A DNA stretch of 58,657 bases from Ruminococcus flavefaciens (GTDB lineage: Bacteria > Bacillota > Clostridia > Oscillospirales > Ruminococcaceae): the NCBI GenBank assembly GCA_023662725.1, contig JAMPIL010000010.1, forward strand, positions 1-58,657, in the 5' to 3' direction. Made by a program: the position numbers and the translations under genes. Under the pieces are notes generated by a model. The model was not told where the DNA came from. It ran no database searches and was given only the letters and a program-made list of their open reading frames with translations. Within the stretch, counting starts at the first letter, position 1. The number at the start of each line of letters is the position of its first letter. Below are positions 1-58,657 of the stretch, piece after piece.

Positions 1-38
1 TATTCTTCAATAAATTTCAGTGGTTATTCTATTAATGG

Positions 39-44
39 TATAAT
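39..44 (+). promoter_or_regulatory. Possible -10 box of the first operon
   Basis: A TATAAT hexamer lies about 58 bases before the ATG of the Cys-rich small protein. No clear -35 is visible 17 bases upstream, so this is a weak promoter call. Its main use is that transcription from it would leave the TTG at 57 almost leaderless, which favours the ATG at 102 as the start. Confidence 0.35.
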
Positions 45-101
45 AAAAGAAAAATTTTGACAAAAAAATATTTACTCAAAAATTCGAAAAGAGATGTTTT
101 T

Positions 102-245
102 ATGAAAAAATGCAGAACTTGTCCCTATCATCTGGGAATTATAAAATGTACGAAAAGTCCTTGTCCTGCGTGTATTGAGAGCAGGAGGAAAACGCATCCA
201 TTTGAGATAAAATCAACAACTATTAAGGATATTTCCAAAAAATGA
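102..245 (+). CDS. Small cysteine-rich protein, 47 aa
   Basis: The product is short and basic, with five cysteines in its first half (CRTC near residue 4, then Cys16 and CPAC near residue 21). The spacing suggests a small metal-binding knuckle. No family is recognised. The ATG at 102 is chosen over an in-frame TTG at 57 because a purine-rich stretch (aaaagaga) precedes it. Its stop TGA overlaps the ATG at 242 of the YidD-like gene in an ATGA arrangement, so the two are probably translationally coupled. Function unknown; a role with the YidD-like and dynamin-like proteins downstream is only inferred from position. Confidence 0.5.
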   Translation: MKKCRTCPYHLGIIKCTKSPCPACIESRRKTHPFEIKSTTIKDISKK

Positions 246-721
246 GCCGCATTTTTAAAGTTAATGAAAATATTATAGAATCAGATATTGATGTAAAGCA
301 AATGGAAAAAATCATTCTTAAACAAGCTGCGTCAGAAAATTCTAAAAGGATAGTTATTCGACCCAAAATAAACATATTTTAAAATGCAACAACGCTTATT
401 ATATCAATATTAATACCATTTGTAATTCTGCTTTTTATTTTTCATTTTTGCTCATTCAGCAAAGAATTTTTAGTTTTATTATACACTTGCACCGCCCTGA
501 TCTGGATAGCGCTGAATGCCAAAAAGCTATTGATAATATTAATAAGTTTATATCAGAAATATGCGCCTGAATCAATTCGTTCGGCTTGTCTTTTTGAGCC
601 CTGCTGTTCCGAATATATGAAGCTTTCAATTATGAAATATGGCGTAATAAAGGGATTATTTAAAGGAATAAAAAGGATTTTAAGATACCGATATCCTAAC
701 GGCGGAATTGATGAATCATAA
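242..721 (+). pseudogene. YidD-like membrane insertion factor with in-frame stop
   Basis: One frame runs from the ATG at 242 to 721, broken only by TAA at 380-382. The first part is a 46-aa polar segment ending in a basic stretch. After the stop come about 45 mostly hydrophobic residues (probable membrane hairpin) and then a YidD domain: YQKYAPESIRSACLFEPCCS, with the CLFxPxCSxY core, KYGxxKGxxKGIKRI and a final GGIDES. YidD proteins assist insertion of membrane proteins through YidC. The extra N-terminal membrane segment is unusual for the short YidD family. A TTG at 530 could give a free-standing 63-aa YidD, but the open frame upstream argues for one broken gene. Confidence 0.65.
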
Positions 722-737
722 AATTTCAGGAGGTAGC

Positions 738-1031
738 GTGAAAGAATGAATTAACACATCGTCAAACAAGAGTTTTACAAGAGATTCCTCAACAATAGGA
801 TATGTTAACACCCAAGGTGGAACGCTGAATCTTCGATCAGAGCTGTCAACTAATTCACAAGTTATAACTGAATTGCCTTATGGAACATTTTTCAACGCTT
901 ATAATGTTCTTGACAATAGCAGAGAATTGATAGACGACAAATGGATATTTATTAGTGTAAACCTTTCAGGAACATCATATTCAGGATATGTTTCTTTGGA
1001 TTATGTTTCATGGGTTGACACATCTATATGA
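738..1031 (+). pseudogene. SH3b-domain protein, nonsense codon at position 4
   Basis: A GTG at 738 sits behind a near-perfect AGGAGGT site (728-734). The fourth codon is TGA (747-749) and the frame then stays open to 1029. The rest reads as a bacterial SH3 domain: GTLNLRSELSTNSQVITELP, then KWIFISV and GYVSLDYVSWV. Such domains bind cell-wall peptides or proteins. The gene has no signal peptide and is about 97 codons long. The TGA most likely replaced a sense codon (for example TGG by one transition). Alternatively the gene is a fragment fused to an unrelated start signal. Confidence 0.6.
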
Positions 1032-1040
1032 CAAAAACAT

Positions 1041-1060
1041 CCCGGAGCATTTGCTCCGGG
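1041..1060 (+). terminator. GC-rich hairpin after the SH3b gene
   Basis: A perfect inverted repeat (CCCGGAGCA / TGCTCCGGG) with a two-base loop lies just after the SH3b stop. It is followed by an AT-rich stretch but no clean T run, so it may attenuate rather than end transcription into the dynamin-like gene starting at 1093. Confidence 0.5.
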
Positions 1061-1092
1061 GACGAATAAAATTAAAATTAAGGAGAATTAAC

Positions 1093-3204
1093 ATGATTTC
1101 ATTTACAATACTCGAAGAATTATCCAAAGCCTGTGGAGAATTGGCATTTTGTATTGATGGGATAGACCATTCAATGCTTGAAAGTACAGAAATAATTTCC
1201 AAGCTGACCGAATCCAGACGTAAGATCGAAATTGCAGCGATACTTTACGGAAAGCAAACTATCTGTATCGCAGGATTACAAGGTGAGGGAAAAACTACAC
1301 TTATCAAAAACTTTTACAACATCTCCGACGAGTTTTTCAACGTGACCGAAGGAAGAGGCGAAAGAATTCCAATAATTATAACTGAAAAAGATATACAAAA
1401 TCCGGAAATGTATATTTGCAAAACCTGTAAAGCCAATAAATATGCAATTGAAGAAGAAAAAATTACAGATCCTGCTAAATTCAGAGAAATATCGTCCAAA
1501 AGAAACGATGATAATACTAACGACGTTTTATATATGGAACTTCGTGTACCTAAGCAGCATCTTTTTAATGACGAAAGCTGTTTTCTGCTTCTTCCGGGAT
1601 TCGAAGAAGACGAAACAGACTGGCAGGATGTAGTTGAATTTTCTCTTCACTGCTCCGATGCAGCTATTATGGTTTCAAGCCATACCGGGCTGGCATCACT
1701 TCAGAATTTTAAGATGATGAAAGAGCAGAGCGATTTATTTAAAGGTCATATAATTTATGCTGTAACACGTTGCGATGAAAAAGGCGAAGACAAAAATGCA
1801 ATTGCGGACATAAAAAGAACTTGCATTCATGATTTGAATATTCCTGAACAAAACGAAGACCGCGTAGTCTGCACAGGTGTGTACACTGACAAAGAGAAAA
1901 ATAAACAATGGATAGATGCTCTTGAGTCCGCAATTGAAAATTATTGCAGTCAGGAGCCAGCTGAACAAAAGTGTGCGCAGTTTGTAATTGAAGAAGCAAA
2001 TAAAATATATTCTCAGTGCAGGGATATATATAGGGAAATTGATAATAAAATAAAGATTACAGATATCTTGCAGGACGCTGAGATTCAAAGTTGGATCAAT
2101 GTATTTGACCGTGAGTTCAAAAAATCGAAGAAGACATTTGAAAAGAATCTTAACAAATCAATTGGAATGCAGAGTCTATCCGCTAATGCGGTTATATGCC
2201 GCGAATATCAACAAAAATTTAATGTCAGCAAAATGCACCGTGCAGAAAAAGTAATAGGAATTGTCAAAGATGTGGGTCGGGCAATTGGACTTAACCAATA
2301 TAATGATTTGAGTACCTGCCGAAATATTGTAGATAAAGCTGTCAGAGATAATAATTACGGACAGGAATATTGGTCTTCATGTGCTGTGAAAGCACTTTCA
2401 GAGTCTATACCAAACGATTATATGGTTGAGAACGGTCTGAATAATAATATTCGTCAGATTACGGTAAAAAATGAAGGCACAATAATGCTGCCGATAGAAA
2501 TTATGATGAAAAACGCCCTTACATTGCTTAGCAATAAAAAAGATACATACCTGATAGAATGTAACGAAGAAGGATATGATGTCAAAAATATCATTAAATT
2601 CATCGTGAACTATGCAACCTCCGTTTTCATGCTTAATGAGATTAATATTGGTATCGAAACAGATCAGTCGCTCAGGGAAAACCTTGATAACGCTGTGCTT
2701 CAAAATTCTTTCTATACACTTGACAGTAAACCTGACAACATTAAAAATGATTTATCAAAGAAAATAGGATTAGGAGCGCTTCTGACTATGGGCGTCGACG
2801 GTATCGACGGACAGCTTGATATAATTGTCGGTTTAGCTTCAACATTTGGGATCTCAAGTAAAAATGCAGGAATGGGTATTCTTGTTTTGGGTGCAGGTGG
2901 ATTTACGAGAAATGCAATGAGGGAAATCGATTGCTTAAAAATAAAGCTTGAACAAAGCTGCCTTGATGCTAAGAATAGATATTATGAAACTCTTGTAAAA
3001 GACAGCATAAAAAAATATACGGAATATATGGATAATATAAAGGATAAGTTGAGTGATCATCTATGCGGCAGAAACAGCAATAGAGATTTAACTTACGCTT
3101 ATATAGCTAAAAACAGCCTCTCCAGAATACAAAAAAGCATTGATGAAATACGTTGGAATTTAAAGGAGACAGCATATGCCGGAAATGGACTCAATCTTAG
3201 ATAA
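1093..3204 (+). CDS. Dynamin-like GTPase 1, 703 aa
   Basis: A large GTPase of dynamin type. The P-loop GLQGEGKTT lies near residue 57, the G3 region reads LLLPGFEED (the usual Asp of DxxG is replaced by Leu), and the G4-like motif is TRCDE. The middle is helical. Near the C terminus a glycine-rich hydrophobic stretch (GLGALLTMGVDGIDG to GILVLGAGGF) resembles a membrane-inserting paddle. The ATG at 1093 is chosen because AAGGAG precedes it; an upstream in-frame ATG at 988 lies inside the SH3b gene. Its end overlaps the second dynamin gene by 29 bases. Paired bacterial dynamins remodel membranes, and some (LeoA/LeoBC, Eleos) act in phage defence. The altered G3 motif may mean weak hydrolysis or only nucleotide binding. 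Confidence 0.75.
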   Translation: MISFTILEELSKACGELAFCIDGIDHSMLESTEIISKLTESRRKIEIAAILYGKQTICIAGLQGEGKTTLIKNFYNISDEFFNVTEGRGERIPIIITEKDIQNPEMYICKTCKANKYAIEEEKITDPAKFREISSKRNDDNTNDVLYMELRVPKQHLFNDESCFLLLPGFEEDETDWQDVVEFSLHCSDAAIMVSSHTGLASLQNFKMMKEQSDLFKGHIIYAVTRCDEKGEDKNAIADIKRTCIHDLNIPEQNEDRVVCTGVYTDKEKNKQWIDALESAIENYCSQEPAEQKCAQFVIEEANKIYSQCRDIYREIDNKIKITDILQDAEIQSWINVFDREFKKSKKTFEKNLNKSIGMQSLSANAVICREYQQKFNVSKMHRAEKVIGIVKDVGRAIGLNQYNDLSTCRNIVDKAVRDNNYGQEYWSSCAVKALSESIPNDYMVENGLNNNIRQITVKNEGTIMLPIEIMMKNALTLLSNKKDTYLIECNEEGYDVKNIIKFIVNYATSVFMLNEINIGIETDQSLRENLDNAVLQNSFYTLDSKPDNIKNDLSKKIGLGALLTMGVDGIDGQLDIIVGLASTFGISSKNAGMGILVLGAGGFTRNAMREIDCLKIKLEQSCLDAKNRYYETLVKDSIKKYTEYMDNIKDKLSDHLCGRNSNRDLTYAYIAKNSLSRIQKSIDEIRWNLKETAYAGNGLNLR

Positions 3205-5070
3205 ACGCAGCCGCTGGCAGAATGAAACTTTGAAGGAATTACAAGAAAAAATGTGGAACACAAAATCCATACATAATCTGAGTTCCGCACAAAAAAATGT
3301 AATGGTCTACGGTTTGCCTCAAGTCGGAAAAACAACCTTGATCCTAAAAATCTTAGGAATACGTGAAGATAACGGATGCTCACAAAATCTTGAAAAAATT
3401 CTTCGCGCCGGTATTGAATACGGGAATTCATCAACTTCTACTGCCATTATGTATCTTCACTCCAACAATGATGATTTCGGAATCAGCTTTAAAAAATTTG
3501 AGGAAGGTATAAAAAAACCGGAATATTTTTCGACTGAATCCGCTTTTGAAGAGAAAATCCGTGACGTACGCAAAGAAGTTGAATCGGGAAATCGTGAAGT
3601 TGATATAATGTGCATATATATTCCACGCAAATATTTCCGTGAAAACAACAATGCTTTTGGCATTGATATTCTTGACGTTCCGGGTGTAAAAAGCAAAAAC
3701 CAAAAAGAAAAAAATCACCTGAATAAAATCATGAGTCATTGCTTCAGACTGTTAGATGTTTGTATAATAGTCTGCCAGTCATATAAAATAACCGAACTCG
3801 GCAAGAAGCTGGAATATATTTCTGATTATGCAAATTACTGGTTTGAACAGCCTGACAAGTTTATTATTGTAACAACATATTCATACAAAAACGAAACTGT
3901 GATAAGCAAAATCAAAGAAAATTCTGCATATTTAAATGGAATAAAGCGATTTTATGAGGATGAAATAAAAAAGATACTTGGAGAAAATAATAAAATAGAT
4001 GTTTTTCCTCTTGAACTTGGCACTTCTTTACAATTTTTTAAAAATGATCATCCTGATTATGCCAAAGCAATAGATGAGACTTGCAATTCAATTCTTGAAC
4101 AGTTGATTGAAACGATTAAAGCAAAAAAACACGATACTCTTGATAAAATAGTTTCCTCAATAAAATCTGAGCTTTATAGCGTTATTACAAATCAGAAAGT
4201 CAAATTAGAGGACGAGCGGAAGAATTTAAGAAAAAGAATTAAAGAACTCGATAAAGGTTTACAAGAATGTCAAAATAGGATTAAAAGTCATAGAACTGAA
4301 ATTGAAAACCTTAATAATGAAAGAAAAATTCTTAGGGAATTGCGTAAGCTTTCTCCCGATATGCCAGAAAATTTCAGCATTAGTCCAAGCTATTTCAACA
4401 CTTTCGGCAACTTCAAAGACAAAGATAAAAAATTTTCTGAAGACCTCAAAGAAGCTCTTCAAGAAATTCGTACTGCTTACATAAATAAATTCAATGAAAA
4501 AGTTCAGGATGATAATGAAAAATTAGATGCAAATTGTATCTCAATTTCAGATATCATAGATGACCAGCTGGACAACTTATTCTATGAACTTTATCCTGTT
4601 ACCATATTGGATCGTTTAAAAAAATCACTAAATTCGATTTGCAATATAAGGTTAATGATTTATTTGCGGTGTTTTGCGAAGGGTTAAAAGATTCGGTGAT
4701 TGAATATGCTGGTATCGATCAAGCAATCACCGAAAATGGCAATGAATTATCCCGGAAACAGTTTTTGATTTATTTACTGGAAAACAAAAAATATGAATCA
4801 TCCTTACTTCAAGAGAAAGTAAAAGACGAACTTGCAGCTGTTAATGAAAAGATGGAAAATTTGAAAATCAAACATAAATACGACACAGAAATTTTAGATA
4901 GCTATTTATCAATAGGTCGTGAACAATTTCTAAAACAACAATCAGAGATTATTGCCAACATAAACAGCGAGGAAGCGTTAGCAACTGAAAAAACAATGTA
5001 TCTTTTGCTGCTTAGCTTAATTGATAAGGATTATTCAATAATCTGCGAGAGAGGGAATTTAAATGAATGA
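3176..5070 (+). pseudogene. Dynamin-like GTPase 2, frameshifted, ~631 aa
   Basis: The second GTPase has P-loop GLPQVGKTT near residue 47, G3 DILDVPGVKS and a degenerate G4 (TTYSYKNE). A long charged coiled coil (KLEDERKNLRKRIKELD onward) forms the stalk. The frame stops at 4687, but the next frame carries on without a gap from about 4639 (LQYKVNDLFAVFCEGLK). One missing base near 4637 would restore a single protein. The start has AAGGAG at 3163. The fragments overlap the upstream GTPase by 29 bases and the downstream coiled-coil gene by 8, so all three form one operon. The frameshift could be real or a sequencing error. Confidence 0.7.
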
Positions 5071-6004
5071 AATAAATGATAAAGCTAAAAATGACATCAG
5101 GGATTTATTCAATGAGATCTTTGTAGGTGATCTTAAAAATACGATGAATGAAAATACTGAAGTTTCTGGAAAGTCTTTAAATTCATTGAGTGATCAAATC
5201 AAACGTTTTTCTTATTCTATCGATGATCTAATAAGAAAAACAGATAAAATCCAGGATGACATATCAGGAAGTATAGAAGACAATTCTAAAAAAATCAATT
5301 CGAAGATTTCATCAATATCTTCCAACCTTGAATCCTTAAATAAAACAAGCGATGAACACCATAACAAAAGCCAAAACAATTTTGATAGTATTCAGCAAAT
5401 ATTGGGAAATAATTTCTCATACATTTCAGACTTTATTGAATACGACAAGGAGATCAATGCTGATTATCATAATGAAGTCAATGGTAATGTCAAAAATATC
5501 CAGGTTTCACTTGATAACAGTTTTTCAGAAGTTTCAAAGAATTTTGAAATTATCAAAAATTCCAGCTCCGATTATCATGATGAAATTGATAAAAAGATTA
5601 ATAACGTTGAACAGAATCTGAATAATGATCTTTTGAACATATCAAGCAAATTTGATATTGTAAACAATTCCCTTGTTGATTGCAATAAAATAAACCAGAA
5701 TTACCATAGTGAAATAAATGAACAACTCGTTGATATCCGGAGTTCATTAGACAATAAATTATCAAAAGTTTCAAATAATCTGAACAATGTCAGTCAGAAT
5801 TTAACTACTGATATAGATAAAATCTATTCATGCAACGATTATATGCAAACTAAATTGGACGAATTAACTGATCTCGTTGCCAAGCTGCATGACAACTCAG
5901 AATTGTCAGATAAAAAATATTTCAGCTTTATAAAAATCGCCATTATTTTAAGTTCTGCCAATCTTTTGGGAATAATTGCTATAATACTTATTAACCTTTT
6001 TTGA
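5063..6004 (+). CDS. Tail-anchored coiled-coil protein, 313 aa
   Basis: The protein is Asn/Ser/Asp-rich, with repeated heptad-like blocks (SSNLESLN, DNSFSEVSKNFEI, LDNKLSKVSNNLNNV) over most of its length. It ends in one hydrophobic helix, about residues 286-313 (FIKIAIILSSANLLGIIAI), with almost nothing after it, and there is no signal peptide. This is the design of a tail-anchored membrane protein with a long cytoplasmic rod. No enzyme motif is seen. Its start overlaps the end of the second dynamin gene, so it is probably the membrane partner or scaffold of the GTPase pair. That role is inferred from context. Confidence 0.65.
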   Translation: MNEINDKAKNDIRDLFNEIFVGDLKNTMNENTEVSGKSLNSLSDQIKRFSYSIDDLIRKTDKIQDDISGSIEDNSKKINSKISSISSNLESLNKTSDEHHNKSQNNFDSIQQILGNNFSYISDFIEYDKEINADYHNEVNGNVKNIQVSLDNSFSEVSKNFEIIKNSSSDYHDEIDKKINNVEQNLNNDLLNISSKFDIVNNSLVDCNKINQNYHSEINEQLVDIRSSLDNKLSKVSNNLNNVSQNLTTDIDKIYSCNDYMQTKLDELTDLVAKLHDNSELSDKKYFSFIKIAIILSSANLLGIIAIILINLF

Positions 6005-6286
6005 ATGCTCATAAAATGATTTATCCCTTTCGTCTGAATAGCTGGATTTCAACTTTTTTATTTATATTTTTATAATAGACTTTAATAATTACCGAACTTT
6101 TATTAAATTGAATTACTGATGGACATAACGCCCATCAATCTTTAAATGTTCCAGCAGAAATGATATATAATCCATTTGACAAAGGTTCAGCTAAAAAATG
6201 GCTGGCAGATAAATAGACTGCAAGTGAATCAAGAACATTGAAAATTATTTGAAAACAGGAAATAAATTTTTGAGAGGTTTGGGATC
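6005..6286 (+). other. Intergenic stretch with possible gene relic
   Basis: No intact gene is seen. Between about 6115 and 6230 one + frame reads DGHNAHQSLNVPAEMIYNP, then FDKGSAKKWLADK and a TAG. It looks like protein sequence but has no start and no recognised family. The leader of the phosphoesterase gene follows. Confidence 0.3.
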
Positions 6287-7009
6287 ATGATTTTTATTAC
6301 CGGCGACATTCACGGAGATTATGATATACATAAATTTTCCGCAAATCGTTTTCCGATGCAGAAACAACTGACACGTTCGGATTATATGATTATCTGCGGA
6401 GACTTCGGATTGGTATGGGATAATTCTGCGGAAGAAAGATACTGGCTGGAATGGTTGGACGATAAACCGTGGACTACGCTCTGGATAGACGGCAATCACG
6501 AAAATTTCAATATGCTGAAGAAATATCCAGTTGAAAATTGGCATGGCGATAAGATAAAAAAAATCACAGATAATATTTTCCATCTTTGCAGAGGAAGCAT
6601 TTTTAATATTGACGGAAAACGTATCTTTGCATTCGGCGGTGCAGAAAGTCATGATAAGCAGTATCGCAAACTTGGTGTTACAATGTAGAAGGAAGAACTC
6701 CCGAGTCAGCAGGAAATAACTCATGGCAGGAAGGTTCTGGAAATTGCAAATTTGGAAGTAGACATAATCGTTACGCATTCACTTCCAAGCAGTATACAAC
6801 GAAAACTTTTTCACAGTTATGATTATCCTCAAAACAGACTGACGGATTTCTTTGATGAAATCGATAAGAAAACTAATTTCAAACTCTGGTTTTCCGGACA
6901 TTATCATAGATCAGGCGTATATTATAAGAATCATATTCTGATCTATAATGATATCGTAAAGTTGACCGACACAGGTTTTGAAAGAGTTTATCTTAAAGGA
7001 AAAAGATAA
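6287..7009 (+). pseudogene. Calcineurin-like metallophosphoesterase, one in-frame TAG
   Basis: All five metal-binding blocks of the family are present in one frame of 240 codons: GDIHGD (residue 6), GDFG (38), GNHE (69), THSLP and GHYH near the C terminus. A TAG at 6686-6688 (codon 134) splits it between the third and fourth blocks. A tryptophan is common just before KEELPS in related proteins, so TGG to TAG is the simplest change. RBS GAGAGG lies before the ATG. If not read through, the product lacks two metal-binding blocks and should be inactive. Substrates of this family include phosphoproteins and cyclic nucleotides; none can be assigned here. Confidence 0.75.
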
Positions 7010-7072
7010 AATTAAGGCATCAAAAAAGATATAACATTAAGTACGCTCTTTATAAAAGGGAGAATACACATC

Positions 7073-7867
7073 ATGAATAAAAATAGAGGTATTTTTATAA
7101 GCGCAGCTACGAGTCGGGGAAAAATCCGCACTAAAAATGAAGACCGCTTTTATATTGATTCAATGGGAATTTTTCGTGGTGAAAGCAAAGTCACAAATAT
7201 TCTGACTGATTCGGAATATCGAATATTTGCTGTATGTGACGGTATGGGCGGCGAAGAGCTTGGTGCGGAAGCCGCCGAAACAGCTGTTGAAGTATTATCA
7301 GAGTTTTCAAACAGCCTAAAAAACGTTTCAGATCAAGATCTTACTAAAGTCGTAAATGAATACGTCCATGAAGCAAACAGGCGTATATGCAAAATGGCTG
7401 CGGATAATGGAGCTGATGTAAGCGGCTGCACTCTTGCAATGGCTTTTATTTGCAAAAACATTGCCTATCCGTTTTATATAGGCGACAGCCGTATATATTA
7501 CCGTACTGACGGTACACTTATACAGCTTTCAGAGGATCATACGCTTGCCATGTACAAATTAAAGATTGGCACCTATACAAAAGAGGAAGCTTAACACAGT
7601 CCTGATGCACACAGATTGACCGCTTTTTTAGGCGCCGCTCCAAACAACAAAGGAATTTACGCCGCAGTCTGTGAACCTCTTGATTTAAATCACGGAGAGC
7701 TGCTTATTTGCAGTGACGGTCTGACAGATATGCTCTATCCGCAGGAGATACTGGAAATAATAATTGAATATGATAAGAAACCTGCTGCTTATCGTCTTAT
7801 GGACAAGGCTGTAGAACACGACGGTTTAGATAACGTGACCTGCATTATTATCAAAAAAACAAGCTAA
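7073..7867 (+). pseudogene. PP2C-type serine/threonine phosphatase, one in-frame TAA
   Basis: A full-length PP2C (264 codons) in one frame. Motifs in order: TKNEDRFY, CDGMGGEELG with the metal-binding Asp, GDSRIYY, LSEDHT, then ICSDGLTDML and GLDNVTCI at the C terminus. TAA at 7592-7594 (codon 174) falls in the loop between EEA and HSPDAHRLTAF, where relatives have a sense codon. The lost half holds metal ligands, so the truncated product should be inactive. It follows the phosphoesterase by 63 bases with its own AAGGGAG site. No partner Ser/Thr kinase is present in the window. Confidence 0.75.
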
Positions 7868-7929
7868 TCCTACAGTTTGGGTCACAGAATATCATAGAAA
7901 ATGATATAAAAAATAGGAAGTATTTTATT

Positions 7930-8418
7930 ATGAGCGATAAAGTCATATTACCATTACATTGTATTGATCCAAGCAGAGATGTTTATAATGGGAAAATATT
8001 ATATAGGTCGAAAATATCATCAAAGAATAAGCATTGTTTCAGTTATAAAATATAAATATAAAAAGTCTCATCATTCTTCAGGTTTTACGGTCGTTGGGAA
8101 ACTATCGATATCAATGGTACAACTGACAAATACTTTGTCCCTGCAGAACCCACCGGTAGTTTACCAATATTGAAAGATTGGTGTGTTGATAATCAAGAAG
8201 CAATAAAAGATTTGTTAAGAAAACATAATGTCACTGTTCAAGAATTAAAAAAGAATTTTTTCAAAGAAGAAAAATTTTATTTACTCCTTGAAGAAATTAT
8301 TTACAATAGTAAGAAAAAGTTTGCGGAAAAAGAAGAGAATTTGAATAATAATTTTATAATTATGCCCGACCAAATGGTCGGGCTGAATTTTATTAAAATT
8401 TCCATTACATTTTTCTGA
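7930..8418 (+). pseudogene. Unknown 162-codon gene with two in-frame TAA codons
   Basis: A start with AGGAAG upstream opens a frame MSDKVILPLHCIDPSRDVYN that stays open except for TAA at 8053-8055 and 8059-8061. After the stops it continues as RFYGRWETIDINGTTDKYF and ends in a charged helical tail (KKKFAEKEENLNNNF). The last ~20 codons run through a strong hairpin, suggesting the original stop lay just before it and was lost. No family is recognised; the middle part reads like a soluble globular protein. Its position after the PP2C gene suggests it belonged to the same accessory operon. Confidence 0.5.
8364..8383 (+). terminator. Hairpin ending the first accessory operon
   Basis: The inverted repeat GCCCGACC AAAT GGTCGGGC is followed by an AT-rich tract. 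It lies between the + strand operon and the - strand relaxase genes and probably ends transcription from one or both sides. Confidence 0.6.
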
Positions 8419-8491
8419 CGTAGTTTCTCTCCCCGAAAAACAGGAGATGTTTTGTCTTTGCAAGCTGATTTTAATGTTTTTTCAACAGATA

Positions 8492-8980
8492 TTATTCAAA
8501 TTTAATACTGCAATAATTACCTGTAATATCGTAAATCTGCATAGCAATCTGTTTAAGCTCGGTAATACCGCTGTGGAAAAGTTTACCATTATTGTAATTC
8601 ACCGAATTAACAATAAAATGGCTGTGATACTGCGAACCGCCCTGATTTTCCATGTGGACAGCAGTTTCAAGCTGATAATCGTTTCTGAAAATTTCTGCGA
8701 TTTGTCTGGTGTATGCACAGGCAGTTTCCGCATCACAAACATGGTTATCAAAAGAAACAACAAAGTGCAAAAGCGGATTATCTCCTGTTTTCCCGAAATA
8801 TTTCTTTACTGCATACATCTGTGAATATGCAGATTTCTGATTTCTGCTGCTGACGCCGTAGCCAACAGTTTCAATAAGTTCCTCTCCGGGTTCGAGTTTC
8901 TCCTTAAAACAATATCCAACCGCATTGCTGAGATAGCTTTTCCCACCATCAGTCACACGTTTTACTTTAAGTATATCCAT
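8492..8980 (-). CDS. Relaxase (mobilisation nuclease) N-terminal fragment, 162 aa
   Basis: The sequence starts MDILKVKRVTDGGKSYLSNA and carries the relaxase core: LLHFVVSFD, TAVHMENQGGSQYHSHFIVN with the HxH-type metal ligands, and GKLFHSG. Relaxases nick the plasmid or ICE transfer origin. Typical relatives are 300-500 aa. Here the frame stops at 8492, and the downstream codons in frame still look coding for a short way (YLLKKH), so the gene is truncated. AGGAGAAAAA precedes the ATG, and the start overlaps the end of the accessory gene at 8962-9240, the usual order for mob operons. Confidence 0.65.
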   Translation of the reverse strand: MDILKVKRVTDGGKSYLSNAVGYCFKEKLEPGEELIETVGYGVSSRNQKSAYSQMYAVKKYFGKTGDNPLLHFVVSFDNHVCDAETACAYTRQIAEIFRNDYQLETAVHMENQGGSQYHSHFIVNSVNYNNGKLFHSGITELKQIAMQIYDITGNYCSIKFE

Positions 8981-9240
8981 AATTTTTCTCCTTTTCTTTC
9001 TAAGTTTTTTGCTTCTGTTTCGGAATGTTTTTCAAGCATTTTACAGGCAGTGTTCACGAAATCCTGAAACTGCACCATATCAGACGGTGTAACAGTTTTT
9101 TTGCTGTGCATAAGCCGTTCGTTAATTACAGCATTCGGCTTAATTTCACGTTCTTTTGCTTCCTGTTCGATATTCTCCATAAGGGATTTAGTCATAAGAA
9201 CAGTTTTTCTTTCTGTTTTTAATTCCTCTTTTTTTCTCAT
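8962..9240 (-). CDS. Mobilisation accessory protein, MobC / ribbon-helix-helix-like, 92 aa
   Basis: A small basic helical protein: KTERKTVLMTKSLMENIEQ, then KPNAVINERLMHSK and a C-terminal helical part. The N-terminal pattern resembles ribbon-helix-helix relaxosome proteins that bind the transfer origin and recruit the relaxase. It overlaps the relaxase start by 19 bases. The IS110 left end begins only ~13 bases upstream of its start codon, so the element has probably separated it from its own promoter. Confidence 0.55.
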   Translation of the reverse strand: MRKKEELKTERKTVLMTKSLMENIEQEAKEREIKPNAVINERLMHSKKTVTPSDMVQFQDFVNTACKMLEKHSETEAKNLERKGEKLWIYLK

Positions 9241-9267
9241 TATAATTAATCCTTTGGTACAATATTA

Positions 9268-9525
9268 GCATAGTCCAAACTGCTGACTACAGTGGTGACA
9301 GGCTATGCTTATTTTAGTATAATGAGAAGGTAATGGACTGACGTTCAATCCTTGGAACTCAGCGTTCGTATTTGAAAGTGTCAGCCGCCTTCCTATTATC
9401 AAATTCGATTAAGCAGGTTGTACCTGCTGTGAAAGTTCATAGCAGCGTTCGTGTAACTAACCAAAATGAATTTAATAAGCTCCCAAGCGGACACATTACA
9501 TATTTTTCAGAAAGTAGGTATCATT
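9268..9525 (+). ncRNA. Probable bridge (seek) RNA of the IS110 element
   Basis: IS110-group elements encode a guide RNA between their left end and the transposase. This stretch has no gene. It begins with a hairpin closed by GCATAG (9268) and CTATGC (9308). The copy at 58547-58584 has changed bases on both arms yet still pairs (TATAGTC / GACTATG), which supports selection for structure. TACAAT at 9257 could be the -10 box, with the -35 supplied by the right end when the element circularises. The RNA boundaries and guide loops are inferred. Confidence 0.45.
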
Positions 9526-10713
9526 ATGATTAGCGTGGACATTGATGTTTCAAAAGGAAAGAGTACAGTTTGCATCTTAAAGCCTGGTGGCGAGGTTATC
9601 AAGCCGCCTTTTGAAATTGATCATACTGCCGATGAACTTGATTCTTTGGTTTATCTTATCAATTCATTTGATGAAGAAACCCGTGTTGTTTTAGAAGATA
9701 CAGGACATTATCATCTGCCTGTCGCTTCATATCTATCATCACATGGCATTTTTGTCTGCTGTGTAAACGCCCTGCGAATGAAGAAATATTGCTCTCAAAG
9801 CATTCGCCGTGCCAAGACCGATAAGATTGATGCCGTGCGTATCGCCTCATTTGACATCACATATTGGGATGAGCTTGTTCAGGCTTATGCTTCTCCCGAT
9901 ACATACGATGAGCTGCATTTTCTTGCCAGACAGTATTATCAGATCACCGCTATACTTGTAAAAGCGAAGGTTAATTTCAGTAATCTGCTTGATCAGATAA
10001 TGCTCGGAATATCCGACATTCTTCAAAATAATAACGATAATCACAAGCTGACAGAATTCGTAAACCGATATATTCATTTCAATGCAATACTTGATATGGG
10101 CGAAAAGAAGTTTACTTCTGATTACTGCAAATGGGCAAAGAAAAAGGGATACCGTTGTAACGAACGTAAGGCTGCAGAAATCTTAGCCCTTGCTCAAAAC
10201 GGTATCCCAACGCTTCCTAACTCCCAATCAGTCAAAATTGCCGTTAGTGAAGCCATTAAGCTGATCCACTCGACTGAGGAATCACGCAATACCATTTTAG
10301 CACAAATGCAGGATCTTCGCAAGACCTTGCCCGAATATTCTATTGTAAGAGATATGGATTGTATCGGTGATGTTCTTGCACCTCGTATCATAGCGGAGAT
10401 CGGCGATGTGCGCCGCTTCAGTAATAAGCATTCGCTTATTGCTTATGCAGGCATTGATTCTCCGCCTTATCAGTCAGGAGCGTTCAATGCATCAGAACGA
10501 AGAATCTCCAAGCGTGGTAACCCTTATCTGCGGAAGACAGGTTATGAGATCATGCAATCACTCATCAAGCATAAGCCTGCCAATAATCCAGTTTACGACT
10601 TTATCCAAAAGAAACGCAGCGAGGGTAAGTGCGGCAAGGAAGCTATGATCGCCGGACTCAACAAGTTCCTTCGTGTTTACTATAGAAAAGTCATGGAACT
10701 CTACTCTAAGTAA
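9526..10713 (+). CDS. IS110-family transposase (DEDD recombinase), 395 aa
   Basis: The N-terminal RuvC-like DEDD domain shows VDIDVSKGKSTVCIL, the EDTGHYH block and AKTDKIDAVRIA. The C-terminal Tnp domain has GDVLAPRIIAEIGDV, YAGIDSPPYQSG with the likely serine nucleophile, and KRGNPYLRKTGYE. The length is close to normal for the family and no stop interrupts it, so it may be active. The ATG at 9526 is preferred to one at 9466 because family members begin right at the VDIDVSK block and AGGT lies upstream. It would work with the adjacent guide RNA. Confidence 0.85.
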   Translation: MISVDIDVSKGKSTVCILKPGGEVIKPPFEIDHTADELDSLVYLINSFDEETRVVLEDTGHYHLPVASYLSSHGIFVCCVNALRMKKYCSQSIRRAKTDKIDAVRIASFDITYWDELVQAYASPDTYDELHFLARQYYQITAILVKAKVNFSNLLDQIMLGISDILQNNNDNHKLTEFVNRYIHFNAILDMGEKKFTSDYCKWAKKKGYRCNERKAAEILALAQNGIPTLPNSQSVKIAVSEAIKLIHSTEESRNTILAQMQDLRKTLPEYSIVRDMDCIGDVLAPRIIAEIGDVRRFSNKHSLIAYAGIDSPPYQSGAFNASERRISKRGNPYLRKTGYEIMQSLIKHKPANNPVYDFIQKKRSEGKCGKEAMIAGLNKFLRVYYRKVMELYSK

Positions 10714-11010
10714 TGCTCTTTCCATAAGTGCATATACATCTGGCGTTTGAAACTCCGCTTTCTTACGTCAGCTTTGCTATATCTTTTTTATGCTCTATTT
10801 CCTTCCTCAATTTTGGTTATTTTGCCTATTGATTTTTCTTAGCAGGTTTCTTTATCTTTTTTAATTTTTCCAAATGATTCTCTCTGCACCGTTCTTCTGG
10901 TACAGCACTTGTTGTAATAACGTTCCCTGTTCTGCACCAGAAGCACGGATCTATTCGTCCTCTTATTTTTTCAAATCCTTCAACTATGTTATCACTCCCC
11001 TACTAAATTC

Positions 11011-11047
11011 AAAAGCTGTACCGGGAAATTTTCCTTGTACAGCTTTT
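11011..11047. terminator. Terminator after the Fic gene
   Basis: An 11-bp inverted repeat (AAAAGCTGTAC / GTACAGCTTTT) with A and T runs on both sides. It lies beyond the stop of the - strand Fic gene and could also stop transcription coming from the IS110 element. Confidence 0.7.
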
Positions 11048-11085
11048 GATTGTTATTTAAGATTTTTCAATTATACTCTTTTGGA

Positions 11086-11844
11086 TTACATTATAACGTC
11101 TTTATATGTGACATTTGTATGATCGTAATCAATTTTGAAATAATCCATAAGTTCTTTGATATAATCCTGAGTTGAAAGAAACACATTAATTAATCTCTCA
11201 TTCTTTTTTTTCATCTGCCACTCTTTCAAGCCCATATAGTAAAACATTTTATGAAATTCATCAATCAAAAAAGGAACTATATTGTTTTCCAGACACTGTT
11301 TTAACATTAGTAATCTTCCGACTCTTCCGTTACCATCATAGAATGGATGAATGCGTTCAAACTCAACATGAAATGCAGCTACATCATACAAATTCAATTT
11401 CTGCTTACAGTATTCAGATAATAAATCCTGAATTTGTTTTGAAACTTCTTCAGGCATTGCCGTTACTAATTCTCCAACAATATTGGCTTCACGTTTGTAC
11501 TCGCCAATCACTGCTTCATTATCAATAACGCCTGTTTTTAACGTTTTATGCAAAACCTTAATATATTTTTCCGTTATAGGTTCTGCTATTGTTTCCAAAA
11601 CAAAATCAAAGCACTTGAAATGATTTACTGTCTCAATAATATCGTTTACTCGAATAACATTTTCTTTATCAACACCGATTGTTTTTGTTTCAAAAATATA
11701 TCTTGTTTGGTCGTGTGTGAGACAACTTCCCTCAATATGATTCGAATTATATGCAAAATCTATCTGTAATTTATGATAAATTCCACCTTTATACCCTCTG
11801 TTTTTTTCTGAAATAAGTGTATCTAAAAGTAGCTTCAATTTCAA
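11086..11844 (-). CDS. Fic family protein (class II AMPylase-like), 252 aa
   Basis: The catalytic Fic motif is complete: HPFYDGNGRVGR near residue 162. An N-terminal inhibitory helix is also present (NSNHIEGS, matching S/TxxxE-G/N), which places the protein in class II, where an internal glutamate blocks ATP until relieved. Fic enzymes transfer AMP or other nucleotide groups to target proteins. The start is a TTG behind GGGGCG. It stands alone between the IS110 element and mobilisation relics, with its own promoter and terminator. Some Fic proteins of mobile elements act as toxins, but no antitoxin gene is visible here. Confidence 0.85.
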   Translation of the reverse strand: MKLKLLLDTLISEKNRGYKGGIYHKLQIDFAYNSNHIEGSCLTHDQTRYIFETKTIGVDKENVIRVNDIIETVNHFKCFDFVLETIAEPITEKYIKVLHKTLKTGVIDNEAVIGEYKREANIVGELVTAMPEEVSKQIQDLLSEYCKQKLNLYDVAAFHVEFERIHPFYDGNGRVGRLLMLKQCLENNIVPFLIDEFHKMFYYMGLKEWQMKKKNERLINVFLSTQDYIKELMDYFKIDYDHTNVTYKDVIM

Positions 11845-11929
11845 CGCCCCTTTACTGTAGAATTTTCCAACACATTCAAAATAGCACTAAATAAAATCTG
11901 AATCATTTTAAATTTCAAAGTATTTTTAT

Positions 11930-11958
11930 ATTATATCATACAAAATCAAAAAATGCAA
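11930..11958 (-). promoter_or_regulatory. Promoter of the Fic gene
   Basis: Reading leftward, TTGCAT and TATAAT are separated by 17 bases, about 85 bases before the TTG start. The promoter overlaps the decayed 3' end of the small broken gene at 11936-12160. Confidence 0.5.
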
Positions 11959-12160
11959 GTATTTCAAATTCATGCAAGAACATAATACATTGCGGCTTCG
12001 CTGTCATATCGGATAGTGCATTTTCATATTCTGTATCATCATCAATATCTCTTGCTGATTAATACATTTTATTGATTTGCTTTTCGAGTGCTATAAATTT
12101 AGAATACAGAGCAATGCGCTCCTTGTAATTGTAAGCACGATTTCGAATAGTGTCTACCAT
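11936..12160 (-). pseudogene. Small unknown gene with in-frame TAA
   Basis: A very strong site (GGAGGTAGTAAC) precedes the ATG at 12160. The frame reads MVDTIRNRAYNYKERIALYS, then LEKQINKMY and TAA at 12059-12061. It then continues open (SARDIDDDTEYENALSDMTA) to 11936. The first part looks like a short coiled helix. The gene lies after the MobP-like relaxase relic, so it was probably part of a mobilisation operon. No family is recognised. Confidence 0.45.
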
Positions 12161-12315
12161 GTTACTACCTCCAAAAATTTATTAATGGGATACGGTTGCT
12201 TCAGGTGCAGTCGCTCAAAAACCTATCCCCAAATTTCCGCTATGTGTACGGCTTCCACCGCTGCTTCATTCTCCATTGTGAAAAATGTTTACATTTCATT
12301 TGTTTGTCACTCCTT

Positions 12316-12977
12316 TTATATTCCTAATTTCAGTATTAAATCAAGTATTTGTTCTCTATATTTCCAGTGATTAACTGCTTTTCTTAAAGTCTCCTTTTCT
12401 TTCTGCGTGTATATTTTATACTTTGCACGTCCCAGCTCGCACTACTTCTCATACATCGCTGCAATCTGTGGCGTTTCTGCAAGCTCTGAAAATATTCTGT
12501 CCACAGTTTCCTTGATTTCTTTTGGAAGATAGCCGTACACTTTTTAGCCAATGACAGACTTCAATTGAGTTCGCAGAATCATAACCAGTTTTTCAAGATT
12601 TTTATTCGTAAAACTTCTGTTCTAAATCTGATTTGTAATTTCAGACATCTGATTTTTCGATAATACTTTTAACTCATCACGCCCGAGAGTCTGTTCCTGA
12701 TAGATACTCTAAAATTCATCATGAAAAATATCGTTTGCGAAAACAGAACGGATTTTATCAATTCCCGCTTTTGTAAGATAACCCTGTTTCGGATTCGTAG
12801 AATAAAAAATCAGATGAATGTGCGGATGATGCGTAGTATCGTGAAAAGCAGCGTACTATTTCATATTACACAGCGTTTTCAGGTTCGCTGTCTATTTTCT
12901 GCATCTTTTCCTTGTAATAAACAAGACTCCTCTGAAATGCCGGTTTTCTTTACATTGCGCTGATACTTTCCTGTCAT
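12316..12977 (-). pseudogene. MobP-type relaxase relic with five in-frame stops
   Basis: From 12858 down to 12316 one frame keeps a clear MobP-like relaxase: YAAFHDTTHHPHIHLIFYS with the HPHIH metal-binding motif, then NPKQGYLTKAGIDKIRS, YQEQTLGRDELK and GYLPKEIKETVDRIF. It is cut by stops at 12856-12858, 12709-12711, 12622-12624, 12544-12546 and 12442-12444, with no frameshift in this part. Upstream, MTGKYQRNVKKTGISEES to about 12977 is the N terminus in a shifted frame, with material lost between the two. The gene is inactive unless stops are read through. It marks a dead mobilisable element. Confidence 0.7.
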
Positions 12978-12995
12978 TTCATTTATCACCAAATC

Positions 12996-13667
12996 TCACC
13001 CCACTAAAAGCATAACTTTCTCAGCAATCAGACATATCAGTTCAGAATTTCTCGGTTTGCCGATCGGATAACCAAAAAACTTTTCAAAGCGTTTGGGATT
13101 TTTGTAATAAATGGATTCAATAACTGTTCTTATGGAACGTTCTACACAACGAACGTTGGTATGACAATGCTCAGCAACTTCCGCATACAGATTCATAATT
13201 TCCTGTCTGAATAAGTTACTATTTTTAACTGCCAGTTCTATAGATACTTTCAGATATTCATAACCTTTTAAGTTAGCAGGAACGCCTAATTCCAATAAGA
13301 TTTTTGTGACACATTTGCTGATTTGCGTATCCTCATCTGCTTGTTTAAGATGATATTTTAGGATCTCGCATATACAATCTTCGCTGAGATCTTTTGAAAT
13401 ATATAAAATCCCGTCCTTTTCAATTATATATCTATTCGGATCGGAACGGTCGGTCAGGATTATTTTTGTAGCAGCATATGTCAAATCAACGTCCATATCA
13501 CTATCGCACAGCATTACGCAATAGTTTTCATATTCACGTATATTGTGCGAAATCTTCACGTAATTATCTTTTGAAACGGCATAAAATCCAAGTCTGGTCA
13601 TATGCGAAGCAATTTTTATAAAAGGATTGATACTAATTGTTGGAGTGCTTGTTTTCATGTTTATCAT
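12996..13667 (-). CDS. Protein with Spo0A C-terminal DNA-binding domain, 223 aa
   Basis: The last ~105 residues match the Spo0A effector domain: TKILLELGVPANLKGYEYL, then the recognition region HTNVRCVERSIRTVIESIYY and FFGYPIGKPRNSELI. In place of a receiver domain, the N-terminal half has an unrelated alpha/beta segment with no conserved phosphorylation Asp. So the protein may bind 0A-box-like DNA without phosphorelay control. The first ATG (13667) and a second at 13658 are both possible and neither has a good RBS. The neighbours are mobilisation relics, which suggests a regulator carried by the element. Confidence 0.65.
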   Translation of the reverse strand: MINMKTSTPTISINPFIKIASHMTRLGFYAVSKDNYVKISHNIREYENYCVMLCDSDMDVDLTYAATKIILTDRSDPNRYIIEKDGILYISKDLSEDCICEILKYHLKQADEDTQISKCVTKILLELGVPANLKGYEYLKVSIELAVKNSNLFRQEIMNLYAEVAEHCHTNVRCVERSIRTVIESIYYKNPKRFEKFFGYPIGKPRNSELICLIAEKVMLLVG

Positions 13668-13757
13668 GTTAATGCATCATTTAATTTTGCAGGCAGTATT
13701 CACAATCATCATGCTCTTTTTTCAAATAACTATATAATATAACAATTTCTGTACAAC

Positions 13758-13795
13758 AAAATCAGCCGATACGTTTTTATGTATCGACTGATTTT
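13758..13795. terminator. Terminator hairpin
   Basis: AAATCAGCCGATAC pairs with GTATCGACTGATTT around an 8-base AT loop, with T-rich flanks. It ends the leftward ABC/lectin-like operon and separates it from the Spo0A-like gene. Confidence 0.65.
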
Positions 13796-13831
13796 GATTT
13801 AAATGACAGATTGTTTACTTTTATCTTGCAA

Positions 13832-14033
13832 CTATAAAATAAATATCATTAATTCAATATCCACTATTGATTAATTACCGTTTCCATATTCCCAAATTTG
13901 AAGTTGATTAGTTATACCTCATGGAGAATTGGCGTCATTTGCCGCCACTGCCTTCAAGTTACATGGACTAAATCGTGTACAGGATACTACTCTCTATTGT
14001 CATTAGCACTAAAATGCTTGCTATTCTTTTCAT
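13832..14033 (-). pseudogene. Relic of a small secreted lectin-like protein
   Basis: AAGGAG and an ATG at 14033 begin MKRIASILVLMTIESS, the start of a signal peptide. The frame then breaks. In another frame the text continues as PCNLKAVAANDANSP, TGA, GITNQLQIWEYGNGN, TAA. The segment NQLQIWEYGNGN resembles the QxW repeat of ricin-type / CBM13 beta-trefoil lectins, but the match is short. At least one frameshift and two in-frame stops make it dead. It is the last gene of the leftward agr/ABC region. Confidence 0.35.
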
Positions 14034-14091
14034 ATCAATACTCCTTTTTAAATTTAATATATTAAAGCACTTCCTTTGCATGATGTAAAAA

Positions 14092-14742
14092 TTATTTAAA
14101 TTTTTGTGTCAGATTATTTTTTTCTTTTTCAAGAATATTTAACGCAGCAGCGTCACTAACAAAAAATTCATTGTTACAAACCTCTTGATAGGATGTTGTA
14201 CTCGCATCTGATCCATCTTTTGAAATTATCATATTGTCATGATTTTTATATGAAAGAATAGTTGCCATTAAACATGGGACTGTTTTATATACCGCCTTTT
14301 CGCTTATCTTATCCTTCAGAAAAACAAGATATTCTTCATTAGAATTCATTAAATTTACAAATCCCATATTTACACTATCAGTATTATTCATATCCCAGAA
14401 TATATTGGAGGAATTTCTCAGGATTTCAATTTCATCTCCAATATGTAAATTATCGCCCTTATAAACCTTCAATATTTTCACAGGCTCAGTATAACATAAA
14501 AAAGAAAATTTAACATCATCTGCCGGAGTGACCTTCAAAATGTAATTGCTTTCCGATTCGAGATCATTTTCTATGTAATCCTTTACATTCAAGGCAAGAT
14601 TTTCACTTATTAAGCCAATCTCAAAGTGATTAAACGGCGCATCTTCTTTACTTATATCAGTAAAGCTTTGGCGGCAGATCAAACCTGCTGCAATCGGCAT
14701 CAATATTAAAAGTGATAAAACACATAAAAATAGCTTATTCAT
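14092..14742 (-). CDS. Membrane-anchored extracytoplasmic protein of the ABC operon, 216 aa
   Basis: One N-terminal hydrophobic helix (residues 3-22, LFLCVLSLLILMPIAAGLIC) is followed by a soluble domain with no recognised family (TEPVKILKVYKGDNLHIGDE, then a beta-rich region with EEYLVFLKD). The cysteine near the end of the helix is not a clean lipobox. The start overlaps the end of the ABC ATPase gene by 8 bases, so it is translated with the transporter. A role as an accessory or immunity protein for the exported product is an inference from the operon only. Confidence 0.55.
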   Translation of the reverse strand: MNKLFLCVLSLLILMPIAAGLICRQSFTDISKEDAPFNHFEIGLISENLALNVKDYIENDLESESNYILKVTPADDVKFSFLCYTEPVKILKVYKGDNLHIGDEIEILRNSSNIFWDMNNTDSVNMGFVNLMNSNEEYLVFLKDKISEKAVYKTVPCLMATILSYKNHDNMIISKDGSDASTTSYQEVCNNEFFVSDAAALNILEKEKNNLTQKFK

Positions 14743-15385
14743 ATCTTTTACCCTCTGTCGATACTATTTTTCCATTATCCATATAAAAAACCTGATCAGC
14801 AAGAATTTCAATATCCTCTTTGTTATGGCTTGCAATTAACACTAATGCTCCCCTATCCTTCTCTCTCAATATAATATCACGAATTATCTTTACTCCGCTT
14901 TCATCAAGAGCATTTGTAGGCTCGTCAAGCATTATTATATCAGGTTTTTCCATAATTGCCTGAGCGATAATAAGCCTTTGTTTCATTCCAAGTGAATATT
15001 TTCTTACTACTCTTTTATCGTTGGGATCCAAACCAACGTCCGAAAGAGCTTTTCTTATTTCCGCATCTGTAATCTTTTTATTGATATCGGCAAGTAATTT
15101 CAAATTTCTGAAGCCAGAAAACTCGTTATAAAGTCCGGCATTTTCAATAATTAAACCGAGATTTTCTAACACATTAAAATCTTTATGCAGTACCTTGTCA
15201 TCCACTGTTATCTTACCTGAATCAATATGCATTAATCCTGACAGCGCTCTGAAAAGCATAGTTTTGCCGCATCCGTTTCGACCAACAAAACCATATATTT
15301 TACCGTTTTCAAGTTCAAGATTTATATCATCAAGTATTATCTTATTTTTTATAGTTTTGGAAATATTTTCAGCTATTATTTTCAT
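14735..15385 (-). CDS. ABC transporter ATP-binding protein, 216 aa
   Basis: All ATPase motifs are present: Walker A GRNGCGKT, signature YSLGMKQR, Walker B IIMLDEPTNALD and the switch histidine in IASHN. This short form, paired with two separate membrane proteins, is typical of exporters for antibiotics, lantibiotics or bacteriocins. It sits 3 bases after the second permease and overlaps the following membrane-anchored protein, so the four genes form one unit. The substrate is not shown by sequence; the secreted 138-aa protein upstream is the best candidate. Confidence 0.85.
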   Translation of the reverse strand: MKIIAENISKTIKNKIILDDINLELENGKIYGFVGRNGCGKTMLFRALSGLMHIDSGKITVDDKVLHKDFNVLENLGLIIENAGLYNEFSGFRNLKLLADINKKITDAEIRKALSDVGLDPNDKRVVRKYSLGMKQRLIIAQAIMEKPDIIMLDEPTNALDESGVKIIRDIILREKDRGALVLIASHNKEDIEILADQVFYMDNGKIVSTEGKRYE

Positions 15386-15388
15386 CTG

Positions 15389-16210
15389 TTACCCTCCCGA
15401 TTCTTTGTTTGAATAAATAAAGTCTGTCTTCTCGACAGCAATCATTCCAATCAGAGTTACTATGACGGCAGCCGCAATAAGGATAACAACGGAAAGATTT
15501 AAGTCGAAGTTTATATTATAGATGTTTATTAGAGAATTTATATTTTTATTTGCACTGCTGTGCCATGATATTATAAGATGAGAAAACGGAATCGCTTTAA
15601 GGATTTTTACAGCATCAACATCCCCATCATAAATCTTATAAAGTTTCTCTTGAAAAATCACATAAAACGATATGAATAGTAACTGAACCCCAAATGATAC
15701 AATAAAACCTCCGCTGCTTTTTAGAAAAAACGCTATAATATTCAGTAATAACGAAAAAATATAATTCCATAGTGAAAAAATAATAAGATAGTAAAAACAC
15801 AGATAAATTGATATAATGCTATCATATTTTATTGTATACAGCACTTCAAATACAGTAGTAAAACTAAATACAAAAAAAATAAAATACAGAAGACTTATCA
15901 GATAAAGATTGGATATTTCCTTTATATACCATTTTTTACGGTTTGTACATCTTGAAAAATAGTAAACTGCACCTGTGCAGAAATGCCTGTATACCTCGGT
16001 TCCGGAAATTACTTGAAATATTATTGAAGGGAAAAAACAAAGTATAAGTTTATCGTAATATGAAGCGTTATTTGGCGTCAGAATATACTCGCTAAATGAA
16101 AGCTTTAAAAACACATCGCTCAGTAATATAGACTGTGTATTCACTGTATGCACCATTCCGAACAGAATTCCCAATATAACTGCCCATACAGCATATTTCA
16201 TTCTGTACAT
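15389..16210 (-). CDS. ABC transporter permease 2, 273 aa
   Basis: A membrane protein with about six hydrophobic segments (WAVILGILFGMVH, a central block around residues 95-180, and VVILIAAAVIVTLIGMI near the end). No sequence motif is diagnostic. It follows the first permease with no gap (16211/16210) and precedes the ATPase by 3 bases, so it should form the transport channel with them. Confidence 0.7.
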   Translation of the reverse strand: MYRMKYAVWAVILGILFGMVHTVNTQSILLSDVFLKLSFSEYILTPNNASYYDKLILCFFPSIIFQVISGTEVYRHFCTGAVYYFSRCTNRKKWYIKEISNLYLISLLYFIFFVFSFTTVFEVLYTIKYDSIISIYLCFYYLIIFSLWNYIFSLLLNIIAFFLKSSGGFIVSFGVQLLFISFYVIFQEKLYKIYDGDVDAVKILKAIPFSHLIISWHSSANKNINSLINIYNINFDLNLSVVILIAAAVIVTLIGMIAVEKTDFIYSNKESGG

Positions 16211-17029
16211 TTACGTATCCCTGCTTACTTTCCATTTTGTTACAGCCACTGTGACAAGTAATATTATTACTGATATGATTAAATATAATTGTTCTATTTT
16301 TTCACTTGAATCAAAAGACATAAGATAATCTGTATAATTCATTCTTATTCCGATCACAGAACCTAATCCGTTAAAAAGTGTCATCAACAGATATACAGGA
16401 AGGAATATAAGTATTTTATATTTAAAAATTGGTGTCATAGATAATCCCAATGCAAATGTTGCAAAAGAAGCAACAACAAATGAAAACATTATTACAAATA
16501 CAAAATAATATAAATATGGATTAAATTTCCACAAATCTGAAAACAAATATCTATTTTCCAAATTTAAGTAATATAAATCAAAGGAGGGGTAATTAGTTCT
16601 GTCTCCAACTGCGTTTAATGGGAATGTAATTATATTTAGCAGATATTCAAAGAATAGTGGTACGGCAAATGCTAAAAATGTCATCAAGAATACAGATATT
16701 ATTTTTCCATAATAATAATTTTTTTTCCCAAATCTTGAACACAGGTATATCGTTGTATCATTATCTTTATCTTTCACAAATGAAAACGAAGCAGGAATTA
16801 CCAATAAAAGAGGAAGATATTGCATAAAGTAAAATCCCCATTTTCCGTAGGTATTGAGCAAAGACATCTTCATTGGATGGATCATTCGAGAAATATCAAA
16901 ATTATAAAAGTCGTGAAGATTTTTAAAGTAATTTATTATTACAAAAAAGTATATTACTGCGATCGATAATGCAAACCATTTTTGGCGTGATATTATCTTA
17001 ATCTGCAACTTTATCGATTTATGTAACAT
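16211..17029 (-). CDS. ABC transporter permease 1, 272 aa
   Basis: A six-helix membrane protein of the ABC-2 kind: a first helix WFALSIAVIYFFVII, a large loop, then LPLLLVIPASFSFVKD, FLMTFLAFAVPLFFEYL and a last helix YLIISVIILLVTVAVTKW. AGGTC lies before the ATG. It heads the transporter genes, about 100 bases after the secreted protein gene, and probably pairs with permease 2. Confidence 0.7.
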   Translation of the reverse strand: MLHKSIKLQIKIISRQKWFALSIAVIYFFVIINYFKNLHDFYNFDISRMIHPMKMSLLNTYGKWGFYFMQYLPLLLVIPASFSFVKDKDNDTTIYLCSRFGKKNYYYGKIISVFLMTFLAFAVPLFFEYLLNIITFPLNAVGDRTNYPSFDLYYLNLENRYLFSDLWKFNPYLYYFVFVIMFSFVVASFATFALGLSMTPIFKYKILIFLPVYLLMTLFNGLGSVIGIRMNYTDYLMSFDSSEKIEQLYLIISVIILLVTVAVTKWKVSRDT

Positions 17030-17131
17030 AAAGACCTCCGATTATAAATATGAATAAGTCAATGCAAGTTTAAGACGGCTGCCTTAACCTGCATTGACGA
17101 TTTCGGAATTATTTACACAATAAAAACGTTA

Positions 17132-17548
17132 TTACATGGGATTATAAACAACACTTGCTGTTGCACCATAATTTGGACTATTGCCTCTGAATTTAAAATT
17201 AACAAATTCTGAATCAAGATAGCCTTCATAAATTGAAGGATAAGAAGCTTCATTGCTTTGTTCATCAAGTGTTAACACATTACATATCTGACGTCCATTC
17301 TCATTGTTAGCGCTTCCCTGAATATACCTGAAATTATCTTCGCCACCATAAGTGGGGTAAACAGATAAATTTCTCATTGCTATGTAGCTGTATTTACCCG
17401 TACGTGATTTGTTGCCAAGATATGACCATGTTTGATTTGCACTTACAGTAACCGTAGCATTAGCAGCTGAAACGTTTATACAATACAAGCTGGATAACGA
17501 GGCTATCGCAATAAGACTGACCATAACCTTTTTAAATATTTTTTTCAC
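17132..17548 (-). CDS. Secreted 138-aa protein, possible bacteriocin or signal cargo
   Basis: The start is a GTG at 17548 behind AGGAGA; an upstream in-frame start at 17596 would add an unlikely 16 residues. VKKIFKKVMVSLIAIASLSS forms a signal peptide with likely cleavage after VSA. The mature part has no cysteine and is rich in Tyr, Asn and Ser (ANQTWSYLGNKSRTGKYSY, FRYIQGSANNENGRQ), ending FKFRGNSPNYGATASVVYNPM. It is reminiscent of small secreted proteins found next to bacteriocin-type ABC transporters (lactococcin-972 or DUF2712 kinds) but cannot be assigned. Its place between agrD and an ABC exporter suggests quorum-controlled secretion. Confidence 0.55.
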   Translation of the reverse strand: MKKIFKKVMVSLIAIASLSSLYCINVSAANATVTVSANQTWSYLGNKSRTGKYSYIAMRNLSVYPTYGGEDNFRYIQGSANNENGRQICNVLTLDEQSNEASYPSIYEGYLDSEFVNFKFRGNSPNYGATASVVYNPM

Positions 17549-17685
17549 AAAACATCTCCTGAATGATTTGTCAGTAGTTTGTAAATTTGATTGCACTTAA
17601 ATTTGAGGCTTGACTGACCACAGATAAAAACACTTCTCCAAGTCAATAAGTGAATCATAGCTCTGATCACACGTTGTTTGTTGTG

Positions 17686-17841
17686 TTATTTTTTAAGAGT
17701 TTTTTTCTCTTCTGCCAATTTTCTTACAGACTTCGGTTCATCAGGCTGATATGTATCCCACCAGGATGTCATTCCATTTGCTCTAATAGCTGTAGCCTCT
17801 GCCAGATCAGCGAGTTTCTTAAGAAGATTATCAAATTTCAT
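17686..17841 (-). CDS. agrD: AgrD-like cyclic autoinducer precursor, 51 aa
   Basis: The ATG at 17841 has GAAAGGAG seven bases upstream and overlaps the end of agrB by 11 bases. The peptide has the three-part AgrD plan: an amphipathic leader (MKFDNLLKKLADLAEATAIR), a short core (NGMTSWWDTYQ), and an acidic start to the tail (PDEPKSV) followed by a basic tail. YQP-x-x-P directly after the core is a common clostridial AgrD signature. No cysteine is present, so the ring would be a Ser lactone (Ser26) or Thr-linked. AgrB should cut after the core and cyclise it; AgrC would sense it. Confidence 0.75.
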   Translation of the reverse strand: MKFDNLLKKLADLAEATAIRANGMTSWWDTYQPDEPKSVRKLAEEKKTLKK

Positions 17842-18421
17842 GCTTAGTACTCCTTTCTTTTATAATACCTATATACATGAGCAAAGAAACATTACTTACA
17901 ACAAGAATGGAAAATAATGCAAGCTCATTGTATGACATATAATATAAACATAACGAACCCAATATCAATAATATATACAAACTAATGCTAATGATTTTGT
18001 TTCTTTTTTTTGTTATGTTTGATAACGGTTTTTTTGAACATTCTATCGGAGAAAAAAATATAACTGTCAATAAATTAAATAATGAAATAAATGCATATAT
18101 GATTATGTTGAATTTATCTGTGAAAACATAATATGTATAATTAGTTATCAGGAAAGAGCAACACAGCGTTAATTTACAAGCTATATGTGAATCGGCATGA
18201 TAACCTCCGGTATACATTCTAAGAATAACAAATAATCCATAAAATACAATTGCATTTAAAAGGGAATTAGTTAATATCCCGCATATCAGAACTAATATTA
18301 CACCGAGTACAGTTGATATTATCATTTCTAAACCATAACTGTAAACATCATATTTATCAATAGAAATAATTTTCCGATAAAATAAATAATCAGCTATCTC
18401 CAAACTCAGTCGATGAATCAT
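17831..18421 (-). CDS. agrB: AgrB-type autoinducer-processing membrane protease, 196 aa
   Basis: The catalytic region of AgrB is present: RMYTGGYHADS with the active His, followed by CKLTLCCS with the active Cys. Four to five membrane helices follow (VIFYGLFVILRMY, IIIYAFISLFNLLTVIFF, LYILLILGSLCLYY). AgrB removes the C-terminal tail of AgrD and forms the thiolactone or lactone. The start has GGGGTG upstream and the stop overlaps agrD. It is the first gene after the activator-type promoter at 18441-18506. Confidence 0.9.
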   Translation of the reverse strand: MIHRLSLEIADYLFYRKIISIDKYDVYSYGLEMIISTVLGVILVLICGILTNSLLNAIVFYGLFVILRMYTGGYHADSHIACKLTLCCSFLITNYTYYVFTDKFNIIIYAFISLFNLLTVIFFSPIECSKKPLSNITKKRNKIISISLYILLILGSLCLYYMSYNELALFSILVVSNVSLLMYIGIIKERSTKHEI

Positions 18422-18440
18422 ATCATCACCCCTTGAGATT

Positions 18441-18506
18441 AGTATAGCTGATCAAAAATGTAAAGTCAATACATACACCCTAAAAAACAGTTTTTTGTCC
18501 TAAAAA
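18441..18506 (-). promoter_or_regulatory. agrBD promoter with direct-repeat operator
   Basis: Reading leftward, TTGACT (18464-18469) and TATACT (18441-18446) are spaced by exactly 17 bases. Upstream of the -35, the octamer TTTTTAGG occurs twice (18479-18486 and 18499-18506) with 20 bases from start to start. Paired direct repeats about two helical turns apart are the usual binding site of LytTR regulators such as AgrA. This is the likely autoactivation point of the locus. Confidence 0.65.
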
Positions 18507-18519
18507 GCAAAGTTGAAAT

Positions 18520-19827
18520 CTAAACTGCAGATTTAAGAAGCATTATCTCAACGCTGAACCACTTGTCGTTTTGTGTAATGTTAAAAATTCCATCATGATT
18601 ATCTATAATCTCTCGAACCGATCTAAGTCCGATACCATGTATATTCTTGTTCTTTTTTGTAGTAGCAAGCGTTGGGTTTATTGAAAGAACGTCTTTATCT
18701 ACTCTGTTCTCAATTTTAAAACAAATATATCCGGCATTCTGAAAAATGTTAAACTTAATTATCGGCGTATCAATATTTCTTTCAGCCTCAATAGCGTTGT
18801 CGAGCAGATTCAGAAAAATCAAACATAGTTCCAGATCATCCATTCCGCCAAAATCAGCAAGATCATCAAGGATAAAACATTCAATCTTGATATCATACTT
18901 TTCCGCCTCATTTAACTTTTGATTTATGATTGCATTAAACATTTTGTTTTTAGTATTAATATAAGTTTTCGCATTCCCAAATTTATTTTCTTGAAACGAA
19001 TGAAGATAAGCTTCAAGTTTTTCATATTCTTTTTCATTTATCATTTCAATAGCAATATTAAGATATCTTTTTATATCGTGTCGAATTTTTAATGTTTCAT
19101 AATAATCCTGAATTATATTTTCTATATCCTTTTGCTGCTGTTGAATAGTTAGATTCTGCATTTCTATATCAATATTTCTTTGATTTATTTCTGAATAATA
19201 ATGTATAATTGTGTAGACAGAAAAATCTATTATAATTATAGTTATCGTAATATATATGCTGAAAGTTGTATTTATATTTTTATTGTTCAGGCTATTTCTT
19301 ATACATGTTATTAAAATTATAGAGATAAGCGTTATTATTGAGTATATAAGTAACTTTAGTTTATCTATTTTAAACCTATTTTTCTTTTCGCATAGTAAGA
19401 CAACCTGAATAGTTAAAAATTGAAAAAATTTACTTAATATATTCGTGATTATTTTCAAGATGTTATTATTACTGATTAAGTTTGCAAAATCCACATTAGA
19501 AACCCATGAGATTATATAAATAATTAATAAACTTGGTATAATTGTTAATAAAATAGTTATAATAACTGTGTATATCTTTTTTAGTATATTTCCATTATAG
19601 AAAGTAAATAATATCCACTCACATACCACAAGGAAAATTGCTAATTGCAAATAGAATGGCGTTTTTAAAAACGTTATACACATATCAGCAGATAATAATA
19701 TAAAGAATATTAAAATTAAAGAAGATATCGTTCGTAACCTACGCCTATTAAAATTCGATTCAAAAAAATATGTGATTATACAAGTGTCTATAATACAAAA
19801 AATGCTATCAATAATTATTTCTTTCAT
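18520..19827 (-). CDS. agrC: AgrC-type sensor histidine kinase, 435 aa
   Basis: The N-terminal ~200 residues form six or so membrane helices, the sensor for the cyclic peptide. A coiled linker leads to the phosphoacceptor region LKIRHDIKRYL and a GHKL ATPase domain with the N box FLNLLDNAIEAE and the G box HGIGLRSVREI. An ATG at 19833 overlaps the agrA stop (ATGA), but the second ATG at 19827 has better spacing to AAGGA. It is co-transcribed with agrA and separated from agrB by the agrBD promoter. Confidence 0.85.
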   Translation of the reverse strand: MKEIIIDSIFCIIDTCIITYFFESNFNRRRLRTISSLILIFFILLSADMCITFLKTPFYLQLAIFLVVCEWILFTFYNGNILKKIYTVIITILLTIIPSLLIIYIISWVSNVDFANLISNNNILKIITNILSKFFQFLTIQVVLLCEKKNRFKIDKLKLLIYSIITLISIILITCIRNSLNNKNINTTFSIYITITIIIIDFSVYTIIHYYSEINQRNIDIEMQNLTIQQQQKDIENIIQDYYETLKIRHDIKRYLNIAIEMINEKEYEKLEAYLHSFQENKFGNAKTYINTKNKMFNAIINQKLNEAEKYDIKIECFILDDLADFGGMDDLELCLIFLNLLDNAIEAERNIDTPIIKFNIFQNAGYICFKIENRVDKDVLSINPTLATTKKNKNIHGIGLRSVREIIDNHDGIFNITQNDKWFSVEIMLLKSAV

Positions 19828-19829
19828 AT

Positions 19830-20561
19830 TCATTCCTTCATTACAAGAGATTGATATTTAATTTTAAATTCTTTAACATTGCGAATAGTAATAAGTGCAA
19901 TATTTCCATTCATAAAGTAAATTTTATTTTCATGTATTTTATAAATATGTCTATAGTTAACAAGATAAGATTTATGTGATCTGATAAAACCGTTGGAACT
20001 ATACTTATTCTCTAATCGGTTTAATGTATAGTCAATGTTTCGTTTGATTTTGTATATTTTTCCTGTTTTTTCAATAACATAAATATCATGTCCAAACGAT
20101 TCAAAATACATGATATCCATGAGCCGGATTTTTACATATGCATTTCTTTCTCTGTCAATAAATGCAAAACAATTATTTTCATTCAAGTATTTGGATAAAA
20201 ATGCCTCTATAGCTTCTGGGAAATCAGATTCAAGCATATTTTTTCTCACAAATCTTAAAGGAGAATATTTGAATGATTCAAATACTAAATTTTCGTAATT
20301 TGAAATATATATAACAGAATAGCGACTGCATTTTAGCTTTAGAGAATTCATTCGTTTCACTAAATCAAAACCATTAATTTTGGGCATATCAATATCAACC
20401 AGTAATAAATCAAATGTCATGTCGCTGCTTAAAAAAACATCACCATCGATAAAAGTATTAATTGTATACTCTATGTCGACTGAATCCATAATTTTCACTA
20501 ATAATAACTTTATTCTCTCCAAAAAAACATTTTCATCATCCACAATTGCAATTCGAATCAT
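19830..20561 (-). CDS. agrA: AgrA-type LytTR response regulator, 243 aa
   Basis: The receiver domain starts IRIAIVDDENVF and has the phosphorylated Asp in LLLVDIDMPKINGFD. The C-terminal LytTR domain runs from about residue 135 (VKIRLMDIMYFESFGHDIYV) to the conserved FIRSHKSYLVNYRHI. The ATG at 20561 behind GAGTGAGGTG is preferred over a GTG at 20570. It leads the agrA-agrC unit, with TTGATT-17-TATTAT upstream. Its target is most likely the direct repeats before agrB. Confidence 0.85.
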   Translation of the reverse strand: MIRIAIVDDENVFLERIKLLLVKIMDSVDIEYTINTFIDGDVFLSSDMTFDLLLVDIDMPKINGFDLVKRMNSLKLKCSRYSVIYISNYENLVFESFKYSPLRFVRKNMLESDFPEAIEAFLSKYLNENNCFAFIDRERNAYVKIRLMDIMYFESFGHDIYVIEKTGKIYKIKRNIDYTLNRLENKYSSNGFIRSHKSYLVNYRHIYKIHENKIYFMNGNIALITIRNVKEFKIKYQSLVMKE

Positions 20562-20763
20562 ATAAAACACCTCACTCTTATTATAATACCATATTTTAAC
20601 ATGAAAATCAATATTTATTGTTGAAATTCGTACGATAATCAGAACATATATTCACTTTTAACATATATGATTAGAGTTCTGTTAAATTAAACTGTTTACC
20701 TTCTGTTGCAGATTTACATGATGGCAATATTGTGGCACAGAAATTAAAATCTGAATAAACAGC

Positions 20764-20814
20764 AAACTGCTGTAAATCAGGAAATGTTAATTTTCCCTTG
20801 ATTTACAGCAGTTT
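20764..20814. terminator. Strong terminator upstream of the agr operon
   Basis: AAACTGCTGTAAATCA pairs perfectly with TGATTTACAGCAGTTT, with T-rich flanks. It separates the agr operon from the IS3 relic. Confidence 0.7.
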
Positions 20815-20819
20815 TCTTT

Positions 20820-21705
20820 TACAATATATATTTTCAGTGAAAACATTATTTTTTCAAAAATAGTGGAATTACACATGAACGGAAAGACGCAGAGCAAACT
20901 ATCCAAAGAATACGGAATATTGGTAAGTGCAATCTCACGTTGGATAAAGCTTTATTCAGAAGTCAAGGCTGACAATGATACCGTTATGACAGCAAAGCAG
21001 ATCAAGGAACTGCAAAAAAGAAACGCTCAGCTTGATAAAGAAAACATCATATAAAAAAGCGCTTGCCATAATGACTCCACACTCCAGGAGAGAATGAATG
21101 CTGTGTACCTCCTACGTCATGAACACGCTGTCAAAACTTTGTGCCGTGTTCTCATTGTGAACCGCAGCAGCCATTACAAACATTTTAATTCCGAAGAATC
21201 GAACAAGGCTTGGTGCGGCGACATTACATACATAAAAGTCGGAAGAAAATTTTGCTATTTGTGTGTAATAATAGGTCTGTTTTCCAGACGTTTGATAGCA
21301 CTTAAGATCAGTCGCAAAATTGATACCAGACTTGTTATAGACACATTTAAATCAGCATTGAAAAACAGAAATTATCCAAAAAATGTGATATTCCATTCTG
21401 ACAGATATTCTCAGTACACAAGTGATATATTCAGAAAAAGACTTGATAAAGCAACTTTTATTCAGTCGTTTTCTAAAAATGGACATCCTTATGACAATGC
21501 TGTTCCAGAAGCTTTCTTCAAATTTCTTAAACTTGAAGAAATAAATCGTAACTCTTATCATTCGATTGAGGAACTGGAATTGTCTGTTTTTGAGTACATT
21601 CACTTTTACAATTTCAAACGTCCTCATTCTGCTAACGACATTTGATCTCATGTCAAATTCAAAAAAATTCATTAACTTTTTTCTCTTTTTCTGTCTACTT
21701 TCGAA
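20820..21705 (+). mobile_element. IS3-family element relic inserted in porA
   Basis: The relic spans a decayed two-part transposase. The right end carries TGTCTACTTT near 21693-21705, like the end of the second IS3 relic at 28456. Immediately beyond it the - strand porA C terminus resumes, so the element sits in that gene. The left end is not clear. Confidence 0.5.
20863..21645 (+). pseudogene. IS3-family transposase OrfA/OrfB relic
   Basis: OrfA keeps its helix-turn-helix (KTQSKLSKEYGILVSAISRW) and leucine-zipper tail, ending in a stop at the usual slippery A run near 21054. OrfB begins KTLCRVLIVNRSSHYKHF. It lacks a segment before the DDE domain, then shows WCGDITYIKVGRKFCYLCVI (first D), FHSDRYSQYTS (second D) and GHPYDNAVPEAFFKFLK (E). 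The catalytic triad survives, but the internal loss and early stop (21643) make it inactive. Confidence 0.75.
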
Positions 21706-22315
21706 TATTTCCGCAAATTTTTTCTCCGATTCATTTATCACGGAAACAGCATTCAGCATTGCCTGACGCTCCTTGAATTTGAAAATTTAGTTGTAGTCAG
21801 GACCTGCTGAAAACGCCATATTTTTGGGATTTTCCAAATCAAGCTTATTATCCGTTTCAAATTTCGGCAGAAATTTATCTGCCTGTTACTCGTCGGGAAT
21901 ATCCACTTCTTCATATGTATGGGGGAGAATAAATCCGTCCAAATTCACCATAAAAGGCGTTGACGTTTTTTAGGCAATATAGTAGCTCATCAGTGCAAGG
22001 TCAAGACCCTCCTGCACATTTCCCGCATACGCCTGAATCCAACCGCTGTCAAGCTGCGAAATGCTGTCATGCTGGTCGCCGTAAATGTGTGCACTCCTGC
22101 CGCACTTGCTCCAATAGCGCATGACAGTGCGGAATGCTCAGACTCAACATGAATAAATTCGAATTCAAAACTTCTGCTTTCTACCATTTCCGAAAGCCGT
22201 TCAACAACAATCGTTTGCGGAGTAATGGGATATGACGAGATCACGGCAGGCTTTGCAAGTCTGATACCCTCTGCAAACGCTTCGTCACCTGATAAAAATT
22301 TCTTTATTTTCTCTC
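21706..22315 (-). pseudogene. 2-oxoacid:ferredoxin oxidoreductase alpha subunit (PorA) relic
   Basis: The N terminus is clear: KKFLSGDEAFAEGIRLA, then ISSYPITPQTIVVERLSEM and ESEHSALSCAIGASAAG. The expected start codon reads ATA. After TFTATS the text jumps into another frame at DQHDSISQLDSGWIQAYAG, so about 50 codons were lost, apparently through the short repeat ggcgaccagcatgacagc. Three in-frame TAA codons follow, around FMVNLDGFILPHTYEEVDI and FLPKFETDN. The C terminus is cut by the IS3 relic. PorA normally binds pyruvate and thiamine diphosphate partners in the ferredoxin-linked enzyme. Confidence 0.75.
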
Positions 22316-22411
22316 ATCCTCCATTTCTATCGCATTTGGCTTGCAGATTTTATTACAGATACCGCAGCCCTTGCAGAAATCATAATCTATCACAGCCTTG
22401 TTATTTTTCAT
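22304..22411 (-). pseudogene. PorD-like 4Fe-4S ferredoxin fragment, 35 aa
   Basis: MKNNKAVIDYDFCKGCGICN continues with KICKPNAIEMEDERK: one complete CxxCxxC...C cluster of the delta subunit of 2-oxoacid:ferredoxin oxidoreductases. The usual protein has two clusters in about 90 residues, so the first half is missing. It leads directly into the PorA relic. Its start overlaps the stop of a metB-like stub, a deletion scar. Confidence 0.65.
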
Positions 22412-22525
22412 CTAATGTGTATACATTGCTGTCTGATAAATCGGGGAACTTATTGCACCATAATTTACTGTATAGTCCTCTGTTTCTTCTAAATGCAAAC
22501 ACTTTGTTTCAATTGGTCTTTCCAT
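22412..22525 (-). pseudogene. Stub of a Cys/Met metabolism PLP enzyme (MetB/MetC family), 37 aa
   Basis: GGAGGGG and an ATG begin MERPIETKCLHLEETEDYTV, followed by NYGAISSPIYQTAMYTH. This is the conserved N terminus of cystathionine synthase/lyase-type enzymes (TKCLH, then PIYQTA). The sequence then ends in TAG and joins the PorD fragment. The rest of the ~380-aa enzyme is gone. Confidence 0.65.
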
Positions 22526-22646
22526 ATTCCCCTCCTGCTGCTATTATATTTATTTTGCACATATACATAGTATGCTTTAAGGATATTATATCATGATATT
22601 GACACCATGTCCAATACATTTTCCCTATAACCTTTGAGCCGAAGTA

Positions 22647-22810
22647 AGAACTTGTTCTCATAGGATATTACACGAATTTTTTCGGCAACTTTTACCGATT
22701 GCTGTGTTGAAAAAATCTCACCATATGATAGTATGCTTTCGCTTTTTCGCCTTGCCCTCATTCAAATTATGCTCGAAAATCTACGCACAAATCCTATGAT
22801 AACAAGTTCT
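22647..22810. repeat. MITE-like element with 20-bp terminal inverted repeats
   Basis: AGAACTTGTTCTCATAGGAT (22647-22666) and its inverse ATCCTATGATAACAAGTTCT (22791-22810) match at 19 of 20 positions and enclose 124 bases without a gene. This is the shape of a miniature inverted-repeat element derived from an IS. The flanking T/A bases could extend the repeat; no clear target duplication is seen. It lies just after the 3' end of pdxR. Confidence 0.6.
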
Positions 22811-22831
22811 AAAACTCCTCAATCTTCTGAT

Positions 22832-24142
22832 TCAATAGAAAAAAATAAGCGTATGAAGATCCGGCTGATCCTTTTCATAGTAATACTTTTTCATCAGCGA
22901 AGCCTTGAAGCCGAGTTCGGTAATACTCTCCAGAAGCATATCGTCACTTAGCGTTGTATCAAATCGTACAGTACAATGCAAACCTGCATTTTCACCTGAA
23001 ACCTCTGCATTTCTGAATATATCGAATTTTTTCATCTGTTCAAACAAATGATTTCTGCACTTTTTGTAATGAACACGCATTCTATTAATATGCCTTTCAA
23101 AGTGTCCCTCATCAATGAATCTTGCAAGAGTATACTGTTCAAAATTTGATACGGGACAGGAATAAAATCCAAAATTTTTTCTGAATTTCTCAAGAAGTGT
23201 CGCCGGAAGTATCATATAGCTGATTCGGATAGTAGAAGAAAGACTCTTGCTGAAAGTGTTCATGTAGATGACCTTATCCATAACGTCAATGCTGTACAAA
23301 GACGGAATAGGCTTTCCGGATAATCTGAATTCGCTGTCATAATCGTCCTCAATTATGTATCTATCCGGAGACTGTGATGCCCATTCAAGAAGAGCATACC
23401 GCTTACCTATAGACGTAACTGCGCCTGTGGGAAAATGATGAGAAGGTGAAATATGTATAATATCTGCCTTTATACTTTTCAAATGATCCATATCTATCCC
23501 ATCATCAAGCATGGGTATATGCTCGCATTTTATATTATAATTCGTGTAAATATCTGCTATTTTGGAATAGCCCGGTTCTTCCACTCCGAAAACGTAATTA
23601 TCACCAAAGAGAAGATTTATAAGCATATAGAGGTATTCTGTTCCAGCGCCGATTATTATCTGCTCCGGCATAACTTTTATGTTGCGAAAACGCTTCAGAT
23701 GTTCAGCAATGGCATTTCTCAGTTCGTAGACTCCCTCAAACGGCGGTTTGGTCAGCAGCTTACGCTGATTACCTGAAAGCTCTTCACGCATCAGCTTTGC
23801 CCAGACAGTAAAGGGAAAAAGCTCGTTTTCCATGTCGTTGTCTCCGTCAGATTGAACTTCGCACGGCACTTCTTTTCCTGCTGTTGCATAAATATTTTTC
23901 TCAACTCTTCTCGCATAATATCCTTTTTTAGAAACTGACCTTATATAGCCTTCATCCACAAGCTGATTATATGCATTTTCAACAGTGATAATACTTACGC
24001 CCAACTGTGCTGCAAAAGTACGTTTTGACGGTAATTTTTCTTCCGGTTTTATTTCTCCAAGTTCAATATTCTCTTTAATTTTTTCATATATCTGAACATA
24101 CAGCGGTTCAGATCTGGTATTATCAAGTTCATAATAAAGCAT
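22832..24142 (-). CDS. pdxR: PdxR: MocR/GntR regulator of PLP synthesis, 436 aa
   Basis: A fusion of a winged-helix GntR domain (KLPSKRTFAAQLGVSIITVE, EGYIRSVSKKGYYA) to a fold-type I aminotransferase domain with IIGAGTEYLYMLINLL, IEDDYDSEFR and the PLP lysine region NTFSKSLSSTIRISY. It is divergent from pdxS-pdxT, the classic arrangement for the activator of PLP synthesis, where PLP bound to the aminotransferase domain changes DNA binding. The ATG at 24142 behind GGAG is preferred to one at 24154. The last residues (LHTLIFFY) differ from the usual end, so the very C terminus may be altered. Confidence 0.85.
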   Translation of the reverse strand: MLYYELDNTRSEPLYVQIYEKIKENIELGEIKPEEKLPSKRTFAAQLGVSIITVENAYNQLVDEGYIRSVSKKGYYARRVEKNIYATAGKEVPCEVQSDGDNDMENELFPFTVWAKLMREELSGNQRKLLTKPPFEGVYELRNAIAEHLKRFRNIKVMPEQIIIGAGTEYLYMLINLLFGDNYVFGVEEPGYSKIADIYTNYNIKCEHIPMLDDGIDMDHLKSIKADIIHISPSHHFPTGAVTSIGKRYALLEWASQSPDRYIIEDDYDSEFRLSGKPIPSLYSIDVMDKVIYMNTFSKSLSSTIRISYMILPATLLEKFRKNFGFYSCPVSNFEQYTLARFIDEGHFERHINRMRVHYKKCRNHLFEQMKKFDIFRNAEVSGENAGLHCTVRFDTTLSDDMLLESITELGFKASLMKKYYYEKDQPDLHTLIFFY

Positions 24143-24186
24143 AATTTTCTCCAATCTGACCTTATTAAAAAATATTTATTTGAATC

Positions 24187-24215
24187 TTGAAACAAGGTCA
24201 CAACTGAATTATACT
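24187..24215 (+). promoter_or_regulatory. pdxST promoter in the pdxR-pdxS divergent region
   Basis: TTGAAA and TATACT are separated by 17 bases, about 48 bases before the pdxS start. PdxR would be expected to bind in or just upstream of this stretch; no repeated operator was clearly resolved. Confidence 0.5.
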
Positions 24216-24262
24216 ATAATCAAGACATTTTGTCAATATATTCTTTTTTGGAGGAAAATATC

Positions 24263-25138
24263 ATGGAAAATAATCGTTACCAACTTAATAAGGAACTGGC
24301 TCAAATGCTTAAGGGCGGCGTTATTATGGACGTTACAACGCCTGAACAGGCAAAAATAGCAGAAGCAGCAGGCGCTTGTGCAGTTATGGCTTTGGAAAGG
24401 ATCCCTGCCGACATCAGAGCAGCAGGCGGCGTATCAAGAATGAGCGATCCTGCTATGATAAAGGGTATACAAAATGCTGTCAGTATACCTGTCATGGCAA
24501 AGTGCAGAATAGGACATTTTGCGGAAGCTCAGATACTGGAAGCAATCGAAATCGACTACATAGACGAAAGCGAGGTGTTATCCCCTGCCGATGACATTTA
24601 TCATATCAACAAAACAAAGTTCAGCGTACCTTTCGTATGCGGTGCAAAGGATCTTGGTGAAGCTCTCAGAAGAATTGCGGAAGGCGCTTCTATGATACGC
24701 ACAAAGGGAGAACCGGGTACAGGCGATGTTGTTCAGGCTGTAAGACATATGAGAAAAATTCAAAGCGAAATAGCACGTCTCGTTTCAAGGCGTGATGACG
24801 AACTTTTTGAGGAGGCAAAGCAGCTTCAAGTTTCATTAGATCTGGTAAAATATGTACATGAAAATGGAAAGCTCCCTGTTGTGAATTTTGCAGCAGGAGG
24901 AGTTGCCACGCCTGCTGACGCTGCGCTGATGATGCAGCTTGGCGCAGAGGGGGTATTTGTCGGCTCAGGTATATTCAAGTCCGGAGATCCCGAAAAGCGT
25001 GCAAATGCTATTGTAAAGGCTGTCACAAATTATGATGATCCCGATATTCTTGCGAAGCTTTCCGAAAACCTCGGCGAAGCAATGGTTGGTATCAATGAAC
25101 AGGAAATCGCTTTGCTTATGGCGGAAAGAGGCAAATAA
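24263..25138 (+). CDS. pdxS: Pyridoxal 5'-phosphate synthase subunit PdxS, 291 aa
   Basis: The (beta/alpha)8 synthase that makes PLP from ribose 5-phosphate, glyceraldehyde 3-phosphate and ammonia. Family landmarks are intact: [50 protein letters not shown] with the catalytic Lys, [14 protein letters not shown], and [24 protein letters not shown] precedes the ATG at 24263. Its stop overlaps the ATG of pdxT (TAATG), so the two are coupled, as expected for a synthase-glutaminase complex. Confidence 0.97.
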
Positions 25139-25698
25139 TGACGATAGGAATTTTAGCTTTGCAAGGCGCTTTTCAGGAACACGCCAATGCATTGGAAAAA
25201 CTTTCGGTGGAATATACATTTATAAGAAACATCTCAGATTTAGATACTAAACTTGATGGTATCATACTTCCGGGAGGAGAAAGCACTGTTCAGCGAAAGC
25301 TTGCAAAAGAATTGGGTCTGCTTGAACCTTTAAAACTACTTATAAAAAAAGGAATCCCGACGCTTGGAACTTGTGCAGGACTCATTTTGCTGTCACAGGA
25401 AATTGCCGGTAACGAAGATGTTGCTTTCGGAACGCTTCCGGTCACCGTTTGCAGAAATGCTTATGGCAGACAGCTTGGAAGCTTTTCCACTTTAGGAAAT
25501 ATAGGCAGTATTTCGGATTATCCCATGCGTTTCATACGTGCGCCGTATATTGAAAAAATTCTCTCCGATGACACAGAAGTCCTGAATGTTACGGATAATA
25601 AAATAACTGCTGTAAAATACCAAAATCAAATCGGGATTTCCTTTCATCCTGAGCTTACAAATGATTTAAGGCTGCATCAAATGTTTATGAAACTATAG
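25138..25698 (+). CDS. pdxT: Pyridoxal 5'-phosphate synthase glutaminase subunit PdxT, 186 aa
   Basis: The glutaminase that supplies ammonia to PdxS. It starts [19 protein letters not shown] and carries the family motif LPGGEST, the nucleophile Cys in GTCAGLILLS, and the His/Glu pair in SFHPELTND. Full length for the family and intact. No terminator directly follows; several hairpins lie between 25786 and 25889. Confidence 0.97.
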   Translation: MTIGILALQGAFQEHANALEKLSVEYTFIRNISDLDTKLDGIILPGGESTVQRKLAKELGLLEPLKLLIKKGIPTLGTCAGLILLSQEIAGNEDVAFGTLPVTVCRNAYGRQLGSFSTLGNIGSISDYPMRFIRAPYIEKILSDDTEVLNVTDNKITAVKYQNQIGISFHPELTNDLRLHQMFMKL

Positions 25699-26298
25699 GA
25701 ATATTGCAGTTGGAAGATAATTTCAAATGATAATTTTTCAAGAAACAATTTACACTTTTCAGTATACAGTTCAGTTTTTTTAATAAAAAACGATTACTTG
25801 CTATCGTTTTATAATAGCCTGAAAAACCTTATTTCTTGGCTTTTTCACGATAAAAATGCACCTAACGATTGTATCATTCGTTAGGTGCAAATATGGCTAA
25901 AGACTCAATCTTTGATACAATGCAACCTTTTACGTGATATCGTTTCTTTGCTTGGGTTGCGTTTCTTTGGTCTTTTAGAATCTTGTCGCATTAAATCACA
26001 GACTTTAATTAATGCAAACGATAAAAATGGACACCTACATATTTGGCGGACAATAGTTGATTGCAGAAATTCAAACCCATGATATGGACAATATTAATAC
26101 ACATGCCATGTTAAAAAGGCCAAGACCGCTTTTGTATTTTGTGGACATAATAACAAGAGCAGTTGTTGGTGAATTTTGTTTGATTTCAGAATTTATACAG
26201 TTTAAAATTTAAGACTCAATATGTCAAAAAGATACAATTTTACGTTGTTTGCGACTATTCTATAATTTTCAACTTCACAGATTCATGATATAATTAAA
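25699..26298. other. Gene-poor stretch with hairpins and possible transposon remnant
   Basis: No intact gene is seen. An AAACGAT/ATCGTTT hairpin near 25787-25812 may terminate pdxT. After the 12-bp palindrome at 25857, a short frame (MAKDSIFDTMQPF, then shifted LRDIVSLLGLRFFGLLE) and later LLYFVDIITRAVVGEFCLIS look like broken protein sequence. They are not recognised and may be an old element. Confidence 0.35.
25857..25889. terminator. Perfect 12-bp hairpin (terminator or element end)
   Basis: TGCACCTAACGA and TCGTTAGGTGCA pair perfectly around a 9-base loop. T-rich sequence lies on the left, A-rich just left of the arm. It may end pdxST transcription or mark an element boundary. Confidence 0.45.
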
Positions 26299-27193
26299 TC
26301 ATTCATAACGTAATGTGTCAATAGGAGCCATTTTTGCCGCCTTATTTGCAGGATAAAATCCAAAGAAAACACCTATCAGCATCGAAAATATCAGTGATAC
26401 AAAAATTGCTGAATAAGATGACTCAATAGAAATGTTTGTTTTTTGAATATTTATCAGAAAAAACTCATTTATTTCATCTTCGCATTCTTTTGAGTTATAT
26501 TTCGAATTCCACAAAATCATTGCATTATCGTAATAAGGATTACTTATTCCTTTTAGTTTTTGAGCTGTGCTTAATGGTATAAACCGGGAGTAACTTTTTC
26601 ATCGTTAGAGATACCAACCTCAAATTTTCCAAGCTTTGCCTCGGAGTATTGATAAATACCAACAATAACAAATTCTTGTGCTTCACCTTTATCAATTGAA
26701 AAAGATATTCTTTCTCCTAATGGATTAATTTCTTTGTAATATTCCTGCCTTTAATTATATCCACTTTTAATCTTTCAATAAATCCATCTGTAATACCTTC
26801 AATGGTTGTTTATATATATTTCTTTTGATGATTAATTGTTTCCGCATCACTGTAGAATTTATCCATAGCAATCTGATATTTTTCAGGATATTTTTTGATT
26901 AATTCATTAAGCATTTCATCATTAATATAATCATTTTCTGTTATTGAAAATTATTCATAATATTCTTCCTTAGTTATGCCACTATTTTTGCTGTAAGGTT
27001 TAGGTTTTAAAAAACGTAGAAGTAATTTGTGTTAATTTGATTAAATGTGTTCTCGAGAGTTTGACTAATTGAATTACCTATTGTTGTAATTGTTATTACA
27101 GCACTTATTCCTATTATTATACCTAACATTGTAAGAAATGAACGCATTTTATTTGCAGATAAGGCTAACTTTATACTTTAATCAATCTACTCC
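26299..27193 (-). pseudogene. MacB/FtsX-like ABC permease relic
   Basis: The N-terminal part reads KLALSANKMRSFLTMLGIII, the typical first membrane helix of MacB-type permeases. The C-terminal part (26299-26520) ends FGFYPANKAAKMAPIDTLRYE, also diagnostic. Between them the extracytoplasmic domain is spread over three frames (NELIKKYPEKYQIAMDKFY; ERISFSIDKGEAQEFVIVG) with in-frame stops and frameshifts. No ATPase partner gene remains. The gene is dead. Confidence 0.75.
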
Positions 27194-27199
27194 TCTCCG

Positions 27200-27358
27200 T
27201 CTTTGATTTCAAGCTGTAAATTTGTAATTGTGTTGATCACTACCGCTGCTTGCCTTAAACACTATGGAAAGCTTCATCATCATGCAAGGCAGCATTCAGT
27301 AGATTTTTATCTTTTGAAAATTTGATGTACTTCAAAAATCAGTGCTGAACTTATCAAG
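27200..27358. other. Spacer between the ABC permease relic and Rpn relic
   Basis: About 160 bases without a recognisable gene or strong hairpin. Confidence 0.4.
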
Positions 27359-27936
27359 TTACTGTTCCGAAAGTTCCTGCGGTGCGATCGGCTTGATTCT
27401 GTAATCCGGAGTATATGCAAGAATACGTTCATCCTTTACAAGCATCATATCACGTATCGTCCTTGGTGCATCCCATTCGCTTGCACCGAAATACACGACA
27501 AGCGTAATAACGGACAGCAATTTATACAACTTATAAAATCCCGAAAGGTACTCCGCATTGGTGTCACCTATATTATTGGTATTTTTATGCGATTTACCAG
27601 CATCAGAAACATGCTTGGCGTACTGAAGTATATCGTATAAACCGTTTCTAACCGGCATTGCATAATGAATATCCTCTGTTTTTCAATGCCCAGAATCAGA
27701 TATGCCGCATTCTCATCTGCCATAGCTGTTGCCATTTTCAGCACATCAGGGAATTTCTGCACCGGCTCGGATTTGTTGTCATCGCCATACGGCAGAACGA
27801 TTTCAGACATATCCAGTTCATGCAGATTTTCAGGTCTTATTATCTGTTCGCCGCCATATATCAGAAAATTAAAAGTGTCTGCAAATACTTCTGTATTCTG
27901 CATATACTCCTTCGTTACTGTATCTTTCATACCCAT
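27359..27936 (-). pseudogene. Rpn-family PD-(D/E)XK nuclease, N-terminal part, frameshifted
   Basis: Begins MGMKDTVTKEYMQNTEVFAD, FNFLIYGGEQIIRPENLHE, characteristic of gut Rpn recombination-promoting nucleases. The frame breaks near 27660 and resumes as MPVRNGLYDILQYAKHVSDA, then AEYLSGFYKLYKLLSVITLV and PRTIRDMMLVKD. It stops at LSEQ, before the usual C-terminal third. GGACGT before the ATG is a weak RBS. A similar C-terminal piece lies alone at 56661-56975. Confidence 0.7.
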
Positions 27937-28075
27937 GACGCATCACGTCCTTTCACACTTATATTATAGCACTTTTTTTCAACTGAAATGCAAGTCATTT
28001 ATGTAAAATCATATCCGTATCAAATCATGCTCATCTATCAAGTTGATTTTCGTGTAATATATTTTGTAGTTCATC

Positions 28076-28454
28076 TTATTCTCCTGTCAGCGTTACGACA
28101 GTATATTCGTGTTTCAACACCTTTGTAAGCTTGTCAAAAACATCACTTGCCTTTATTTTCAGACTTGAAGTATTGATACACGGATGGCAGCCGAAATATT
28201 CTTCATTCAATAAATCCGAATCCACAAGCAATCGAACCTTATTTTCTGTATCATTCATCAAACCCAGAATTGTTGCCGAACCGGGGGTAAGATTCAGTAG
28301 TTCCAGCAGAGAATTTTCATCTGCAAAAGAGAGCCTTGAACATCCAAGCTGACCTGTGATTTCCTTTGTTTTAAACGGTTTGTCAGCAAGCATAACCAGT
28401 AAATAAACATCTGCTTTCTGTCTGTTGCAGAGGAAAAGATTCTTGCAGATTGAT
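28076..28454 (-). pseudogene. Prolyl-tRNA deacylase (PrdX/YbaK) truncated by IS3
   Basis: From about 28450 leftward the frame reads CKNLFLCNRQKADVYLLVML, then GCSRLSFADENSLLELLNL, GSATILGLMND and FGCHPCINTSSLKIKASD, the C-terminal two-thirds of a YbaK/PrdX deacylase that clears Ala or Cys from tRNA-Pro. The N terminus is replaced by an IS3 end at 28456. No start remains. Confidence 0.7.
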
Positions 28455-28455
28455 G

Positions 28456-29345
28456 CTATACTAAAAAAGTAGACACAAAAAGGCGAAAAAGGTATAATAA
28501 TAAAAAGGAGAGAAAAGCATGGAAAACAACAAATATAATGAGTCCGGCTAAGAAAAGTCAATATACAGGAAGAGGAGTTTACAAAAAGTTCACAATAGTT
28601 AAAAAGGCATAGCAAAGCAGACCTTTGCCAGGAAGCAAAAGCCTGAAAAGCGGTGTTATGCTGCTGAGGAGTAATGATCTCAAAAGGCTTTTGATCTCTG
28701 AGAATAGCAAAAATGATGTTGCAAAGTCAGATGGCAGTAAGCCTGTATAATTCAGGAAAAAGCAGTACCAAGATACGGAATGAGCAGTTCCACGCTGCAT
28801 AAATGGATAAAAAAGTATACTCAGGTCAAAGTTTCAGATACCGAAACGAAGACTATGGCAGAGATCAAAAAAATGCAGAAAAAATCAGCTTTACTTGAGG
28901 AAGAAAATATCATATTAAAAAAAGTAATGGCTATCTTCATAAAGGAATCAGGGAAAGAGTCGGATTAATTACTAAGCTCTCCAAAGAACATAATATTAAG
29001 CTTTTGTGCAAAGTTTTGAAGGCAGCCAGAAGCACATATATTCATACAGTAAAGCATGGCTGGACTTATCTTGCAAGCATTTTGGATATTTGTACACGAA
29101 AAATTGTCGGTTACAATTATGGAAGAAAAATGGATCGTTCTCTTGTCATTGTGACCGTGGCAGTCAGTATACTTCATCTGAATACATCTCATCTGCTAAA
29201 AGAATGGACTTCAGACTTTCTTACAGTAAAAAGGGATATCCTTTTGATAACGCACCCATGGATTCATTTCATTCTGTTTTGAAGAAGGAAGAAATCTATC
29301 TGAATCACTATTCTTCTTTCTATGTGGCTAAAATCAGACTCTTTG
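28456..29345 (+). mobile_element. IS3-family element relic
   Basis: The left end carries TATACTAAAAAAGTAGACA, the inverse of the TGTCTACTTTTTT-type end. Inside, OrfA pieces survive (MSSSTLHKWIKKYTQVKVSD, KKSALLEEENIILKKVMAIF) along with a heavily eroded OrfB (KLLCKVLKAARSTYIHTVKH, ICTRKIVGYNYGRKMDRSLV). Several stops and frameshifts interrupt it. It cut the PrdX-like gene on its left and a DNA polymerase gene on its right. Confidence 0.7.
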
Positions 29346-29522
29346 CTCCTCAATAGAAAAACTGCACCCAACAATACGGCTCTTATACGGGTCAAGAGCA
29401 GCTTTTTCTTCCATTCGGTAAGGCTCGTCCGGCGACGTTTCGTAGTCGAAAGCGACAACCGACGCATTGTCTATGTACTCTTGAATTTCCTGCACCGAAG
29501 TTATACATCTGTAATTTTCCAT
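29334..29522 (-). pseudogene. Phage/ICE family A DNA polymerase, N-terminal fragment
   Basis: The 62 codons contain ASVVAFDYETSPDEPYR and ALDPYKSRIVGCSFSI, the first exonuclease motif of phage-type DNA polymerase I (DxE in FDYET). The remaining ~550 residues are missing where the IS3 relic begins. AGGAGAG precedes the start. Confidence 0.7.
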
Positions 29523-29592
29523 GGCACTCTCCTTAATTCAGATGCTCGATAACTTCCCCTGTTTCAGGGTCAATGTTCATTGCATCATCTGC

Positions 29593-29979
29593 TTAGTATC
29601 CGACGCTTCTGCTGAGAGTCTTGACCTGTTTTGTCATGGCAGAGATCAGCGAATATTCTTCCTGTGATAAAGCACGTTCCACTGCAAACTGTGCCTGACT
29701 GTAGCAGTCTGGAGGATTAGAGCCACCTTGATACTCGCTTTTGTAGTAGGCATTCAAGGAATGCTGATAGAGGATCACTGCCGAAAATTCCTTAACTGTT
29801 TCCGGCTCATCGGGGTTCTCACCGGGAATCTCAAACATGATCCCACCGCCTTATGGTATCTTGACACGTTCAAAAGTAGCCGAAAGTCCGTCCATTTCCT
29901 CGCTCATAACATTGGCATGATCAAAGTCCTGCAAAGTGAGAAATCCTGTGTTGTTTGTTTCTACCAATTCATTTTTCAT
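29593..29979 (-). pseudogene. Prophage-type DUF protein with in-frame TAA and internal deletion
   Basis: AAAGGA and an ATG at 29979 start MKNELVETNNTGFLTLQDFD. The frame meets TAA at 29851-29853 and continues GGGIMFEIPGENPDEPETVK, then EFSAVILYQHSLNAYYK and GGSNPPDC. Related phage proteins follow with about 100 residues holding a cysteine cluster. Here the text jumps to the C-terminal ALSQEEYSLISAMTKQVK. It lies between the polymerase fragment and another phage-type gene. Confidence 0.55.
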
Positions 29980-29993
29980 AATTCTGATTCCTT

Positions 29994-30407
29994 TCATTTT
30001 GTAGATTTGCGGACAGACACAGAGGTCTGCTCATAGACGTTGACCAGACCGTTCAGCCAGTCGGGAACGGTATCCTGATTTTCTGCAATTTGCTCCTTGA
30101 CAAAAGCTGACAGGCTGTTTGCATTGACAGTTTCATAAATAAGCTCGCCGAATCCGTTTTCTTTCAGAGTCGAGAAAAGCTCGTCCTTACAATATGCCAT
30201 AGCAGACGCACAAGTTTTTGTTGTAAGCGAAAACATAGTTCCTGCACGGGTGAAGTTCTGTGTTTCAGTTTCTACCATAAGCTGAACCAGTGCATATTCT
30301 GTCTTGTCGATTTCGGCATTGATGTCCTTCACACGCTGCTCTGCGTCCTTTTTCTCCTCACGAAGCTGTTTCAGCTGCTCCGCAAGTTCATACATATTCA
30401 GTTCCAT
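29994..30407 (-). CDS. Prophage-type hypothetical protein, 137 aa
   Basis: A coiled-coil N terminus (MYELAEQLKQLREEKKDAEQ, RVKDINAEIDKTEYALVQLM) leads to a small globular part and SAFVKEQIAENQ near the end. Proteins like this are often found beside phage DNA polymerase and helicase genes, but its function is unknown. It is the only unbroken gene in this replication module. Its stop lies 15 bases before the next gene on the left. Confidence 0.55.
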   Translation of the reverse strand: MELNMYELAEQLKQLREEKKDAEQRVKDINAEIDKTEYALVQLMVETETQNFTRAGTMFSLTTKTCASAMAYCKDELFSTLKENGFGELIYETVNANSLSAFVKEQIAENQDTVPDWLNGLVNVYEQTSVSVRKSTK

Positions 30408-30408
30408 T

Positions 30409-31486
30409 TTAGTCCTCCTTTTCCTGAAACGGATTTATTACGTTACGATAATCATCAACCAGCGTTCTCGCTAAATCCACCTTGTCACGCAGGGAACGAA
30501 GAATTTTTGCATCAACTATATTCTTTGCGATGAAGGTAAATATACAGGCAATTTTCTGTCTGCGATACTCTGTGGATTCTTGCCTTTGCCTGTTCAAAGT
30601 TTGACATTGAATAATACAAACTGTAGAACACGATTGTTGACGCTGCAGCAAGTGTAATACCAAGTCCTGCAGCTGCGATTTGTCCTACAAACACACGGCA
30701 GTCTGCATATTTCTGAAATCTTCTGATTTCTTCGGCACGGTCAGAAATACCTCCACGAACAGAAGCATATCCGATATTTTTCTTTTCAAGTAATTTCTGA
30801 ATATCGTTCAGCTCCGGCACAAATCTTGCCATGATAACCAGCTTTTTATCTTCGGCAAGCATAGTGTCAAGAATATCAGAAAGTGCTTCCAGCTTTGCGG
30901 TGCTGACAGAATTGGTATCTCCCTCATCATCGGTGAGATGACCGTCTGTCATCTGAGATAAGCGGAGCATTTTCGTCAGAACATTCATTGCGGAAACCTC
31001 AGAACCGGCAAGCTCTGCAAAGTTTTCTTTTTCAAGCTGTTTGTACAGCTTCATAGCTTTTGGTTCTAACTCTACGGTGCGAATTTCTTCCGTAATTTCG
31101 GGCAAGTCAAGACATTCCGCTTTTGTCACACGATAATCAATGGAGTGCAGTTTCTTTAGCTGTTCTTTCTTCTGAGAGATGCTGCCTTTCAAGACAGTGA
31201 GTGTAAAATGAAAGTCAGCAAAACGTGCAAATTCCTGTTCCCATACGCCGAGTATGGACAGAGGTGCAGTTAACAGAATTTTCTTAATATACCTGTATTG
31301 ATGTAGGATTCCCGCTATTGCAATGCTGGTGATAGTCTTTCCGCAGCCCATTTCCATCAGCAGTGCAACACCGTTACTATGTACTTCAGACGGCAGGATT
31401 TCGAATCGTTCGCAAGCGAACTGGCAGGCATTCTACTGATGCTGATACAGATTTGCTTTGATTGGGATTTTCAGAATTTCTTTCAT
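30409..31486 (-). pseudogene. SNF2-type phage helicase relic
   Basis: AGGAG and the ATG at 31486 begin MKEILKIPIKANLYQHQ, then TAG (31433-31435), then the Walker A region LLMEMGCGKTITSIAIAGIL. After LLTAPLSILGVWEQEFARF about 100 codons including the DEAH box are missing. The C-terminal lobe remains (DGHLTDDEGD, VIMARFVPELNDIQKLLEKK, VGQIAAAGLGITLAAASTIV, ARIHRVSQTENCLYIYL). A frameshift near 30530 leads to the true end VDLARTLVDDYRNVINPFQE. The helicase is inactive. Confidence 0.7.
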
Positions 31487-31547
31487 TTTGTGGTTCTCCT
31501 TATGCTTTGCATGGTCGATATGTATTTGTACCGAATTTGGCGAGTAT

Positions 31548-31838
31548 TTACTTTAAGACCTGACTTTGATACTCATTGGCTTTTGGTATTAGTTCCTCTA
31601 AAACTATTATTTCTTCTCCTGAAAAGAGATTTTTATTTGGATAATACCAGTCAGGAAGACGAATACCGCCGCCATTTCCACTAATGCTCTCAAGAGGATA
31701 TTCCAGCATGAGAGCACGAATGTCTCTGCGGATTGTTTTTTCTGACACGCTGAACAACTTCATCAAAAGCGGTACTGTACTCTTTCAGCGTAAAACCATG
31801 ATTCTCATAATTTCCGCCCTGCGTTCCGTGACACTCAT
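31548..31838 (-). pseudogene. HTH/WYL-type transcription regulator fragment with in-frame TGA
   Basis: AGGAGGGG and the ATG at 31838 start MSVTERRAEIMRIMVLR, then TGA at 31785-31787, then KLFSVSEKTIRRDIRALMLE, the recognition helix of a DeoR/YafY-like winged helix, and GGIRLPDWYYPNKNLFSGEE. It stops at 31548 before any ligand-binding (WYL) domain, so it is also C-terminally truncated. Confidence 0.6.
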
Positions 31839-31979
31839 GCTGTTCCCCTCCTTTCTGCATCATCTATTTTTATTCTACAACCCAAACTGGTCAACCCGTG
31901 ACCAGTTTGAAAATAATTCACATTTATAAATTTTAAGTTCTGAACCCACGCATATATTAACGATTTTCTAAAATAAAAA

Positions 31980-32018
31980 AGTCCGGCAAGCTACAAACTC
32001 AGTGCAGCTTGTCGGACT
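31980..32018. terminator. Terminator after the DUF3825 gene
   Basis: AGTCCGGCAAGCT and AGCTTGTCGGACT form a 13-bp stem with one G-T pair and T-rich flanks, just beyond the stop of the - strand DUF3825 gene. Confidence 0.7.
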
Positions 32019-32039
32019 CTCTGATTTTATATCTTTTGA

Positions 32040-32849
32040 TTATTTCACAAGTTCAGTCAGCCATGGAGCAACAGGTCGGGCGATGACTCTTGCATTCAAA
32101 TATGCCATTTCAAGCGTCAGGCAAGTGTTGCCGAGATAATATCCGTCCATTACAGACAGCGTCATGGCAAGATCGGATTTCTTCATGTTGGTCAGATGTA
32201 TTAGGATCAAATGCTGTAATTTATTCTGATAGCCCTGCGGAACAACAAGTCCGGGTTCTATCACAGCTTTTATTCTTGCAAGCTCTACTGCCGTTTCCAG
32301 CAGAAGTGGAAGATTCTTAGCCTTTCGGATTTTAGCCGGAATGCGTTCAAGGTTTTCTTCATCACCTAAGATATGTTCAACATTCACTCTGATGGACCAT
32401 TACGGATTAAAGTTAATATCATTCTGTATTGTCGGATAACTCGGACGTTCCGGCAGCGGTTCGATGTATTTCATTCGTGGAGACACTTCATCGCAAAATC
32501 CACGAAAATACCATTTAAATGTGGTATCAAGTTTTTTATTGCGTTCAAAGCAGCCGTAAATCGCTTTGTAACGATGATTGTACAGTCCTGTGTGAAAGCA
32601 GGCATACTCGTTTTCAATGTGAAAAAACTTTGCTGCCTTATTCGGATTGGATTCTGTATTATAATCAATGCTCTGCTTGCGAAAGATCATATTGATATAT
32701 CGCTCCAATATGGGCGTATCTGTATTTCTTGTTGCTGTTGTCGGTTTCTTAAACTTCCAAGGCTCCGGCAGTGCTATTTCAGCAAGTTCATCCAACTGCC
32801 CGTACCAGTCCGGTACATAGGCAAATTCAAATAAATCCATCGGTATCAT
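32040..32849 (-). pseudogene. DUF3825-domain protein with one in-frame TAA
   Basis: A single 270-codon frame: MIPMDLFEFAYVPDWYGQLD, LPEPWKFKKP, ACFHTGLYNHRYKAIYGCFE, WYFRGFCDEVSP, TAA at 32400-32402, then WSIRVNVEHILGDEENLERI and LVVPQGYQNKLQHLILIHL. These match DUF3825, a domain often found with OST-HTH or on ICEs; its biochemical role is not known. The ATG overlaps the stop of the HTH gene before it (ATGA), so it was co-translated. Confidence 0.7.
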
Positions 32850-33085
32850 TTTATCACCCTGCACTTTGGAAGTGCCTCAAGATACTTTGTCTGTATCTCT
32901 GCTTTCATATCCTCGTCTACATAGCGGCGTTCTGTACCGTCAGGTCTGACTTCAATAACAGTTGACAAGGCATTTATGTACCGATCATAAATATGTAAAA
33001 TTGTTTCTACTGCCTGTGGTTCACCGCAAACAGCCTGTTGAATTAAGATATAGCTCAATTCAGGGGTCTCGTCCGTGATTTTCAT
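32846..33085 (-). CDS. Conjugative-transposon helix-turn-helix protein, 79 aa
   Basis: LIQQAVCGEPQAVETILHIY, DRYINALSTVIEV, then DEDMKAEIQTKYLEALPKCR fit the small HTH_16-type proteins, related to sigma region 2, that sit beside sigma factors on Tn916-like elements. The ATG at 33085 lies within the end of the upstream sigma gene (33060), and its own stop overlaps the DUF3825 start. It is intact. It probably regulates element excision or transfer. Confidence 0.65.
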   Translation of the reverse strand: MKITDETPELSYILIQQAVCGEPQAVETILHIYDRYINALSTVIEVRPDGTERRYVDEDMKAEIQTKYLEALPKCRVIK

Positions 33086-33452
33086 AGTATCTTCGAACTT
33101 TGCTGAACGCACGATTTCTCAAGTTATATACCGTACGTCTTGTAACCTCCAGTCTTTTTGATATTTCTTCATCTGTCATCGACAGCCAATAATCCATTAG
33201 AAGAACATTCTACTGATTTTCTTTCAAATCTTCCAGAGTATGGTATAGAAGTTCGCTTTCGATGATACATGGATGATCTTCAACATATATCAGATATTGC
33301 TCTGACGGACGTTTGTCCTCCATTGTTAGTGAATTCAGCAAATACTGCACTGATATGCTTCCCGTGCTGTAATGTTTTCTTTGATTGACTGCTGCTCGTT
33401 TTAAATTTCTGCTGCAATTCCGTATGACCTTTTTACAGAAGAAATCAAACAT
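33060..33452 (-). pseudogene. ICE-type sigma-70-like factor with in-frame TAG
   Basis: The frame begins MFDFFCKKVIRNCSRNLKRA and continues to YHTLEDLKENQ, TAG (33210-33212), then VLLMDYWLSMTDEEISKRLE and VTRRTVYNLRNRAFSKVRRY, a clear region 4 helix-turn-helix. The stop removes the DNA-binding half. The start is uncertain: a few in-frame codons (SPETEKRICA) precede the ATG. The gene forms a unit with the HTH and DUF3825 genes. Confidence 0.65.
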
Positions 33453-33683
33453 TGCACATATTCGCTTCTCCGTTTCAGGTGAAGTCTGCGTGGTTCATCC
33501 CTCCTTTGCAGATATAAGCTTTTGGACATTTTTCACCCCTTTTGATATACCAGAACACATTCCGTACATCAAAATGAGAAAGTTTTCAAAAAAATATTTG
33601 TAAACTTTCTGTGAATATCAAAATAGTAAAAAAGAGCATAACAATTCAAGCTGTTTCGCTTAATCATTATGCTCAATAACAGC

Positions 33684-33715
33684 AAAAGCAGCCGTATCAA
33701 CATACGACTGCTTTT
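33684..33715. terminator. Terminator of the ApbE / Gx operon
   Basis: AAAAGCAG-CCGTATCAACATACGA-CTGCTTTT forms a strong stem. A second hairpin (GAGCATAA...TTATGCTC, 33634-33673) lies next to it. They close the long leftward redox operon on one side and the ICE relic on the other. Confidence 0.7.
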
Positions 33716-33800
33716 CTGATTTGTCCCTTGTATCGGAATACGATACCCCTAATAATATCTATATAAATTCCTGATGTGCAGTATCAGAAAATTACATCGT

Positions 33801-34200
33801 TTAATGAAATATACGATTAAGTCCAACTCTTTCAATCAGTATCTGTACGCAGGCTCCTATAAACGCTCCGGCAATGCATCCCAAAACTAACAAGAAGGGA
33901 AGATAAGCGATCACAGCAGTTGTTTTCATCATTATTACTGCCACGGAAATTTGTCCAATATTGTGAAGAACTGCTCCAAGTATGCTGCAAATCCAGATAT
34001 GCTTCTCATCAATTACACGCCGCATCAGCAGCATTCCCATTAAGCAAAGTACTGCACCGCCTAAACTGTAAAACATGGAACTGATATTACCTCCGAAAAT
34101 CGAACCGAGAAGAATTCTTGTAATCGTTTCTTTCACTGTACAGTGATACATGGCATAAACAGTCACGATATTTGCAAGTCCCAATTTCACTCCGGGAATC
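33801..34200 (-). pseudogene. Gx transporter (HepA-like) membrane protein, N-terminally truncated
   Basis: The frame VKLGLANIVTVYAMYH, then ILLGSIFGGNISSMFYSLGG and LGAVLHNIGQISVAVIMMKT matches the Gx transporter family that follows NusG-II and ApbE genes in many Firmicutes. The first ~45 residues are missing, and the upstream NusG-II frame runs straight into it in another frame near 34195, so a deletion joined the two genes. Confidence 0.65.
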
Positions 34201-34553
34201 GGAGTCTATATCATTATTTTCTACAAATTCTATAATAAGTCGATTAGGCAGACATACGATTGGTGCAGCACTTGATTTCAATTCCCCCATTTTAACGCAA
34301 GTCTGATCAAGACATTCTGCATCAATGGCGCAAATCTGATGCTCCTGAATCCGGATCACATTTTTACTTCCCTGATATTCAATATAAATCATCTGATCTT
34401 CCGCCTGCTCCAGATCAATCGTATACAAAATTTCACCGTCCTGAATAATATTGACTATCTGACCGTGAGGACGAAAAATCAAATATAGACTTCCAATGAT
34501 TCCGACAGTAAAAATCAAGATGCAAACTGTAATCCAAATTTTTTATGTTTCAT
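34201..34553 (-). pseudogene. NusG domain II protein, frameshifted at its start
   Basis: The ATG at 34553 overlaps the ApbE stop (ATGA). One extra A in the A6 run would give MKHKKIWITVCILIFTVG, a membrane anchor; as it stands the frame breaks after six codons. The rest is a clear NusG-II domain: IEYQGSKNVIRIQEHQICA, CLDQTCVKMGEL and PIVCLPNRLIIEF. Such proteins accompany ApbE and are thought to act outside the membrane in redox or electron-transfer contexts. The C-terminal tail is fused out of frame to the Gx relic. Confidence 0.65.
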
Positions 34554-35354
34554 CGCCTCACCACATTTACTTCCAGATTGCCATATATTTCGTTCAGTGC
34601 AAAATTATCTTCCAACCCATCTGTGATATAAATTTCTCCATTCTCAGCCACAAGAACCATTTCAAAATTGTCATGTTGTTTCCATAGTTCCTCTGCCTTG
34701 TCCAGTCCCATGACCAACAATGAAGTGGAAAGTGCATCGCAGAGCCGTCCCTCTTTTCCAACAACTGTTACAGATACCAATCCGCTTTGTGCAGTTTTTC
34801 CGGTTTTTGGATCGAGAATGTGCCAGTAGCTTTCACCGTCATCACTAACAAAATATCTCTCATAACCACCCGAAGTGATCACTGCACAATCGGAAATTTC
34901 CAGTGTTGCAAAATTCCCCTCACCAAAAGGACTTCGCAAACCAAGCTTCCAATCTGTTCCGTAGGGCTTTGTGCCGATCGTCTGAATGTTTCCACCCAAG
35001 TCAAGCAATACGGATTCAATGCCGTTTTCCTTCAATACTTCTGTTACTAAATCACCTGTATAGCCTTTACCGACTGCTCCTAAATCTATCTGCTACTGTG
35101 ATTTATGGCATAAATTTCGCTGTTTTCGTCTGTAAGAGACCATAGTTTTTACAATTCTGGAACCTTTTTTCCGCCTGATTTAACACTGATTCAGAATTTT
35201 CACTGTAGACGGTAATCGTCATATATGTATCCATTGCAAAGAACGATTTGCTTTTGGGGGCTTCCGATGATTGGGTTGGCTGATTGCCACAGGCGTTTAA
35301 GAAAGCGATACTGGTCAATAATCCTAAAAGCATATATTTTCGCATAATCATCAC
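34550..35354 (-). pseudogene. ApbE-like FAD:protein FMN transferase lipoprotein, internal deletion
   Basis: The start MMIMRKYMLLGLLTSIAFLN leads to a lipobox (LNACGN) and the ApbE entry AMDTYMTITVYSENSE. After about residue 60 the frame is lost (TDENSEIYAINHS in a second frame). The C-terminal domain resumes as DLGAVGKGYTGDLVTEVLKE, LLDLGGNIQTIG, SDCAVITSGGYERYF and DALSTSLLVMG. Roughly 70 residues in the middle, including FAD-binding residues, are missing. Intact ApbE proteins attach FMN to Thr/Ser of secreted or membrane redox proteins. It ends the lipoprotein operon. Confidence 0.75.
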
Positions 35355-35364
35355 TCATTTTTAA

Positions 35365-35898
35365 CTATGCAAGCTCTATTGTAACTTCAATTGTTCCCTC
35401 AAGCATTTGCAATATTTCTTGTGAACTGGTAATATGACCAAGGAGAACAAGATTGTCTATACTTTCTGACTTCTCTTCATCGTCTACAAAGATAACAAAA
35501 TTTTTAGCAGGCGTCCAGAACGTTAAATCACCGTTTTTATAACCGTTCTGAACGTCACTTTCACTGTATGATATACCCAGTCTGCCGCCGCAGAAATCAT
35601 TATCGGAATCATTCAGAGTTACAGTAAGCGGAAGCTGTTCAATTAGACTTTTTGCCGGCACTGAATCATTTAGATATGCATCAAGAACTGTATTTCCGAT
35701 AGTTAAAGTAACTGAAGTCTGTTCATTTTCGGATTTTTCCACTTTAAAACTTTCAGTAGATAAGTTTATACTGTCACTGCTTGTGGAAATTTCAAAATTA
35801 TCAACAGACGAACTCAAAGTGGAGGTATCACTTGAATCACAAGCTGCCAGCGGAAAAGTAAAAATAATCGCTGATATAAACACAAAACATCTTTTCAT
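35365..35898 (-). CDS. Cyclophilin-like-fold lipoprotein (type B domain), 177 aa
   Basis: A lipoprotein signal (FISAIIFTFPLAACDS) precedes a Ser-rich linker and one cyclophilin-like domain: TSVTLTIGNTVLDAYLNDS, LTVTLNDSDNDFCGGRLGIS, FWTPAKNFVIFVDDEE. The family has a cyclophilin fold but no proven isomerase activity. The domain is nearly identical at DNA level to the C-terminal domain of the dockerin protein at 38743. AAGAAAGG precedes the start. It lies between a flavodoxin lipoprotein and ApbE. Confidence 0.75.
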   Translation of the reverse strand: MKRCFVFISAIIFTFPLAACDSSDTSTLSSSVDNFEISTSSDSINLSTESFKVEKSENEQTSVTLTIGNTVLDAYLNDSVPAKSLIEQLPLTVTLNDSDNDFCGGRLGISYSESDVQNGYKNGDLTFWTPAKNFVIFVDDEEKSESIDNLVLLGHITSSQEILQMLEGTIEVTIELA

Positions 35899-35916
35899 TA
35901 GTATTACATACCTTTC

Positions 35917-36669
35917 TTAATCAGTCATTCCAATATCTGAAAGCCATGATGATATATCATCCGTCATATCCTGCTGTCCTGTCCGAAGTGTAACTCCTTT
36001 TAAAACAACTGTACTTTCAGCGAGGCTTGAAATATTATTTTCACTTTCATCAATTCCGGCTCCCATTGTAGTACAAAATGGAATTATTGTTTTACCGGAA
36101 AAATCATATTCTTCAAGAAATGTGCGAATCGCCATTGGTTCAATATACCACCAAATAGGATATCCGATATAAACCACATCATAATCATCCATACTTTCTA
36201 AATGCGACGATAATTCGGGACGTGCATCAGAACGCATCTCCTCCTCTGCAACTGCTGAGCATTCCCGATGATCGACGGGATATGTTCTAACAGTCTTTAT
36301 TGCAAACAAATCACCGCCTACAAGTTCTTGTATTTTCAGAGCCGCTGTTTCTGTATTGCCTATGGAAGGCGTAGCGTGCGTTGAAGCGTCAGCATCTTCG
36401 GGAACAATCTCATTAAGTGAAAAATAAGCAATCAAAATTTTTGACTCTTGATCTTCAATATCTGCATCTGTAGACTGAATTATTTCGCTGCTTAGTGTAT
36501 CTGTTTGATTTTGTACAAGTGCCGAAGATTCCGACCTTGTTTCTTCGCTATTATGAATAAACTCAGCAGATAAATCATTGCGGTTCATAGAATCTGAATC
36601 TTCATTGCTGCAGGCAGCAAGCGAAATCAGAATCAATATCAACGTACAAATATAAACAACTTTTTTCAT
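35917..36669 (-). CDS. Flavodoxin-like lipoprotein, 250 aa
   Basis: Lipobox LISLAACSN, an acidic Ser/Thr linker, then a flavodoxin domain from about residue 80: ILIAYFSLNEIVPEDADAST, IGNTETAALKIQELVGGDLF, DDYDVVYIGYPIWWYIEPMA, FSGKTIIPFCTTMGAGIDES. The FMN phosphate loop is extended, as in the long-loop secreted flavodoxins of gut bacteria. It should hold a flavin outside the membrane and pass electrons to or from partners. Its ATG overlaps the stop of the DUF4405 gene, which suggests they work together. Confidence 0.8.
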   Translation of the reverse strand: MKKVVYICTLILILISLAACSNEDSDSMNRNDLSAEFIHNSEETRSESSALVQNQTDTLSSEIIQSTDADIEDQESKILIAYFSLNEIVPEDADASTHATPSIGNTETAALKIQELVGGDLFAIKTVRTYPVDHRECSAVAEEEMRSDARPELSSHLESMDDYDVVYIGYPIWWYIEPMAIRTFLEEYDFSGKTIIPFCTTMGAGIDESENNISSLAESTVVLKGVTLRTGQQDMTDDISSWLSDIGMTD

Positions 36670-37343
36670 TTCTTACCACCCTTCTTTATTTTCATGATTT
36701 TTGACAAATAATATGTTATAGATGCAAATAATACTAAGACTGCAATATAATCTGCAAAAAAGAATAAAGCAGGTTCTTGGAAATCAAAAAACGCATATTC
36801 TATCAGCAAGAATAATCTGTCTGCAATTTGTCTTGCATTTAATGCATATATTCCGTATATTGCAGTCATTAGAACAAGAATACGGCTCATAGTTTCAATT
36901 GCTCTTTTATGTGTTCTGATTTTTTTATTTATTCTTCCAATCACCATACCCCAATGCATGCCTAAATGTGCAGATATCAGAATATAGCCCCATGCAGTAG
37001 AAATCATATGGAGTCTGCGTCCAAACATTCCCGCTCTTAGATTAAGAAATCCAAATACCTCTCTTGAAAGCATAACGTCACTTATCATCATGCCGATCAT
37101 AGCGGCAAACAGTGAAAAATTTAAAATTGTACTTAATATACGAACAGCAGAATATTTTCCTTTGAAGATTCCTTTATACCACTTAATATTTAAAATATGA
37201 TGCAAAATAAATAGTGCAAATAATATAATGCCAAGCCATTCATGCAGTTTATTTCCTGTTATATGATACGCCATCATACAAAGAAACAAAACGGTCATTA
37301 TAACATCTGTTGCTATTTTCAGCAAATTTATATTATTGTTCAT
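36666..37343 (-). CDS. DUF4405 four-helix membrane protein (cytochrome-b-like), 225 aa
   Basis: About five hydrophobic helices with histidines placed as in DUF4405 / ferric-reductase-like proteins: YHITGNKLHEWLG, LFILHHILNIKWYKG, and AWGYILISAHLGMHWGMV. Paired His across helices could bind haem. It may move electrons across the membrane to the extracytoplasmic flavodoxins encoded on both sides. Haem binding is inferred from pattern only. A weak AAGGAA precedes the start; the stop overlaps the next flavodoxin gene. Confidence 0.7.
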   Translation of the reverse strand: MNNNINLLKIATDVIMTVLFLCMMAYHITGNKLHEWLGIILFALFILHHILNIKWYKGIFKGKYSAVRILSTILNFSLFAAMIGMMISDVMLSREVFGFLNLRAGMFGRRLHMISTAWGYILISAHLGMHWGMVIGRINKKIRTHKRAIETMSRILVLMTAIYGIYALNARQIADRLFLLIEYAFFDFQEPALFFFADYIAVLVLFASITYYLSKIMKIKKGGKK

Positions 37344-37355
37344 GGTTATTTCCTT

Positions 37356-38150
37356 TCAGTATTGAAAATTAAGTCCTCTGAGCCATTCAAGCAAATCGGA
37401 TTTTGATTTGTCAACTTCAGGGCGATACGCTCCGAATTCTTTTAAAACAGTACAGTCATCAGGAAGTTCGTTGCCTATATCACGTAAACTGGCAGCAAAT
37501 CCGCCTGTACCATGGGAACAGAACGGTATTATTGTTTTTCCAGACAAATCATTCTCGTCAATAAATGTCAGAATCGCCATTGGACATGAGTACCACCAAT
37601 TGGGAAACCCAAGAAATACAATATCATATTCATCTATATTATCAACCTTTGCTATCAAGGCAGGACGGGCATTTGAATCATACTCATCAACTGCATGGTC
37701 AAGGCATTCATCGTAATCGCTTGAATATGCTTCTTCAGTAATAATGGAAAACAGATCGCCGCTTGTTTCCTCATGAATCCAGTTTGCCATTTTCGCAACA
37801 TTTCCGGGCAGAAGTACACTTGCCGAAGTCACTGCATCAACATCTACGCTATCCGGGTTCTCTACATTGGTATTTTCTGCCCATGTAAAATACGCAATCA
37901 AAATATTACTGCGGTGAATTTCCTCATGTTCAGTACTGATTTCAGGCAGATTTTCAGTTGTTATTATTTCTTCATCTGACTGAAAAGATTCTGTTCCCTG
38001 ATTATCGGTTTGGAATAACGTTTCAGTAGATTTCTGTGGTATTTGTTCCATCCTCTGCGAATTTTCATTGCTGCAGGAAGTAAAACTCACACATATGCCT
38101 AATGCAGTAAAAAATGAAATTAATTTCTTTATCTTATTCCAAAAATTCAA
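37356..38150 (-). CDS. Flavodoxin-like lipoprotein, 264 aa
   Basis: The first reasonable start is a TTG at 38150 inside the end of the preceding gene; the frame is open far upstream but only as the other strand frame of a cyclophilin-like gene. KIKKLISFFTALGICVSF leads to the lipobox FTSCSN. The flavodoxin domain has ILIAYFTWAENTNVENPDSV, NVAKMANWIHEETSGDLFSI, YDIVFLGFPNWWYSCPMAIL and LSGKTIIPFCSHGTGGFAAS. The phosphate loop has a long insertion. It is probably translated by coupling to the gene before it. Confidence 0.7.
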   Translation of the reverse strand: MNFWNKIKKLISFFTALGICVSFTSCSNENSQRMEQIPQKSTETLFQTDNQGTESFQSDEEIITTENLPEISTEHEEIHRSNILIAYFTWAENTNVENPDSVDVDAVTSASVLLPGNVAKMANWIHEETSGDLFSIITEEAYSSDYDECLDHAVDEYDSNARPALIAKVDNIDEYDIVFLGFPNWWYSCPMAILTFIDENDLSGKTIIPFCSHGTGGFAASLRDIGNELPDDCTVLKEFGAYRPEVDKSKSDLLEWLRGLNFQY

Positions 38151-38727
38151 ACGAAACTTCAATATCACCAACTCCGTCAAAAATCTCCACACCGGAATCA
38201 ATACGTCCGACTTTCTGCATCTCAAACTGCTCGCCATTCTGTGCATACATGATAACAAAGCTGTGACGAGGAGGCCAATATACAATCTCGCCAACCTCAT
38301 AACCGGTATACTGTACATCATCTGTTGGAAGTTCATTGGGGAAACGATAGCACATTTCACGTCCATAAAGGTCAAGCATTGGCAGCGTTGCAGGAATCTG
38401 TTCCGCAAATGCTTTTGCTGTAGAATTATCATATAATGTTGCAGTCAGTTCCTGCCCATTTACAGTAATTTTCATTTTCATTTCAGTAGCCTCCTCACTT
38501 TCTTCACCCTCTGACAATTGGGTTTTCTCATGTAATATTTCTGTTGTTTCCGTTTTTATGACCTTTGTTTCTTCCGTTGTTTGTGGAATTGTTTCAGAAG
38601 ATTCCTGCTGCAATATTGCAGCAGAAGTTTCTGATTCAACTGTCATTATAATTTCTTCTGTTTCGTTTCCACAGGCTGTCATAAGACAAGCGATTATACT
38701 CATCACTAAAAGTGTTGATTTTTTCAT
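38134..38727 (-). CDS. Cyclophilin-like-fold lipoprotein (type A domain), 197 aa
   Basis: Lipobox CLMTACGNE, a Thr/Glu-rich linker and one cyclophilin-like domain: MKITVNGQELTATLYDNSTA, LPMLDLYGREMCYRFPNELP, VGEIVYWPPRHSFVIMYAQ. The domain is almost identical to the first such domain of the 38743 protein, including long stretches of DNA. AGGAGGGG lies before the ATG. Placed between the dockerin protein and a flavodoxin lipoprotein. Confidence 0.75.
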   Translation of the reverse strand: MKKSTLLVMSIIACLMTACGNETEEIIMTVESETSAAILQQESSETIPQTTEETKVIKTETTEILHEKTQLSEGEESEEATEMKMKITVNGQELTATLYDNSTAKAFAEQIPATLPMLDLYGREMCYRFPNELPTDDVQYTGYEVGEIVYWPPRHSFVIMYAQNGEQFEMQKVGRIDSGVEIFDGVGDIEVSFEFLE

Positions 38728-38742
38728 TTGTAATCCCCTCCT

Positions 38743-40266
38743 TTATTCCGCCAATGCAATGGTAACTTCAATTGTTCCTGATAAAGCATCCAGCTTTTCC
38801 TGCGATTCTGTAATATGTCCCAGTGGAACGAGATTTCCTGTATTAGCGGATAATTCTTCATCGTCTACAAAGATAACAAAATTTTTAGCAAGCGTCCAGA
38901 ACATTAAATCACCGTTTTTATAACCGCTTTGAACGTCACTTTCACTGTATGATATATCCAGTCTGCCGCCGCAGAAATCATTATCGGAATCATTCAGAAT
39001 TACAGTAAGCGGAAGCTGTTCAATCAGACTTTTTGCCGGAGCAGAATTGTTCAGATACGCATTCAGAACAGTATCTCCTATTGTAAGCGTTACGGCAGTT
39101 TGTTCACTTGCATTTCTGTCGAGTTCCATACTTTTTATCCATTCTGAAAGTTCCTCACTGACATCGCTTTGCTCTGTACGCAGACGTAAACCGTCCTTTA
39201 CATCGGAATCCGGACAAAGCGAGCGTATATTTTCCGTACTATCCTCGATACTTACCGCCATACTTGTACAAAATGGAATAATTGTCTTTCCCGAAAAATC
39301 ATATTCTTCAAGAAATGTGCGAATCGCCATTGGCTCCATATGCCACCAGATTGGAAAACCAATATACACGGTATCATACTGCTGCATATTATCCACATGT
39401 GTTACCAGTGCAGGTCTTGCATCGGCTCGCGTTTCCTCCCCTGCAATAGCTGAACAATCACTGTGACCTACCGGATAAATTTCTTCCGGTACGATTTCAA
39501 ACAAGTCACCGCTTGTTATATTTTGAATCTGTCTGGCAACAGATGCTGTATTTCCAACAGCAGGAGTTGCACTTGCAACTGCGTCTGCATCTGCATCCAT
39601 ATATCTTTCTCTTGAAAAGTAAGCAATCAGGGTTTTATTTTCTTCTGCAAGTTCAAACGTCACATCTGTATTTCCGATTCCGTTAAAAACTTCTACACCG
39701 GAATCAATTCGTCCGACTTTCTGCATCTCAAACTGCTCGCCGTTTTGGGCATACATGATTACGAAACTGTGACGAGGCGGCCAATATACAATCTCGCCAA
39801 CCTCATAACCGGTATACTGTACATCATCTGTCGGAAGTTCATCGGGGAAACGATAGCACATTTCACGTCCGTAAAGATCAAGCATTGGCAGAGTTACAGG
39901 AAGCTGCTCTGCAAACGCTCTCGCTGTTGCGTTATCATATAATGTTGCCGTCAGTTCCTGACCGTTTACAGTAAGCTTGATTTTGATTTCTTTATTTGCA
40001 TTCATGGAGTCCATTACATATTGTCTCATAAGACAAAGATCAAACGCGTCCCATCTGTCATCATCGTTTAAATCGTAGTCCTTGCCGCTTAGATCCGGCG
40101 TTTCTCTGGCAACCAGAAAATCCTGCAAATTACGGATATCTTTAATTGTATACTCTGCTGTACCTACTGCTTCTACTGTCTCCAACGTTTTTGGTATTGC
40201 TCTTGCTGAAACAACAGTCAAAGCACATAAAACAACTGCCGCAAAAATAGAAAAAAATTTTCTCAT
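38743..40266 (-). CDS. Secreted dockerin - cyclophilin-like - flavodoxin - cyclophilin-like protein, 507 aa
   Basis: The ATG at 40266 (AGAGGTG upstream) opens a signal peptide (FFSIFAAVVLCALTVVSARA). A dockerin-like region follows (residues ~35-85): IKDIRNLQDFLVARETPDL, YDLNDDDRWDAFDLCLMRQY; the second calcium loop is clear and the first is degenerate. Next come a type A cyclophilin-like domain, a long-loop flavodoxin domain (TLIAYFSRERYMDADAD, VGNTASVARQIQNITSGDLF, FPIWWHMEPMAI) and a type B cyclophilin-like domain. It should be exported and perhaps held by a cohesin scaffold. An unusual fusion. Confidence 0.8.
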   Translation of the reverse strand: MRKFFSIFAAVVLCALTVVSARAIPKTLETVEAVGTAEYTIKDIRNLQDFLVARETPDLSGKDYDLNDDDRWDAFDLCLMRQYVMDSMNANKEIKIKLTVNGQELTATLYDNATARAFAEQLPVTLPMLDLYGREMCYRFPDELPTDDVQYTGYEVGEIVYWPPRHSFVIMYAQNGEQFEMQKVGRIDSGVEVFNGIGNTDVTFELAEENKTLIAYFSRERYMDADADAVASATPAVGNTASVARQIQNITSGDLFEIVPEEIYPVGHSDCSAIAGEETRADARPALVTHVDNMQQYDTVYIGFPIWWHMEPMAIRTFLEEYDFSGKTIIPFCTSMAVSIEDSTENIRSLCPDSDVKDGLRLRTEQSDVSEELSEWIKSMELDRNASEQTAVTLTIGDTVLNAYLNNSAPAKSLIEQLPLTVILNDSDNDFCGGRLDISYSESDVQSGYKNGDLMFWTLAKNFVIFVDDEELSANTGNLVPLGHITESQEKLDALSGTIEVTIALAE

Positions 40267-40283
40267 TTCAATCACCTCTAATA

Positions 40284-40517
40284 TTATACTTTATGTTTCT
40301 TTTCCCAGATGATAAAATCCAGTTTATCAAGAAGTTTCTGCTTTTCATGAATATCATCAAGCAACTTCCGCCGATGTCTGCGAACCATACGAATCTGTTC
40401 TTCATCGTTTGGCGATGTTTCTGAAAGTTCAAGATAATCTTTGATTTCTTCCGGTGTAAATCCAACATCTGTGAGCAGCTGGATCAGTCCGCTATTCTCA
40501 TACTTTTTCGATGCCAT
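40284..40517 (-). CDS. Orphan small helical protein A, 77 aa
   Basis: An all-helical, charged protein: LIQLLTDVGFTPEEIKDYL, then RMVRRHRRKLLDDIHEKQKLL and DKLDFIIWEKK. It resembles the effector-side dimerisation helix of MerR regulators but has no DNA-binding domain. Two paralogues occur at 46039 and 50024, each next to redox genes. It is the first gene after the shared-operator promoter at 40585 and lies 18 bases before the dockerin gene. A role as a co-regulator is possible but unproven. Confidence 0.65.
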   Translation of the reverse strand: MASKKYENSGLIQLLTDVGFTPEEIKDYLELSETSPNDEEQIRMVRRHRRKLLDDIHEKQKLLDKLDFIIWEKKHKV

Positions 40518-40584
40518 TTTTCACACTCCCGAATAAAAAAATATAAGTGTATTCAAAAGCAGGTCGCTTTTTGATTACACTTAT

Positions 40585-40641
40585 ATTATACACTACGCAT
40601 TCAAATATGTCCAATGCTTATATTTTATACTTCAGTATGCC
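40585..40641 (-). promoter_or_regulatory. Redox regulon promoter 1 with GCAT-N15-ATAAGCATT operator
   Basis: On the - strand GCAT is followed after 15 bases by ATAAGCATT, which runs into a -35 TGGACA (40608-40613); 17 bases on is TATAAT (40585-40590). It drives the operon from 40517 leftward. The same layout occurs at four other promoters in the window. Confidence 0.75.
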
Positions 40642-40642
40642 T

Positions 40643-41512
40643 TTATTGTATACTTTTCAGATGTTCCAGAAATTTGCCGGTCGCACTTGAAAACGGCTGA
40701 AATTTTTTCCAAACCAGTACTGACGTCATAGAAAGCTCCGGATAAAGAGGCTTAAATACCAATAAATTTGGATCAAATAAATCAACTGCGCCTTCAATCG
40801 TGAGAGCATAAGCGACTCCATGGGATACAAGCATAGCAACGTTGGTAATAATATTGTAAGTCGCAAAAATATTCAGCTGTGACAAATCATTGTCAAACCA
40901 GTTTGAGAGTTCTTTTTGCAAACTCAGACGATTTGATGTAATCAAAGGAAACTTGTATAAATCCTCTTTGGTGACATATTCCTTTTCCGTCAAATCGCAG
41001 TCAGCAGGCATTAAAATGCCCCAGCGTTCTTTTTCTTTCAGCCGGATATAATCATACTTCGCAATATCGACCGGTTCAAGCAGCAGTCCGAAATCAAGCA
41101 GACCTTTATCCAGACGTTCTTTGACATAGTCGGCATTGTTTGTATAAAGTTCGTACTGCACACGGGGATATTTCTTCTGAAAAGCTTTCATAACATCGGG
41201 AAGTATCTTAGATGAATTCAGACCTCCGCTTCCAATGGAAATGGTTCCGCTGACATCGTTTTGTCCCTCGAATTCGCTTTCAATTTTATCCATCAATTCG
41301 ACTACTTCTTCCGCACGGCGACGAAGCATCACTCCAGAATCTGTAAGAGTAAGGTGACGTCCTCTTGCAAATAACTGCACACCCAGTTCTTCTTCCAGCT
41401 GCGAAATCTGACGACTCAATGTAGGCTGTGTTATATGCAGTACCTCAGCCGCCTTTGATATATTTTCTTCCCTGACGACCGTAAGAAAATATTGCAAAAC
41501 ACGAAGTTCCAT
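40643..41512 (-). CDS. LysR-family regulator 1, 289 aa
   Basis: A typical LysR: winged helix MELRVLQYFLTVVREENISK, AAEVLHITQPTLSRQISQLE, LGVQLFARGRHLTLTDSG, then a periplasmic-binding-like effector domain (FEGQNDVSGTISIGSGGLN onward). It lies after the cupin gene in the leftward operon, and its stop is next to promoter 1. It and its relatives at 43665 and 49620 are the best candidates to bind the shared operator. Confidence 0.85.
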   Translation of the reverse strand: MELRVLQYFLTVVREENISKAAEVLHITQPTLSRQISQLEEELGVQLFARGRHLTLTDSGVMLRRRAEEVVELMDKIESEFEGQNDVSGTISIGSGGLNSSKILPDVMKAFQKKYPRVQYELYTNNADYVKERLDKGLLDFGLLLEPVDIAKYDYIRLKEKERWGILMPADCDLTEKEYVTKEDLYKFPLITSNRLSLQKELSNWFDNDLSQLNIFATYNIITNVAMLVSHGVAYALTIEGAVDLFDPNLLVFKPLYPELSMTSVLVWKKFQPFSSATGKFLEHLKSIQ

Positions 41513-41516
41513 TTCT

Positions 41517-41921
41517 TCACTTCAAGCTGTTATAGTCGTCATCAGATACAGGCTCAAGCCATTCGTTTGAAGTATCATCGCCGGGTACTTCCACAGCAAG
41601 ATGCTGAAACCAACTGTCAGGAGCTGCACCATGCCAATGCTTTACCTCCGGAGGGATATTGATTACCATTCCTGGAGTCATTTCAATTGGTTCTTTTCCC
41701 CATTCCTGATAATATCCTCTTCCTGCGGTGCAAAGCAGAATCTGACCGCCTCCCTTTGTTGCGTGGTGGATATGCCAGTTATTGCGGCAACTCGGTTCAA
41801 ATGTCACGTTTCCGATGCCGACCTGTTGTGTGGAAAGCATATTCAGATAGCTCTGTCCCACAAAAAACTTTGCATAGGCTTCATTCTTTTCCCCGATCGG
41901 GAATACGCTTAACTCTTTCAT
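41517..41921 (-). CDS. Cupin-domain protein, 134 aa
   Basis: A single cupin barrel with the metal site in WHIHHATKGGGQILLCTAG and the second motif PPEVKHWHGAAPDSWFQHLA. Proteins of this kind commonly sit next to carboxymuconolactone decarboxylase-like genes and may bind quinones, catechols or hydroperoxides. The Glu usually present in motif 1 is replaced in this spacing. It is 4 bases from LysR 1 and follows the aldo/keto reductase by 20 bases. AAGGAAA precedes the ATG. Confidence 0.8.
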   Translation of the reverse strand: MKELSVFPIGEKNEAYAKFFVGQSYLNMLSTQQVGIGNVTFEPSCRNNWHIHHATKGGGQILLCTAGRGYYQEWGKEPIEMTPGMVINIPPEVKHWHGAAPDSWFQHLAVEVPGDDTSNEWLEPVSDDDYNSLK

Positions 41922-41941
41922 GATAAATTTCCTTTCTGTAA

Positions 41942-42802
41942 TTATTTACCGCTGAATACAGGGAAATGACTATATTCCCCGTAATTCTTGATTTGCTCCA
42001 TATGTTTCAGTGCTTCCATATCCGCGTCATCTATCGCAAAATCCACCTTTGCATTATCACACATATGAACAGGATTTCCGGTTTTCGGAAGTGAAATTGT
42101 GCCAAGCTGCAGTGTGTAACGAATACAAAGCTGCGGAACAGTCACACCGTATTTTTCCGCCATTGCAATCACAGCGTTATTTTTCAGGATTTCTCCGTGT
42201 GCGATCGGTGAATATGCTTCAACAAGCATACCCTTGCTTTCAGAATAAGCAATCAAATCTAAAGGAGTATTGCTGACATGGACAAGCAGTTGATTTGCCA
42301 TTGGTGCAACGCTGCATTCAGACAGAATATTATCTATATCATCTTTTTCAAAGTTAGAAATTCCGATTGCACGGAGTTTTCCTGCTTTATATGCATCTTC
42401 CAATGCACGCCACGCCTCGTGATTTCCGTCAGAATAACGACTTCCGTTATGAAATTCATTCCACGGCTGAGGACTGTGGATCAGCATCATGTCGATATAA
42501 TCCAAACAAAGCTTTTTCAGAGAGCCGTCAATTGCTTCCGCTGCTTTTTTATAGTCTTTTATTTCGGCAGCAAGTTTTGTTGTGACAAACAGCTCCTGAC
42601 GTGAAATGCCGCAGCGGCGAACGCCCTCTCCCACACCTTCTTCATTTCCGTATGCCTGTGCTGTATCAAAATGGCGGTATCCGATTTTAACTGCTTCACA
42701 TACAGCCTGCGGAGCGTCAGCATTGTCAATAAACCATGTTCCCAGACCGAGTTTAGGAATTTTCACTCTATTTGACAACGTATAAGTTTCTTCAAGAATC
42801 AT
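41942..42802 (-). CDS. Aldo/keto reductase, 286 aa
   Basis: Family signature and catalytic tetrad are present: GLGTWFIDNADAPQAVCEAV, GYRHFDTAQAYGNEEGVGEG with catalytic Asp and Tyr, the Lys in VTTKLAAEI, and LDYIDMMLIHSPQPW with His. The NADPH-binding end reads SLPKTGNP. It reduces aldehydes or ketones in the cytoplasm; the substrate is unknown. GGGAGG precedes the ATG. Second gene of the leftward unit starting at 43516. Confidence 0.9.
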   Translation of the reverse strand: MILEETYTLSNRVKIPKLGLGTWFIDNADAPQAVCEAVKIGYRHFDTAQAYGNEEGVGEGVRRCGISRQELFVTTKLAAEIKDYKKAAEAIDGSLKKLCLDYIDMMLIHSPQPWNEFHNGSRYSDGNHEAWRALEDAYKAGKLRAIGISNFEKDDIDNILSECSVAPMANQLLVHVSNTPLDLIAYSESKGMLVEAYSPIAHGEILKNNAVIAMAEKYGVTVPQLCIRYTLQLGTISLPKTGNPVHMCDNAKVDFAIDDADMEALKHMEQIKNYGEYSHFPVFSGK

Positions 42803-42823
42803 AATTATTTCCTCCCGATATTC

Positions 42824-43516
42824 TTATTTGCAGACTTCATTGATGCAGGAAATCGCATTCAGCGTTCTCGGATATCCGATATACGGCAGACACGTTGTGA
42901 TGCAGTCTATCAGCAACTGTTTTGTATTTCCAACGCTCAGATTTGCAGCAGCATGTGCCTTTGCCTGCGGTTCGCATCCGCCTATGGAACAAATCACCGT
43001 GAACGTGATAAGCTCACGCATTTTCAGATCGAGTGTTCCACGGGTATAATAATCGCCGAAACAATTTGCTGACAGACAATCCTGTATATGCTTTGTTTCC
43101 TGCGGCGCATTTTCACGCATCGTATCGATATGCTCCTTGCCGAATATCTGCTGCTGCACAGCGAGACCTTTTTCAAACCGAGTCTGCGGTGTAACCGTAG
43201 ATTGGCTTATTTCTGCGGGATCAATATTTTCCGCAAGGAATGTTTCATTGACTACGGCAAGCGCTTCCTTTACTCTCGGAAAACCGATATACGGGACAGT
43301 CTGGTACAAAGCCTCCTTGATCTCAGTTACTGTTGCACCACATTTTAAAGCCTCTTTTACTTTTTCAGGAATCTCATTCAAAGTTTGAATTGCCGTAAGA
43401 CAGGCAAGACATATCAAAGCATTCGTCTTTGTATCCTTCAGACCGTTTTCTGCAATCTCGCTGCTTAGAAACGCCTTCTGAATCTCCGTAAAATCAAAGT
43501 CATAATTTTCAGCCAT
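42824..43516 (-). CDS. Carboxymuconolactone decarboxylase-family protein, two domains, 230 aa
   Basis: Two AhpD-like helical domains: the first from FLSSEIAENGLKDTKTNALI to YQTVPYIGFPRVKEAL, the second from DYYTRGTLDLKMRELITFTV to ITTCLPYIGYPRTLNAI. Neither shows a CxxC pair, so peroxidase activity of AhpD type is unlikely. The ATG at 43516 behind GGAGGAATT is chosen; the longer frame begins inside the promoter. It is the first gene after the shared-operator promoter 2. Confidence 0.85.
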   Translation of the reverse strand: MAENYDFDFTEIQKAFLSSEIAENGLKDTKTNALICLACLTAIQTLNEIPEKVKEALKCGATVTEIKEALYQTVPYIGFPRVKEALAVVNETFLAENIDPAEISQSTVTPQTRFEKGLAVQQQIFGKEHIDTMRENAPQETKHIQDCLSANCFGDYYTRGTLDLKMRELITFTVICSIGGCEPQAKAHAAANLSVGNTKQLLIDCITTCLPYIGYPRTLNAISCINEVCK

Positions 43517-43549
43517 ACAAATTCCTCCGATTTCCTTTTTTATACTTAT

Positions 43550-43607
43550 ATTATACCTCAAATGCCGACAATATGTCAAATGCTTATGCTGAATACTTAA
43601 ATATGCT
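43550..43607 (-). promoter_or_regulatory. Redox regulon promoter 2 with GCAT-N15-ATAAGCATT operator
   Basis: On the - strand GCAT (43603-43606), 15 bases, then ATAAGCATT joined to TTGACA (43574-43579) and TATAAT (43550-43555) after 18 bases. It drives the decarboxylase-like, reductase, cupin and LysR 1 genes. Confidence 0.75.
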
Positions 43608-43635
43608 TGACAGGTATAGAAAAATGTGGTACGAT
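43607..43635 (+). promoter_or_regulatory. Promoter of LysR gene 2
   Basis: TTGACA (43607-43612), 17 bases, TACGAT (43630-43635). It begins where the divergent operator ends, so one bound regulator could act on both directions, as is common for LysR autoregulation. Confidence 0.65.
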
Positions 43636-43664
43636 ATATGTATCAAAGGTTTGGAGGCAGCGTC

Positions 43665-44555
43665 ATGGAATTCAGGGTTTTAGAATATTTTTTAGCAGTT
43701 GCAAGGGAGCAGAGCATATCCGGTGCGGCAGAATTTCTCCATTTGTCACAGCCCACGCTTTCACGTCAGCTGAAAGATATGGAGGACGAACTGGGTAAAC
43801 AGCTTTTTATCAGAGGAAACAGACATATTACGTTAACAGAAGAAGGAATGCTGCTGCGGAAACGTGCAGAGGAAATCGTGGATTTAGTGCATAAAACGGA
43901 AGATGACATTAAATTCTCTGATGAGGTGATTTCAGGCAGCGTTTATATAGGCGCAGGGGAAACGGACGCAGTACGATTGATTGCTAAAGCTGCACAAAAA
44001 CTGCAAAAAGAATATCCGCTGATCCGATACCATATTTTCAGCGGCGACGCTCCAGATGTTGCCGAGCGACTGATCAAGGGACTGCTTGATTTTGGAATTT
44101 TATTTGACCCGATAGACTTATCAAAATTTGAACATATGAAAATGCCAATGAAAGATACATGGGGTGTACTGATGCGAAAGGATTCACCGCTTGCAGAAAA
44201 GGAATCTGTCACACCGCAAGACTTATGGGACAAGCCACTTATCGTATCTCGTCAGCAGGAGGAAACCAGTGCGCTTTCAAAGTGGATGATTAAACCATTT
44301 GCAAAATTGAATGTTGCCGCTTCGTACAATCTGGTTTATAACGCTTCTTTAATGGTGGATGAGGGAATGGGATATGCGCTTTGTCTGGACAAACTCATTA
44401 ACGTATCGGGAAACAGCAATTTGTGTTTCAGACCGTTATATCCAAAATTGGAAGCAGAAATGAATTTTGTCTGGAAACGATATCAGGTTCTTTCTAAGGC
44501 AGCGGAAAAATTTCTGGAATACTTTTCGGAAGAACTGAAACAATTTCATCAATAA
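43665..44555 (+). CDS. LysR-family regulator 2, 296 aa
   Basis: Winged helix MEFRVLEYFLAVAREQSISG, AAEFLHLSQPTLSRQLKDME, followed by ISGSVYIGAGETDAVRLIAK and a normal effector domain. The ATG at 43665 behind GGAGG is preferred to an upstream ATG at 43626. It is divergent from the decarboxylase operon and shares its control region. Closely similar in design to LysR 1. Confidence 0.9.
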   Translation: MEFRVLEYFLAVAREQSISGAAEFLHLSQPTLSRQLKDMEDELGKQLFIRGNRHITLTEEGMLLRKRAEEIVDLVHKTEDDIKFSDEVISGSVYIGAGETDAVRLIAKAAQKLQKEYPLIRYHIFSGDAPDVAERLIKGLLDFGILFDPIDLSKFEHMKMPMKDTWGVLMRKDSPLAEKESVTPQDLWDKPLIVSRQQEETSALSKWMIKPFAKLNVAASYNLVYNASLMVDEGMGYALCLDKLINVSGNSNLCFRPLYPKLEAEMNFVWKRYQVLSKAAEKFLEYFSEELKQFHQ

Positions 44556-44558
44556 AAC

Positions 44559-44591
44559 AAATGCCGCAAAGATTATTTCTCTGCGGCATTT
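44559..44591. terminator. Bidirectional terminator
   Basis: AAATGCCGCA and TGCGGCATTT form a 10-bp stem between the converging LysR 2 and cyclophilin-like genes. Confidence 0.8.
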
Positions 44592-44597
44592 ATTTCC

Positions 44598-45155
44598 TTA
44601 ATTTTCTGTCAGTGACAGTGTAACAGTTACATCACCATCACCGAGTATTTCCAATAAACTTTCTTTTGTGGCATTGTTGATTTTCCCAAGTCTTGTAAAA
44701 TTCCAGCTGTTCGTATCGTAATATATAACAAACGAATTTCCCTGATACAGGATCAAATCACCCGGTTCAGTGGTGATCTGCTCGTCATTACGAGGCAGAC
44801 TTGTTCCCAGCGAACCAACCTTTTCAAAATTTGAATAGTCGCTCATATTAATTGTCAAAGGATTTTCTTCAAGAATTTCTAAAAGAGCCTCAGTTGATGA
44901 GTTTTCAACCAGCGTTGCTGTAAGGTTATGCTCTCCAACATGAATATTTATAATCATGTCAGTTTCCTCCTGTATTTCAGAATCCACTTTTGTTTGTGAT
45001 GCTTTTTCTTCCGATATTTGAACTTTCTTTTCTGATATAGTTTGACTTTCTGTTGTAGTGACAGCAAAACTTTGCATATTTTCAAACTTACTTCTGCATC
45101 CGGTAATGGTCAAGAATAAAGGTAGAATTATCAAGCATATTATAATGTTTTTCAT
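44598..45155 (-). CDS. Cyclophilin-like-fold lipoprotein (type C domain), 185 aa
   Basis: Lipobox FLTITGCRSK, a Glu/Thr linker, and one cyclophilin-like domain: DMIINIHVGEHNLTATLVEN, TINMSDYSNFEKVGSLGTSL, DLILYQGNSFVIYYDTNSW. A stretch of about 200 bases is nearly identical to the C-terminal domain at 46287. It is the last gene of the leftward unit from 49303. AGAGGT precedes the ATG. Confidence 0.75.
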   Translation of the reverse strand: MKNIIICLIILPLFLTITGCRSKFENMQSFAVTTTESQTISEKKVQISEEKASQTKVDSEIQEETDMIINIHVGEHNLTATLVENSSTEALLEILEENPLTINMSDYSNFEKVGSLGTSLPRNDEQITTEPGDLILYQGNSFVIYYDTNSWNFTRLGKINNATKESLLEILGDGDVTVTLSLTEN

Positions 45156-45172
45156 TTACTATACCTCTTTAA

Positions 45173-46021
45173 TTATATCTCTTTAAGTTTTACATGTACA
45201 TTTCCGCTATCTAAACCTGCTATGCCGTTTTTCAATGGAAGCCAATTCAGTATTTTAGGAATCTGACTATTCCAAAATGCCCAGTTGTGCATACCTGTTG
45301 CTTCTTAATACGTTATGTCTATACCGTTTTCTTGTAGTAAATCCCTGAATATTCGATTTACGCCAATAAGGTTATCTTTCAGACCACACGCCATATACAC
45401 TTTCGGAGAATTAGCAGACTTGCAGTAATTTCCGGATTGAATGAAATTTTCCAAAGCAACACGAGGGTTTTTATCGATCATTCGTGCTTCTTCAATATTT
45501 CCAAAACAACCGTCCTCATGAAACAAACAACGCCCTATTTCATCTGCCGGAGTTTCAAAAATATTCAATGCACTGGAAAGCGCCGCAATATATCCGAAAG
45601 TATCATGATATTTAAGACCGTTTCTAAGTGCTCCGAATCCTCCCATAGAAAATCCTGCAATAAATGTATCTTCTCTGTTATGAGACAGTGGAAACATTTT
45701 TCTTGTAACATGAATCAATTCTTTTCCGATAAATTCTCCATAATTATTATTGGGAATCGGAGAGTCCACATAAAAAGAATTGTCACCGGAAGGCATAATA
45801 ACCGCAAGATTCTTTTCAGAAGCAAGTGCCTGTATATTTGACTGTACAGTCCAGTCCGTATAATTTCCAAGAAGTCCATGCAATAAGTATAATGTCTTGA
45901 ATGGCTTCTGTTCGTCTGTTTCAACAACACCGCCAAAAAGTTTATCTACAGGCAGAATAGCCATAAAAGGAACTGTTCTTTTGAGTGCGTCAGAAATAAA
46001 ATTCACCTGTAATAAAGCCAT
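45173..46021 (-). pseudogene. Alpha/beta-hydrolase esterase with in-frame TAA before the catalytic His
   Basis: The fold resembles tributyrin/feruloyl-type esterases: TLYLLHGLLGNYTDW, then the nucleophile elbow AGFSMGGFGALRNG and the acid region ACGLKDNLIG. The frame stops at TAA 45305-45307 but continues open as EATGMHNWAFWNSQIPKIL, which holds the catalytic His, and ends at 45173. Without read-through the enzyme lacks its His. AAAGGAGCG precedes the ATG. It follows the small helical protein by 17 bases. Confidence 0.75.
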
Positions 46022-46038
46022 AAAACGCTCCTTTCTGC

Positions 46039-46266
46039 TTAAACTTGTTTCTTTAACTGATATACAAGATAGTCAAGGCAATCTATTTGCTTTTGTTCTT
46101 TGTGTATTTCGTCCAGTAAAAAGCGTCTGTGTGACTCCAGTAAACGAAATCCGGATCGCATACTTCCATTTTTCATGTCTTCGACAAACTCAGAAATTAT
46201 ATCCGTATCACAGCCGGCATCTTTCAGATTCTGAATAATGTCAATTTCAGAAGTATATTTTATCAT
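46039..46266 (-). CDS. Orphan small helical protein B, 75 aa
   Basis: The ATG at 46266 with AGGAAGG is preferred to one at 46290. YTSEIDIIQNLKDAGCDTDI leads to LLESHRRFLLDEIHKEQKQI and DCLDYLVYQLKKQV. It is paralogous to 40284 and 50024, sharing HRR-x-LLD-x-IH-x-x-QK and LDYLVYQL. It is placed between the dockerin/flavodoxin gene and the esterase. Confidence 0.65.
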   Translation of the reverse strand: MIKYTSEIDIIQNLKDAGCDTDIISEFVEDMKNGSMRSGFRLLESHRRFLLDEIHKEQKQIDCLDYLVYQLKKQV

Positions 46267-46286
46267 TGTATTTTCCTTCCTGTTTT

Positions 46287-48628
46287 TCAATCTGCCAGCG
46301 ACAGCGTGACGGTTACATCTCCGTCACCAAGTATTTCCAACAAGCTTTCTTTTGTGGCATTGTTGATTTTTCCAAGTCTTGTAAAATTCCAGCTGTTCGT
46401 ATCGTAATATATAACAAACGAATTTCCCTGATACAGGATCAAATCACCCGGTTCAGTGGTGATCTGCTCGTCATTACGAGGCAGACTTGTTCCCAGTGAA
46501 CCAACCTTTTCAAAATTTGAATAGTCGCTCATATTAATTGTCAGAGAACCTGCTTCGAGTATTTCTTTCAGAGCCTTTGCCGATGAATTATCACACATTT
46601 CTGCTGTAAGCGTTGTATTTCCAACAGTGATATTCATTGTGTATTCTCCTTCTGATTTCACATTATTTTCTTTCAGCCACTGGTCTATTTCCTCCTCATC
46701 ATAGGAAGAATAGGTAACGTCAAGACCTTTTTTCATTATGCTGTCGGGAGTCAGCTTTGCGACCATGCTGATCGTCTGACCAAAACGTCCGCCGCCCATG
46801 GAACAGAACGGTATAATTGTTTTACCGCCATATTCAAGCCTACATCTTCAAGGTATGCTTTAAGTTCGGGAACTTCATTTGCCCTTATTTCATCTAACGC
46901 TTCTCCATATAGTCTAGTGGAATTTGATGTTGCAGAATACGGCACGGCACGTTCAATACGGAAAATATTAGCGTTTGTTTTTTCGGCTATCATTTTAGCA
47001 AAACCGTCGGTATTGCCTGTCTGAGAAAAATATGCAATAAGCACTTTACCATTATTACTGTCATTTGAAACAGATTTGTACTGACTGGTAACTGTTTCAT
47101 TGGTGAGTTTGGCGCTTCTTACAGGACGTATGCCTATGCCGTAAAATGGAACATCGGCAGGAAAAGCACTTCTGTATGCGCTTCTGATATGCTTTGGCAT
47201 ATCATTCCAACCGCCGCCGCGTGCGATTTTGTAATTGCCTTCTTTTGCGCCTGTCGGGTCAGAAGTCTGATCATTGTATTCACCGTACCAATCCCATACC
47301 CATTCGGCTGCATTACCATGCATATTATACAGCCCAAAATCATTTGCATTATAGCTGTCAATATCAACTGTATGCTGTAAGTAGCCATTTACCCAGCGAC
47401 CGCTTGCATCATTATTGTAGCCATAAGCATTATAACAGTTTGCGTCGTCATCGTTTACATAGTCGCCAAAAGAGAACGGAGTATCTGTATTTGCCCTTGC
47501 CGCATATTCCCATTCTGCCTCTGTCGGCAAACGATAGCCGTTCGCATTTTTATTCCATGTAACTGTTTTTCCTGAAATTGTGTAACACGGTGTAAATCCT
47601 TCTTTAACACTCAGCTTGTTACAGTATTGTACGGCGTCATACCATGTGATATTGGTAACAGGAAGATTATCTCCGACATTTTCACTTGGATTATTCCCCA
47701 TAACTTCCTGATATTCCTGTTGCGATATTTCAGTTTTTGACATATAGAAATCGCCGACAGTTACTTGATGCTGAATCTCATCAAGACTGCGTTCAGGTTC
47801 GCTTTCAGGACTGCCCATCTGGAATGTTCCGCCCTTTATAAATTCATATTGCGCATTATTGTTTTTTATTTCTGCGATTTCAGCCTGCTTTTCATTCATC
47901 CAATCGCCAACACTTTCTTTAGTCGCAGTTGAAGCAAAACGCTTTCCTTCCAGTTGAGTGCCGATTGTAATAAGATTTGCAATATTTTTTTCACTTGTGG
48001 AAATACCGCTGCTTGCGGAAGTACAAAACGGAATGACGATTTTATCCGAGAAATCATAGCTTTCAAGGAATGTATCAATAATACGTGGTTCTTCGCCCCA
48101 CCATATCGGGTAGCCAAGATAGATAACTTCATAAGCGTCAATAGAATCGATCGGGTCGGCAATTTCAGGACGAACAGTTTTACCGCTCTGCTCTCTGTTT
48201 GCACGGCAGGAAGAATTATTATAACTAATATCCTCATCGGTATATGGAATAGCAGCTTCAATTTCATAGCTGTCCGTATTTCCCAATTCTATCAGATATT
48301 CAGCAATTTTCTCCGTATTGTTTGTGCGTGAGAAGTATACAACCAGTGTGTCATTATTTTCCGAAAGCTGTTCAGAAAAATATTGTCTCATAAGACATAA
48401 ATCGAAAACGTCCCACCTGCCGTCTTTGTTCAAATCATAGTCTTTACCGCTTAAATCCGGTGTTTCTCTGGTAAGCAGGAAATCTTGTAGGTTTTTAATA
48501 TCTTCAATTGTGTATTTTATTGTTCCCGCAGCTTCAACTGGCTTATATGTTTTTTGTATACCTACGATTGGAACAAATGCAAAGGCACATAAAACAACTG
48601 CAGTAAAAATAGAAACTATCTTTTTCAT
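46287..48628 (-). pseudogene. Secreted dockerin - flavodoxin - SUMF1-like - flavodoxin - cyclophilin-like protein, frameshifted
   Basis: Signal peptide (IVSIFTAVVLCAFAFVPIVG), dockerin-like region (IEDIKNLQDFLLTRETPDL, YDLNKDGRWDVFDLCLMRQY), flavodoxin 1 (DTLVVYFSRTNNTEKIAEYL, YLGYPIWWGEEPRI), and a full SUMF1/FGE-like domain (FIKGGTFQMGSPESEPERSL, YRLPTEAEWEYAARANTDT, NMHGNAAEWVWDWYGEY, KIARGGGWNDMPKHIRSAYR) with no catalytic Cys. Flavodoxin 2 has YFSQTGNTDGFAKMIAEKT but loses about 27 residues and the frame near 46835. It resumes as GKTIIPFCSMGGGRFGQTIS and ends in a type C cyclophilin-like domain. Confidence 0.75.
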
Positions 48629-48733
48629 GTTATCACCTCTCTGATAAACTGTTCCGCCAGATGAGCGCTTCCCGTAATCACTACTATTTTCATTGAAAAT
48701 TCCTCCTGTTGATTTTTATTTGTTAAGATCGAT

Positions 48734-49303
48734 TTATTCCGTATCAACCTTTTTTATGAATTTTGCAGGCACACCGCCAAAAATGCAGTTTTCGGGTACA
48801 TCACAGTTTACAACTGCACCGCCTGCGATAATTGCACCATCGCCTATGCTCACACCGGGAAGAATGGTAGAATTTGAACCTATCCATACCTTGTTTCCGA
48901 TGTGGATCGCCGACGGTATCAGATTTCCACGTTTTTGAGGATTCTGATGATGATTCAGAGTTGCAAGTACAACATTGTGACCGATCAGAACATCATCTCC
49001 AATATAAATTCCGCCCTGATCCTGAAACTTACAACCTGCATTAATAAACACATTTTTACCTAAGTGGATATTTATCCCACAATCAGAATAAAACGGTGGA
49101 AACAATCCGAGATTTTCAATTTTATGAGTTGTAAGCTTTTCCATAAGTTCCTGCAATTCACTTGGTTCATGATAGCTGTCATTCATCTTATGAGTTATCT
49201 TCAACGCTCTCTGAGAAAGACTGTGCATATGAATATGCACTGGCGAATCTGCCTGCATTTCTTTTCCGGTATTCATGATATCAAGAAATTCCTTATCTGT
49301 CAC
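48734..49303 (-). CDS. Maltose/galactoside O-acetyltransferase-like protein, 189 aa
   Basis: A left-handed beta-helix acetyltransferase: [16 protein letters not shown], an N-terminal helical cap, then hexapeptide repeats ([40 protein letters not shown]) with the catalytic His region [14 protein letters not shown]. It moves an acetyl group from acetyl-CoA to a sugar or small molecule. Intact, with GGGAGG before the ATG, and first gene after the shared-operator promoter at 49328. Confidence 0.9.
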
Positions 49304-49327
49304 ATCAATTCCTCCCTTTTTGTTTCA

Positions 49328-49384
49328 ATTATATCATACCTCTCTACAAATTACAAATACTTATATCGAATAGAATACTATGCC
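49328..49384 (-). promoter_or_regulatory. Redox regulon promoter 3 with GCAT-N15-ATAAGTATT operator
   Basis: On the - strand GCAT (49380-49383), 15 bases, ATAAGTATT joined to TTGTAA (49351-49356), 17 bases, TATAAT (49328-49333). It drives the acetyltransferase and probably the dockerin, esterase and lipoprotein genes to its left. Confidence 0.7.
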
Positions 49385-49389
49385 TATAA

Positions 49390-49446
49390 AGCATATCAGA
49401 GCATCCAATATAAGTATTTGTATTTTTTTACGCTTTGTGCTATAAT
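49390..49446 (+). promoter_or_regulatory. Redox regulon promoter 4 with GCAT-N15-ATAAGTATT operator
   Basis: On the + strand GCAT (49391-49394), 15 bases, ATAAGTATT joined to TTGTAT (49418-49423), 17 bases, TATAAT (49441-49446). It is back-to-back with promoter 3. The gene it once served survives only as a flavodoxin tail and a broken LysR. Confidence 0.7.
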
Positions 49447-49451
49447 TTTAG

Positions 49452-49586
49452 CAGAGAAGCTGGATAGACTGTTTTGAAAAAGCTGAATTAAAAGGTACTG
49501 TTTTCTTTGGAGGTGTTAATTCTACTGCCGATATTGTAAACAATCAAAAGCTTGATGAAGCTTTTGATTTGGGAAGAAGTGTGTAA
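49452..49586 (+). pseudogene. C-terminal tail of a flavodoxin/NAD(P)H oxidoreductase
   Basis: The frame SWIDCFEKAELKGTVFF, then GGVNSTADIVNNQKLDEAFD and LGRSV looks like the last strand and helix of a flavodoxin-like oxidoreductase. It begins a few bases after the -10 box, so the start and most of the gene were deleted. Confidence 0.5.
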
Positions 49587-49619
49587 GATTCTTACTAATG
49601 TATACGGAGATGTTGGAAT

Positions 49620-49934
49620 GAAAATTAGAGTATTACGTTATTTTTTGACCGTCGCAAGGGAGGAAAATATCACCAAATCCGCCGAAAAGCTACATATCAC
49701 ACAGCCTACGCTCTCACGGCAATTAAAGCAGTTGGAAACGATTCAATATTTGTGCGTGAGGGACTTGGCTTGATATTGACTTTTTACAAACTCGTTAATA
49801 CTACAAACGGCAGCGGACTTATATTTCGCCCTCTCACTCCAAGGCTTGAAACAAAGCTTTATATTATATGGAAAAAATATCAGGTATTTTCACCGATGGC
49901 GGAAAAATTGATAGAGTTAATTCAAAATAGTTGA
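49620..49934 (+). pseudogene. LysR-family regulator 3 with large internal deletion
   Basis: The winged helix is complete (MKIRVLRYFLTVAREENITK, SAEKLHITQPTLSRQLKQLE). The text then jumps, in another frame, to the C-terminal end of the effector domain (REGLGLILTFYKLVNTTNGS, LIFRPLTPRLETKLYIIWKK). About 190 codons are missing. The remaining HTH could still bind DNA, but the product lacks a ligand domain. Confidence 0.75.
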
Positions 49935-49945
49935 TATAAGTTTTA

Positions 49946-50002
49946 GGCATTTCTTGTAATACAAAATAAGTATTGGACATTTCAGAGCTTCGCTGATATA
50001 AT
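49946..50002 (+). promoter_or_regulatory. Redox regulon promoter 5 with GCAT-N15-ATAAGTATT operator
   Basis: GCAT (49947-49950), 15 bases, ATAAGTATT joined to TGGACA (49974-49979), 17 bases, TATAAT (49997-50002). It drives the small helical protein C and the hydrolase. Confidence 0.75.
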
Positions 50003-50023
50003 AATAGCAGAAGGAGTGATGAG

Positions 50024-50251
50024 ATGATTTGTTTTGAAACTCAGCTGGAGGAATGTCTGATCGATGCTGGTTGTTCCAAAAAGGAGAGATCAGAAATTTT
50101 GCAATTCTATTCTGAAAGTAACATACAGCAGATGATTTCTCTGCTTCGTATGCACAGAAAAGTCACTCTTGATATGATTCATGCAGGCGAAAAACAAATC
50201 AGTTGTCTTGATTACCTTGTTTTTCAGCTTGAAAAAGAATTACAGAAATGA
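50024..50251 (+). CDS. Orphan small helical protein C, 75 aa
   Basis: MICFETQLEECLIDAGCSKK, then LLRMHRKVTLDMIHAGEKQI and SCLDYLVFQLEKELQK. Paralogue of the proteins at 40284 and 46039. AAGGAG lies before the ATG and promoter 5 is directly upstream. No DNA-binding motif is seen; it is probably a helical hairpin dimer. Confidence 0.65.
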   Translation: MICFETQLEECLIDAGCSKKERSEILQFYSESNIQQMISLLRMHRKVTLDMIHAGEKQISCLDYLVFQLEKELQK

Positions 50252-50266
50252 AAGGCGGTTATGATT

Positions 50267-51255
50267 ATGGCAGAAACATTGAAATTAACAGCGGAATGGG
50301 ATAAGGTTTTTCCGAAAAGCGAAAAAGCAGACCACAAAAAAGTGACGTTCATAAACCGTTACGGAATAACATTGGCAGCGGATATGTATACACCAAAAAA
50401 TGCACAGTGCAAGCTTGCGGCAATTGCAGTCTGCGGACCGTTCGGAGCAGTGAAAGAACAGTCAAGCGGATTGTATGCACAGACAATGGCAGAACGTGGT
50501 TTTCTCACCATTGCGTTTGACCCGTCATTTACAGGAGAGAGCGGCGGTATGACGAGATATATGGCTTCTCCCGATATCAACACTGAGGACTTTATGGCGG
50601 CAGTTGATTTTCTTTCCGTGCAGGAAAATGTTGATGCCGAAAAAATCGGGATAATCGGCATTTGCGGCTGGGGGGGCTGGCATTGAATACGGCAGCTCTT
50701 GATACCAGAATCAAGGCTACAGTTGCTTCAACTATGTACGATATGTCAAGGGTCAATGCCAACGGCTATTTCGATGCTGAAGACAGTGAAGAGCAGCGTT
50801 ATATCAAAAAGCAAGCGATGAATGCCCAGCGCATTGATGATTACAAATCAAAAAGCTATGAACTTGGTGGCGGAGTTGTCGACCCTCTGCCAGAGGACAC
50901 TCCGTTTTTTGTAAAGGACTATCATTCTTACTACAAGACAGAACGTGGTTATCATAAGCGTTCACTCAATTCAAACTGTGGCTGGAATAAGATTGGTTGT
51001 ATGTCGTTTATGAATCAGCCTATCAACTGCTATACCAATGAGATCAGAAGTGCAGTACTAATCATGCATGGTGAAAAGGCGCATTCATGTTATTTCAGCA
51101 AAGACGCATTTGCTGCAATGACAACTGACAGCAAGTATAACGACAATAAGGAGCTGCTCATTATTCCCGATGCTGTACATACCGATCTTTATGACGATGT
51201 GAATGTGATTCCGTTTGATAAAATGACTGGATTTTTTAATGAGGCTTTTAAATAA
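50267..51255 (+). pseudogene. Dienelactone-hydrolase-like alpha/beta hydrolase, frameshifted in a G run
   Basis: The first part holds FINRYGITLAADMYTPKN, AVCGPFGAVKEQSSGLYAQT, ERGFLTIAFDPSFTGESGG and the elbow IGICGWGG. The frame breaks in a G7 run at 50673-50679; eight Gs would give GWGGLALNTAALDTRIKATV, which continues in the next frame to the end. The C-terminal part has VLIMHGEKAHSCYFSKDAF and the His in PDAVHTDLYDDV. The nucleophile is Cys rather than Ser, as in dienelactone hydrolases. The break may be a sequencing or assembly error. AAGGCGG precedes the start. Confidence 0.75.
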
Positions 51256-51298
51256 AATAAACAACCCACGGCAAAGCCGGGGATTTTCTAAATACAAG

Positions 51299-51329
51299 AA
51301 AATCTCCTGACGTTGTGTCAGGAGATTTT
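51299..51329. terminator. Bidirectional terminator
   Basis: AAAATCTCCTGA and TCAGGAGATTTT form a 12-bp stem between the converging hydrolase and SDR genes. Confidence 0.8.
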
Positions 51330-51362
51330 GACTTTTGAAATATTGTTACGGTCATATTTTTG

Positions 51363-52265
51363 TTACGATCCCACAATCGTTCCGCCGTTAGGGTGCAGCA
51401 CCTGTCCAGTCATGTAACTTGCATCATCAGAGGCAAGAAACACATAACAGGGAGAAACCTCAAAGGGCTGACCTGCTCTCATCATTGGAACTTTTGAAGT
51501 CTTTGAGCCAAAAGTCCTGATTTCTTCCGTTGAATATGACGAAGGTATAAGCGGCGTCCATATCGGTCCCGGAGCGACGGCATTTACCCTTATTCCCTTA
51601 TCTGCAAGTGACAGAGACAGCGACCTTGTTAATGCCGCAATCGCTCCCTTTGTAGAACTGTAATCTATCAGATCTTTGTTTCCTTCATAAGCAGTTACGG
51701 AAGTAGTATTGATAATACTACTTCCTTTTTTCATATAAGGAAGTGCATATTGTATCAAATAGAAAAATGAAAACACATTATTTCTAAATATGAATTCAAG
51801 CTGTTCATGAGAAATATCCAGAATGCTCCGCTGAATAAACTGAACTGCATGATTGTTCACCAGAATATCAAGTTTTCCAAAACATTCAACTGTTTTGTTC
51901 ACACACATTTTTGCAAATTCAGGATTCTTCAGATCTCCTTGCATTAACAGACATTTTCCGCCGAGCTCTTTGATTCGTGCAGCCGTTTCGGCAGCGTCTT
52001 TGTCTTCGTCGTAATATACGATAACTATGTCTGCTCCCTCTTTGACGAAATCATAGGCAACCGCTCTGCCGATTCCGCTGTCTCCCCCTGTAATTAGTGC
52101 GACCTTATTTTCAAGTCTTTTATACGACTTGCAGCATTCAGAGATCGGTCTGGGATTCATAACATATTCCAATCCTGGCTGCCTGTTCTGATGCTGCGGC
52201 GGAAATGATAACGGAACATTTCCGCAATTGGTTAAATTGCGATTTTTATTTTGATGCTGATTCAT
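51363..52265 (-). CDS. SDR-family oxidoreductase, general-stress type, 300 aa
   Basis: The Rossmann motif KVALITGGDSGIGRAVAYDF, the structural NNHAVQ motif, catalytic Ser/Tyr/Lys in INTTSVTAYEGN and DYSSTKGAIAALTRSL, and the C-terminal VNAVAPGPIWTPLIPSSYS are all present. The ~45-residue N-terminal extension with RPISECCKSYKRLENK is typical of the GSP39/YhdF/YhxC-like group, which respond to general stress. Intact. The start lies 49 bases left of the convergent end of YyaL. Confidence 0.9.
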   Translation of the reverse strand: MNQHQNKNRNLTNCGNVPLSFPPQHQNRQPGLEYVMNPRPISECCKSYKRLENKVALITGGDSGIGRAVAYDFVKEGADIVIVYYDEDKDAAETAARIKELGGKCLLMQGDLKNPEFAKMCVNKTVECFGKLDILVNNHAVQFIQRSILDISHEQLEFIFRNNVFSFFYLIQYALPYMKKGSSIINTTSVTAYEGNKDLIDYSSTKGAIAALTRSLSLSLADKGIRVNAVAPGPIWTPLIPSSYSTEEIRTFGSKTSKVPMMRAGQPFEVSPCYVFLASDDASYMTGQVLHPNGGTIVGS

Positions 52266-52313
52266 TGGCTGATACCCCCTTGCTGCATTATATGCTTGAA
52301 ATGATAAAACGGC

Positions 52314-54251
52314 TTAAAAATCACATTCATTTGACGGAGGCAGACAAGCATGATTTTTGCAGACAAAGTAAGTTGTTCTGTCATTCAAAAGTTGATATTC
52401 TTTGCATTCCAGAATGACTATTACGTTTGCCAATAGCGGAAGTTTTGGTTTCATTTCTTCTAATTCCACATTATCTTTCGGGACGACTACAATATGCTCC
52501 GGCGGATTTTCATATATCAGCTTTGCAATCAGAAACATACAATTTCCTGCCGGATAATTATTTGCTTTTACTGATAAAAAAGACAACTGATTTTCTATGA
52601 AATCTTTGTATTCAGCTTTGTCTGTAAGTTGATACAGTCTTACAAAATTATATGCCATGACCGAATTTCCGCTCGGCATTGCACCATCATAAGTTTCCTT
52701 TGGGTTCATAAAAAGTTCTGTACTTTTTGATTCCGACAAATAAAATCCGCCGTTTTCAGTATCGGAAAAATTCTTCACCGCTTCATCACAGAACTTTTCT
52801 GCCTTTTTAAGATAATTTCTGTCCAGAGTCGAATTATATAGTTCTATTAAGGCGGTAATATAGAATGCATAATCGTCTAAAAAGGCATTGTCAGAATGTT
52901 TTCCATTGCGATAGCTTGCGAAAAGCTGACTGCCGCTGCACATATTTTTCTCAATAAATTTTTGCGCATTGACAGCGGCATTCAGATATTTTTCTTTATG
53001 TGAAACTCTGTAAAGCATAGACATTGCTGTAATCACCAAGGCATTCCAAGAAAGTAAAATTTTATCGTCAAGATGCAAATTGGTACGTTTTTTCCGATAA
53101 TCATAGAGCTTTTGAATTTCATCACTGAAATCTTTGTTGAAATCATTGCTTTTCAACAGATTTGGAATATTTACACCCTCAAAATTGCCGTTTGAAGTAA
53201 TATCAAAAGTTTCTGAAAATTGCTTTTCTTTTTCTTCACCCAGAACTTTAAAAATTTCATTCAGCGTAAAAGTATAAAATTTACCCTCAACGCCATCGCT
53301 GTCGGCATCCAGTGCACTGTAAAATCCACCGTCTGGAGATATCATTTCACGCAGAATATATTCTGCCGTTTTTTCAGCCGTATCAAGGTAAATTTTGTTA
53401 TTTGTCAGACTGTAAGCTGCGGAATATGCCATAACCAGTAATGCATTATCATAGAGCATTTTTTCAAAGTGCGGCACAAGAAAAAACCGGTCAGTTGAAT
53501 ATCTGGAAAATCCATAACCAATATGATCAAAAATGCCGCCTTTCCGCATTTGCAGGAGTGTTTTCTCCACCATTTTCATTGCATCTGAATTATTGTTCAG
53601 CTTTGCATACAGCATCAAAAATAATAAATTGTGGGGTGTTGGAAATTTCGGCGATGAACCAAATCCTCCATTGATTTCATCAAAACTGTCTGAGAATATC
53701 TGCATTGCCCGCTCTATCAAATTTTCATCATTTTCCTTTTTATTACTCGTCTCCATACTTTTCAAGTGTGTAATAACTTGTTCGGCAGAGTCTGAAAATT
53801 CACTCCGATTATTTTTCCATTGATTTGCAATAGCTTGTAGTAAATCGAAAAATCCAGGCGTTCCGTAATGCGATTTTGGCAGAAAATATGTGCCTGCAAA
53901 AAATGGTTTCTTATCCCATGTCATAAAAATACTCATTGGCCAGCCACCGCTTCCTGTGAATGCCTGACAAACGGACATATACACGCTGTCAATATCGGGA
54001 CGTTCCTCACGGTCAACTTTTATAGAAATAAAATATTTATTGAGGATTTCCGCAGTTTTTTCATTCTCAAAGCTCTCATGCGCCATAACGTGACACCAAT
54101 GACAGGTACTGTAGCCGATACTCAGAAAAATTGGTTTATCCTCTATTCTTGCCTTTTTAAAGGCTTCATCGCACCATGGATACCAATTCACAGGATTTTC
54201 TGAATGCTGTAACAGGTACGGACTGGTTTCATATTTCAAATAATTGGACAT
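52314..54251 (-). CDS. YyaL / DUF255 thioredoxin-fold protein, 645 aa
   Basis: An N-terminal thioredoxin-like domain with [51 protein letters not shown] (CxxC) and [13 protein letters not shown], then a long (alpha/alpha)6-like region as in glycan epimerases ([65 protein letters not shown]). Intact and close to full family length. Its biochemical role in bacteria is not settled. AGGAGG precedes the start. Confidence 0.9.
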
Positions 54252-54323
54252 ATTTCTTCCTCCTAATGCTTTTAGATTATTATAACATTTTTTATGTATA
54301 TCATACTAAATAAAATGTAAGCG

Positions 54324-54362
54324 AAAAGAGCTTGCTTCAGTACATTGTGGCAAGCTCTTTTT
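54324..54362. terminator. Terminator between the catalase operon and YyaL
   Basis: AAAAGAGCTTGC and GCAAGCTCTTTT pair around a 14-base loop, with a T run on the right arm side. It ends the leftward catalase unit. Confidence 0.75.
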
Positions 54363-54363
54363 A

Positions 54364-54537
54364 CTAATTTTGGGATATCATACTTTTCACATACTGTTTC
54401 ATTTCTGCTTTTGATTTGATAGCATATGTCCCTTGAATAATCTCCTGCTTTTTACTTTCAGTAAGATTTGAAAATCTCTGCATTGCTTCTGGATTCTGTG
54501 CAAGTGCCATTCCCAATCCAAGTAGTATTTCGTACAC
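54364..54537 (-). CDS. Small helical protein after the catalase, 57 aa
   Basis: A GTG at 54537 opens VYEILLGLGMALAQNPEAMQ, then RFSNLTESKKQEIIQGTYAI and a short tail ending in TAG just before a terminator. The RBS (AAGGTG) overlaps the start and is poor, so it may be a fragment or a coupled gene. Several spore-coat loci carry small proteins of this kind, but no family is recognised. Confidence 0.45.
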   Translation of the reverse strand: MYEILLGLGMALAQNPEAMQRFSNLTESKKQEIIQGTYAIKSKAEMKQYVKSMISQN

Positions 54538-54546
54538 CTTAAAATT

Positions 54547-55215
54547 TTAATGAAACGATGGAGGTGTAACATTGGTATTGGGAAATCTGCTGTTTTCAGG
54601 CGAAGGTTCAGACATACTAAAATACATTTTTGCTGCTTTTGTCGTACCAAAATCACGATTGGAACCGGTGTTCTGCACTTTGTTAAAGGCTTCACGGAAC
54701 ATCGCATTATGCGCTTCTTCACGATTCAGCAGGAAATCAATGGTTTCCTTTACCTTTTTATCATCAATTTGCCTGTAAAGGTACTCATACACTACCTTGG
54801 CTCTTTGTTCCGAAGCAATATTTGATAGCAGATCAGCACACAGATCTCCGGTAACTGTCACATAATCTCCTGTCCATGAATAACCGGAAGCATTGATTAA
54901 CCCAGGATTTAGTCCAAGCAGCACATGAGACTGTATTTCTCCTGCCGGCACTGACTGAGCATCAACGTCATGACCGTTCAGCAGATTGATTGTCTGTGCA
55001 ACCATTTCCATATGACCCAGCTCTTCCGCTGCAATGTCAAGAAACAGATCTTTGATTTCCGGGTCTTTAATGCGGAAGCTCTGCGACATATACTGCATGG
55101 CAGCTTTTAGTTCACCATTAGCGCCGCCAAGCTGCTCCTGCAGAAGAGCGGCGTATTGTGGGTTTGGTCTTTCAACTGCAACCGGATGAAATAACATTTT
55201 TTCATGTTTGAACAT
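54547..55215 (-). CDS. cotJC: Manganese catalase / spore coat protein CotJC, 222 aa
   Basis: A di-manganese catalase of CotJC type: LQEQLGGANGELKAAMQYMS with the first Glu ligand, ELGHMEMVAQTINLLNGHD (ExxH), and SNIASEQRAKVVYEYLYRQI with the second half-site. The C-terminal tail TNVTPPSFH is typical. It breaks down hydrogen peroxide at the spore coat or in the cell. The ATG at 55215 with GGAGG is preferred to one at 55230. The usual partners CotJA and CotJB are absent here. Confidence 0.9.
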   Translation of the reverse strand: MFKHEKMLFHPVAVERPNPQYAALLQEQLGGANGELKAAMQYMSQSFRIKDPEIKDLFLDIAAEELGHMEMVAQTINLLNGHDVDAQSVPAGEIQSHVLLGLNPGLINASGYSWTGDYVTVTGDLCADLLSNIASEQRAKVVYEYLYRQIDDKKVKETIDFLLNREEAHNAMFREAFNKVQNTGSNRDFGTTKAAKMYFSMSEPSPENSRFPNTNVTPPSFH

Positions 55216-55548
55216 AGAATCTACCTCCATTCCTTAGTGAAAGTGTTCCCATAAAACAATTTCTTATACAATTTCTCGATTAGTTACTCATCATAATGTA
55301 TCACAATTTTCTTGGCAACAAGATAGATATTATTGTAATTTTATTTTAGAGAGAAGAATTTGCCTCTATTCAGTTGAATTGAACATTTTGATTTTTTCCC
55401 ATACTTTTTGATTTTGCTTATTCAATCTGATTATTCTTCAAAGGGGTTAAAATTTTACTTTTGATGGGTTCACTTTGTTTTGATTGAAAATTGGAATCAG
55501 TGGCAATTTAAATATAATTCATGAAGTCTTAAATATAAGAACACCACA

Positions 55549-55583
55549 GAAAGCCTTATTCTGCGGTGTTTTCATTATAGGCT
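55549..55583. terminator. Hairpin terminator
   Basis: AACACCACAGAA and TTCTGCGGTGTT pair with one G-T mismatch around an 11-base loop and a T-rich flank. Confidence 0.65.
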
Positions 55584-55601
55584 TTGTATCAAAGTTCGAG
55601 G

Positions 55602-55768
55602 TTACATATCAATTTTATTGTTTTTACATATCCTTATCATGTGGTTGAATTCAGTTCTTTTTTTCGTCTGAGTTCCTGAAATTCCCTCGTCAGCGAAAGT
55701 TCCAGCCAAAGTCCATTCCTTTTTTCTATTGATCAAATCCGTATAGTAAGCTATCTGAACCGGACATG
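55602..55768 (-). pseudogene. Serine recombinase, N-terminal domain fragment
   Basis: About 55 codons read QIAYYTDLINRKKEWTLAGT, FADEGISGTQTKKRTEFNHM and IRICKNNKID, the middle of a resolvase domain (DEGISGT and the R-x-x-F-N-x-M helix). The start and the catalytic Ser region are missing, as is everything after. Part of the element at the right end of the window. Confidence 0.6.
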
Positions 55769-55955
55769 AATTTTGTTGTTCCTCCTGTTCAGTTTATACT
55801 CGGCAGTGCGCCGCCACCCTGAATTGTTGGTATTTACTGCGGTTTATATCCGCCTGAGCTTTCACAGGAATTATCGTTACATTCGATGCTGTTGACATTT
55901 TTATTCGTACTCTCTGTTATATTTTTTGATATGTACTCCGTTAACAAATTCAACT

Positions 55956-56551
55956 TCAATCGTGTAAAAATGTCTGATCCAAATTCGTGAAATACACGCT
56001 TACCTCGTCGCTTGATTCTATCAGATTTGGATTCGCAATGACCGTGTTAAGAACCGTCAGAACTGCTCCCATTATCATCTGATCTGTCAGTTGATATTCA
56101 AATCTGTAACAATCGGGATTTCTGCAATCCCACTTTGCAGCACGGCTGTTGCCGCCGATTCGTGACAATCTATGACCGCATTCGGAGCAGTATGTACGGT
56201 TTCTTATTTCCTGCAAATTCTCTGAAATCATGCACACGGACGTTGCTTTTAAACCTCTTTTTTTCATTTGCCTGATCAAAAAAACTTTTCACTGATTATC
56301 TGCTGATATTTGTCAGTACAAAGATACTTTTCATTCTCAATTATCCGCTTGACCATATTTTTGTTCCAGCGGTCTGAAGCCTCGGAATATCGTATTTTTT
56401 CGAATTCCATCAGCTTTGCAATTTGCAGTAGGATGCTGCCGTTCAGATACTCTTCAAAGATTTTTATTACAGCTTTGGATTCCGTAAAATCAACCGTAAT
56501 CTCGCCGTTTTTCATGCAGTAACCGAATGGTATTGTGCGATTTTTAGACAT
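55956..56551 (-). pseudogene. Serine recombinase central and zinc-ribbon part, frameshifted
   Basis: AAAGGAG and the ATG at 56551 start MSKNRTIPFGYCMKNGEITV, FEEYLNGSILLQIAKLMEFE and WNKNMVKRIIENEKYLCTDK, the recombinase domain of large serine recombinases. A frameshift in a T7 run near 56279 leads to the zinc ribbon NRTYCSECGHRLSRIGGNSR, CRNPDCYRFEYQLTDQM. No resolvase domain is attached, so the gene is a partial or regulatory form and broken. Confidence 0.65.
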
Positions 56552-56660
56552 TATATCAGCTCCTTTCAAATGACAAGGATACAACAAAATTTTCAAAATT
56601 GCTATATCCAAAGACAACAAAAACGCGCCCTGTGTTTTGTTCACAAAGCGCATTTAATAT

Positions 56661-56975
56661 TTATTTCATTTTGTCAATCATATCCTGAATTTGTTCTTCC
56701 GAAAATCCGGTTGCTTTCATTGCAGCAATCATTTTATTTTTTGCTTTTTCCTCGCCTATTGAAATGCCCTCGGCTTTACCTTCAGCTCTGCCTTTCTCAA
56801 TTCCTTTGTTTTCCGCATCAGCCAAAGCCGAAGCCTCGTCATGGAGAGACTTTTCACGAATCTTCGCATCCTCGCTCATATCATAGATCAGGTTTACCGC
56901 CTTATTCATTATCGGCACATTTGTCTGTTTCAACACCTCAAATTCCTCCTCGCTTGACGCATTGAGAAACTGCAT
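56661..56975 (-). pseudogene. Rpn-family nuclease, C-terminal fragment
   Basis: MQFLNASSEEEFEVLKQTN, DMSEDAKIREKSLHDEASAL, then the charged repeat GIEKGRAEGKAEGISIGEEK and KATGFSEEQIQDMIDKMK. This is the usual tail of Rpn/transposase-31 proteins, without the nuclease domain. It complements in kind the N-terminal piece at 27359, but the two come from different places. Confidence 0.65.
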
Positions 56976-57038
56976 CCACGTTCAGCATATTTTCTCTTTA
57001 AATTTCAGACTGCCTATGACATGAAATTCCAACTCATT

Positions 57039-57450
57039 TTAACTTTTAACAACAATTTTCTCAATTAAAAATTCAAGCGACGATTCGCCGAATTTTGTCA
57101 TTGGATTACTCTGCTTTTCAACGTAGTCAATCAGCATCTCTATATGATAAAGCGTTTTATCTTCATTGTCAAGATGAGTGTTTTTTAAGCTCCGATTGTA
57201 ACTTATTGACTTTTAAATTAAGCTTTGCCGTCTGCTCAAGATACTTCGCATTGTCCAGAAATCCCATGGTTTTCAGTCTTGCAATTACATGAGTTTGTTC
57301 CTTGAGTTTTGCTATTTCTTTATGAATTTCCATCACATTTGAATTGCCGCTGAAACGCCGTAGTTTCAAGTCCTGCAAGGCTGCTTGCAGCAGTACAAGA
57401 ACCTGTTTGTAATTGTAACGGCGATCTGCAAACGCAAACTGCAGTTTCAT
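57039..57450 (-). pseudogene. Recombinase C-terminal coiled-coil fragment, frameshifted
   Basis: FADRRYNYKQVLVLLQAALQ, then EIAKLKEQTHVIARLKTMGF, LDNAKYLEQTAKLNLKVNKL resemble the coiled-coil end of element-borne serine recombinases. In the A6 run near 57180 the frame shifts to HLDNEDKTLYHIEMLIDYVE, FGESSLEFLIEKIVVKS, the typical final motif. No catalytic domain is attached. Confidence 0.5.
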
Positions 57451-57921
57451 TTAAATGCCATTTTGCTCGCCATCAAAAATTACAACCGTAAAATATGGCA
57501 AATAGATTTCAGCAAGTAAACTTGCTTCATCTATAATTCGTTTTGCCTTATACAGTATTTATCCCCGATATCCGCTGTACACGGAACTTTAAAGGCGATC
57601 GGCTGCTTACCGATCTCATGGAAATCTCATTCCTCTCTGGTTTTCATAGAGCCTCCTCCATTGCTTGATTCTGTGGCTAGACGTAAGTATCATTATCCTT
57701 ACACGTTTCATTGCCATTCCGAAAAGCTGTTCCGAATTTCGAAACTGCATATTTATCGCTCGTCCATTTGGAGTCATGACGTATGGCTTATGAGGCTGCC
57801 AAGATTTTATACCATCCGTGTGATTAACATACCTGCAAAGCTGATATTCAGTTGTCAAGTTGCCAAGGGATTGAGATTACTCTTTTGTTCTTTCACCCTA
57901 TAGCCGACGAGAAAGGCGGTT
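57451..57921. other. Element-derived stretch without a clear gene
   Basis: Short - strand frames (for example TTEYQLCRYVNHTDGIKSW at 57616-57858, and KRIIDEASLLAEIYLPYF near 57500) look like pieces of coding sequence, but no family or continuous frame could be recognised. It joins the sigma-like relic to the recombinase relic. Confidence 0.3.
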
Positions 57922-58353
57922 TTACCCACTTACAATAAAATTTCAGCGATTTTTTACAATCCAATAAGATATTGTCTATTGTGGTTTCAGTAACTTTGAC
58001 GATGTTTCTTTCTGAGTATACCCGTCAAATATGTATAACGTAAAGGCTTCACGCCAAATTTCAAGTAGTGACATTACTTTTTCATACTTCTCAGAGTCCT
58101 CAATTTTGTCTATCCAACCGAAGCGATTATCGGCTGAATAATCATCATAAACTTTCAGTTTCTTCACACACGGATTGTCAAAAAGATAAGTCGTTCTTTC
58201 TCTATAGCGGCGATCAGGATTGAATACTTCACGGTCAAACTCATAAATTGCCGCTATTTGTTCTTCTGTCATTCCTGATTTTCTGTATTCTTCAGCAGTT
58301 TTCTTCCACTACTCTTCAAAGATTTTTTCTTCCAAGCCATGATTATAGCTCAC
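57922..58353 (-). pseudogene. ICE sigma-70-like factor with three in-frame stops
   Basis: GGAGGT and a GTG at 58353 start MSYNHGLEEKIFEE, then TAG (58309-58311), then WKKTAEEYRKSGMTEEQIAA, IYEFDREVFNPDRRYRE, WIDKIEDSEKYEKVMSL and YIFDGYTQKETSSKLLKPQ, TAG (57976-57978), a short stretch, TGA (57943-57945) and the end at 57922. All in one frame with no indel. It resembles small sigma-like regulators beside recombinases on integrative elements of gut Firmicutes. Confidence 0.65.
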
Positions 58354-58531
58354 TTTTTTTACCTCCGATTTGAAATCAAACGAAGGTTATGGATATTTTG
58401 CTGTAATGCACAGCTTTATATTTAAATATCATTTTTGTATCATTTCTTCATACTTGAAAAGAGGACACAAAAATAAGGATACGAATATACCCGCTTTATT
58501 AGACAAAACGATTATATTTTTATCCTCAATT

Positions 58532-58602
58532 TTGGTACAATATTAGTATAGTCAAAACTGCTGACTCAGTGGTGACAGACTATGCTTATTTTGTTATAAT
58601 AG
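58532..58602 (+). repeat. Second IS110 left end (bridge RNA 5' part)
   Basis: The sequence from ttggtacaatattag to the TATAAT-like end matches 9253-9322 with about 10 differences in 70 bases. The hairpin TATAGTC / GACTATG is kept by paired changes. The similarity stops near 58602 and the window ends, so the rest of this copy lies outside or is divergent. Confidence 0.7.
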
Positions 58603-58657
58603 GTGAATTGTCAACACTTTTTTGGACAGAAATTATTTAGCCGGGTGAAATGATTTA

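What the first reader, a model, noticed from the sequence alone, without database searches (positions are those of the whole stretch)
40585..50002. One bipartite operator, GCAT-N15-ATAAGYATT, at five redox promoters
Five promoters (40585-40641 -, 43550-43607 -, 49328-49384 -, 49390-49446 +, 49946-50002 +) share GCAT, exactly 15 unconserved bases, then ATAAGYATT running into the -35 box, with TATAAT 17 or 18 bases on. The intervening bases differ, so this is not a simple duplication. Constant spacing with variable filler is strong evidence for one DNA-binding regulator. LysR genes lie at three of the sites and are the natural candidates; the orphan helical proteins could assist.
Basis: seen in the sequence. 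Interest (0 to 1): 0.8.

Follow-up and report, generated by a model that had tools for sequence, protein, structure and literature searches.

The report
Shared LysR-type operator in redox operons
Five promoters in a Ruminococcus-like bacterium share a two-box landing site for a family of LysR-type gene switches, and the same site sits beside relatives of these switches in other Bacillota: a new example of a known type of switch.

Summary
GCAT-N15-ATAAGYATT occurs exactly at the five stated places (shuffles expect 0.02), the only exact copies in the held 3.1 Mb draft genome. Reading it as a LysR-type (LTTR) operator is well supported but needs correcting.

The filler is not unconserved, and the motif is the inner part of an operator of about 45 bp: a first box AT-N11-AT centred about -66 from the inferred start, an AT at motif positions 13-14, and a second AT-N11-AT box over the -35 (about -36). 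This is classical LTTR geometry.

The site tracks an LTTR clade containing window LysR1 and LysR2. It adjoins 70 of 103 clade LTTRs collected by protein homology and 0 of 20 non-clade LTTRs, mostly from other phyla. In 398 Bacillota genomes, all 17 with a strict match are among the 30 with a clade LTTR.

It is not shown to be one regulator's site: two intact LTTRs and a decayed third share it, and S3/S4 share one recognition box. Which LTTR acts where, activation or repression, and the signal are unknown.

The parts
40605..40652 (-). Operator S1: recognition box AT-N11-AT 40637-40651 (overlaps the LysR1 stop codon), activation box 40607-40621 over the -35, -10 at 40585-40590; precedes the truncated-MerR / cyclophilin-flavodoxin genes
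   Evidence: the four nearest sites elsewhere are LysR1-tail sites
43571..43618 (-). Operator S2: recognition box 43603-43617 containing the -35 (TTGACA, other strand) of LysR2, activation box 43573-43587, -10 at 43550-43555; precedes CMD-aldo/keto reductase-cupin-LysR1
   Evidence: gene gaps 21, 20, 4 bp
49348..49395 (-). Operator S3: recognition box 49380-49394 (ATGCCTATAAAGCAT, shared with S4), activation box 49350-49364, -10 at 49328-49333; precedes the hexapeptide acetyltransferase / flavodoxin genes
49379..49426 (+). Operator S4: same recognition box 49380-49394, activation box 49410-49424 (weaker, TT instead of AT at its end), -10 at 49441-49446; precedes the LysR3 remnant
49935..49982 (+). 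Operator S5: recognition box 49936-49950 one base after the stop of the LysR3 remnant, activation box 49966-49980, -10 at 49997-50002; precedes a small MerR-like protein and an alpha/beta hydrolase
40643..41512 (-). LysR1, intact LTTR (HTH_1 + LysR_substrate)
   Evidence: Pfam; in the mostly tail-site half of the clade tree
43665..44555 (+). LysR2, intact LTTR, divergent from the S2 genes
   Evidence: Pfam; in the mostly divergent-site half of the clade tree
49618..49934 (+). LysR3 remnant: wHTH and C-terminal part in different frames, middle missing
   Evidence: HTH_1 hit, frame translations, blastx
40284..40517 (-). Small MerR-like protein a (no wing-helix)
   Evidence: PF09278 its only family above cut-off; alignment A1
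46039..46263 (-). Small MerR-like protein b
   Evidence: no Pfam family at 1e-3; alignment A1, 32% identical to a
50024..50251 (+). Small MerR-like protein c, first gene after S5
   Evidence: no Pfam family at 1e-3; alignment A1, 26% identical to a
42824..43519 (-). Carboxymuconolactone decarboxylase-like protein, first gene after S2
   Evidence: PF02627
48734..49303 (-). Hexapeptide acetyltransferase, first gene after S3
   Evidence: PF00132

Best explanation
The five sites are operators of one clade of LysR-type regulators. A tetramer is expected to hold the upstream AT-N11-AT box (centre about -66) and to reach along the DNA, past the AT at positions 13-14, to the second box over the -35 (centre about -36), where it controls RNA polymerase. 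In divergent loci the first box also covers the LTTR's own -35, so the LTTR should limit its own expression. LysR1, LysR2 and formerly LysR3 would read nearly the same sequence with similar DNA-binding domains but divergent effector domains. LysR1 sits in a gene row with a site at each end, so self-control is likely, with LysR2 a possible further input at S2. Shown: the sequence architecture and its association with the clade. Inferred: binding, tetramer, DNA contact, transcription starts, sign of regulation, signal.
For: All five exact copies in the held genome lie in this cluster. In the genus, exact matches with AT at 13-14 lie within 1.8 kb of a clade-LTTR midpoint in 29 of 47 cases, other exact matches in 1 of 48; genome-level Fisher 2e-10 over 120 genomes. 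Bacillota: 17 of 17 strict-match genomes are among the 30 of 398 with a clade LTTR at E 1e-55, Fisher 3.8e-22, backwards control 0 in every row. LTTRs gathered by homology: 70 of 103 have an adjacent site scoring at least 8; in the partly overlapping set, 47 of 68 reach 8, and 0 of 272 reversed regions reach 5. Non-clade LTTRs: 0 of 20 reach 5. Unsupervised motif search upstream of homology-only LTTRs recovers the same motif, log-likelihood 759 against 118-141 for three shuffled sets. AT at -10/-9, not used to pick sites, in 95 of 100, background 0.14; best dyad centre -3. -10 at position 51 in 106 of 139. LTTR's own -35 in the first box: 31 of 53 divergent, 1 of 21 tail, 2 of 22 other. Mean identity across the clade: wHTH 0.64, effector domain 0.40, a contrast that LTTRs in general show (recalled).
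Against: No binding or expression data. 33 of 103 homology-only LTTRs show no site at threshold 8. The three closest LysR2 relatives (79-89% identity, L092-L094) lack it upstream, so S2 may be LysR1's site rather than LysR2's. Two genus genomes have a match with AT at 13-14 but no clade LTTR found: G064 (about 82% complete, flavodoxin-type gene downstream) and G040. Conservation inside positions 1-38 is inflated because sites were chosen on them. The 20 non-clade LTTRs come mostly from other phyla, so they are a weak control. Association cannot separate joint inheritance of gene and site from binding.
Confidence: 0.9

Rival explanations
1. Strictly private wiring: each LTTR uses only its own sites (LysR1: S1, S2; LysR2: S2; LysR3: S3-S5), so S3-S5 are now unregulated relics.
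For: Nearest sites elsewhere differ: S1 to LysR1-tail sites; S3/S4 to the matching place in L051 and to sites beside LysR2-type genes (L063, L067, L068); S5 to sites of L082, L084, L088 and L106. Placement is clustered on the LTTR tree, 0 of 500 shuffles as low for tail or for div.
Against: S3-S5 keep the key positions although LysR3 is broken; sites also occur with no clade LTTR in the stretch held (L069, L078, L080), which suggests action at a distance.
Confidence: 0.3
2. The LTTR works mainly as a repressor relieved by a signal, as CcpC does at citB: the second box covers a good promoter.
For: -10 is TATAAT at 5 of 5 with 17-18 bp spacing; the second box contains the -35. CcpC: dyad near -66 plus half-dyad at -27 to -33 represses (PMC8514465, passages).
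Against: Most LTTRs with a box near -65 and contacts at the -35 activate targets and repress themselves (PMC4834489, passages); the -35 is imperfect at 4 of 5.
Confidence: 0.35
3. The motif belongs to another factor, e.g. the MerR-like small proteins or a sigma factor.
For: A MerR-like gene is the first recognised one after 63 of 139 sites.
Against: In the window these proteins lack the DNA-binding wing-helix; the dyad lies upstream of the -35, not between -35 and -10 as in MerR promoters (recalled); 76 of 139 sites have another or no recognised first gene; the site follows the LTTR clade.
Confidence: 0.04
4. Chance or recent duplication of a promoter.
For: S3 and S4 share a box; a cyclophilin-like stretch is duplicated nearby.
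Against: 0.02 expected by chance; non-key bases differ between sites and the pattern recurs across Bacillota families.
Confidence: 0.01

Closest known systems
Classical LTTR divergent operator (T-N11-A recognition site near -65, activation site near -35; ThnR, AccR)
   Same: Two AT-N11-AT boxes centred about -66 and -36; first box over the LTTR's own -35 in many divergent loci (PMC4834489 and PMC11602165, passages)
   Different: The promoter-side box is conserved in sequence (also in the unsupervised search), whereas the ThnR paper speaks of non-conserved sequences there; many sites sit at the LTTR's 3' end instead of in a divergent gap
CcpC at Bacillus citB
   Same: Dyad near -66 plus a second element near the -35, with boxes ATAA, TTAT, TATT (PMC8514465, passages)
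   Different: LysR1 and LysR2 score 77 and 65 bits against the CcpC model cut-off of 400; the genes beside the sites differ
CidR LTTRs
   Same: Best NCBIfam match of both LysR1 and LysR2
   Different: 148 and 141 bits against a cut-off of 415
FinR-fprA of Pseudomonas aeruginosa
   Same: LTTR at a divergent promoter of a redox gene; its site happens to contain ATAAGCATT (PMC5302815, passages)
   Different: The part shown to matter for binding is TATCCATATTCTGGATA; no GCAT-N8-AT part in the quoted site

Membership tests
LysR-type regulators (LysR1, LysR2) | N-terminal HTH_1 and C-terminal LysR_substrate domains | tested here: met
   both above Pfam cut-offs
Classical LTTR operator | T-N11-A palindromic recognition box near -65 | tested here: met
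   AT-N11-AT in 94 of 100 thinned sites, best dyad centre -3, i.e. about -66 from an inferred start; the start itself is not mapped
Classical LTTR operator | Second box near the -35 | tested here: met
   AT-N11-AT at 20-34 in 64 of 100; lies in the stretch used for picking sites
Classical LTTR operator | Recognition box overlaps the divergent LTTR promoter | tested here: met
   own -35 in the box in 31 of 53 divergent-class sites, 1 of 21 tail-class; met at S2, not applicable at the tail sites S1 and S5
Classical LTTR operator | Protein binding and ligand-dependent control | not testable with these tools
   needs gel shift, footprint, expression
CidR equivalog | Score above NCBIfam cut-off | tested here: not met
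   148 and 141 bits against 415
CcpC equivalog | Score above NCBIfam cut-off | tested here: not met
   77 and 65 bits against 400
OxyR | Score above NCBIfam cut-off | tested here: not met
   70 and 78 bits against 329, model NF008361
MerR regulators (small proteins of the window) | N-terminal MerR wing-helix DNA-binding domain | tested here: not met
   window proteins start after it in alignment A1; L150-L154, L157 and L159 have an N-terminal stretch of this kind, L158 and L162 do not; MerR_1 matches 8 of the 12 aligned proteins, not window protein a

The most novel reading that the evidence does not exclude
A Bacillota-wide LTTR network in which paralogous sensors with different ligand domains compete for one conserved two-box operator, chained so that one LTTR's target row carries the next LTTR (S2 to LysR1 to S1), and whose most frequent first target is a MerR protein that lost its DNA-binding domain and now acts as a feedback partner or antagonist.
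Probability: 0.15. Interest if true: 0.65.

Novelty: new member of a known kind. Interest (0 to 1): 0.42.

Why it matters
It gives a precise, testable operator for a family of LysR regulators that fits no NCBIfam model above cut-off among the 25 best listed for each of the two window proteins, and predicts its targets (flavodoxins, cupins, reductases, MerR-like small proteins) in Ruminococcus-like, Lachnospiraceae and other Bacillota. An operator shared by several paralogs makes cross-talk between paralogous regulators directly testable. Seven searches of the held open-access library listed no paper that, by title or abstract start, describes it.

Tried and rejected
Dyad ATAC-N4-GTAT centred on 8.5 looked like the recognition site at first (prominent in LysR1-type sites); extension to the left showed a stronger dyad at -3, so it was dropped as the main box. 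Chance, duplication and a MerR-type owner were rejected (see rivals). The reversed-sequence control was useless (the search simply finds the motif reversed); one search used three base-shuffled sets instead (10 starts each against 20 for the real set). The motif search on LTTR tails gave nothing clear (log-likelihood 255 against 246 reversed), so the tail class rests on the matrix scan. A first test for the LTTR's own -35 was off by one base and gave 0; one search is the corrected count. FinR and MleR papers found by letter search share only ATAAGCATT or ATAAGTATT; a third listed paper was not opened. No fold prediction was run.
Full report
OBSERVATION. The five sites are real and exact (5 found, 0.02 expected, 0 of 100 shuffles with 5). 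In the held genome (3,109,639 bases, 70 contigs) they are the only exact matches. With one mismatch the genome gives 20 against 13 for the backwards pattern, so the claim rests on the exact form. The -10 TATAAT begins at motif position 51 in S1, S3, S4, S5 and 52 in S2. I number the G of GCAT as 1, with a position 0 before it.

THE FILLER IS NOT FREE. AT at positions 13-14 is present in all five. Among the 95 exact matches in the genus, 47 have this AT and 48 do not. Of the 47, 29 lie within 1.8 kb of the midpoint of a clade LTTR and 45 are in genomes that have one; of the 48, 1 and 29. So the pattern as written mixes about equal numbers of likely true sites and likely chance matches. At genome level (120 genomes) the AT-bearing matches give 31 with match and LTTR, 2 with match only, 27 with LTTR only, 60 neither (Fisher 2e-10); the other matches give p = 0.05.

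THE FULL OPERATOR. A 38-position matrix was built from 30 distinct exact sites near clade LTTRs. On reversed sequence it scored 10 or more at 0 of 1,488,118 positions. At 12 or more, 139 distinct sites were collected from the loci held then, 100 after thinning at 80% identity. The positions to the left were not used for picking sites, yet AT at -10/-9 is in 95 of 100 against a background of 0.14, and the strongest dyad found is centred on -3, pairing -10/-9 with 4/3, -7 with 1 and -5 with -1. That is a T-N11-A box of the LTTR kind, of which GCAT is the inner half. A second AT-N11-AT (20/21 to 33/34) encloses the -35 in 64 of 100; ATAAGYATT is its outer half. With the -10 at 51-56 (start at 51 in 106 of 139) the transcript start should be near position 63 (inferred), which puts the boxes at about -66 and -36, the usual places for LTTR recognition and activation sites (PMC4834489 and PMC11602165, passages seen). 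In the window S3 and S4 share one near-palindromic recognition box, ATGCCTATAAAGCAT at 49380-49394.

WHO READS IT. (a) 103 clade LTTRs were collected by protein search, 49 in the genus and 54 in 398 Bacillota genomes, leaving out the window and loci first fetched for the motif. Sites scoring at least 8 adjoin 70 of them, 57 divergent and 13 at the tail; 33 show none. (b) For the 54 plus 14 loci from named genomes, 47 of 68 reach 8; 0 of 272 reversed regions reach 5. (c) 20 non-clade LTTR loci, mostly from other phyla: 0 reach 5. (d) A strict pattern (GCAT, AT at 13-14, ATARGYATT, G at 30, AT at 33-34) was found in 17 of 398 Bacillota genomes and all 17 are among the 30 of 398 with a clade LTTR at E 1e-55; the backwards pattern shows 0 in every row (Fisher 3.8e-22). 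(e) An unsupervised search upstream of 72 thinned homology-only LTTRs found the same motif, with the LTTR's own -35 in the left box. Of 8 Lachnospiraceae-titled LysR1-type loci (L153-L159, L161), 5 score at least 8 at the LTTR stop codon, one scores 7.9 there, two show none.

TWO PLACEMENTS. On a quick tree of 148 clade LTTRs one half (58 rows: 28 tail, 6 further downstream, 12 divergent, 12 none) holds LysR1, the other (90 rows: 60 divergent, 4 tail, 26 none) holds LysR2; the split between the halves is weakly supported (70), but the labels are clustered (0 of 500 shuffles as low for tail or divergent), which near-copies help. Divergent sites usually begin 45-100 bases upstream of the LTTR on the other strand; tail sites overlap or follow its stop codon and precede the next genes. 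In divergent loci the LTTR's own TTGACA often lies in the recognition box (31 of 53; tail 1 of 21; other 2 of 22), which predicts self-limitation. S1 and S5 are tail sites of LysR1 and of the LysR3 remnant; S2 is divergent from LysR2; S3/S4 are back to back before LysR3.

WIRING IN THE WINDOW. CMD, aldo/keto reductase, cupin and LysR1 follow S2 with gaps of 21, 20 and 4 bases, and the S1 recognition box overlaps the LysR1 stop. So LysR1 has a site at each end of its gene row. L150 and L162 show the same (in L162 LysR1 appears as two frames), without LysR2 beside the first site in the stretch held. The nearest LysR2 relatives (L092-L094) lack a site upstream. I therefore think S1 and S2 are most likely LysR1 sites, with LysR2 a possible second reader of S2. 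LysR3 is broken (wHTH in one frame, C-terminal part in another, middle absent), yet S3-S5 keep the key positions, so either LysR1/LysR2 have taken them over or the decay is recent. The first 40 residues of the LysR3 remnant match LysR1 at 31 and LysR2 at 26, which leaves cross-reading possible. Across the clade the wHTH is more alike (mean 0.64) than the effector domain (0.40), as is usual for LTTRs (recalled): one operator, probably several signals.

TARGETS. First recognised gene after 139 distinct sites: small or full MerR-like protein 63, flavodoxin type 13, hexapeptide acetyltransferase 8, alpha/beta hydrolase 8, cyclophilin-like 6 plus one with cyclophilin and flavodoxin parts, aldo/keto reductase 3, cupin 2, CMD 2, short-chain dehydrogenase 1, LysR3 remnant 1, other or unassigned 31 (recognised means similar to a window protein or to the MerR-like profile). 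'Redox' is a fair label for many of these; the signal is unknown.

LIMITS. No binding or expression data; starts are inferred; the matrix inflates conservation inside positions 1-38; most genomes used are unnamed or draft. Prior description was sought only (open-access library; listings, plus passages of five papers: PMC4834489, PMC11602165, PMC8514465, PMC5302815, PMC2834670).

VERDICT. A real, precise operator of an unassigned LTTR clade with classical geometry: a new member of a known kind. Interest lies in its breadth, the sharing by paralogs, the tail placement and the MerR-derived first gene.

Noticed in passing
40284-40517, 46039-46263, 50024-50251; L150-L162: The 'orphan helical' proteins resemble MerR proteins without the DNA-binding wing-helix; relatives in L150-L154, L157 and L159 keep that part. 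Of the 63 found after sites, 55 are under 100 residues by first start codon.
   Followed up: partly
49618-49934: Third LTTR gene reduced to its wHTH and a C-terminal piece in another frame, while the operators on both its sides keep their key bases.
   Followed up: yes
50261-51255: Alpha/beta hydrolase lies in two overlapping frames (50261-50686, 50662-51255); several relatives have one frame of about 330-400 residues.
   Followed up: no
38743-40275 and 46751-48628: Cyclophilin-like/flavodoxin and flavodoxin/FGE-sulfatase proteins; the first shows a short acidic D-N-D repeat that looks like dockerin (recalled by eye; Pfam listed no dockerin), so these may be secreted redox proteins.
   Followed up: no
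44598-45155 and 46287-46799: Two cyclophilin-like genes share a long near-identical DNA stretch, seen by eye: a recent local duplication or conversion.
   Followed up: no
L052 6104-6131: A good-looking site before a flavodoxin-type gene in genome G064, in which no clade LTTR was found at E 1e-40.
   Followed up: no
L069, L078, L080; L072 11646: Sites before reductase, flavodoxin or cupin genes with no clade LTTR in the stretch held (L069, L078, L080) or about 5 kb from one (L072): possible distal regulon members.
   Followed up: partly
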